27,124 bases of DNA, from the IMG/VR virus record IMGVR_UViG_3300034283_003008, positions 1-27,124 of that record. One strand, 5' to 3'. The translations under genes were made by a program, and so were the position numbers. Under the pieces are notes generated by a model. The model saw only the letters and a program-made list of their open reading frames with translations, did not search any database and was not told the origin of the DNA. This document shows, one piece after another, positions 1-27,124 of this stretch (its first letter is position 1; the number at the start of each line of letters is the position of its first letter). This DNA comes from a virus.

Positions 1-3
1 AAA

Positions 4-50
4 TACACCCGGTAGGATTCGAACCTACGACCCCCGGTTTAGGAAACCCC
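4..50 (-). other. 3' half of tRNA-Arg(CCT), probable attachment-site core (att)
   Basis: On the minus strand the sequence has an anticodon loop TTCCTAA (39-45, anticodon CCT), a 5-nt variable loop (29-33), a perfect 5-bp T stem with loop TTCGAAT (12-28) and the acceptor 3' strand CGGGTGT (5-11) plus discriminator A. The matching acceptor 5' strand and D arm are absent, and only three of five anticodon-stem pairs form. A tRNA 3' half without its 5' half is the usual product of integration by tyrosine integrases at tRNA genes. Its 3' end points to the left edge, so host DNA would lie to the left and phage DNA to the right. It cannot be a working tRNA as it stands. Confidence 0.7.
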
Positions 51-146
51 TTGTCCCCTTGGAAAAAGCCGGAAGGAAATAGCCGTAAAACCTATAATAT
101 AAACGATTTAGAGAAAGACCAGAGACACCGGAAACAACGGGGAAAC

Positions 147-193
147 GGTACAGAAACGGCCTGTTTTGGGCATGATTTCTGTACTTCTGTACC
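147..193. repeat. TTCTGTAC repeats near the att site
   Basis: Two abutting copies of TTCTGTAC lie at 177-184 and 185-192. An inverted copy, GGTACAGAA (147-155), pairs with TTCTGTACC (185-193). Short repeated sites within 200 bp of an attachment core resemble integrase arm-type or excisionase sites, but that role is inferred only from position. Confidence 0.45.
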
Positions 194-228
194 AATTCAG
201 ACAAGGCGGGTCTTTTGTTTTTGCAAGC

Positions 229-260
229 CAAACAAAAACGCCCCGGGGTGGGTCCGGGGC
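229..260 (-). terminator. intrinsic terminator at the left end of the late operon
   Basis: A perfect 7-bp GC-only stem (240-246 with 254-260, GCCCCGG/CCGGGGC) and a 7-nt loop are followed on the minus strand by GTTTTTGTTT. It lies about 100 bp downstream of the last late gene and before the att site, so it would close leftward phage transcription before host DNA. Confidence 0.8.
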
Positions 261-263
261 GAG

Positions 264-296
264 GCTTAGCTACGACCTAAGAAATGCTTAGCTAAG
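264..296. repeat. paired CTTAG half-sites, operator-like
   Basis: GCTTAGCTA occurs at 264-272 and 286-294, 22 bp apart (two helical turns). The second copy forms the palindrome CTTAGCTAAG (287-296), and the first forms CTTAG-N7-CTAAG (265-281). This arrangement could bind a dimeric protein. No regulator is identified and the role is unknown. Confidence 0.35.
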
Positions 297-360
297 TTTT
301 GGGTCGGTGGCCTGGTTTGTCTTGAGGGCGGGGCTTCAGGGTCAAGAAGGCTTGCGTGGA

Positions 361-948
361 TCAAGGCGCGATCATGTTGTCGAGATTTCGAACCTCGGCG
401 GAAAGGTCATCCAGTTTGGCCTTTTCTTTCTTCCACTCGGCGTAACCTTTGAGGCTCTCGGCTTTGTATTTCTGGGCGGCATCAAACTGGTCCGCCTTCT
501 CCGCTGCCATGGACTTTTTGGCCGCGTCACGATACGCCTTGTCGAGTGCGCTGGTCGTTAGCTCCTGTGCCTGCAATTGGGCTTTTTTGACTGTGAGCTG
601 TTTTTGGATCAGGGCGTTCTGATCGTCGCGGGCTTTTTTGGCTTTGTCGATGATTGCCTTTTCGGCGGCATCTTTGGCGCTTTGTTCCAGTTTGGCCTCG
701 GCATCCTTTGCATCCTTGGCCTGTTTGGCTTTGGCGTCCCGCTCCTTTTTTTCCCTGTCCTTTTGTTCCTGGGGTTTCTTGCGCTCCTGCTCCTCGGCGG
801 CGTCGGCGGCATTTTTGGCCGCCACCACCAAAGCCGTCGCTCCCCCCACAGCCGTCACCGTGGTAGCTGTCGTACAGACGACACAACCGACAGGAATCAA
901 AATCAATCCGAGAGCAACGCCAAAAGCAATCTGCAAGATAAGTTTCAC
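361..948 (-). CDS. membrane-anchored coiled-coil protein, unknown function
   Basis: This 195-residue protein starts at a GTG preceded by GGAGAAACAGGC, a good ribosome site. An upstream ATG at 1011 is less likely because its leader lies in a terminator. Residues 1-45 are hydrophobic, with a possible lipobox-like Cys pair (VGCVVC) or a short transmembrane anchor. After that come about 130 residues made almost only of Ala, Lys, Glu, Asp and Gln, which should form a long charged coiled coil. It is the last phage gene before the att side and has its own terminator. It could be a secreted or envelope protein expressed in the lysogen, or a spanin-like protein, but nothing in the sequence proves either. 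No family is recognised. Confidence 0.75.
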   Translation of the reverse strand: MKLILQIAFGVALGLILIPVGCVVCTTATTVTAVGGATALVVAAKNAADAAEEQERKKPQEQKDREKKERDAKAKQAKDAKDAEAKLEQSAKDAAEKAIIDKAKKARDDQNALIQKQLTVKKAQLQAQELTTSALDKAYRDAAKKSMAAEKADQFDAAQKYKAESLKGYAEWKKEKAKLDDLSAEVRNLDNMIAP

Positions 949-1016
949 GCCTGTTTCTCCGCCTGTATGGTTTTCTGGAAAATCTCCCTTTTGTGTTTTA
1001 CAAGTTAGCATTAGAT

Positions 1017-1051
1017 AAAAAAAGCTCCCCGGGTGGCGAATCCCGGGGAGC
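1017..1051 (-). terminator. strong intrinsic terminator after the late genes
   Basis: A perfect 10-bp stem (1024-1033 with 1042-1051, GCTCCCCGGG/CCCGGGGAGC) and an 8-nt loop are followed on the minus strand by seven T (1017-1023). It lies 23 bp past the stop of the 1074-1373 gene and separates it from the coiled-coil gene to the left, which therefore probably has its own promoter or relies on readthrough. Confidence 0.92.
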
Positions 1052-1073
1052 GAGCGACAACAGGGGGAGCCGA

Positions 1074-1373
1074 TTACGAAAGCGAGTCCAGGATGATTTT
1101 GACGGCGAGCTTGAGCACGATCGAAAAGGCCAAGCTGGGGAAACCGATTGCCGCCTGGGGTGATTGGCTGGCAAGAAGCGCCTCAATCGCTTCGGCGGTG
1201 GCGCCATCGGAGCTGTCGCCAATCCCTTGCTGGAGGGGGAAACCCTGGGCGAGGCCAAACCCCAAAAGGTTCCAGGCGGCGTGGACGGCCTTGCTGGCGT
1301 CAATTTTGCCACGGACAACATCAAGCAAGGTCATGAGGGCATCGGTGGGCAGGGAAAGCGGATAGTCTACCAT
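1074..1373 (-). CDS. hypothetical protein with hydrophobic C-terminus (99 aa)
   Basis: The start at 1373 follows AAGGAGATTCAA, an excellent ribosome site, so the much longer in-frame reading to 1658 is an antisense artefact over the peptidase gene. The first 30 residues look like a soluble helix with the phrase PTDALMTLLDVVRG. The middle is Gln- and Ala-rich, and the last 25 residues (IGFPSLAFSIVLKLAVKIIL) are strongly hydrophobic and could sit in a membrane. It is the last gene before a strong terminator and follows the papain-like peptidase by 10 bp, in the part of the phage where lysis genes are expected. No family is recognised. Confidence 0.7.
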   Translation of the reverse strand: MVDYPLSLPTDALMTLLDVVRGKIDASKAVHAAWNLLGFGLAQGFPLQQGIGDSSDGATAEAIEALLASQSPQAAIGFPSLAFSIVLKLAVKIILDSLS

Positions 1374-1383
1374 TTGAATCTCC

Positions 1384-2307
1384 TTAGGTGTGTGAAGTCC
1401 AGTCAAGTGATTTATTAGGGCGTGAAGGGAAGCCATCGAAAGCCGAAAACGCCCACGAATCGCCATAAGAAAGCATGCGCTCCAAAGTCCGGGCATCGGC
1501 CCAGAATCCTTCAGGTCCCGGGTTGCCAGCGCCTGTGGGGCCGGTGTGGGCGGATGCGCCCCAGGAATTGTCGATGCGGCCACCTTCGCGGATGCCAGTC
1601 TGATAACCACATAGGCACATGCAATGGGACCACGACCCGACCGCACGGGCAAAGCCATCGGCGTCGCGGGTCATCGAAAAGCCCTGATCCGATGAAACCG
1701 AAATCCCATACCCAGAGGCAAGAGCCCGCTTGGCCTGTTCCCACGAGGTGATCTTGGTGATTGCCTGAATCGGATGTAAGCGGGCGACCCCCTCAAGATT
1801 GTCGGGAACACCACTTTGGCCCCAGGTGCGGGACAAGGTAACGGAGTATTGGGAGAGATCATAGGCTCCATGTTTGGCCCTCTCGATGATCCCGTAATCC
1901 TTGGCCCATTGGGCGGCCCAAGCGCCGACCGAGCCATCGCCACGGCCAAGGCGACCCTTGCCGATTTCGACCCGGGAACCGCCATAGATCGGCTCGGTGG
2001 CAACGGTGCGGAAATGCTCCGGCTCGCCTGCCGCAATTTCTGCGCACATGGTGTATTCGATGGCTCTGGCCGTGCCAAAGCTGACGCAGGTGCCGATGTT
2101 GCCCTGGTTGCGGGGAGGGAGCAAACCGCCCGTAACTTTTCGCGCCGCATCCCAAAGGAAGACATGATCGGGAAGCGGTGAGGAGTCCTGACCGGCTTCG
2201 GTGTCGGCAAAGGATGCGATCGGTTGGAGTTCGGCAATCGCGGCGACTGCCTTGGGATCATCGATCCAGCCTGGGTAATCCTGTGGGGCGTCAAAGGGTT
2301 CGCTCAT
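1384..2307 (-). CDS. papain-like (C1) cysteine peptidase
   Basis: This 307-residue protein has the papain triad in the right order and spacing. RNQGNIGTCVSFG (66-78) gives the oxyanion Gln68 and nucleophile Cys74, GSWSHCMCLCGY gives His228, and RIDNSWG gives Asn247 in the classic NSWG signature. The N-terminal 60 residues lack a signal peptide and could be a propeptide or virion-docking segment. The gene follows the secreted small protein by 1 bp, close to the holin-like gene. It may therefore cleave host peptides during lysis or entry, process tail proteins, or be cargo delivered to the host. The fold assignment is firm, while the substrate is unknown. Papain-like peptidases are uncommon in a phage lysis or tail-end cluster. 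Confidence 0.85.
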   Translation of the reverse strand: MSEPFDAPQDYPGWIDDPKAVAAIAELQPIASFADTEAGQDSSPLPDHVFLWDAARKVTGGLLPPRNQGNIGTCVSFGTARAIEYTMCAEIAAGEPEHFRTVATEPIYGGSRVEIGKGRLGRGDGSVGAWAAQWAKDYGIIERAKHGAYDLSQYSVTLSRTWGQSGVPDNLEGVARLHPIQAITKITSWEQAKRALASGYGISVSSDQGFSMTRDADGFARAVGSWSHCMCLCGYQTGIREGGRIDNSWGASAHTGPTGAGNPGPEGFWADARTLERMLSYGDSWAFSAFDGFPSRPNKSLDWTSHT

Positions 2308-2308
2308 A

Positions 2309-2812
2309 TTAGATCCCCTTGAGGGTGGTAATTAATTTTTGCAGCATGGATTTTGCGGCGGTCACATCAAGCATCAAATCGGGATCGGTGCCGAGGGTTG
2401 TTTGGATTTCCTGCGCAATGCGGTCACGCAATGGCCTGAGATCGGCGGGTTTTAGCGTTTGAGATTTGCTCAAGGATTGCGCCAGGTCCGCCACGGTCGC
2501 CGCTTTGTCGATTGATTGCAGAGCAGCTTCGTAGCTTTTGATCAGCGCGGCCAGTTTAACTTTTTTGCCTGCATCCTGGTCAGCCCCATAAATTGCGCTC
2601 AAAGCATCACGCAAATCATCAGCGGGCGGATTTACGGGCTCGGCATCGGCGGCAGGGAGGACCAGATTGGCGCTAGGGGACTTGACTAAAACCGAGCCAT
2701 CTGGAAGCACGGTGATCGTGATCTGTCCCTGGGTGATTTTGGTCCCCTTGGCGGTGATTTCCACCTGGGGAGGAAGAGCGAGAACAAGGAGCGCCAGCGC
2801 AGATTGAATCAT
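2309..2812 (-). CDS. secreted small protein of unknown function
   Basis: The protein has 167 residues. Residues 1-15 (MIQSALALLVLALPPQ) read as a signal peptide or short membrane anchor. Residues 16-50 contain beta-type alternation (VEITAKGTKITQGQITITV), and residues 65-167 are mostly helical with a repeated DLRDAL / DLRPLRDRI pattern. It starts in a 4-bp ATGA overlap with the holin-like gene, so the two are translationally coupled. The pairing of a membrane protein with a small secreted helical protein is reminiscent of holin/spanin pairs, but the sequence does not show a lipobox or other spanin hallmark. Confidence 0.72.
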   Translation of the reverse strand: MIQSALALLVLALPPQVEITAKGTKITQGQITITVLPDGSVLVKSPSANLVLPAADAEPVNPPADDLRDALSAIYGADQDAGKKVKLAALIKSYEAALQSIDKAATVADLAQSLSKSQTLKPADLRPLRDRIAQEIQTTLGTDPDLMLDVTAAKSMLQKLITTLKGI

Positions 2813-3096
2813 TGTTGATTATCCTTTTTCATGTCGCCTAGTGCGTTGCTAATTTCATTGACTCTGTCGCCAATGACTTCCACTTTTTTATTTGTGGTTT
2901 CCACTTTTTCGTCAATGTCAGCCGCAGTTGCCTTTAGTCCATGGATGTCCTGCCCTGCAACTGAAAGAAAAGATTCCAGGGTTGCGATAAATCTTAATCC
3001 CGCATCCCGAAAGGGAATAAGGAAATACCATGCACCAAAAATAATAATTGCAATTGGGAAGCCAACACTTTCAATAATGTGAACAATTTCCGACAT
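2809..3096 (-). CDS. holin-like single-TM coiled-coil protein
   Basis: This 95-residue protein has one transmembrane segment (about residues 9-28, ESVGFPIAIIIFGAWYFLIP) and then a long heptad-type helix (about 50-92). This is the plan of BhlA/UviB-type and other small holin-like phage proteins. The start is preceded by AAGGAGCCACC, and the SD overlaps the stop of the next gene. Its place between tail and peptidase genes fits lysis. Similar small membrane proteins also occur as tail or superinfection factors, so holin is a likely but unproven call. Confidence 0.6.
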   Translation of the reverse strand: MSEIVHIIESVGFPIAIIIFGAWYFLIPFRDAGLRFIATLESFLSVAGQDIHGLKATAADIDEKVETTNKKVEVIGDRVNEISNALGDMKKDNQQ

Positions 3097-3105
3097 GGTG
3101 GCTCC

Positions 3106-3321
3106 TTATTGTGGTTCTGTGTCTACTGGCTCAACATATTCAACAGGCACAATCCCAACCAAAAAAGGCCATTGCACCTTATCTGCAGGCTCCCATTCTT
3201 CTGGTGAAATAAACCATTTGCCGGATCCGTCTTGTGTTGTATTAAAAAAAGAATCGGGAGCAAATTCCTGGCCTTTAAGCTGGCTTGCCTGGGATTCAGT
3301 AATTGGGTAAATTAATGGCAT
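3106..3321 (-). CDS. small protein downstream of tail receptor-binding gene
   Basis: This 71-residue, acidic, Trp/Pro-rich protein has no membrane segment. Its ATG overlaps the upstream stop as TAATG, so it is translated with the putative receptor-binding protein. It shares that gene's low GC content, as if both came together. Small coupled genes after tail fibres are often fibre chaperones, and that role is inferred from position only. Confidence 0.65.
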   Translation of the reverse strand: MPLIYPITESQASQLKGQEFAPDSFFNTTQDGSGKWFISPEEWEPADKVQWPFLVGIVPVEYVEPVDTEPQ

Positions 3322-4118
3322 TAGGTATTCCTGCTTAGAGCCAACTGGTACGCCTCAACAAGAGTGTAAAGCGCTGTGCAATCCGAGGAAGAAAGCGATG
3401 TCGAAACAAAAGATAATCGGTGCTGATGTACCGAAAAATTACTAGCTGTGCCAGCATTATTTATAGATCCCAAATAAATTGCAAATGCAGGAATAGCGGT
3501 AGATGTTTCCGTTTTGGTTGTATTTGTACCTCTTATAGAATGAATTTTTTGAGTAGATGAAATTCTTGACGCAATAAAAAAACCAAAGGAATTTGTGTTT
3601 GAAGTTGTTTGCGAAGCTGCGTCGTTAACCTGCCCATAAAATAAATTTGATCCGCTTGCAATTACGCTAATAAAAGCACCTGCGGCTGTCCTTGCACCTA
3701 TAGAGGTTCCAGAACTGTTAATCCCAGAAGTGCCCGAATAAAATCCTAACGCTGTATTATTTATGGTTAAAGCAACCGATGGGTCTAAAAAGGTATTTGC
3801 GTAGGCATTTGTTCCATTTGGCAAAGCGCCATTTGCGCTATGAGTCCAACCACCGTTGAAGGTAAGCCTATAAGCTACATCCAGGTCTCTTGGATCTTTA
3901 AGGTTAAATTTATGCGTTGTGGCTGTTCCACCAACAAAAGGATAAAGCGCCAACATTTTGGACCAAAGCGAATTGCTTTTCAGCCCTAAAACTAATTGGT
4001 TGATTGCGGTTTTTTGCGTCTCATTGGTAATGGAGGCAGCACTAAAAAAAGCGGCAGCGTCGCTGTCATAAGGACTCGCAATGCGGTTTTGCCAAAAACC
4101 AAGATCGAGGCTGATCAT
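3321..4118 (-). CDS. putative tail-tip / receptor-binding protein
   Basis: The protein has 265 residues. Residues 25-100 contain a pattern I recognise from many phage tail and adhesin proteins: a helix ending in GLKSNSLWSK, then LYPFVGGTATTHKFNLKDPR and a Gly-Trp-Thr/Asn-Gly stretch. The rest is Ser/Thr/Asn-rich beta sequence resembling a lectin-like (LamG-type) jelly roll, ending in a helix. The gene is much richer in A+T than the head genes, as expected for a host-range module acquired from elsewhere. It is followed in TAATG overlap by a small possible chaperone. Confidence 0.65.
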   Translation of the reverse strand: MISLDLGFWQNRIASPYDSDAAAFFSAASITNETQKTAINQLVLGLKSNSLWSKMLALYPFVGGTATTHKFNLKDPRDLDVAYRLTFNGGWTHSANGALPNGTNAYANTFLDPSVALTINNTALGFYSGTSGINSSGTSIGARTAAGAFISVIASGSNLFYGQVNDAASQTTSNTNSFGFFIASRISSTQKIHSIRGTNTTKTETSTAIPAFAIYLGSINNAGTASNFSVHQHRLSFVSTSLSSSDCTALYTLVEAYQLALSRNT

Positions 4119-4129
4119 GATGATGCCCC

Positions 4130-4399
4130 CTAGGAGATGGCGACGATAAGCGTGGCGGTGGTGCTGGTGGAGCGGACCCGGGAGACCCGAAGGGGAAGCA
4201 TGGTGCCTGCCGCGACACCCGAGAACAGGACCGTTGCGCCGTTGGCCATAATCACAGAAATATTCCCTGCTCCGCCGACCCAGAGCGCCCGGGATACATT
4301 GGTCAGATCGGTAGAATCGGATGGCGTGACCGCCTCGGCGATCGTTGCCGGGGAGGTATTTCCTACAAAATTGGTGCTAAAATTGTCGGTGGCGGGCAT
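4130..4399 (-). CDS. small conserved phage structural protein (decoration/tail type)
   Basis: This 89-residue protein starts at the ATG at 4399, with AGGAG seven bases upstream. The sequence runs as a beta barrel-like core with the phrases RALWVGGAGNISVIM, a Gly-Ala-Thr-Val turn, and LPLRVSRVRSTSTTATLIV. Small proteins of this pattern (VGGAG...PLRV.RV..TGTTA) recur in structural regions of many siphoviruses. The exact virion position is unknown. Confidence 0.65.
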   Translation of the reverse strand: MPATDNFSTNFVGNTSPATIAEAVTPSDSTDLTNVSRALWVGGAGNISVIMANGATVLFSGVAAGTMLPLRVSRVRSTSTTATLIVAIS

Positions 4400-4449
4400 G
4401 GGCAATCTCCTGGATACAGAGATTTACCCCGAAAGGAATATGAAAAGAA

Positions 4450-4740
4450 TCAGGAATTGCGGGCGGCTTTGTCGAGAGCGGTTTTCTTACTGTGACACGA
4501 GATACAAAGGCTCTGGAGGTTGGCCGGATCGAGCCTTGCGCCACCATCGGCGATCGGTTTGATGTGGTCGACCTGATTGGCGCTGGTGCCGCATTTTGCA
4601 CAAAAAGGATCTGTGGCCAGTTTCCAGCGGCGAAGCTTTTGCCAGGTGGCGTCATAGCCGCGCTCGGCGGTGGTCAGCTCCCGGGGCGCTTCCTTGCGCT
4701 TTGGCCCGGGATTTCGGTGGACGCCCCGACGATTAACCAT
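4450..4740 (-). CDS. HNH endonuclease
   Basis: The protein has 96 residues. RGYDATWQKLRRWKL (28-41) precedes a zinc-knuckle HNH fold: Cys47/Cys50, the Asp58-His59 catalytic pair (QVDHIKPI), Asn74 (DPANLQSLC), and Cys79/Cys82 followed by His83. This is the short free-standing HNH type found near packaging genes in HK97-like phages, where it helps the terminase cut at cos. Here it lies 12 kb from the terminase, among tail genes, and overlaps the upstream gene by 8 bp. It may be a packaging nuclease moved away from its partner or a homing-type nuclease. The fold is certain and the role is not. Confidence 0.88.
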   Translation of the reverse strand: MVNRRGVHRNPGPKRKEAPRELTTAERGYDATWQKLRRWKLATDPFCAKCGTSANQVDHIKPIADGGARLDPANLQSLCISCHSKKTALDKAARNS

Positions 4741-5248
4741 TGCCCGCGATCAGGATACAGTAGGTGATTGATGCGGCTCCCGGATTGTTGATCTTCAAGG
4801 TGTCGCCGGTGCCCGCCGTGACGGCCCAACCCGATGCGCCGGGATGGTACAGCTCCAGGGCATCGAAGATATCGATGGTGCCCGATGCGCCCATGGGGCC
4901 GACCCAGGGGTTGGTGGCGTTGCCAACGGTCAGCTTGTTGGTGCCGTTATTCGAGGCGCTGATCAGGGCGATGACCACATACTTGATCCCGGTAAAGGTC
5001 AGCGTATTGCCAAAAGGATCAGTAAGGGATCCGGCAAGGTCAAGATTGTCAGCGGACCCGGCGGTCAGGGTGCGGTAGCTTCGGTAGTATTTGTTGCATT
5101 GGGCCGCGCCGGTACCATCGGTGATGGTGCGGGTGAGCGCCGGGAAGCTGTTGCTTCCTGAGGTGATCTGGTCGGTCGTAATGCAAAGGGTCGAATCGTT
5201 CGTGAGCGTGCCCTGGATGGTGAGGGCCCGGTTGAGCGCTAGCGTCAT
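4733..5248 (-). CDS. phage structural protein, beta-rich (tail/decoration)
   Basis: The start at 5248 has AGGAG eight bases upstream, so an in-frame reading from 5308 is too long. The 171-residue product is nearly all beta sequence: a start like LALNRALTIQGTL, a central ADNLDLAGSLTDPFGNTLTF segment, and a C-terminal GWAVTAGTGDTLKINNPGAA stretch. Proteins of this pattern occur in the structural clusters of phages from very different hosts. They probably coat the capsid or tail, but no experimental role can be assigned from sequence. Confidence 0.65.
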   Translation of the reverse strand: MTLALNRALTIQGTLTNDSTLCITTDQITSGSNSFPALTRTITDGTGAAQCNKYYRSYRTLTAGSADNLDLAGSLTDPFGNTLTFTGIKYVVIALISASNNGTNKLTVGNATNPWVGPMGASGTIDIFDALELYHPGASGWAVTAGTGDTLKINNPGAASITYCILIAGNG

Positions 5249-5280
5249 AGTGGATCTCCTGTTGGTTTGAAAATACCCTG

Positions 5281-5667
5281 TTAGAAGTTTTCGCCGGTAA
5301 AGCTCCAATCGAGCGTCGCCCCTGAAGGAAGCGCGGTGCGAAGTTGGGCCTTGAGGGCATACGATGCGCTGGGCAAAAAGAAGTTGGTAAAGGCAAAAAA
5401 CGCCTGGAGCGTATCGGCACCGCCGGGACAGATTGCCGAGGCGATGATGCGGCTGTTGGTGCCGTCATAGGCTTTCAGCACCAGCACCGAGCCTGGGACG
5501 ATCGAGACGCCCGACCCGGAGAACACCCGGACCTCTTTGATCCGCTTGCCGTTTGAGGATCCGGTGATCAGCGCCGAGGATTCGTTGGTGCCATCGCTTG
5601 AAGTCATCTGGGCGACCTCAAGGAGGCCGCCTGTGGGGAGATAGTCGGAGGTGTTGGAGATTGCCAT
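5281..5667 (-). CDS. hypothetical virion protein
   Basis: This 128-residue beta-rich protein (IVPGSVLVLKAYDGTNSRII in the middle) has no transmembrane segment. CAGGAG lies nine bases before the start. It sits between two other small beta-rich genes with 3-32 bp gaps, so it probably belongs to the same virion sub-structure. No family is recognised. Confidence 0.62.
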   Translation of the reverse strand: MAISNTSDYLPTGGLLEVAQMTSSDGTNESSALITGSSNGKRIKEVRVFSGSGVSIVPGSVLVLKAYDGTNSRIIASAICPGGADTLQAFFAFTNFFLPSASYALKAQLRTALPSGATLDWSFTGENF

Positions 5668-5670
5668 GGG

Positions 5671-6591
5671 TTAGACTCCTGAGATGCCGGAACCGATGCC
5701 GGAGCCGATGCCGCCTGTGTTAAGTAAACTTTTCCATGGATGTTCAAATTGGTTAGTTGACCAGCCGTACTGTGTGGTCATGGTAAGCCATGGAAATGGT
5801 GGAGATGTATACGAACATGGAACAATCATAATTCCATAGAAATAGGACCCATATTTAATTGAAAGGTTTAACGGATCACCAATAGGAATTTTGTATCCGT
5901 AATTGGCAATCCACCAATAATTTCCTAGGTAATCTTTTTGACATTCGCCATAAATAAAAAAGGGAAATACTACAGAAAGCTGGGCAGTCCTTGTTGCTGG
6001 ATTTGAAACAATTGCCATACCATAAACAGCAAGGGTTGACTGTCCAAATCGCCAATCAGGTCCGACATTTAAAAGTGTAAAAGATTGCATGGATCCATCA
6101 GGAAGAGTCGCTGACATTAACACGGGACGATTAGAATTATTAGGCGCATTATAATCGACCTGAATTCGCCCAGAAATCGAGGATCCAATTGTAAGTCCAG
6201 AACCGGTTGATGCCGCCTGCACCAAATAAAGCCCCAGCGTCGTTGGTTTCACGATGCCGTTGGTGGTGACATCCTGTTTCCAGGTGCCGCCGATGCGCGC
6301 CTGGTAGATCGTGCTTGCGCTTAGCGTGCCGCCGTTAATGTCCTTGATCCAGATTGCGCCAAGCTTGTTAATGGTGCCATTGGCTTGTTTCTCGATGACT
6401 TGACCGGGCGCGCCCATGGCTCCGGTATAGCCCGTTGGGAGCGTTGGGCCGGTTTGCACCAGGCATATCTGGTTACCGCTGGCCGCGCCGTAGTTTTCGT
6501 TGGGGTCGGTTGAGGGAACGCCCTGGAGCCGCTCGGTATAGCGCACGCTGCGGGCGATGCGCTTGGCGCTGTCTTCGCTAAAGCCAGGCAT
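5671..6591 (-). CDS. chimeric tail-associated protein with AT-rich central insert
   Basis: The protein has 306 residues. Residues 1-130 are GC-rich coding sequence with a helical start (FSEDSAKRIARSVRYTER), seen in phage and Planctomycetota-like proteins, followed by a beta region ending in GLYLVQAAST. Residues from about 135 to 290 are coded by clearly AT-richer DNA (5712-6190) and are rich in Tyr, Trp, Phe and Pro, as in carbohydrate or receptor contact surfaces. The last 14 residues return to GC-rich sequence with a GIGSGIGSG repeat. A conserved base with an exchanged exterior is the usual plan of tail-tip proteins. GGAG lies ten bases before the start. Confidence 0.62.
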   Translation of the reverse strand: MPGFSEDSAKRIARSVRYTERLQGVPSTDPNENYGAASGNQICLVQTGPTLPTGYTGAMGAPGQVIEKQANGTINKLGAIWIKDINGGTLSASTIYQARIGGTWKQDVTTNGIVKPTTLGLYLVQAASTGSGLTIGSSISGRIQVDYNAPNNSNRPVLMSATLPDGSMQSFTLLNVGPDWRFGQSTLAVYGMAIVSNPATRTAQLSVVFPFFIYGECQKDYLGNYWWIANYGYKIPIGDPLNLSIKYGSYFYGIMIVPCSYTSPPFPWLTMTTQYGWSTNQFEHPWKSLLNTGGIGSGIGSGISGV

Positions 6592-6597
6592 AACGGA

Positions 6598-7539
6598 TTA
6601 GCTCCAGATGGTGGCCATGTTGAATTCGGCGTCAGGTTTAAATCGCAGCCACTCGATGTCATCTTGCCAATTTTGACGAGTTGTCCCATCCGGGTTAAGG
6701 GTCTTAATCCGAAAGCTATTGTTAGTGAGAAATTGAGGGTCGATAGATTGCGATGGGTTGAGCTCGTCTTTGATCATGGTGACTGTCAAGGATTCGGGAT
6801 CCAAAGCCCGCCTGCCCATATTGGCTAGATCGACATCCCAACCCAAATATTTTTTTGTGTACAGGTTGACATTGGTTCCAAGTTCCAGGGTGAATTTGCA
6901 CGACCAAAAAAACATGTTGTAGTCATAAACCGGGTTGGCGCTGACATTGACCAGCTTGAGCGTGCGAGCGCCTAACGACCAATTGAGCCTCGGCAGAATC
7001 ACCGCGCGATCGTTGACTTTGCCGGTGTTTTCAAACAGATACGAAGGAAAGATCAGGAAGTTGCGGCCAACGGTGATCTTGACCGAGGGAACCGTGCGCG
7101 TCTGGGGCGGCAAAAGCGGATCACCGACGGTGTTGACAAACATTTTGCCATCAACATCCACGACGCATGGAACGCTTTTGAGATCGCCGGTAACCGTAAT
7201 GTCCGGAGCTTTGAGCGTGGGATCCTCGACCCGCTCGGCAGGATCGACGCCATCTTGCGTGGTTGATTCGCCAAAGCGGGACTTGTAATTGACGGTACAA
7301 ATCCAATGCCTGTATCCGTCATTACTGTTGGATTCATCCTCGGTCACATCGATGCTGGACACCCGGGCAAAGGGGAAGGTTGGATGCCTCGTCCCGATCG
7401 GCAGGCCCATGGCCACGCCGATGCCGTGCTCGTCCTTCCCCGTATCGTCGGTGCAATGATAAACCCGGGTATAGGTGTGGATAAGTTGGTCATCGACCGT
7501 AGCGCGACGACCAGCGGCGAGTTCAAATAGGGTGCCCAT
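6598..7539 (-). CDS. tail protein downstream of tape measure, unknown family
   Basis: This 313-residue protein directly follows the tape measure gene, where siphoviruses usually encode the distal tail or tail-tip proteins. It is mostly beta sequence. Its middle has a long stretch about prior definitions of a fixed surface (NFLIFPSYLFENTGKVNDRA, then LNWSLGARTLKLVNVSANP), and a C-terminal part with conserved-looking Trp/Asp. No catalytic motif or membrane segment is visible. The distal-tail assignment is by position only. Confidence 0.62.
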   Translation of the reverse strand: MGTLFELAAGRRATVDDQLIHTYTRVYHCTDDTGKDEHGIGVAMGLPIGTRHPTFPFARVSSIDVTEDESNSNDGYRHWICTVNYKSRFGESTTQDGVDPAERVEDPTLKAPDITVTGDLKSVPCVVDVDGKMFVNTVGDPLLPPQTRTVPSVKITVGRNFLIFPSYLFENTGKVNDRAVILPRLNWSLGARTLKLVNVSANPVYDYNMFFWSCKFTLELGTNVNLYTKKYLGWDVDLANMGRRALDPESLTVTMIKDELNPSQSIDPQFLTNNSFRIKTLNPDGTTRQNWQDDIEWLRFKPDAEFNMATIWS

Positions 7540-7554
7540 GCAAGAGATTTACCC

Positions 7555-8796
7555 TTACAGCAGAAGGGCATCGGGCGCGTTTTTATATGCGGGAGAATTT
7601 TCGTAGGCACTCAGGATTCTTTCCTGAATGGATTTGGTTGCCTGGGCGATCCGGACATTTTCCTCGGCGGCCATGGCGACACGCTGTTGGAGATCCTGGC
7701 CCGGACCGGCGACCGAAGCGCGCGTGACCGCTTCGACCAGGGCAGTCGAGTCGGAGGTCAGCGCCGAGGAAAGCCTTGATTGTGCCATGCGCTCCATCAG
7801 GGGAATAAGCACACCTGCGACCGTGGCCGCGTCCTTGGCCCGGTCTTTTGGCGGAGCGGCCAAAGGATTGTTCCTAAACATGTTGTTGAGGTTTTCGCGC
7901 GCATCCCTGACGATTTTTTCAATTCCATCGGCTGAGATTTTTTGCGGTCCATTATCATTGAGGCCCAAAGCTTTAATAGCCTCGTCACGGCCTCTTTTGA
8001 TCCAATTGCCCGCAGGAACCTGGATGCCAAGGGCTTGGCCCCCTGGCCTGCCGCCCATCACTCCAGCATCCGGCACAAAAACCTGATTGCGGGGATCGTT
8101 TAGCCATTTATCAATTTTGGCTTCGTCTTTTTCATCAAATTTTTGACCCAACCCTGGGATGTTGCGAATCAATTTGATAATGTCAACAAAGCTGTTGTAG
8201 ATCTCCAAAGAGATTTTTGCGACGCCACCAAAAAGGTCAATTGTCAGTTCAGCCCCTGCCCTCACACTATTTGCAAGCGCTTGAGGATCTTTCTTAAGGC
8301 TTTCCAGCGGACCAAAGATTGCAGCCAAAAGCGCTTTCGCTCCGACCATCATTCCGCGAATGTATTCAATCCAGGAACGAAAATCGAACGCTTTATCGAG
8401 CGCCACCATCATATCGGCCAAAAGATCTTCCCATTGCGAATACAATCGAGCAAAAACGCCAGTAAAACCGGTGTCACTACTGGTCAGAATTGGCATACCA
8501 TTCTGTTGAGCCTGGAAAGATTCCCGGCCCATCAGCGCATTCATGGGAGCGGTCAGGACCGACTTGGCGGCGCTGGCGGCCATCGAAGCGATGTTCAAAG
8601 CCGCGTTGAGAGGAACGGCCATCGATGCGGCGGATCCGGCCAGAGAGAGCGGAGTGCCGATTGCGGATTTGAGGCTTTGGCCGATTTTCGATCCGACATT
8701 CTTGACATCGCCCATCGAGGAGGCGATGCCCGACTTGAGCCCACTAGAATCAAGACCGAGCGAGACGACCGGATTGGCGATGGATTGCTTAGCCAT
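7555..8796 (-). CDS. tail tape measure protein
   Basis: The protein has 413 residues. The N-terminus (GLDSSGLKSGIASSMGDVKN) is typical of tape measure proteins. It is followed by Ala/Gly/Ser-rich hydrophobic helices (45-90), a membrane-like region (150-215) and a charged helical C-terminus. The gene follows the two frameshifted tail chaperone reading frames and overlaps the second by 8 bp, the standard tail order. With about 0.15 nm per residue the tail would be near 60 nm, so this would be a short siphovirus tail. Confidence 0.82.
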   Translation of the reverse strand: MAKQSIANPVVSLGLDSSGLKSGIASSMGDVKNVGSKIGQSLKSAIGTPLSLAGSAASMAVPLNAALNIASMAASAAKSVLTAPMNALMGRESFQAQQNGMPILTSSDTGFTGVFARLYSQWEDLLADMMVALDKAFDFRSWIEYIRGMMVGAKALLAAIFGPLESLKKDPQALANSVRAGAELTIDLFGGVAKISLEIYNSFVDIIKLIRNIPGLGQKFDEKDEAKIDKWLNDPRNQVFVPDAGVMGGRPGGQALGIQVPAGNWIKRGRDEAIKALGLNDNGPQKISADGIEKIVRDARENLNNMFRNNPLAAPPKDRAKDAATVAGVLIPLMERMAQSRLSSALTSDSTALVEAVTRASVAGPGQDLQQRVAMAAEENVRIAQATKSIQERILSAYENSPAYKNAPDALLL

Positions 8797-9109
8797 TGAG
8801 TGCCGCCCTCGCTTTCTCGCCTAACAGGCGGGCCTTTTCCTGCCACCGTGCCCGGGGGTCGTACTCGACGCCCCACTTCGGGATCAGTTCAGAGATCTTG
8901 ATTGTGTCCTTGGACCAGGGGGAAAGCGTCGCATGGCGGCTCAAGGCCGAGAGGCAATCGTCCCGGTAGGGTCCCCAGGGTTCAATGCCCAAAAGGACGA
9001 GCCATTCGCTAAACTCGGCGAAGCTCATCCTTTGGCAGAGCTCGGCGACGGTTAGGCCGAGGGTTGCGGCGAGCTGGAAGAGGGCTCGCTGTTCGGGTCT
9101 GCTGAATTT
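8789..9109 (-). CDS. tail assembly chaperone, frameshifted C-terminal part (T of GT)
   Basis: This frame has no start of its own near the gene and is reached by a -1 shift on the A9 run at 9107-9115. The extension is 106 residues, starting Lys-Phe-Ser-Arg-Pro-Glu and containing FAEFSEWLVLLGIEPWGPYRDD, a phrase common in T-type chaperone domains. With 104 residues of the upstream frame, the fusion protein is about 210 residues long. It would bind tail tube subunits and the tape measure protein during tail assembly and is usually absent from the virion. It overlaps the tape measure start by 8 bp. Confidence 0.8.
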   Translation of the reverse strand, partial: KFSRPEQRALFQLAATLGLTVAELCQRMSFAEFSEWLVLLGIEPWGPYRDDCLSALSRHATLSPWSKDTIKISELIPKWGVEYDPRARWQEKARLLGEKARAALNG

Positions 9110-9420
9110 TTTTTTGCGGCTTCGACCGCTCCTGAGGTCAACCCGTTGACCTTTAAAACCTCCTGGGCGATCCGCATGCAAACCGGAAGCGGGACCGAAT
9201 TGAGAGCGGCGATGTCGCCAACGCTTAGGTCCTCGCCGGTAGGCCGACAAAGCGAACCGGCCAGCATGGTGCGCACGGCCTCGGCCTGCGTTGTCGGTTC
9301 GCTGATGCGCCCGATGCACTCGTACATGGCCGAAAGCTTGCCCAACGGCCAACCACGCAAATAGATCGGATCCCGTAACCCCTCGATGGCGACGGATACG
9401 GGATCGGAAAGCTCAAACAT
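9052..9420 (-). CDS. tail assembly chaperone (G), 0-frame product
   Basis: This 122-residue protein lies between the tail tube and tape measure genes. Its first 50 residues (IYLRGWPLGKLSAMYECIGR) are the folded part, and the last 20 are a Ser/Pro/Asn-rich tail, usual for a G-type protein whose end is dispensable when frameshifting occurs. The codons GCA AAA AAA AAT at residues 102-105 form the slip site. Ribosomes that do not shift stop at 9052. Their ratio to the shifted product normally matters for tail assembly. Confidence 0.8.
   Translation of the reverse strand: MFELSDPVSVAIEGLRDPIYLRGWPLGKLSAMYECIGRISEPTTQAEAVRTMLAGSLCRPTGEDLSVGDIAALNSVPLPVCMRIAQEVLKVNGLTSGAVEAAKKNSADPNSEPSSSSPQPSA
9106..9117 (-). 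promoter_or_regulatory. -1 programmed ribosomal frameshift site (A AAA AAA)
   Basis: On the minus strand the zero-frame codons GCA AAA AAA AAT carry nine A in a row (9107-9115). This contains the ideal heptamer A-AAA-AAA, and the -1 frame continues as AAA TTC AGC. The two tail chaperone frames overlap exactly here and are offset by -1. Downstream GC-rich sequence could form a stimulatory structure, but I did not define one. Confidence 0.85.
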
Positions 9421-9440
9421 AAACGCCTTTGGTTAGGGAA

Positions 9441-9857
9441 TTAGGTGATGGTGATGTCGTTGACGACAAAGGTGACCGTGTAGGCCTGGACATCCGAGGA
9501 GCCTTGAGTGATTTTTTCTTTCATCACCTTCTGGATGAAGCCGGTGTAGGTGTGGGTTTCGGTGCCGGTGCCGCCAATCGGGGCCGGATACACGACGGCA
9601 AGCTCGATTTCCGCCTTGGCATCGCGCTTGGTTACCATCAAAAGGTATTCGGCCTTGATGTATTTGGCGGTAAAGGTGATGTCCTCGTACTCTTTGATCC
9701 CCACAACCGAGTACTTTTGTCCGCGAACGAGGGATCCGTAGGTGATTTTCACCAAGGATGCGCCACCGCCATCGATGTCAAAGGGATCATCGATCAACTC
9801 GCCTCCGACGGTGAGCGAGGTAATCAGATGCGGCGAAGCGGCTGGGGCGGATGGCAT
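9441..9857 (-). CDS. major tail tube protein
   Basis: The protein has 138 residues, is mostly beta sequence, and begins with a flexible Ala/Pro/Ser tail. It contains VKITYGSLVRGQKYSVVGIK in the centre and ends in VQAYTVTFVVNDITIT. It is the gene between the tail-completion protein and the tail chaperones, where the major tail protein is encoded in siphoviruses, and its size suits a minimal tube subunit. AAGGAG lies nine bases upstream. The identification rests on position and fold pattern, not on a sequence signature. Confidence 0.72.
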   Translation of the reverse strand: MPSAPAASPHLITSLTVGGELIDDPFDIDGGGASLVKITYGSLVRGQKYSVVGIKEYEDITFTAKYIKAEYLLMVTKRDAKAEIELAVVYPAPIGGTGTETHTYTGFIQKVMKEKITQGSSDVQAYTVTFVVNDITIT

Positions 9858-9899
9858 GGCGAAATCTCCTTAATTTTCAGATACCCAAAATGGACCCAA

Positions 9900-10319
9900 T
9901 TACTTGCAAAAGCCGGTAATGGTCATCTGCACCCGGCGATAGCTTTCATCATCGCCATCGGCCAGAAATTCGTTGTCAAACTGAATGCCGGAGTACTGGA
10001 GGCGATGAATCTCGGAAGCGCCCTGCACCACCTGCGAGCGGTTGGCCTCGATCACCGCGCGGATCGCCTTGTCGATCGCTTCGCTTTGCGTGCTGGTTCG
10101 AGCGATTCCCGTGAGGGTCAGCGTCGCAAAGCCAATCCGCGACAGTCCCGAATCCGAGGAGAGCGATTGAAACGGCTCGGAGGAGACCTGCCACGCGGCG
10201 GCGGGGAGCTCGGCTTCCTGGGGGATTTGGTCGGGGTGGATTCCACCCGGAAGCGCCGCACGCACGGCAGGATCAGCCACGAGGAGCGAGCGGACAATGC
10301 GGGCGAAGGGGATCGACAT
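9900..10319 (-). CDS. tail completion / tail-to-head joining protein
   Basis: This 139-residue protein has a helical start (ARIVRSLLVADPAVRAALPG), then beta strands and a C-terminal YRRVQMTITGF strand. That is the plan of DUF3168-type tail terminators, which cap the tube and bind the head connector. It starts in TAATG overlap with the gp10-like gene and precedes the tail tube gene, the expected order. Confidence 0.7.
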   Translation of the reverse strand: MSIPFARIVRSLLVADPAVRAALPGGIHPDQIPQEAELPAAAWQVSSEPFQSLSSDSGLSRIGFATLTLTGIARTSTQSEAIDKAIRAVIEANRSQVVQGASEIHRLQYSGIQFDNEFLADGDDESYRRVQMTITGFCK

Positions 10320-11017
10320 TAGGCGGCCTTCCGTTTCTTTTCGATTTTGGCGATCGCCTTTTCGGTTTCGATTTTTAGGCGCTCGATAATCACCTCGCCG
10401 ATCGATCCCTTTGAGGCGGACCAGGCCTGCTCCATGAAATGCTTGCCGGGAACGGTGGTGGACTTTTGCCCGGATACTTTGAACCGATCGACCTGGGCCA
10501 ATTTCTTGGCGCTTAGATCAGCCTGTTTGATTTTGTTTTTGCGCATGTAGCGGTCGAGGTCCGAGCCACGCCAGAGCACGCCTTTTTTGACGATCGATTC
10601 GTGCTGGCGACCGGTGACCAGCGGGACCCGGGCATGGGCTTTGAAACCGAATTCAACCAGGTGCGCGTAGTTCGAAGGGCGCTGCATGATCGTCGATTTG
10701 CCACGGCGCACCGATTCCCCGACCGAACGCGAAGGGCCGACCACCGCGAAGGGCGCGCCCTTTTTGGTAACGCCGTTTCGGGACTTGATCGACTTTTTGA
10801 GGAGCCCGGTTTTGCCGTAGTTTTTGGCTTGGCCCTTTTTGGTTTTGCCGCCTTTGGGTGCGAGCGATTTCGCTTTGGCCGCGACGATCTTGGCACCGGC
10901 TCCCAGGCCGTTGGATTGGGCCTTGGCAAACTGTTTGTCTTTGACGACAACCGTGGCGAGGCGGTCGATTCCCGCTTTCATCTCGTCATTAAATTTCTGA
11001 ACATTGGCTTTGATCAT
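10319..11017 (-). CDS. HK97 gp10-like neck protein
   Basis: The start at 11017 is the ATG of an ATGA overlap with the upstream head-tail protein. An earlier in-frame ATG at 11050 is possible but would overlap more and lacks a better ribosome site. The 232-residue basic protein has the gp10-type elements NYAHLVEFGFKAHARVP (centre) and a C-terminal GKHFMEQAWSASKG. It also carries a Lys/Gly-rich segment (KGGKTKKGQAKNYGKTG) before them, and at 232 residues it is longer than the usual 110-150 because of inserts in the middle. It probably sits at the head-tail junction. Confidence 0.78.
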   Translation of the reverse strand: MIKANVQKFNDEMKAGIDRLATVVVKDKQFAKAQSNGLGAGAKIVAAKAKSLAPKGGKTKKGQAKNYGKTGLLKKSIKSRNGVTKKGAPFAVVGPSRSVGESVRRGKSTIMQRPSNYAHLVEFGFKAHARVPLVTGRQHESIVKKGVLWRGSDLDRYMRKNKIKQADLSAKKLAQVDRFKVSGQKSTTVPGKHFMEQAWSASKGSIGEVIIERLKIETEKAIAKIEKKRKAA

Positions 11018-11358
11018 GTCGCCACCACGCCGCTTGGGCTTTCGAGCCATTCGGTCGCGGCGATGGCCAGCGCTTGGCGGTTTTCGTCGAGGTTTCGGAC
11101 GCTGGAAATCTGAAAAATGCGGCCATCATGGAGCATTCGGTGGTTCACCCGGACATCATCACGCCACCGAATCAGGATCGAATGGGTCTCAAGACCCTTG
11201 AGTTGGCTGCCAAAAAGGCCTTCGGCCACCGAAATAGGCGAAATCTGGGCCCAGATCGTGGCGTAGGTGGTCCAATTTCGGACCGGTTGGCCCAGATCAT
11301 CGATGAAATCCGAGGGGGCCTGTAGCTCCATGCGCCTTTTGAGGTCGCCAATTTTCAT
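11014..11358 (-). CDS. head-tail joining / stopper protein (gp16-like)
   Basis: The protein has 114 residues and begins MKIGDLKRRMELQAP, the hallmark start of the head-tail joining family to which SPP1 gp16 and HK97 gp9-type proteins belong. A beta-barrel core ends in GRIFQISSVRNLDENRQAL. It closes the connector so that DNA stays in the head and links to the tail. It overlaps both neighbours by 4 bp. Confidence 0.85.
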   Translation of the reverse strand: MKIGDLKRRMELQAPSDFIDDLGQPVRNWTTYATIWAQISPISVAEGLFGSQLKGLETHSILIRWRDDVRVNHRMLHDGRIFQISSVRNLDENRQALAIAATEWLESPSGVVAT

Positions 11359-11597
11359 TGTTTATCCTCCGTCCAGGATACCAGGCCATCTGAAAACAGA
11401 GTTCGGAGCGGATAAACGCCTCCTTCGGGGATTGAAGGGCCAATTCCTTTGAGCTTCAGCTCTACCAGGTCTCGTTCAAAATCCATTCTGATATCCAAAA
11501 TGGAAACCGAGTCTGGCAGCTTGAACAAGGACTTCAGAAGGCACAAGGAAACCTTTACCCGGCATCCCTGAAACCCTTTGGGGGCATCCTGTGGCAT
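11355..11597 (-). CDS. small connector-region protein, unknown function
   Basis: The 80-residue product lies between two neck genes, with an ATGA overlap downstream and a TAATG overlap upstream, so it is a true member of the operon. It has a cluster of beta strands (VELKLKGIGPSIPEGGVYP). No family is recognised; an accessory neck protein is plausible. Confidence 0.65.
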   Translation of the reverse strand: MPQDAPKGFQGCRVKVSLCLLKSLFKLPDSVSILDIRMDFERDLVELKLKGIGPSIPEGGVYPLRTLFSDGLVSWTEDKQ

Positions 11598-12130
11598 TAC
11601 GAATAGGCTCCCCAGATGTATTTGTTGGCGATCGCTTCAAAGGCAAAGGGCACCTCACCGCCTCCGGTCGGCCCGACCTGGGCCCGGTTTTCGTACCAAT
11701 GGGCGCACATGAGCAAAATCGCCTGATTGATCGAGGCGGGAATTGTGGTCGTGGCAGCGGTATAGGTCACCGTCACCGAGTAGGGGTAGCCATCGGGATC
11801 CGGAAGAGTGACATTGTCCTTGAAATAGACCTGGGGCTTGGTTTCGGATTGGCCAAAAAAGGTCAGATAGTTAGCGGCGCTGATCGTCTCGGTGCTGGTG
11901 GCAGTGCGCACGGTCACCGAGGTGACACCCGTCACCGGCCCACAGGGAAGTAGGATCTGCTTGGGGAGGTGGTCGAGTTTGTGCGTCAGGGTTTGCTCGC
12001 TTAGGATGCGGCGAGTGTGCTTTTCAAATAGGTCGATCGATCCGTTAAGAATCGTCGTAATCAAAGAGTCCTCATAGGTGTGATCCACCCTGAGGTGAAG
12101 CTTGACCTCGGCCAGGGTGGGGAGTGCCAT
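11597..12130 (-). CDS. head-tail connector protein (gp6-like)
   Basis: This 177-residue protein begins LPTLAEVKLHLRVDHTYEDSLI, the signature of the gp6-like connector family (HK97 gp6 and the phiE125 gp8 type). It has a helical N-terminus, a beta-rich middle (GVTSVTVRTATSTETI) and a C-terminal helix INQAILLMCAHWYENR. It forms the ring between portal and neck. Its ATG overlaps the upstream stop as TAATG. Confidence 0.88.
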   Translation of the reverse strand: MALPTLAEVKLHLRVDHTYEDSLITTILNGSIDLFEKHTRRILSEQTLTHKLDHLPKQILLPCGPVTGVTSVTVRTATSTETISAANYLTFFGQSETKPQVYFKDNVTLPDPDGYPYSVTVTYTAATTTIPASINQAILLMCAHWYENRAQVGPTGGGEVPFAFEAIANKYIWGAYS

Positions 12131-12336
12131 TAGCGGGATTCCTTCTTTTTGGATTTGGGAGCTTCGAGGGTTTCGACCTTGGCCACGGCGGGTGGTTCGG
12201 CCTGATGGATTTCGAGGATCCCCGCCTCAAGGAGGGCCGGGATTTCGCCGACGGCGGGCCACTCGATGATGTCGCCGGGCTTGTGGCAAAAATTGTCCCC
12301 GACCATGCCTTGCTTCACCAAAAATAGATCAGCCAT
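12130..12336 (-). CDS. small head protein, unknown function
   Basis: The ATG at 12336 has GAGG six bases upstream, which is better than a TTG six bases earlier. The 68-residue protein has a compact N-terminal half (GDIIEWPAVGEIPALLEAG) and a charged Lys/Glu-rich tail. It lies between capsid and connector genes. Small proteins of this place are often head-completion or decoration factors, but no family is recognised. Confidence 0.65.
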   Translation of the reverse strand: MADLFLVKQGMVGDNFCHKPGDIIEWPAVGEIPALLEAGILEIHQAEPPAVAKVETLEAPKSKKKESR

Positions 12337-12377
12337 TTTCAACCTCGTATAAGGAACATTTGCAAATCAGAGGAAAT

Positions 12378-12420
12378 CAAAGAATTGGGCCCGCCCGCCA
12401 AAGAAGGAGGGCGGGCCCAA
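12378..12420 (-). terminator. terminator after the major capsid gene
   Basis: A perfect 12-bp stem (12385-12396 with 12409-12420) and 12-nt loop are followed on the minus strand by TTCTTTG. It lies in the 106-bp gap behind the capsid gene. Such a hairpin would lower transcription of downstream genes relative to capsid or protect the capsid mRNA 3' end. Confidence 0.75.
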
Positions 12421-12442
12421 AAGAAAGCGACGACAGTCAGGA

Positions 12443-13804
12443 TTACGCCTGGATCAAAAGCTTGATGGCGTTGGTTTGGACGACCTTGGAGTCGCGACGA
12501 CCAACGGCGAGGAAGCCGGTTTCGTATGCGTCCGCGTAGCGCTCATCGAGGCGGCGGAATTCGAGCGGGCCCGCATCGCGGATATAGAAATATTCAAAGT
12601 CGCCAAAGGCAATGGTCTTGGCGGTCGTGGCGACCGAGCTTGCCATCGAGTTGTTCAAAATGACGGGGAAACCCGCCAAGCGCCGGTCGGTGGGGTCGGC
12701 GTAGTTCATCGGGATCAGGTTGCGGCCAAGGCTATCCTGGAGCTTGAGGAGGTAGTACCAAACGCTTTGGTGCATCGCGAATTTCGCGTTGGGGTGATAC
12801 GCGGCATCAAGGCTGTTGATGAGGCCGAACACTTCGTTGATGGTGATCGCCGTCGCGGAAGCGGCGGTGACACCAGTGGAAGCGCCGGTCACAAAGCCCT
12901 GGGGCTGGCTTGATCCGGTGCCGGTGGCAAACGCCGCAGATTCCGAACGGCCAATCCGGTCACCCATGAGCTGGGCGAGGTAGGACTGGATGTCGATGCC
13001 GGTGTCCCGGAGGAGCTCGTTGGAGGCTTTGATCAGCGTCCGGTAGGTATAGCTGTTGAGCGTTACCTGGCCGAAGGTCACATCGCTCGCGGTGCTGGCC
13101 GTTCCTTCGGACACCAAAGATCCGGTGACGCTGGTATCGTCCACGGTGGGCAGAGGGAGCGGGTTGCCGGTTTCGGTCTGGATCACGCGGGCGTGTTCAC
13201 GCATCGGGTTGAACAAGGCGCGGCGGATGTTGAGCTCGGCCAAAAAACCTTGGGGGATGGTGTAACCACCAGCGGAACCGGAGCTGGTGTTGTCGCGCTC
13301 TTCGATTTGGTAAGCGCTTAAAGGGATCGTCAGCGAGCGGCTCTGGAGGTTGAGGCCGGTGCGCTCGGCGGCGGCGCGCTGTTCGTTGGTCGCATCGTTG
13401 CCCAGGAGAAAACCACGCAGGGCGAGGTTCTTGTCACGGGTGCGTTGACGATCGTTATAGTCGGAAACAAAGCCGGGGGCGGGCATCGCACGGCGAGAGG
13501 CGAAGGCCGAGCGGGAAGCCTGCGAGCTTCTTTTCTTTTCCTCTTTCATTTCGGCATCATCGGGCGCGCTGGCGTTGGTTTCCTGCGCGTCCTCGATCGC
13601 CTTTTGATCTTCTTCGGGGTCGGCGTTGACATAGGCTTCGCAGGCGGCGACGCGTTTGTCGAGGTCGTCAACCTTGGCCTGGAGTTGGGCGACCAGTTGC
13701 GCCTCTTCGGGGCTCCATTCGCGGCTTTCGGCGGTCTTAAGTAGGCCAGACCATTGGGCCATCAGCGCCGAGCGCTGTTCTTTAAGCTTTTTAATCGTTT
13801 CCAT
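12443..13804 (-). CDS. major capsid protein, HK97 fold, with scaffold domain
   Basis: This 453-residue protein has an N-terminal charged coiled coil (1-95, KKLKEQRSALMAQW onward) corresponding to the HK97 delta scaffold domain that the prohead protease removes, then a Ser/Arg linker. The coat domain follows: GGYTIPQGFLAEL (N-arm start), a long middle with ANELLRDTGIDIQSYLAQ, and the C-terminal FGDFEYFYIRDAGPLEF typical of HK97-type coats. AAAGGAACATTC precedes the start. It lies next to the protease and portal genes. Confidence 0.93.
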   Translation of the reverse strand: METIKKLKEQRSALMAQWSGLLKTAESREWSPEEAQLVAQLQAKVDDLDKRVAACEAYVNADPEEDQKAIEDAQETNASAPDDAEMKEEKKRSSQASRSAFASRRAMPAPGFVSDYNDRQRTRDKNLALRGFLLGNDATNEQRAAAERTGLNLQSRSLTIPLSAYQIEERDNTSSGSAGGYTIPQGFLAELNIRRALFNPMREHARVIQTETGNPLPLPTVDDTSVTGSLVSEGTASTASDVTFGQVTLNSYTYRTLIKASNELLRDTGIDIQSYLAQLMGDRIGRSESAAFATGTGSSQPQGFVTGASTGVTAASATAITINEVFGLINSLDAAYHPNAKFAMHQSVWYYLLKLQDSLGRNLIPMNYADPTDRRLAGFPVILNNSMASSVATTAKTIAFGDFEYFYIRDAGPLEFRRLDERYADAYETGFLAVGRRDSKVVQTNAIKLLIQA

Positions 13805-13821
13805 GAATGTTCCTTTGGGCT

Positions 13822-14388
13822 TTAGGCCCGTCTATTGGCGAAAGAAAACAAGCGCTGCGAGCGCTCCACGGCCTGACGGGCTCGGTGGCTTCTGAGGGAA
13901 CGGAGGGCGGCCTCGGTCCCTTGCGGATATGCGGGATCGGCGACGACGGAAATTTCCATCAGATCGACATCAAGGAGGGTTCGGACCCGGACGCTTTCGC
14001 CCGGCGCGGGCTCGTCCCAGGTTTGCTTTCGCGTGACGAAACCAAAACTCATCTGCGACACATCGCCGCGTTCCATCAGCGTGATCAGGTCGCGCGCGTA
14101 GCTGGTGTCGGGGAGATCGAGGCGAAACGATAGGCCAGCGGGAACGGATGCCAGGGAGAGCGACCCGGAGCGGGTCGAGCCGAGAACAAGGGACGAATCG
14201 TGGTTGTAATAGGCGAGGATATTGGAGCGCTCGGCGAGGGAGCGGGTGAAAGCGTTGGGGTCAATCTGTTCGCGGAAACCGCCCAGGTCGGCGGAAAGGA
14301 CACCGTAAGGCGCGGCGATCCCGGTGATCTGCCGCGATTGCGGATCGGCCCGGAGTTCGTGTATTAGAATGGTGCGCCGCTCGGTCAT
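13822..14388 (-). CDS. prohead protease (HK97 gp4 type)
   Basis: The protein has 188 residues. The family's core is visible: GIAAPYGVLS, the catalytic His63 in YYNHDSSLVLG, DTSYARDLI, and Ser114 in QMSFGFV. It cleaves the capsid scaffold domain and itself during head maturation. The strong SD AAGGAGG is five bases from the start and lies in a small hairpin. It is followed by capsid and preceded by portal, the usual order. Confidence 0.92.
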   Translation of the reverse strand: MTERRTILIHELRADPQSRQITGIAAPYGVLSADLGGFREQIDPNAFTRSLAERSNILAYYNHDSSLVLGSTRSGSLSLASVPAGLSFRLDLPDTSYARDLITLMERGDVSQMSFGFVTRKQTWDEPAPGESVRVRTLLDVDLMEISVVADPAYPQGTEAALRSLRSHRARQAVERSQRLFSFANRRA

Positions 14389-14392
14389 AGGT

Positions 14393-14409
14393 CCTCCTTG
14401 GTGTGGAGG
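14393..14409 (-). promoter_or_regulatory. hairpin covering the protease Shine-Dalgarno
   Basis: CCTCC (minus strand, 14405-14409) can pair with the GGAGG of the protease ribosome site (14393-14397) around a 7-nt loop. The strong SD would be partly hidden in the mRNA unless opened by coupling or folding changes. Five base pairs is short, so the effect could be slight. Confidence 0.4.
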
Positions 14410-14438
14410 TACACGAGCGGAAATCGATTACAGGGATC

Positions 14439-14459
14439 GCGGACATGGAAATTGTCCGC
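14439..14459. repeat. GCGGACA inverted repeat between portal and protease
   Basis: GCGGACA (14439-14445) and TGTCCGC (14453-14459) form a perfect 7-bp stem with a 7-nt loop in the 76-bp portal-protease gap. The unit is the core of the origin iterons near 23.2-23.5 kb, though an 8-mer match in 27 kb is near chance. It could be a processing hairpin. Confidence 0.4.
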
Positions 14460-14464
14460 AACAT

Positions 14465-15778
14465 CTACGATTCGGAGTAGGGGTTGGGATCGTTGGCGGG
14501 AATCAGAGGCTTGGGAGATCCATTAAGCGGGGTCTGGCCAAATTGTGGCGTCGAGGGCGGGAGCTGGGTCCCGCTGGTTTGCTGGCTTATGGTCGCCATA
14601 TTCAAAGGCTGCATGTAGGTGTCACCGCCTTCGATGGGCGGTTGGCCTTCCATGGTGCGCACATCGTTGACCGAGAGCCAACCATTATTGCGACCGATGG
14701 CGTAGGTGTTGTAGCGGGTCTGGATGTCACCACGGAGCAAGCCCTCGACGGAGTGCTCGGCGTAGTAGTCGCCATGGGGGAAAAGCTTGGTGGAGATTTC
14801 CTGTTCCATGCGGACCAGGTGTGGGCGAAGGGTGTTGACGACAAAATCGATCCCATCCTGTTCGATGTTGGAAAAGGCCGTCGCACCCTGCACCCGAAGG
14901 CGGGATAGCGGCAGGCCAAACCAGCGGGCGATTTCCTCGACGCCGAATTTGCGGCTCTCCAAAAATTGGGCGTCATCGTTGGGGACCGAGACGGTCGAGA
15001 CTTCCATTCCCTCTTCGAGGATGGCGGTGCGGTGGCTGTTCTCGCCACCGGCATGAATCGCCTCCCAGCCTTCGCGCAAGCGCTTGCGGGCATCATCGGA
15101 GAGTCGGCCTGGATGTTTGAGCAAGACGCCCGGACGAGCGCCACGACCAAAGAAACCCGCGCCATAGCGTTCGAGGCTGATGTTGAGGCCAAGCGATTCG
15201 CGGGCCTGACGGATCACGGAGACGCCCACCAGACCATCGAGGGAAAAGCCACGAAAATGCAGGATATCCTGAGGATCAAAATCGATGATGTTGCCCATGT
15301 AGGGCGTGCAACGATAAAACAGAAACCCGTTTTGATCACGCCAGGGGACGACCTGGGCGAAGGTCAGCGGCCAGATGTTGATGACCTCGTTGGTGATCGG
15401 GTCGCGCTCGATCTCGGCGAAAGAATTGCCATGGAGCAACATCTTGGCCACCAAAGCGACGCGGGCGACGGAGGCGGGAGCCTCGGGGTTGGCTTGACTG
15501 TGAAGGACTCGATAGGCGGGGTGATCGGGAGCCAAAAAGCGCTTTTGCCCATCACGGCGATAGACATGAAGAGGCAAAGTACCGATGGCCTCGGCGATCA
15601 CGCGAACAGCAGCGAAGACAGCGGAGACGGCAAGGGCCGAGGATTCGGAGACGGTGACGCCGGTCGAGCTTGGAGCGGTCAAAACCGAGGTCGTGATCGG
15701 GCCGGTGGGTGATGGTTTGACCTTGCCCATGCGGGTTTCGAGGTCAATGGTGTCGGCGGAATGCACCCATTCGGACAT
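14465..15778 (-). CDS. portal protein (HK97 family)
   Basis: The start is the ATG at 15778 in a TGATG overlap with the terminase stop, with AGAGGTG seven bases upstream. The 437-residue protein has portal features: an early helical AVSAVFAAVRVIAEAIGTLP, then LLHGNSFAEIERDP, DPQDILHFRGFSLDGLVG, a long stem region with VEEIARWFGLPLSRL, and LVRMEQEISTKLFP. The C-terminal 40 residues are Pro/Ser-rich and disordered. Twelve copies would form the DNA entry vertex that docks the terminase and connector. Confidence 0.94.
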   Translation of the reverse strand: MSEWVHSADTIDLETRMGKVKPSPTGPITTSVLTAPSSTGVTVSESSALAVSAVFAAVRVIAEAIGTLPLHVYRRDGQKRFLAPDHPAYRVLHSQANPEAPASVARVALVAKMLLHGNSFAEIERDPITNEVINIWPLTFAQVVPWRDQNGFLFYRCTPYMGNIIDFDPQDILHFRGFSLDGLVGVSVIRQARESLGLNISLERYGAGFFGRGARPGVLLKHPGRLSDDARKRLREGWEAIHAGGENSHRTAILEEGMEVSTVSVPNDDAQFLESRKFGVEEIARWFGLPLSRLRVQGATAFSNIEQDGIDFVVNTLRPHLVRMEQEISTKLFPHGDYYAEHSVEGLLRGDIQTRYNTYAIGRNNGWLSVNDVRTMEGQPPIEGGDTYMQPLNMATISQQTSGTQLPPSTPQFGQTPLNGSPKPLIPANDPNPYSES

Positions 15779-17304
15779 CAAAACACCTCTAATCCCTGGA
15801 GCTCGTAGATACTCTCACCATTTACCCCGGTTGCCTCGGCGGTTCGGGCCCGTGCGAAGGCCATAATCGAGGAAACAGCGGCGTCAATTCGCTCAACGGA
15901 GCGCTTTTTCGAGGGCTTTTGGTTGCCAGCGGCGTCGAATTCGATCACAACATTGTCAATACACCACCTCAAAAGCGGATTTCCATCGTGTGAAATCTGC
16001 TTTTGCAGGACCGCCGCCTCAAAATCCTTGGTTGGCGGGCTCATCGAGCGGAATCCCTGGCGGAATTCGCGGACGATGTAGCCCTGATTTTCGAGTTTTT
16101 GCATCAGAAATTCGGCGTTCCAGGGATCTACGGCGATCTCCCGGATCTTGTATTCCTCGGAAATCTCGGCGATGCGGCGCAAAACCACCTCGTAGTCGAT
16201 GATTTCGCCCGGGATAATCTCCAGATTTCCGCTGCGAGCAAACTGGTCGTAGCGCATCCGGTTGGTGTCGTTGCGTTTGGCGACCATGGCCGAGGTCGTC
16301 CACGCAAAAGATTTCAGGTGGATCGCTCCGGCCAAGGGGAAAGCCAGGGTGAAAGAGGTCAGGTCGGTGCGGGAGGAGAGGTCAAGCGCCGCGTAACAGG
16401 GGACCTCCTCCAGGTTGGTCGGGTGCGCTTCGCAGGAGTTCCAGGCCTCGGTGGCGATCCAGCGGGCGGCGGATTCGACCCATTGGTTCAAATGGTATTG
16501 GCGGAAGGATTGCTCGCGGGCGGGATTATTTTGCGCGGTTTGGCAGGTGTCCTTGAGGTACTCCAGGGTCACGGATTTTCCGAGTCCAGGATTCGCCGCT
16601 TTCCACGCTTCGGGGCTTTTCCAATCCATCTCCCGGGGAGCTTCGTAGATGACGGGCAAAAAGGTCGGATCGTTCACGACGCCGTCGCGGACCTGAATTC
16701 CGTAGGAATACAACTCTGCAAGCAGCGTTCCCCGATCGTGACCACTCGTCGATATCATGAATGCCAAGGGCTCGGTGCGTGCGCCCATTGAGGTCACAAG
16801 CGCTTCGTACAGGTCCCTATTTTTTTGTGTCAGCAATTCGTCGAAGATCAGCGTGGAAATGTTGTGGCCGAGGTTGCCAGCGGCATCCGCGGCGATCACC
16901 TTATACACAGCGCCACGGTTCGCCTCGATGTGACGGCGGTAGACCTTGCACTTTTTGGAAAGCTCCGGAGAGTGAAGGACCATCTGCTTCGCGATGTCGA
17001 AGGCCAGCGCTGCCTGATCGGAGTCGCACGCGGCGGAGAGAATTTCCGCCCCCGGTTCGTGGTCGGCGAAAAGCATGTACAGGGCAAGCGCCGAGGCCAA
17101 AGTGGTCTTGCCGTTTTTGCGACCGAGCATGACCAGCGCCTGGCGGTATTGGCGGCGGCCATCCTTGAGGCGGGTGTCGAGCAGCGGGCGAATGATGTCG
17201 CGCATTTGCCAGCGATCAAGCACCAGCGGCTGGCCACCAAGTGGGCCCTTGGTGTGGGAGAGAAGCGAGCGACAAAAGAGCTCGAAGACAGCGGACGGTT
17301 TCAT
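15778..17304 (-). CDS. terL: terminase large subunit (TerL, HK97 type)
   Basis: The protein has 508 residues. ATPase: Walker A at GRKNGKTT (61-68) and Walker B at TLIFDELL (151-158, Glu156). Nuclease: first Asp in YAALDLSSRTDL (Asp308), next acidic residue in AVDPWNAEFL (Asp393), and a C-terminal ERIDAAVS motif. It translocates DNA into the prohead and cuts the concatemer. Its start codon lies inside a 9-bp hairpin. The gene follows the small terminase by 85 bp and overlaps the portal gene as TGATG. The family usually makes cos ends, but no cos site was found. Confidence 0.95.
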   Translation of the reverse strand: MKPSAVFELFCRSLLSHTKGPLGGQPLVLDRWQMRDIIRPLLDTRLKDGRRQYRQALVMLGRKNGKTTLASALALYMLFADHEPGAEILSAACDSDQAALAFDIAKQMVLHSPELSKKCKVYRRHIEANRGAVYKVIAADAAGNLGHNISTLIFDELLTQKNRDLYEALVTSMGARTEPLAFMISTSGHDRGTLLAELYSYGIQVRDGVVNDPTFLPVIYEAPREMDWKSPEAWKAANPGLGKSVTLEYLKDTCQTAQNNPAREQSFRQYHLNQWVESAARWIATEAWNSCEAHPTNLEEVPCYAALDLSSRTDLTSFTLAFPLAGAIHLKSFAWTTSAMVAKRNDTNRMRYDQFARSGNLEIIPGEIIDYEVVLRRIAEISEEYKIREIAVDPWNAEFLMQKLENQGYIVREFRQGFRSMSPPTKDFEAAVLQKQISHDGNPLLRWCIDNVVIEFDAAGNQKPSKKRSVERIDAAVSSIMAFARARTAEATGVNGESIYELQGLEVF

Positions 17305-17324
17305 GCGGGGAGTTACCCCGCATG
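17302..17324 (-). promoter_or_regulatory. hairpin over the terL start codon and ribosome site
   Basis: CATGCGGGG (minus strand, 17324-17316) pairs perfectly with CCCCGCATG (17310-17302) around a 5-nt loop. The terL ATG (17304-17302) and its only SD-like run of G are both inside the stem, so this 9-bp GC-rich structure should block initiation until it is opened. Confidence 0.6.
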
Positions 17325-17361
17325 CGAGAAATCAAGGGCTTTGCGACGAGGACAGCGGATG

Positions 17362-17383
17362 ATCCCGAAACAGATTTCGGGAT
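17362..17383. repeat. 9-bp hairpin just after terS
   Basis: ATCCCGAAA (17362-17370) and TTTCGGGAT (17375-17383) form a perfect stem with a 4-nt loop, 7 bp behind the terS stop. There is no T run, so it is not a standard terminator. An mRNA processing, stability or terminase-binding site is possible. Confidence 0.5.
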
Positions 17384-17389
17384 GATAAA

Positions 17390-17821
17390 TCAGGGCATCA
17401 GTTTGAGAATTTTTGCCTGGAGCGGGTCGGCGGCTTTGGTTGCCTGGTCCACCTCCCGGGCTCCGGTGCGCACCGATTTGCGGGCACCTGGGGTGAGGTT
17501 GAGGACGCGGAGGGAATCGGCGAGGTCACGCTCGGCGGCTCGGCGTTCGCCAATAAACGGGTGGAGCATCTCCTGCCCGTTGCCCCCGGTGATGGTCAGC
17601 GCCGGAAGCGCCTTCACCAAGGCGGCCATCTCCTGGACGCGGGCCATGCGGCGAGCGGCCAGAAGAACGGCTTGTAAGTCGCAGGCTTGGGCGTAGCCGG
17701 TGCGGTTGAGATCGATCACAAGCGACGCCAGGCAGGAATTTTCAGCGGACGACAACAGCGGCGAGGAGCTCGGCAGCGGAGCCCCGTCCGTTTTCGGCGA
17801 CACGCGGCGACCGCGCTTCAT
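17390..17821 (-). CDS. terS: terminase small subunit (P27-like)
   Basis: This 143-residue protein lies directly before terL. It has a basic, Pro/Ser-rich start and a helical core (ASLVIDLNRTGYAQACDLQAVLLAARRMARV), then HPFIGERRAAERDLADSLRVLNLTPGARKSV. The last is the AAERDLADSLRVLNLTPGARK signature of P27-type small terminases. It recognises phage DNA for packaging. AAAGGG lies seven bases upstream. It is the first gene of the late head block. Confidence 0.85.
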   Translation of the reverse strand: MKRGRRVSPKTDGAPLPSSSPLLSSAENSCLASLVIDLNRTGYAQACDLQAVLLAARRMARVQEMAALVKALPALTITGGNGQEMLHPFIGERRAAERDLADSLRVLNLTPGARKSVRTGAREVDQATKAADPLQAKILKLMP

Positions 17822-17948
17822 ACGATTGCCCTTTTACCCAGAAATTGCGCACAAAAACACGCGACGCGGCCGAATCGGTCAAGCAAATTTAATAAACCAT
17901 CGGTGGGAGTCCCCCGTGAGATTCCCCGCTAACTTTCCCCGCAAACAT
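17822..17948 (-). promoter_or_regulatory. control gap between sigma-like genes and the late genes
   Basis: This 127-bp gap is the longest between 18.5 and 13 kb and the place where a late promoter would be expected. It contains a direct repeat of GCGGGGAA on the minus strand (17922-17929 and 17935-17942, 13 bp apart), an AT-rich segment at 17884-17900, and a TTGACC box (17877-17882) whose sigma-70 -10 partner is poor. A promoter read by the phage's own sigma factor is plausible but not shown. Confidence 0.3.
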
Positions 17949-18440
17949 TTACACCGCACGGGCCCACGACTCCAGCTCGTCCAGGTCATCGACCGCCTGG
18001 ATGCCCGCCGTGTCCGAGCATGCGATCTCCGCCAGTCGCTCGCCCTGGTCGGTGCGAAGGCGGACTTTTTTGGCCGAGTCCCGAATCATGTTTTTGATTT
18101 TGTTTGAGAGCGCCACCCGCAAAAGACTGCCAAGCTTGGCCCGGGTCGGGTCAAACCTCGGCATGATGTGGACGGCGTAGGCGATCAGCTCGCCTTCCAA
18201 GTCATCGATGCGGATGCCCCGCAAATGCGCCCGCCTTGCCGTCGCTCGGATCAGCGGCACATACGCGGCGAGCTGGTCCTGTTCCTCCCGGGTCAAACGG
18301 CTGCCCCGCTCCCGCCGAAAAAACAGCGGCGCATCGTCCTGGTTCTGGATGATGCGGGCGACACGCCTGCGCCACACCACATGACGGGCCAGCTTCCTCG
18401 GCTCCTCCGGAATATCAAAAAAAGTAAGTTGCGCCATCAT
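17949..18440 (-). CDS. sigma region-2-like protein
   Basis: The start at 18440 is in an ATGA overlap; the next codon is also ATG (18437) and may be the true start. The 163-residue protein begins MAQLTFFDIPEEP and is helical. Residues 50-120 (LTREEQDQLAAYVPLIRATA, GIRIDDLEGELI, PRFDPTRAKLGSLL, NKIKNMIRDS) match the layout of a sigma-70 region 2, where DDL and the DP-[RK]-x-[KG]-L segment are typical. No region 4 is present. It is the last gene before the late block and could act as an auxiliary sigma, an RNA polymerase-binding activator, or an anti-terminator. The match is by pattern only. Confidence 0.68.
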   Translation of the reverse strand: MMAQLTFFDIPEEPRKLARHVVWRRRVARIIQNQDDAPLFFRRERGSRLTREEQDQLAAYVPLIRATARRAHLRGIRIDDLEGELIAYAVHIMPRFDPTRAKLGSLLRVALSNKIKNMIRDSAKKVRLRTDQGERLAEIACSDTAGIQAVDDLDELESWARAV

Positions 18441-18763
18441 TTCCCCCCACGGCCAAACCATTCCTCGATCAGCGTCAGCGCCTCCCCGGTGCGCACCTGT
18501 TGCGGCGTAATTCGGAGTAATGCCCAACCAAGGATAGTAAGAGTATTATATTTTTCCAGATCCCCAAGGAAACCCTTTGGCCGGATGTGGCGCCCTTTGC
18601 TCCAGACTCCGCCTTCGATCTCGACCGCCAATTTCTCCTCCGGCCATGCCAGATCGATCCGCCATTTCCGCTTTGGGTGAAACTTATGCTCCCTGACCGG
18701 CTCGGCGATCCCGGCCAATTTGAGCATGATGGCCAACCCCTCGGCGAAATCAGGCGTCATCAT
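18437..18763 (-). CDS. PD-(D/E)XK-like endonuclease (DUF559/Vsr-type)
   Basis: The 108-residue protein starts at 18763 with GGGAG seven bases upstream. The fold is clear: WRIDLAWPEEKLAVEIEGG supplies Asp37 and the E48-x-E50 pair of the D...ExK-type centre, followed by GRHIRPKGFLGDLEKYN and GWALLRITPQQV. These are the standard elements of DUF559/Vsr-related small phage nucleases. It could nick mismatches, recombination intermediates or host DNA. It is co-transcribed with two sigma-like genes through overlaps, and a role in packaging-time resolution is likely but unproven. Confidence 0.85.
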   Translation of the reverse strand: MMTPDFAEGLAIMLKLAGIAEPVREHKFHPKRKWRIDLAWPEEKLAVEIEGGVWSKGRHIRPKGFLGDLEKYNTLTILGWALLRITPQQVRTGEALTLIEEWFGRGGK

Positions 18764-19013
18764 GCACCATCTCCCACAGGTCCGCGTTGTCGTCCAGACA
18801 CGCCGCATAGTTCGGGCTGGCCATCTTCGCCTTGTGCGCCTTGATTGCCTTCTCAAGTTGGGCAATGCGCTGCCTTGCGGCGATCAGCTCAAAGCCAAGC
18901 TTGGCGACGGCGTGCCGGGCGCTGAGACGCTCGATCCCGTGGTAAGGCCAGATGAGAATTCCGCAATTGTGCGCATCCAAAAGCCGCTGAACCTGTTCCA
19001 TCGTAAGGGTCAT
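18750..19013 (-). CDS. small hypothetical protein (87 aa)
   Basis: It starts in ATGA overlap with the sigma gene at 19013. It is a helical protein with a leucine-rich helix (ERLSARHAVAKLGFELIAAR) and an acidic end (CLDDNADLWEMVHDD), with no membrane segment. Its 3' end overlaps the nuclease gene by 14 bp. No family is recognised. A sigma-associated or nuclease-regulating role is possible only by position. Confidence 0.62.
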   Translation of the reverse strand: MTLTMEQVQRLLDAHNCGILIWPYHGIERLSARHAVAKLGFELIAARQRIAQLEKAIKAHKAKMASPNYAACLDDNADLWEMVHDDA

Positions 19014-19807
19014 GCTGTCACCGGCTTTTTGTGTTTTTTGAGGGACATATGACGGCGGGCCAGCTTGACAGAGCACCCGACCTGTTTGGCGATTTTGACC
19101 GACCCATACTCCGGAAATTCCCGTCGGATCGCCTTGATGGCGGCGACCTTCCTTTGATGCTCCTTGGTCGCTTCGTTGCGGCGTTCCCGCATTTCGTGGT
19201 ATTCGTTGATCAGCGGGTTTTCCGTGTCGATGTCCGATCCCGAAAGATACTGGATCCGATATATCGCCGATTTTTCGATCTGCCTGACCCGCTCCCGGGT
19301 TATGTTCATCTCGGTGCCGATCTCCTGAAGCGATTTGCCCTGCATTCTTTTCTCAAGGATTTCCTTTGCCCGCAGATCCAGCACCGAAAAGGTTTTCAGT
19401 TTTTCGGCAAGCTCGTCCTTTTCGGCGGCGATCTGGTCCGGCCCGGGCTGAGCATCGATCGGATCGATCAACCACATGCTGGTTCCGTTGAACCGCTCCT
19501 GAATCGTGCCGTAACCCTTTGTTTCCATTTTGATGATCCGGTGCGCGTCTTTTCGATGATTGAGCCAAACGCTCCAGGCATAGGTGGCAAACCGGAAACC
19601 GAGTTCGGGCTTAAAATTTGCCGCCGAGCGGGTCAGACAAAAGAGCGCTTCGGATTCGTTCTCGTCCCGATCGAGGCCCGGAATCGGCCTTTTTTTGCAA
19701 TAGTGATATGCCAGGGGCAAATTATCGGTCACCAATTTCTGCTGTTCCTCGCTGAGCTTGTTCGCCGTCGCCCAAAGCTCGCCCTTATGGTGCATACATA
19801 ATTTCAC
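19010..19807 (-). CDS. phage RNA polymerase sigma factor (sigma-70 family)
   Basis: The protein has 265 residues and starts at GTG in a GTGA overlap with the upstream gene. Region 2 spans about 25-90, with NLPLAYHYCKKR, SEALFCLTRSA and FATYAWSVWLNHR, the -10 and core-binding elements. Region 4 spans about 143-186, with LRAKEILEKRMQGKSLQEIG, then MNITRERVRQIEKSA as the recognition helix. Residues 225-254 (FPEYGSVKIAKQVGCSVKLA) look like an extra helix-turn-helix. Region 3 is short. It should direct host RNA polymerase to phage late promoters and lies just before the late operon. Confidence 0.88.
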   Translation of the reverse strand: MKLCMHHKGELWATANKLSEEQQKLVTDNLPLAYHYCKKRPIPGLDRDENESEALFCLTRSAANFKPELGFRFATYAWSVWLNHRKDAHRIIKMETKGYGTIQERFNGTSMWLIDPIDAQPGPDQIAAEKDELAEKLKTFSVLDLRAKEILEKRMQGKSLQEIGTEMNITRERVRQIEKSAIYRIQYLSGSDIDTENPLINEYHEMRERRNEATKEHQRKVAAIKAIRREFPEYGSVKIAKQVGCSVKLARRHMSLKKHKKPVTA

Positions 19808-20190
19808 AGTTTTGCGATCTCTTCCAGCTGGATAAGTAATGAGGCGGGAATCTCAGGGAAAAAAGCCACATTTCCCTCGCCATCGTCGCTGATGGTCGAG
19901 GCCCGGATCTGCCTTGCCAGCTCGCCGAAAATACCCTTGTAACGCAAAACCGACGCCAGCAAGCGCTTTTGATCTTCCCAGGAATTTGCCAAAAATGTCG
20001 CGTTTTGGGCGACCGAATCAAACACATAGCAAATCGGCTGGTCAAGGTTGGCGGCGGGAAACACAAACAGGCCATCCGCCTTCTTGCTTTTCCCAATCAC
20101 CCAGGGCCCGCTGGAGGCGACCAGATGCCGCTGGAGGATCGGCCCGGTTTCCCCGGGGCCAAGCGCCGGAACAAATTCCACATCAGCCAT
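19804..20190 (-). CDS. hypothetical protein upstream of sigma factor
   Basis: The start at 20190 is chosen because GAGGAAACATCGG precedes it and a tiny membrane ORF ends here. The 128-residue protein is mixed alpha/beta with HLVASSGPWVIGKSKKADGL and a Gln-rich, acidic end. It is coupled at both ends, to a small TM peptide (8-bp overlap) and to the sigma factor (GTGA). A sigma regulator is an option but nothing in the sequence shows it. Confidence 0.6.
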   Translation of the reverse strand: MADVEFVPALGPGETGPILQRHLVASSGPWVIGKSKKADGLFVFPAANLDQPICYVFDSVAQNATFLANSWEDQKRLLASVLRYKGIFGELARQIRASTISDDGEGNVAFFPEIPASLLIQLEEIAKL

Positions 20191-20254
20191 CCGATGTTTC
20201 CTCAAACAGCCAAAAACAGGCCCAACAGGCAAAGACAATCAAGAGCAGTTCCAT
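20183..20254 (-). CDS. 23-codon membrane peptide between dnaN and 19804-20190
   Basis: The ATG at 20254-20252 shares its first base with the dnaN stop in a TGATG overlap. The frame ends at TGA (20183-20185) and overlaps the following start by 8 bp. The product begins MELLLIVFACWACFWLFE and ends in EETSDG, so it is one transmembrane helix with two Cys and three Trp/Phe pairs and an acidic tail. Double overlap with real genes is good evidence for translation, although length and the lack of its own SD leave doubt. A small membrane peptide could be a toxin-like, superinfection or anti-host factor. Confidence 0.55.
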   Translation of the reverse strand: MELLLIVFACWACFWLFEETSDG

Positions 20255-21309
20255 CACAACATCGGCATCAGCAGGCCCTGGAATCCCTCACTCTGAAGGA
20301 CGATCGGTTTGCCGGGGCTGTTGATGCCCAGCGTAAACGCCTCGCCCTTGATCCCTTTTAAAAGCGGCAACAGATACGCCGCATTGAGGGAGATCTCCAT
20401 CGGCTCGCCATCCCAGGGGAAATCCATCGAGGCAAAGGCTTCGCCATCGATCGGGGTCTTTGCAGTCAATGTGAGCTGTCCTTGGCCCAGCGTAAAATTG
20501 ACCCGCTTTTCCTCACGGTCCGCCATGAAGCCGACCCGCTGGATCGCCTCGATCAGATCCGCCGTATTCGTCGTGACCTTGTGCGCGATGATCCTTGGCA
20601 TGATCGCCGACCAATCCGGATATTTTCCCTCGATTTGTCTGGTGGACAAAATCGCCTCACTCCCAAAGAAGTGGACCATATTTGTCCCAATCGAGAGGGG
20701 CATCAACTCCTCCTCGTCGCCAAAGATTCCCCGAAGAATCGGGCCCAGCTTGGCCGGAATCACCGCCGAAAATGCCTGCACGCCTTCGACCGGATATTTG
20801 CAAACGGCCAGCCTTCGCCCATCGGTTGCGACCACCTGGCCGAGTTCCAGACAAACGCCCATCATCGTATATCTGGCGCTTTGCGTGGCCACGCACGGTG
20901 CGACCGTTTCGATCGCCTCAATCAGCGGCGCGGCCTGCACCCCATAGCGCTTGCGACTTTCGGGATCCTTGGATCTAATCGCATCCAGCGACGGAAAATC
21001 CCCCTTCGGCATAATCGGCAGGCTATACCGGACGCCCTTCGCCGTGATGGTAACCGACTCAGGCAACAATTCCCAATCTGCCTCGGCGCTGCCAATCGAT
21101 TTGAGGGCGCTCAAAAGCTTGCTGGCAGGGACCAGCACCCAATCCTCAGCACTATCAAAGCGGGCGCTGACTAGCGTCGTCTCTTGGTCGGTTGCGCCAA
21201 AAAGCTCGGCATTGCCCTGCACGGCAATAGCTTTGGCTTTCATCGATCTTTCGGCAATCGCTGCACAGGCTGCCACCATCGGCAAAATCTTCGCTGGTTC
21301 AAATCTCAT
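20254..21309 (-). CDS. dnaN: DNA polymerase sliding clamp (beta subunit)
   Basis: This 351-residue protein starts at the ATG at 21309 with AGGAG eight bases upstream and an ATGA overlap with the previous small gene. Features of the beta clamp include the conserved VVATDGRRLAV in the second domain, PILRGIFGD, IEGKYPDWSAIMP in the third domain, and the C-terminal LLMPML matching the usual MPMR/L tail that binds polymerase-type partners. It would encircle DNA and tether a DNA polymerase. No DNA polymerase gene is in the window, so it may recruit the host enzyme or one encoded outside. Confidence 0.93.
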   Translation of the reverse strand: MRFEPAKILPMVAACAAIAERSMKAKAIAVQGNAELFGATDQETTLVSARFDSAEDWVLVPASKLLSALKSIGSAEADWELLPESVTITAKGVRYSLPIMPKGDFPSLDAIRSKDPESRKRYGVQAAPLIEAIETVAPCVATQSARYTMMGVCLELGQVVATDGRRLAVCKYPVEGVQAFSAVIPAKLGPILRGIFGDEEELMPLSIGTNMVHFFGSEAILSTRQIEGKYPDWSAIMPRIIAHKVTTNTADLIEAIQRVGFMADREEKRVNFTLGQGQLTLTAKTPIDGEAFASMDFPWDGEPMEISLNAAYLLPLLKGIKGEAFTLGINSPGKPIVLQSEGFQGLLMPML

Positions 21310-21509
21310 TGGTTTGGCTCCTCCCATTTGTTCAATATCTGCTCCGCCTCGCACAGCGTTTCCAGATCATTAAGCCACCGAATCGCCAGAATGATCCAGG
21401 TCTTTTTGATGCTTGGCTGTGTGTCTATCCACGAGCGCAAATTTTGCACGCTATTGACAATCGCCGTGATATGCTGGTCGATGGTTTGAGTTTCTTTTTT
21501 TATTTCCAT
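21306..21509 (-). CDS. small helical protein (67 aa)
   Basis: The protein is nearly all helical, with IDQHITAIVNSVQNLRSWID and a Trp-rich end. It is coupled to dnaN by ATGA and overlaps the previous small gene by 10 bp. The SD is weak. No family is recognised. It may be a small regulatory or accessory replication protein. Confidence 0.6.
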   Translation of the reverse strand: MEIKKETQTIDQHITAIVNSVQNLRSWIDTQPSIKKTWIILAIRWLNDLETLCEAEQILNKWEEPNQ

Positions 21510-21688
21510 GCCTTATAAATCCCCTTTAACTGCCTCAAATGTTCGAGCAAATTTGCAAGCTGAATTTTCCGCAAATGCCTCGGTAGCGTTTCATCCTCGA
21601 TCGTGTCATAAAGCGCCGTCGTAATGGCCACCATACTTCCGAGGATCGTTTGCACGGGGCTGATTTCCAAGCCGTCGTTCTCTTTCAT
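21500..21688 (-). CDS. small helical protein (62 aa)
   Basis: A 62-residue product with two helices (VQTILGSMVAITTALYDTI, then LPRHLRKIQLANLLEHLRQL) and no membrane segment. It overlaps the next gene by 10 bp and follows the 21704-21913 gene by 15 bp. No family is recognised. Confidence 0.6.
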   Translation of the reverse strand: MKENDGLEISPVQTILGSMVAITTALYDTIEDETLPRHLRKIQLANLLEHLRQLKGIYKAWK

Positions 21689-21703
21689 TTGCTATCTTCT
21701 TTG

Positions 21704-21913
21704 TTAATTGTCGGCTCGATCGGCAACATTTCCAGAATCACGCACGGCTTCCGCCAAACCATCAATTGCTTTGGCAATTTGGAACAATGCCTTGGCGACG
21801 TCATCAACGACATCCACCAGATTTGCTGCCTCAAAATTTGCGTCACTTACATTTGGCGAAATGAAGCAATTGTACATTTGATTCACAATCTTTTGAACAT
21901 CTTCCGTTTTCAT
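21704..21913 (-). CDS. small acidic helical protein (69 aa)
   Basis: The protein has 69 residues, is acidic and is almost all helical (VDVVDDVAKALFQIAKAIDG). AAAGGG lies before the start. It is the first of three similar-sized genes upstream of dnaN and starts just after a structured intergenic region. No family is recognised. Confidence 0.58.
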   Translation of the reverse strand: MKTEDVQKIVNQMYNCFISPNVSDANFEAANLVDVVDDVAKALFQIAKAIDGLAEAVRDSGNVADRADN

Positions 21914-22187
21914 CGTTATTGACCCTTTCTAAATCGTTCCTAAAAAACCCTGCCCGCCTGGCCGTTCACCTTGTTGGTCCCCATTGAACACTCAATGAAA
22001 AAAAACCTCCAATCCAGGCGGGCAGGTTGTTTGATCTCATCACGGTTGCCGGGGCTCGGAATCCGCCCGATTCCGATCTGGTGGATCGTGTGGCGTGCAG
22101 AGTCGTTTTGCGCCCCGACCCCGGCGGCGCTGGATGTTTCGAGCAGCGCCCCGTGATGATCCTGGCCCTTTTACGGGCAATTGGTCC
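21914..22187 (-). other. 274-bp gap with nested inverted repeats (terminator-like or structured RNA)
   Basis: A perfect 13-bp pair, CCTGCCCGCCTGG (21949-21961) with CCAGGCGGGCAGG (22014-22026), encloses a 52-nt loop. Within the loop CATTGA/TCAATG (21982-21987 with 21992-21997) makes a second hairpin. On the minus strand the outer stem is followed by GTTTTTTA, and another T8 run lies between the two stems. So this may be a large-loop terminator or an alternative-fold attenuator between the replication gene and the small genes. Two unassigned frames of about 45-60 codons cross 22030-22187, but I find no start or ribosome site that supports them. Confidence 0.5.
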
Positions 22188-22703
22188 CTACTGTATTCTT
22201 CCCCCAACCGATGACAGAATTTCATGGACTTTCGCCATTGTTTGAGCATTAGTATCCGCCTTACACCCAATGGCAACGGGTCCGGATAAAATTTTGATTT
22301 TTTCCAAAACCGCCTTGGCCTGATGGTATTTTTTCGCCTCGGGCAAACCCTTTTCCCGGTCCCATTCGGCAAAGCCGACGCACTTCTTTTTTGCCTCGGC
22401 CTGAGCCGACCGGACATTTTCATCAGCGACTACACCCGCCAGCATCAATTCCTTGGCCCCCAAACGCCCCGCCAAAGCGAGATCCAGCAAAATTTGACCC
22501 GAGAGCCGTTCGACGGCTTCGATGTGGTCTGTGGGCCATTGTGGGCGTTTTTCGATCGGAAGCTGGGCAATCCGCAAAACCGCCTGGGAGAGAATCGCAT
22601 CCGTATACCCCTTGGCCGCCCAGACCGCCGTCCAGGCTTCGGCCATGTCCGAGGAGATTTTCGCCCCAAAAAGGGCTGTGTGCCGTTCGTGCCAGGTTTT
22701 CAT
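22188..22703 (-). CDS. hypothetical protein in the helicase-loader position
   Basis: The 171-residue protein overlaps the initiator by 4 bp (ATGA), as lambda P overlaps O. It begins MKTWHERHTALFGAKISSDM, is helical with YTDAILSQAVLRIAQLPIE, and has a C-terminal AKVHEILSSVGGRIQ. The region of WPTDHIEAVERL resembles N-terminal parts of phage helicase-loader-type proteins, but no ATPase motif is visible. A loader or loader inhibitor is the favoured guess from position. Confidence in the frame is good, in the role poor. Confidence 0.68.
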   Translation of the reverse strand: MKTWHERHTALFGAKISSDMAEAWTAVWAAKGYTDAILSQAVLRIAQLPIEKRPQWPTDHIEAVERLSGQILLDLALAGRLGAKELMLAGVVADENVRSAQAEAKKKCVGFAEWDREKGLPEAKKYHQAKAVLEKIKILSGPVAIGCKADTNAQTMAKVHEILSSVGGRIQ

Positions 22704-23551
22704 TGGCCGATCTCCATCGCTTGCAGTTCGGCAAAAATCTGATTGGCGATCGCGGATTTGCCGCTGATCAGGCGCTCGGCGGTCTGGGCGGCCCGTTCGG
22801 TGGCGCTTGGCCGTACACCATAGCCCGCCCCGAACCCTTCCGGTTTCTCCGCCTTGGGCTCAAAGATCCCCTGCCACCCTCCGCGCAGGCTGTGATGGAT
22901 TGCGGCAACGGCGCGCTCCTCGCCCATCCGGGCCAACTCGGCAAGCTGCGATTCGGTCGCCTGCCGGGTCAGGGGCTTCCTGAGCTCGCTGCGATGCGCA
23001 CACCACTTGGCCCACGCCTCCGCCCACTCCTTCGATGCAAACGGTGCCTCGATGTCGGCAACAGGATCAAACTTCGCCGACTTCTTCGTGGGGGTTAGGG
23101 GGAGTAATCCGTTAGGATTACTATTCTTATTCTTACTCTCTCTCTTGGTCCGCAAAACATCCGCATCGGTGCGGACACTTTGCGGACAGGATGCGGACAA
23201 CTTGCGGACAGAATTTTTGCGAGTCTGATCCAGGGCCCGGCGCTTGGCCGTTGGGCCGTTATGTTCTTGGTAATTCGGGAGATAGAGCGATCCGTCCCGC
23301 TCCTCCAACCACCCCACATCGACCATCGCTTTGGCGAATCCGGGCACCCCAAGAAGCAAATCGAGAGCTTCTATGGACATGTTTGGTAGGCATTCACCGT
23401 CCGCATGGGTGTCCGCCATGGCCCATATGTGCAAAATTGCTCCAATGGTCACGGACATCCTGCGGACATCATGCGGACAGATTGCGGACGCAATGCGGAC
23501 AACTTTTGGATGGTTCAAAAGGCTGGTCCGAAACTTGATCCAACTGCTCAC
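22700..23551 (-). CDS. replication initiator / replisome organizer with origin inside its gene
   Basis: A GTG at 23551 with GGGGGAG just upstream is the favoured start, because the ATG at 23686 would overlap the next gene by 104 bp. The 283-residue protein has an N-terminal winged-helix-type domain: WIKFRTSLLNHPKVV, LHIWAMADTHADGECLPN, EALDLLLGVPGFA and VGWLEERDGSLYLPNYQEHN. This is followed by a charged linker with tandem VRKLSASC/VRTDADV segments, which are coded by iterons, and a C-terminal helical domain KEWAEAWAKWCAHRSEL. This layout matches phage initiator proteins that bind repeats in their own gene (lambda O is the model). Confidence 0.78.
   Translation of the reverse strand: MSSWIKFRTSLLNHPKVVRIASAICPHDVRRMSVTIGAILHIWAMADTHADGECLPNMSIEALDLLLGVPGFAKAMVDVGWLEERDGSLYLPNYQEHNGPTAKRRALDQTRKNSVRKLSASCPQSVRTDADVLRTKRESKNKNSNPNGLLPLTPTKKSAKFDPVADIEAPFASKEWAEAWAKWCAHRSELRKPLTRQATESQLAELARMGEERAVAAIHHSLRGGWQGIFEPKAEKPEGFGAGYGVRPSATERAAQTAERLISGKSAIANQIFAELQAMEIGQ
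23103..23504. other. probable phage replication origin: two sets of 11-bp-spaced iterons
   Basis: Set 1 has four TGCGGACA-type units starting at 23170, 23181, 23192 and 23203, exactly 11 bp apart. Set 2 has five starting at 23450 (degenerate, CACGGACA), 23461, 23472, 23483 and 23494, again 11 bp apart. Reverse copies (TCCGCA) lie at 23149 and 23160, 11 bp apart, and others near 23400 and 23412. An AT/pyrimidine-rich run (23121-23147) and an 8-bp inverted repeat AGTAATCC/GGATTACT (23103-23110 with 23115-23122) lie beside set 1. This is the composition of the lambda origin inside gene O. Confidence 0.78.
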
Positions 23552-23582
23552 TTTTCTCCCCCTCGCTTGTCTTTTGGTCCCC

Positions 23583-23798
23583 TCATTCCGACCAATGCCC
23601 GACCACCGGATCGGGCCCCGTTTTGACTCTTGGCGGAATCGGGCATACCAGGGATCCGGACACCCGCTTTGCCTCATCCGTTCCATCCACCGGGAAAAAC
23701 CGGAGATGCAGTTTCCCTTTTTTCATGCCGAGGAATCGGGCCGCGCCCTTGGGCAAATGGACCAGATCCCCCACCCGAACAAACAGTTCCTGGGTCAT
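23583..23798 (-). CDS. small hypothetical protein before the initiator
   Basis: The protein has 71 residues, with GDLVHLPKGAARFLGMKKGK then KLHLRFFPVDG, and resembles a small SH3- or Sm-like beta barrel in its strand pattern, though the match is weak. It is coupled by a 4-bp overlap to the upstream paralogue gene and lies 31 bp before the GTG start of the initiator. No family is recognised. Confidence 0.6.
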   Translation of the reverse strand: MTQELFVRVGDLVHLPKGAARFLGMKKGKLHLRFFPVDGTDEAKRVSGSLVCPIPPRVKTGPDPVVGHWSE

Positions 23799-24154
23799 GG
23801 GTTGTCCTCCTCGAAAACACTCCGGGCTTCGGGTTCCCCGGGGCTGCGAAGGATCTGGTCACCTCGCACATCGAATCCCGTTTTCCCATCGGACATCGGC
23901 TTGCCACCGATAAAGCCCAGGGTGGCAAAGCTAACCTGCTCACCCTGGTAAACCACCTGGCGCTCACTTAGTAACAAATACTTGCCCAGTCTCCCCGCCC
24001 GGCTCCTGTAGCCAACGACCAGCTTTCCCGATTCGGGATCGATCTCGCCAATAGGTGGCAGGGCGGCATCCCGTTTGTCGAGGCGTTCATGAGTCTGCCG
24101 CTCCTTAAAGTAATAATTCCGTGCGCCCCGGTCCTGATCACGCCAACTCCCCAT
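23795..24154 (-). CDS. paralogue of the SSB-like protein
   Basis: This 119-residue protein aligns with the next upstream gene product over most of its centre: GKLVVGYRSRAGRLGKYLLL (43-62) against GKLHVEYRSKAGKLGVYLLL, and LGFIGGKPMSDGKTGF (79-94) against LGFVDGRKLPDGKDGF. It ends in an acidic tail, Phe-Glu-Glu-Asp-Asn-Pro, but not in the SSB-like Pro-Phe tip. AAAGGAG lies before the start. It appears to be a duplicate that lost or changed its tail. Possible roles are ssDNA binding or inhibition of the partner. Confidence 0.7.
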   Translation of the reverse strand: MGSWRDQDRGARNYYFKERQTHERLDKRDAALPPIGEIDPESGKLVVGYRSRAGRLGKYLLLSERQVVYQGEQVSFATLGFIGGKPMSDGKTGFDVRGDQILRSPGEPEARSVFEEDNP

Positions 24155-24196
24155 ATGTCGCTCCTTTGGTGTCGCTCTTTTGATGTCCTTTTTTTG

Positions 24197-24562
24197 TTAA
24201 AATGGCAAGCCATCATCCTGGCCGATTGCGGCGTCTGGCTCGGGATCCTGAATCGCCCTGGGCCAATAGTCTGCCTTGGGTGCGGGTGCGGTTTCTTCCT
24301 GTTCCTTGCCAAAGTTCACGACGGACCGGTCCACCCAAAAACCGTCTTTTCCATCGGGAAGCTTCCTGCCATCGACAAACCCCAAAAGACACCTTTTGCG
24401 GATTTCCCCGGATTCCCGATCGACAAACTCGGAATCCCGCAGCAACAGATAAACACCCAGTTTCCCGGCTTTGCTGCGATATTCCACATGCAGCTTCCCA
24501 TCCTTGTTGGTTGTTCCTAAAAGGATCTTTGGCGGATCCACCTTTTGCCAATTGCCACTCAT
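24197..24562 (-). CDS. putative single-strand DNA-binding protein with SSB-type C-terminal tip
   Basis: The start at 24562 follows AAGGAG by eight bases and forms an ATGA overlap with the recombination gene. The 121-residue protein has a beta-rich core (13-80) in which five strands can be counted, and a Pro/Ala linker. Its last residues are QDDGLPF, matching the acidic-then-Pro-Phe tip by which bacterial SSB recruits partner proteins. I see no standard SSB OB-fold signature, so a divergent OB fold is likely. It lies between a recombination gene and its paralogue. Confidence 0.68.
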   Translation of the reverse strand: MSGNWQKVDPPKILLGTTNKDGKLHVEYRSKAGKLGVYLLLRDSEFVDRESGEIRKRCLLGFVDGRKLPDGKDGFWVDRSVVNFGKEQEETAPAPKADYWPRAIQDPEPDAAIGQDDGLPF

Positions 24563-25230
24563 CGTGCGAGCTCCTTTTCCTTGTCTATTGCTTGCAACCA
24601 CATAATCACCTCGCGGGCCTTCGCGGCGCTAAGCTGCCTTGATGGCCCAAACTTCCTCTCAAGATCTTCCCCGGTCGTGCCGGTCGTCTCCATCAGCCCG
24701 GCGATTTTCTCCCAGTCCTCCTTGCTGGGCCCCGCCTGGATACTTCGCACGGGCGGCGGCGGTGGCTGGTCGTGCGGTTCGGCGTCCATTTCCTCCACCG
24801 GAGTCGTGCTAAGGTTTGGATCCTTGAGCAAAACGACCAGATGCGAAAACGCCACCCGACAGGCCCGACTGGTCGCCCTGGTCTGGGCCATCGCCCGACG
24901 CGCAAACAAAGGCCGCTTGCGCCACATCACTTCGTCCTCGCCAACAAATCCCTCCGCCGAGGACAGCACCGTTCCGTCCGTTTGACGCTTGACCTCGGCA
25001 ATTGCGCGCACGCCCCCCTCAACCGATTCGACCGATGAGATGGAGACGGTGCACCCCGAAACCGCGGCCAATGCTTGCCACCCCTCGACCCGGATGTGAT
25101 CCCGGCCCCCGATGTTCTGGGCGGTTTGCCGAATGATCTCCCGGCACGATTCCGCCCTCGACTCATACAGGCGCATCAGTTCCCTGGGCGACTGCCCCGC
25201 CTGCCCAACTTCCATAATCTCCGTACTCAT
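24559..25230 (-). CDS. probable phage recombination protein (RAMA-QTRATSRA motif)
   Basis: The start at 25230 is set by AGGAG nine bases upstream; a longer frame to 25479 only translates the repeat array. The 223-residue protein has a helical start (RELMRLYESRAESCREIIRQ), then DHIRVEGWQALAAVSGC and strands, and MWRKRPLFARRAMAQTRATSRACR (102-125). The last part is the TRA[IT]xRA[LC] helix typical of phage annealing proteins (Erf/RecT-like families). A proline linker (155-160) and a C-terminal helix pair follow. It is coupled to an SSB-like gene, as recombinases often are. The family is not proved. Confidence 0.6.
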   Translation of the reverse strand: MSTEIMEVGQAGQSPRELMRLYESRAESCREIIRQTAQNIGGRDHIRVEGWQALAAVSGCTVSISSVESVEGGVRAIAEVKRQTDGTVLSSAEGFVGEDEVMWRKRPLFARRAMAQTRATSRACRVAFSHLVVLLKDPNLSTTPVEEMDAEPHDQPPPPPVRSIQAGPSKEDWEKIAGLMETTGTTGEDLERKFGPSRQLSAAKAREVIMWLQAIDKEKELAR

Positions 25231-25264
25231 ATGCCAAAACTCCTGTTTAGAAACAAAAAAAACA
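25231..25264 (-). promoter_or_regulatory. T8 run between array 1 and the recombination gene
   Basis: On the minus strand, after the last GGC units, comes GTGTTTTTTTTG (T8 at 25255-25262), 24 bp before the next start. If the preceding GC-rich array folds, this would act as a terminator or attenuator site. No single clean stem was found. Confidence 0.35.
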
Positions 25265-25520
25265 CCCAGCCTGCCCTGCCACGCCCTGCCTCGCCACGCC
25301 TGGCCCCGCCGCACCGAGCCGAGCCATGCCTGCCAAACCTTGCCTGGCCATGCAAAACCCCGTCCTTCCTCGCCACGCCCTGCACCGCCTGCCAAGTAAA
25401 GCCCTGCCGAACCACGCCCAGCCGAGCCATGCCAAGTTCTGCCTGGCCTTGCCCCGCCTGCCAAACCCTGCCCAGCCACGCCTGGCCCCGCCCGGCCTGG
25501 CCATGCCTTGCTATGCCTGC
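25265..25520 (-). repeat. GGCNN pentanucleotide array 1
   Basis: About 250 bp consist of back-to-back five-base units NNGCC (plus strand), i.e. GGCNN on the transcribed strand, with occasional four- or nine-base slips. It begins right at the stop codon of the winged-helix gene and ends before a T8 run. Two 11-bp islands, CCTGCCAAACC, occur at 25329-25339 and 25457-25467, with a variant at 25388. It is not a CRISPR (no 25-45-bp repeat) and not coding: all frames on either strand give only Ala/Gly/Arg or Pro/Cys strings. Confidence 0.85.
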
Positions 25521-26018
25521 CTATTCAGCAGGTCGAAGACCTTTTTTAATTGCGTCTTCCACCCGGGACATACGACGCTCAAAACTTTTTTGCTGGGAGA
25601 CAATGGCGCTCATCACCATGAGTTGACCTTGGTGGGCGTTGCGCTGGTTTTCGTCCATCTCCTCCCACCTGACATTTTGCAGGACGGCCAACCCTTTGGA
25701 GAGTTGCCGATCCGCTTTGCGCTTGCGGTCGTTGGCGACCATCGTATGCTCGCTGGCCTGAGCCACCTTGTAGCCGACTCCACGCACGCTAACCAGGGCT
25801 CGCTGCGTCTCCCTGGAAAGCCGAAAGGTTGCCCGGGAGGTGGCTGCGCGAATGCCATCAAGATCCCAAGGCCGTTCGGACCCTTCGGCCAAAACGGTTG
25901 TCAGTTCGTCAAAGGTAAAAATCTTTCCTGGGTCGGCGTTGCGCACCAGATCAATAATCACCTGAGAGTCGGACCTGCCACAGGCTCTTGTGTTGCGAAA
26001 GCGATTTTGGCGTATCAA
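25521..26018 (-). CDS. winged-helix DNA-binding protein
   Basis: The protein has 165 residues and starts at TTG (26018) in a TTGA overlap with the RAMP-like gene, with AAAGG ten bases upstream. Residues 15-90 form a helix set ending in LSRETQRALVSVRGVGYKVA, in which the RGVGYKV turn is the wing of OmpR-type winged-helix domains. Residues 95-160 are a charged helical region with a coiled-coil look (RRMSRVEDAIKK). It probably regulates early transcription or binds the origin. Its stop codon is followed immediately by repeat array 1. Confidence 0.72.
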   Translation of the reverse strand: MIRQNRFRNTRACGRSDSQVIIDLVRNADPGKIFTFDELTTVLAEGSERPWDLDGIRAATSRATFRLSRETQRALVSVRGVGYKVAQASEHTMVANDRKRKADRQLSKGLAVLQNVRWEEMDENQRNAHQGQLMVMSAIVSQQKSFERRMSRVEDAIKKGLRPAE

Positions 26019-26590
26019 AGTTGCACTACCTTTCCTGTAAAGCGGCCATAGCCGTTGATTCGATTATCCCCAATCCCTTCGACCTGACCGGCGAGTTCCA
26101 CGACTCGCACCAGTTCGTCAAAGTTCAAACCCGCATCCTCAACAAACAAGCCATCGATTTGCATGGCCCATGGGGAAAACGAAGGGCGGACCCGCATGAC
26201 CCGTTTTCCATTGACTCCGACCGAGAGCCGGGAGACAAAGTTGCCAGACTTCCAAATTTCGTCAATGTTTTTTGGCCCCTGGTAAACCAGCGGAACATAG
26301 ACATCGGAAAAACTGATGGCCCGCTCGACGGCCTTGCCGAGCTTGCTGATTCGGGCCGTGTTGACAATACATTTTCTTGCTTTGGCGGTCGGTTGAACGA
26401 TCACGCCATCGCTTTGATACAGCCCGCCATACCATTCCAGTCGGGCAATATTTTTCAGATCCTCATCGGTCTTTTTCCGTTTCGAAGTCAGGGCTTTGAT
26501 CTCCCTATTGATTTCGAATTCCGGATCCACCATTTGTGGATTGTGCATAAGAAGTGGACTTGAGCCTTGCAATGTAATCCTGATATTCAT
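26015..26590 (-). CDS. RAMP-like protein with glycine-rich loop
   Basis: The start at 26590 has AGGGGAAACC upstream; the frame up to 26881 only translates array 2 and the tRNA-like element. The 191-residue protein begins MNIRITLQGSSPLLMHNPQM, a beta1-turn pattern like RAMP proteins (TPLLMHN-type), has a middle with VQPTAKARKCIVNTAR, and ends in GIGDNRINGYGRFTG (172-186). The G-x-G-x5-G-x-G spacing is that of the glycine-rich loop of Cas6/Cas7-type RAMPs. Phage proteins of this sort sit near recombination genes. RNA binding is a reasonable inference, and no CRISPR locus is present. Confidence 0.6.
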   Translation of the reverse strand: MNIRITLQGSSPLLMHNPQMVDPEFEINREIKALTSKRKKTDEDLKNIARLEWYGGLYQSDGVIVQPTAKARKCIVNTARISKLGKAVERAISFSDVYVPLVYQGPKNIDEIWKSGNFVSRLSVGVNGKRVMRVRPSFSPWAMQIDGLFVEDAGLNFDELVRVVELAGQVEGIGDNRINGYGRFTGKVVQL

Positions 26591-26610
26591 GGTTTCCCCT
26601 GTTCTGCTTG

Positions 26611-26631
26611 AAAAACTCCCCAAATTGGGGA
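26611..26631 (-). terminator. short terminator after the tRNA-like element
   Basis: On the minus strand TCCCC (26631-26627) pairs with GGGGA (26621-26617) around AATTT and is followed by G and five T (26611-26615). The stem is short (5 bp) but lies 2 bp behind the tRNA-like element and 21 bp before the next gene, so it could end a small RNA. Confidence 0.5.
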
Positions 26632-26633
26632 TC

Positions 26634-26679
26634 TGATAAGCCGGGATTCGAACCCGGTACGCCCCATCTGGCCTTATCA
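26634..26679 (-). ncRNA. 46-nt tRNA-like element (acceptor and T arm only)
   Basis: On the minus strand TGATAAG (26679-26673) pairs perfectly with CTTATCA (26640-26634), and between them CCGGG-TTCGAAT-CCCGG (26657-26641) is a perfect T arm with consensus T-loop. Only 15 nt (26672-26658) replace the D arm, anticodon arm and variable loop. It lacks an encoded CCA and has discriminator G. It is joined to array 2 upstream and to a short terminator downstream. It could be a tRNA remnant, an attachment-site remnant, an RNase P/Z-processed 3' end, or a tRNA-mimic small RNA. Confidence 0.65.
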
Positions 26680-26856
26680 CCCTGCCTTGCCGTGCCGCGC
26701 CCGGCCTTGCCACGCCTCGCCTGCCGTGCCATGCCGAGCCACGCCTTGCCAGGCTAAACCGAGCCGCACCTGCCAAACCCCGCCTTGCCCGACCACGCCG
26801 CGCCTGGCCAGGCCCGACCACGCCCGGCCTCGCCCAGCCGTGCCTGCCAAACCACA
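26680..26856 (-). repeat. GGCNN pentanucleotide array 2
   Basis: About 170 bp of NNGCC units (GGCNN on the minus strand) with the same four- and nine-base slips as array 1 and the same 11-bp islands CCTGCCAAACC at 26769-26779 and 26843-26853. It begins four bases after the csrA stop codon and ends at the tRNA-like element. As with array 1, it starts directly after a gene's stop and ends just before the next gene's leader. Confidence 0.85.
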
Positions 26857-27060
26857 TCACCCGATCTCGACCCGGCCCCAAACCGTTTCGACGGGCCCCT
26901 CGTCCAATGCCGAGGCGCTCAATTCCTCCCGCAAAATCGGGACATCCTTGGGCGCTTGGATTCCGACCCGGACTTTCCCGTTAAGGACTTCCTCGATGCT
27001 GATCCAGATATTTTCGCCAATTTGGATCCGCTGTCCTACCTTCCTTGATAACACAAGCAT
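26857..27060 (-). CDS. csrA: CsrA-type carbon storage regulator
   Basis: The protein has 67 residues. MLVLSRKVGQRIQIG is the universal CsrA start, followed by NGKVRVGIQAPKDVPILREEL, the beta4-beta5 and RNA-binding segment (Arg44-type position in VPILREE). CsrA is a dimeric RNA-binding protein that binds GGA motifs near ribosome sites and alters translation and stability. Phage-borne copies are known and probably redirect host mRNA or phage genes. AGGAAT precedes the start. It follows the upstream stop by 1 bp (TAAGATG) and is followed by array 2. Confidence 0.95.
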   Translation of the reverse strand: MLVLSRKVGQRIQIGENIWISIEEVLNGKVRVGIQAPKDVPILREELSASALDEGPVETVWGRVEIG

Positions 27061-27061
27061 C

Positions 27062-27124
27062 TTAATTCCTCGTAAGTGACATTTTGTCCAAACCCAAAGC
27101 CCGCATCCTCTCCTGGTGCGCGAG
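27062..27124 (-). CDS. C-terminal end of an unknown gene (partial)
   Basis: The last 20 codons of a minus-strand frame run in from the right edge and end in TAA (27062-27064), one base before the csrA start. The visible residues include ERMRALGLDKMSLTRN. The overlap arrangement and the 21-codon in-frame reading agree with an operon partner of csrA. It could also be a chance frame, as too little is visible to identify it. Confidence 0.5.
   Translation of the reverse strand, partial: LAHQERMRALGLDKMSLTRN

Follow-up and report, generated by a model that had tools for sequence, protein, structure and literature searches.

Degenerate five-base arrays in an uncultivated viral lineage as very probable guide RNA arrays of a VIPR system

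What are two arrays of five-base units doing in the spacers of a single block of viral genes? The window analyzed here is a complete IMG/VR record (a linear fragment of 27,124 bases), and all the genes of the region that holds the arrays (24559-27060) are on the minus strand. In the direction of the transcript, csrA comes first, followed by array 2 and by a tRNA-like element together with a terminator-like hairpin; then come gene A, gene B, array 1 and gene C. A preliminary description of the sequence had concluded that no known function fits. However, the guide RNAs of VIPR systems match in detail, and it is very likely that both arrays code for the guides (vrRNAs) of such a system, carried by a phage. 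VIPR has been described (PMC13142463, a 2026 preprint) as the combination of a RAMP protein encoded by phages and guide RNAs that consist of GGY/NN repeats, 9-16 per vrRNA, and read DNA with a skip of one nucleotide. The same source presents it as a CRISPR-related weapon that phages carry against rival phages, and as a relative of CRISPR, similar to an ancestor, whose guide code is gapped. This kind of system is already known; in the form found here, the guides are chained and one of the two arrays has a tRNA-like tail.

Anatomy and turnover of the arrays

The two arrays are clearly real. In-phase GCC reaches 12 per 100-bp window in both of them, with typical values of 0-3 elsewhere in the sequence, and the autocorrelation has its maxima (0.54-0.59) at lags 5, 10 and 15, adjacent lags being mostly at 0.2-0.4. 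By unit chaining, array 1 (25271-25525, minus strand) has a core of 38 GGC units at 25271-25517, and array 2 (26682-26853, minus strand) one of 27 GGC units at 26682-26844. Both read GGC on the minus strand, i.e., the coding strand of the surrounding gene block. As already noted in the preliminary description, they begin at stop codons: in transcript direction, array 1 starts within that of the gene preceding it (AATAGGCAGG), and array 2 immediately past that of csrA. This csrA-like gene (26857-27060, minus strand; Pfam CsrA, E 1.8e-19) is the upstream neighbor of array 2. A phage-borne csrA immediately upstream of a guide array is an observation in itself, and csrA is also present on the records of two other loci (L121 and L262).

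The five-base GGC periodicity had been recognized from the beginning, but the unit needs rewording, since on the coding strand it is GGY-NN (Y being mostly C, with GGT also used) accompanied by a regular four-nucleotide unit, GGCA. The latter shifts the frame of the array, which explains what had been taken for slips. Across the clade, the four-nucleotide units are GGCA in 70 of 72 cases, the tracts between them have mostly 8-14 repeats, and the second N of the pair is close to uniform. The GGY rule is broken by several units of the segment called S3 below. An island shared by both arrays, GGTTTGGCAGG, was correctly reported to have four copies there (minus strand, at 25329, 25457, 26769 and 26843); a fifth lies outside them, at 16537 on the plus strand, and 0.04 copies are expected. 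In the arrays it coincides with GGTTT-GGCA-GG, the predicted boundary between guides, found between S3 and S4 at 25329-25339 (minus strand) and again at 25457-25467, 26769-26779 and 26843-26853. The GGCA units would thus mark off about seven guides, each with 8-14 repeats. In array 1, these are S1 (25463-25517, 11 units), S2 (25394-25458, 13 units), S3 (25335-25389, 11 units) and S4 (25276-25330, 11 units); in array 2, S5 (26775-26844, 14 units), S6 (26726-26770, 9 units) and S7 (26682-26721, 8 units), all on the minus strand. Their lengths and their hypervariable NN agree with the published 9-16 repeats, S6 and S7 being at or below the lower limit. Much longer degenerate GGY-NN arrays were seen in two other phage contigs, with 221 units in one of 158 kb (L087, 1965-3536) and 175 units in one of 18 kb (L053, 7605-8918).

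The comparison with close relatives indicates how these arrays change. Gene A is 98% identical between the window and L257, and the flanks of the arrays are nearly identical, while the NN letters and the length of the arrays have been rewritten, with GGY and the positions kept. L256 presents the same rewriting of NN between near-identical flanks, and its array contains internal block duplications. This is a code-like variation. The suggestion of a maintained element, for which absence from the same spacers in relatives had been named as the refuting observation, stands, as these spacers are occupied in the close relatives while the NN letters differ. A role as recombination substrate had also been proposed; it is not needed as an explanation, although the arrays do turn over by changes of whole blocks.

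Neighboring genes and their linkage to the arrays

Gene A (26015-26590, minus strand), the vipr gene, codes for a protein of 191 amino acids that belongs to phrog_4652 and is a RAMP with a single RRM domain and a Cas7/Csm3 fold. It is homologous to the Vipr of Escherichia phage SUSP1 (ALH47069, assigned from locus position and homology), with 35% identity across its length (E 1e-34) and an hhalign E-value of 2.6e-63. Its AlphaFold2 model has a pLDDT of 95.3, and the best 50 PDB entries retrieved with it were all Cas7-family RAMPs, mainly Csm3 (Z up to 10.9; Foldseek E 4.6e-6). Gene B (25521-26018, minus strand) is an accessory of the vap1 type, a member of phrog_5926, with 25% identity over 83 amino acids to the Vap1 of SUSP1 (ALH47068). 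Its model (pLDDT 87) combines a winged helix with long C-terminal helices and resembles OmpR-type DNA-binding domains in the PDB, at weak E-values, as would suit a vap accessory involved in DNA interaction. The two PHROG families, common to the window and SUSP1, are annotated as of unknown function. Pfam and PADLOC gave no family for either protein, nor any Cas or defense family among the neighboring proteins scanned with them.

The connection between arrays and RAMP gene goes well beyond this locus. IMG/VR was scanned, blind to proteins, using seven GCC-NN units as the pattern, and 84 viral loci with degenerate arrays were picked by the array pattern only. A search with an HMM, whose training set included at least one of these loci (L127), detected a homologue of gene A in 71 of the 84, at 7-767 bp from the array and, in 69 of the 71, on its strand (statements on array and gene strand rest on this HMM search). 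None was detected in 113 genome loci that have the pattern without degenerate arrays. The matches in genome contigs were mostly low-diversity repeats, many of them from GC-rich Actinomycetota. No homologue was detected beside the degenerate arrays of L016, L020, L039, L051, L052, L075, L089, L090, L091, L108, L110, L120 and L133. Several of the loci without it sit at the ends of the sequence stretch examined, and the remaining ones may have divergent Vipr types. Two contigs binned as cellular, L161 (a Fibrobacteres MAG) and L173 (a Patescibacteria MAG), also have a gene A homologue with a degenerate array, and we take them to be prophages or misbinned phages.

These data bear on other ways of reading the arrays. 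The arrays might be a structured RNA or attenuator, acting through the fold of the transcript and not as guides; their folding energies are strongly negative, as follows from the high G+C content and the GGC periodicity, a run of U closes array 1, and a terminator-like hairpin follows array 2. The preliminary description had also named transcript structure and proposed a shuffling check. When only the NN letters were shuffled, the folding energy remained unchanged (z of +0.58 and +0.54, about +0.55), so the order of NN gives no special structure. The nearly random second N and the fast turnover of NN leave no conserved fold, making this explanation very improbable. More improbable still is that the arrays bind a TRAP-like ring protein that reads GGC at the five-base period, with no recognition of a target. 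TRAP binds triplets at a spacing of about 5 nucleotides, similar to the one here, and there is a dedicated neighbor protein. However, this neighbor is a RAMP, and the NN letters match the gene of a relative under the published code (see below). We give practically no credence to nonfunctional drift of a tandem repeat, i.e., a microsatellite growing by slippage. Block duplications within arrays, e.g., in L256, would agree with it, but slippage predicts uniform NN and most viral arrays have at least 10 different dinucleotides, while the bacterial matches to the pattern are mostly low-diversity repeats without a RAMP gene. The conservation of array position, strand and neighbor gene, together with the linkage to the RAMP gene, also speaks against drift. 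We thus retain the VIPR guide arrays as the explanation; another early suggestion, a protein-RNA scaffold, had come close to it.

Guide targets and the tRNA-like tail

Guides were decoded by the published VIPR rule, joining the NN pairs and skipping one base per step. Decoded S4 (AT TC TC GC GG CA GT GA AG GT AG) matches the L257 homologue of gene C (phrog_19042; 24559-25230, minus strand, in the window) at 20 of 22 bases, the first 18 exactly, and the coordinates place the skipped base at the wobble positions of codons. With a core of nine units and up to three mismatches, L257 was the sole match among 16 relative records. In a search of 68 clade guides against 17 contigs under four skip rules, this pair ranked first with a score of 18; the runner-up scored 14, shuffled guides at most 16, and none of 3,000 random guides reached 18 on the L257 contig. 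The match is significant because the set searched consists of relatives; across the entire viral collection, 20 of 22 would be nothing unusual. In the window itself, the copy of this site (24788-24813, plus strand) has five guide-read mismatches in the nine-unit core; over the 26 nucleotides, own gene C and L257 differ at six positions, five of them read by the guide. S4 thus seems to target the closest relative found, a sister phage, through its gene C homologue as the predicted target, and the mismatch of the own copy would be an apparent case, a single one, of self-avoidance.

The convincing target is that of S4, for one guide of the seven. Over all the loci, one-skip matches with a score of at least 16 numbered 17, against 5 with shuffled and 10 with reversed guides, a small excess. 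S2 gave 20 matches, and those inspected include 5'-3' exonuclease genes, at the [DE]TQEIKLW motif and in antisense wobble frame; its best match (23 of 26) is suggestive and, by an estimate from hit counts, not significant alone. Decoded S2 (25394-25458) resembles the antisense of the motif [DE]TQEIKLWxP of these phage enzymes. S3 has one match of 21 of 22 in a protease/capsid gene, outside the wobble frame, which we consider suggestive, with roughly 0.07 expected by chance according to our estimate. The database matches of S1, S5 and S6 were judged to be due to chance, as they had no extension and fell in unrelated genes.

Judging by sequence and covariation, array 2 appears to end in a tRNA-like tail made of an acceptor and a T-arm, followed by a terminator-like hairpin. 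The tail (26634-26679, minus strand) comes directly after the array and reads TGATAAG-GCCAGATGGGGCGTA-CCGGG-TTCGAAT-CCCGG-CTTATCA (26679-26634), i.e., an acceptor of 7 bp (TGATAAG/CTTATCA), a T-stem of 5 bp and the loop TTCGAAT, with neither D nor anticodon arm. Directly after it lies the hairpin (26611-26631, minus strand), TCCCCAATTTGGGGA plus GTTTTT; terminator-like sites of this kind are no more numerous in the region than expected by chance. L256 and L257 have both elements with hardly any change. In a strand-specific scan, 13 tail elements lay in the sense of vipr, 11 of them right after GGY tracts, versus 1 and 0 in antisense, a contrast that is not a product of how the search was built. 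Such tails are known in nine loci including the window, several of them divergent VIPR loci: in L036, L121 and L272, vipr is preceded by several alternations of repeat tract and tail, and others are in L308, L019 and L262. In the nine tails, 95.8% of the cells pair, a value partly by construction because the search required most pairs, with two-sided changes in 10 of 12 pairs and a covariation of 0.86 against 0.21 in shuffles. A covariance model built without the window's clade recovered its own training loci and further tails in L036, and gave no tail in 100 genome loci. This model, for which the tails used were GC-rich, matches the window's tail weakly and partially (18.4 bits). Rfam had no match at the gathering threshold; the best one for the window's tail was mascRNA-menRNA (RF01684; 21.2 bits, cutoff 42.5), which was also the sole match at the L308 tail (28.4 bits, same cutoff). 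ARAGORN reported no complete tRNA, no encoded CCA was obvious in the tails inspected, and no structured tail was found after array 1. For the conserved, structured 3' tail typical of VIPR guides, array 2 offers a candidate, which is conserved and covarying. The main text of PMC13142463 does not mention tRNA.

The element after array 2 could alternatively be an attachment site or the remnant of a tRNA, outside the guide RNA. Phage integration at the 3' ends of tRNAs is frequent, and the left end of the record has the 3' end of a tRNA. On the other hand, the minihelix is complete (7+5 bp) with no other tRNA parts, recurs in L036, L121 and L272 behind one array after another, and has elsewhere different sequences with the same architecture, directly after GGY tracts in 11 of 13 cases. 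We consider this alternative unlikely and prefer the reading as a tail of the guide RNA. As for the left end itself (1-60 of the window, minus strand), it holds a tRNA gene, possibly tRNA-Arg(CCT), of which the 3' part is present (GGTTTCCTAAACC...GTAGGTTCGAATCCTAC) and which is cut by the end of the record; a possible interpretation is that of an integration site.

Proposed mechanism and comparison with known systems

Transcription of the arrays would run along the minus strand, and the transcripts would be processed into guides at the GGCA boundaries. Each guide would be coated by Vipr (26015-26590), with GGY held by the protein subunits and the NN pairs free to read double-stranded DNA, skipping one base per step. 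Once bound, the guides would shut down genes of rival phages, with repression as the presumed outcome, and the winged-helix Vap protein may assist in it. The tail may cap the guide or aid its release, possibly through RNase P. Tentatively, and with somewhat more doubt than trust, a broader picture can be drawn in which a tRNA-like minihelix of acceptor and T-arm closes the VIPR guide RNAs of several phage lineages and recruits host RNase P or RNase Z for cutting or capping, GGCA separates chained guides, and sister phages target each other, their own copy being mismatched. If true, this would be a route of guide RNA biogenesis that borrows tRNA processing. The tails, if confirmed, would link the processing of VIPR guides to tRNA maturation and provide a simple handle for finding arrays. 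VIPR was reached here independently, starting from an oddity in raw sequence, which puts the rules published for it to the test. In an uncultivated phage lineage whose relationship to SUSP1 is only distant, the arrays are again linked to the protein and follow the GGY/NN rule, and one guide obeys the one-nucleotide skip. A concrete case of apparent conflict between sister phages is that of S4, which matches the closest relative found and is mismatched to the window's own copy.

For the tail, the closest counterpart is mascRNA-menRNA, the tRNA-like 3' element of the eukaryotic MALAT1 and MEN beta RNAs, which likewise closes a noncoding RNA at its 3' end with an acceptor and T-arm but no complete tRNA body; with bit scores well under the gathering cutoff, the likeness is one of analogy and not of membership. 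As to the whole system, the type II VIPR of SUSP1, as described in PMC13142463, has the same order (array-vipr-vap-array), homologous Vipr (RAMP, 35% identity) and Vap1 proteins, GGY/NN units, guides of 8-14 repeats, and the one-nucleotide skip with wobble placement that we found for the one supported target. The differences are in the unit, mostly GGC in the window and GGT in SUSP1; in the guides, chained by GGCA in the window and each with its own tail in SUSP1; and in the tail, a tRNA-like minihelix on array 2 of the window and one with a predicted pseudoknot in SUSP1. The "staggered arrays with overlapping vrRNAs" of the same preprint (fig. S18) possibly have the same chained architecture. 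The constant repeats and unique spacers of CRISPR, which with cas genes characterize Class 1 CRISPR-Cas, were not seen at the arrays, which consist of degenerate five-base units, and there was no Cas protein among the neighbors scanned. What the window does share with the Class 1 effectors Csm3/Cas7 is the RAMP fold and the RNA-guided backbone, but with a single RRM domain and a gapped guide code.
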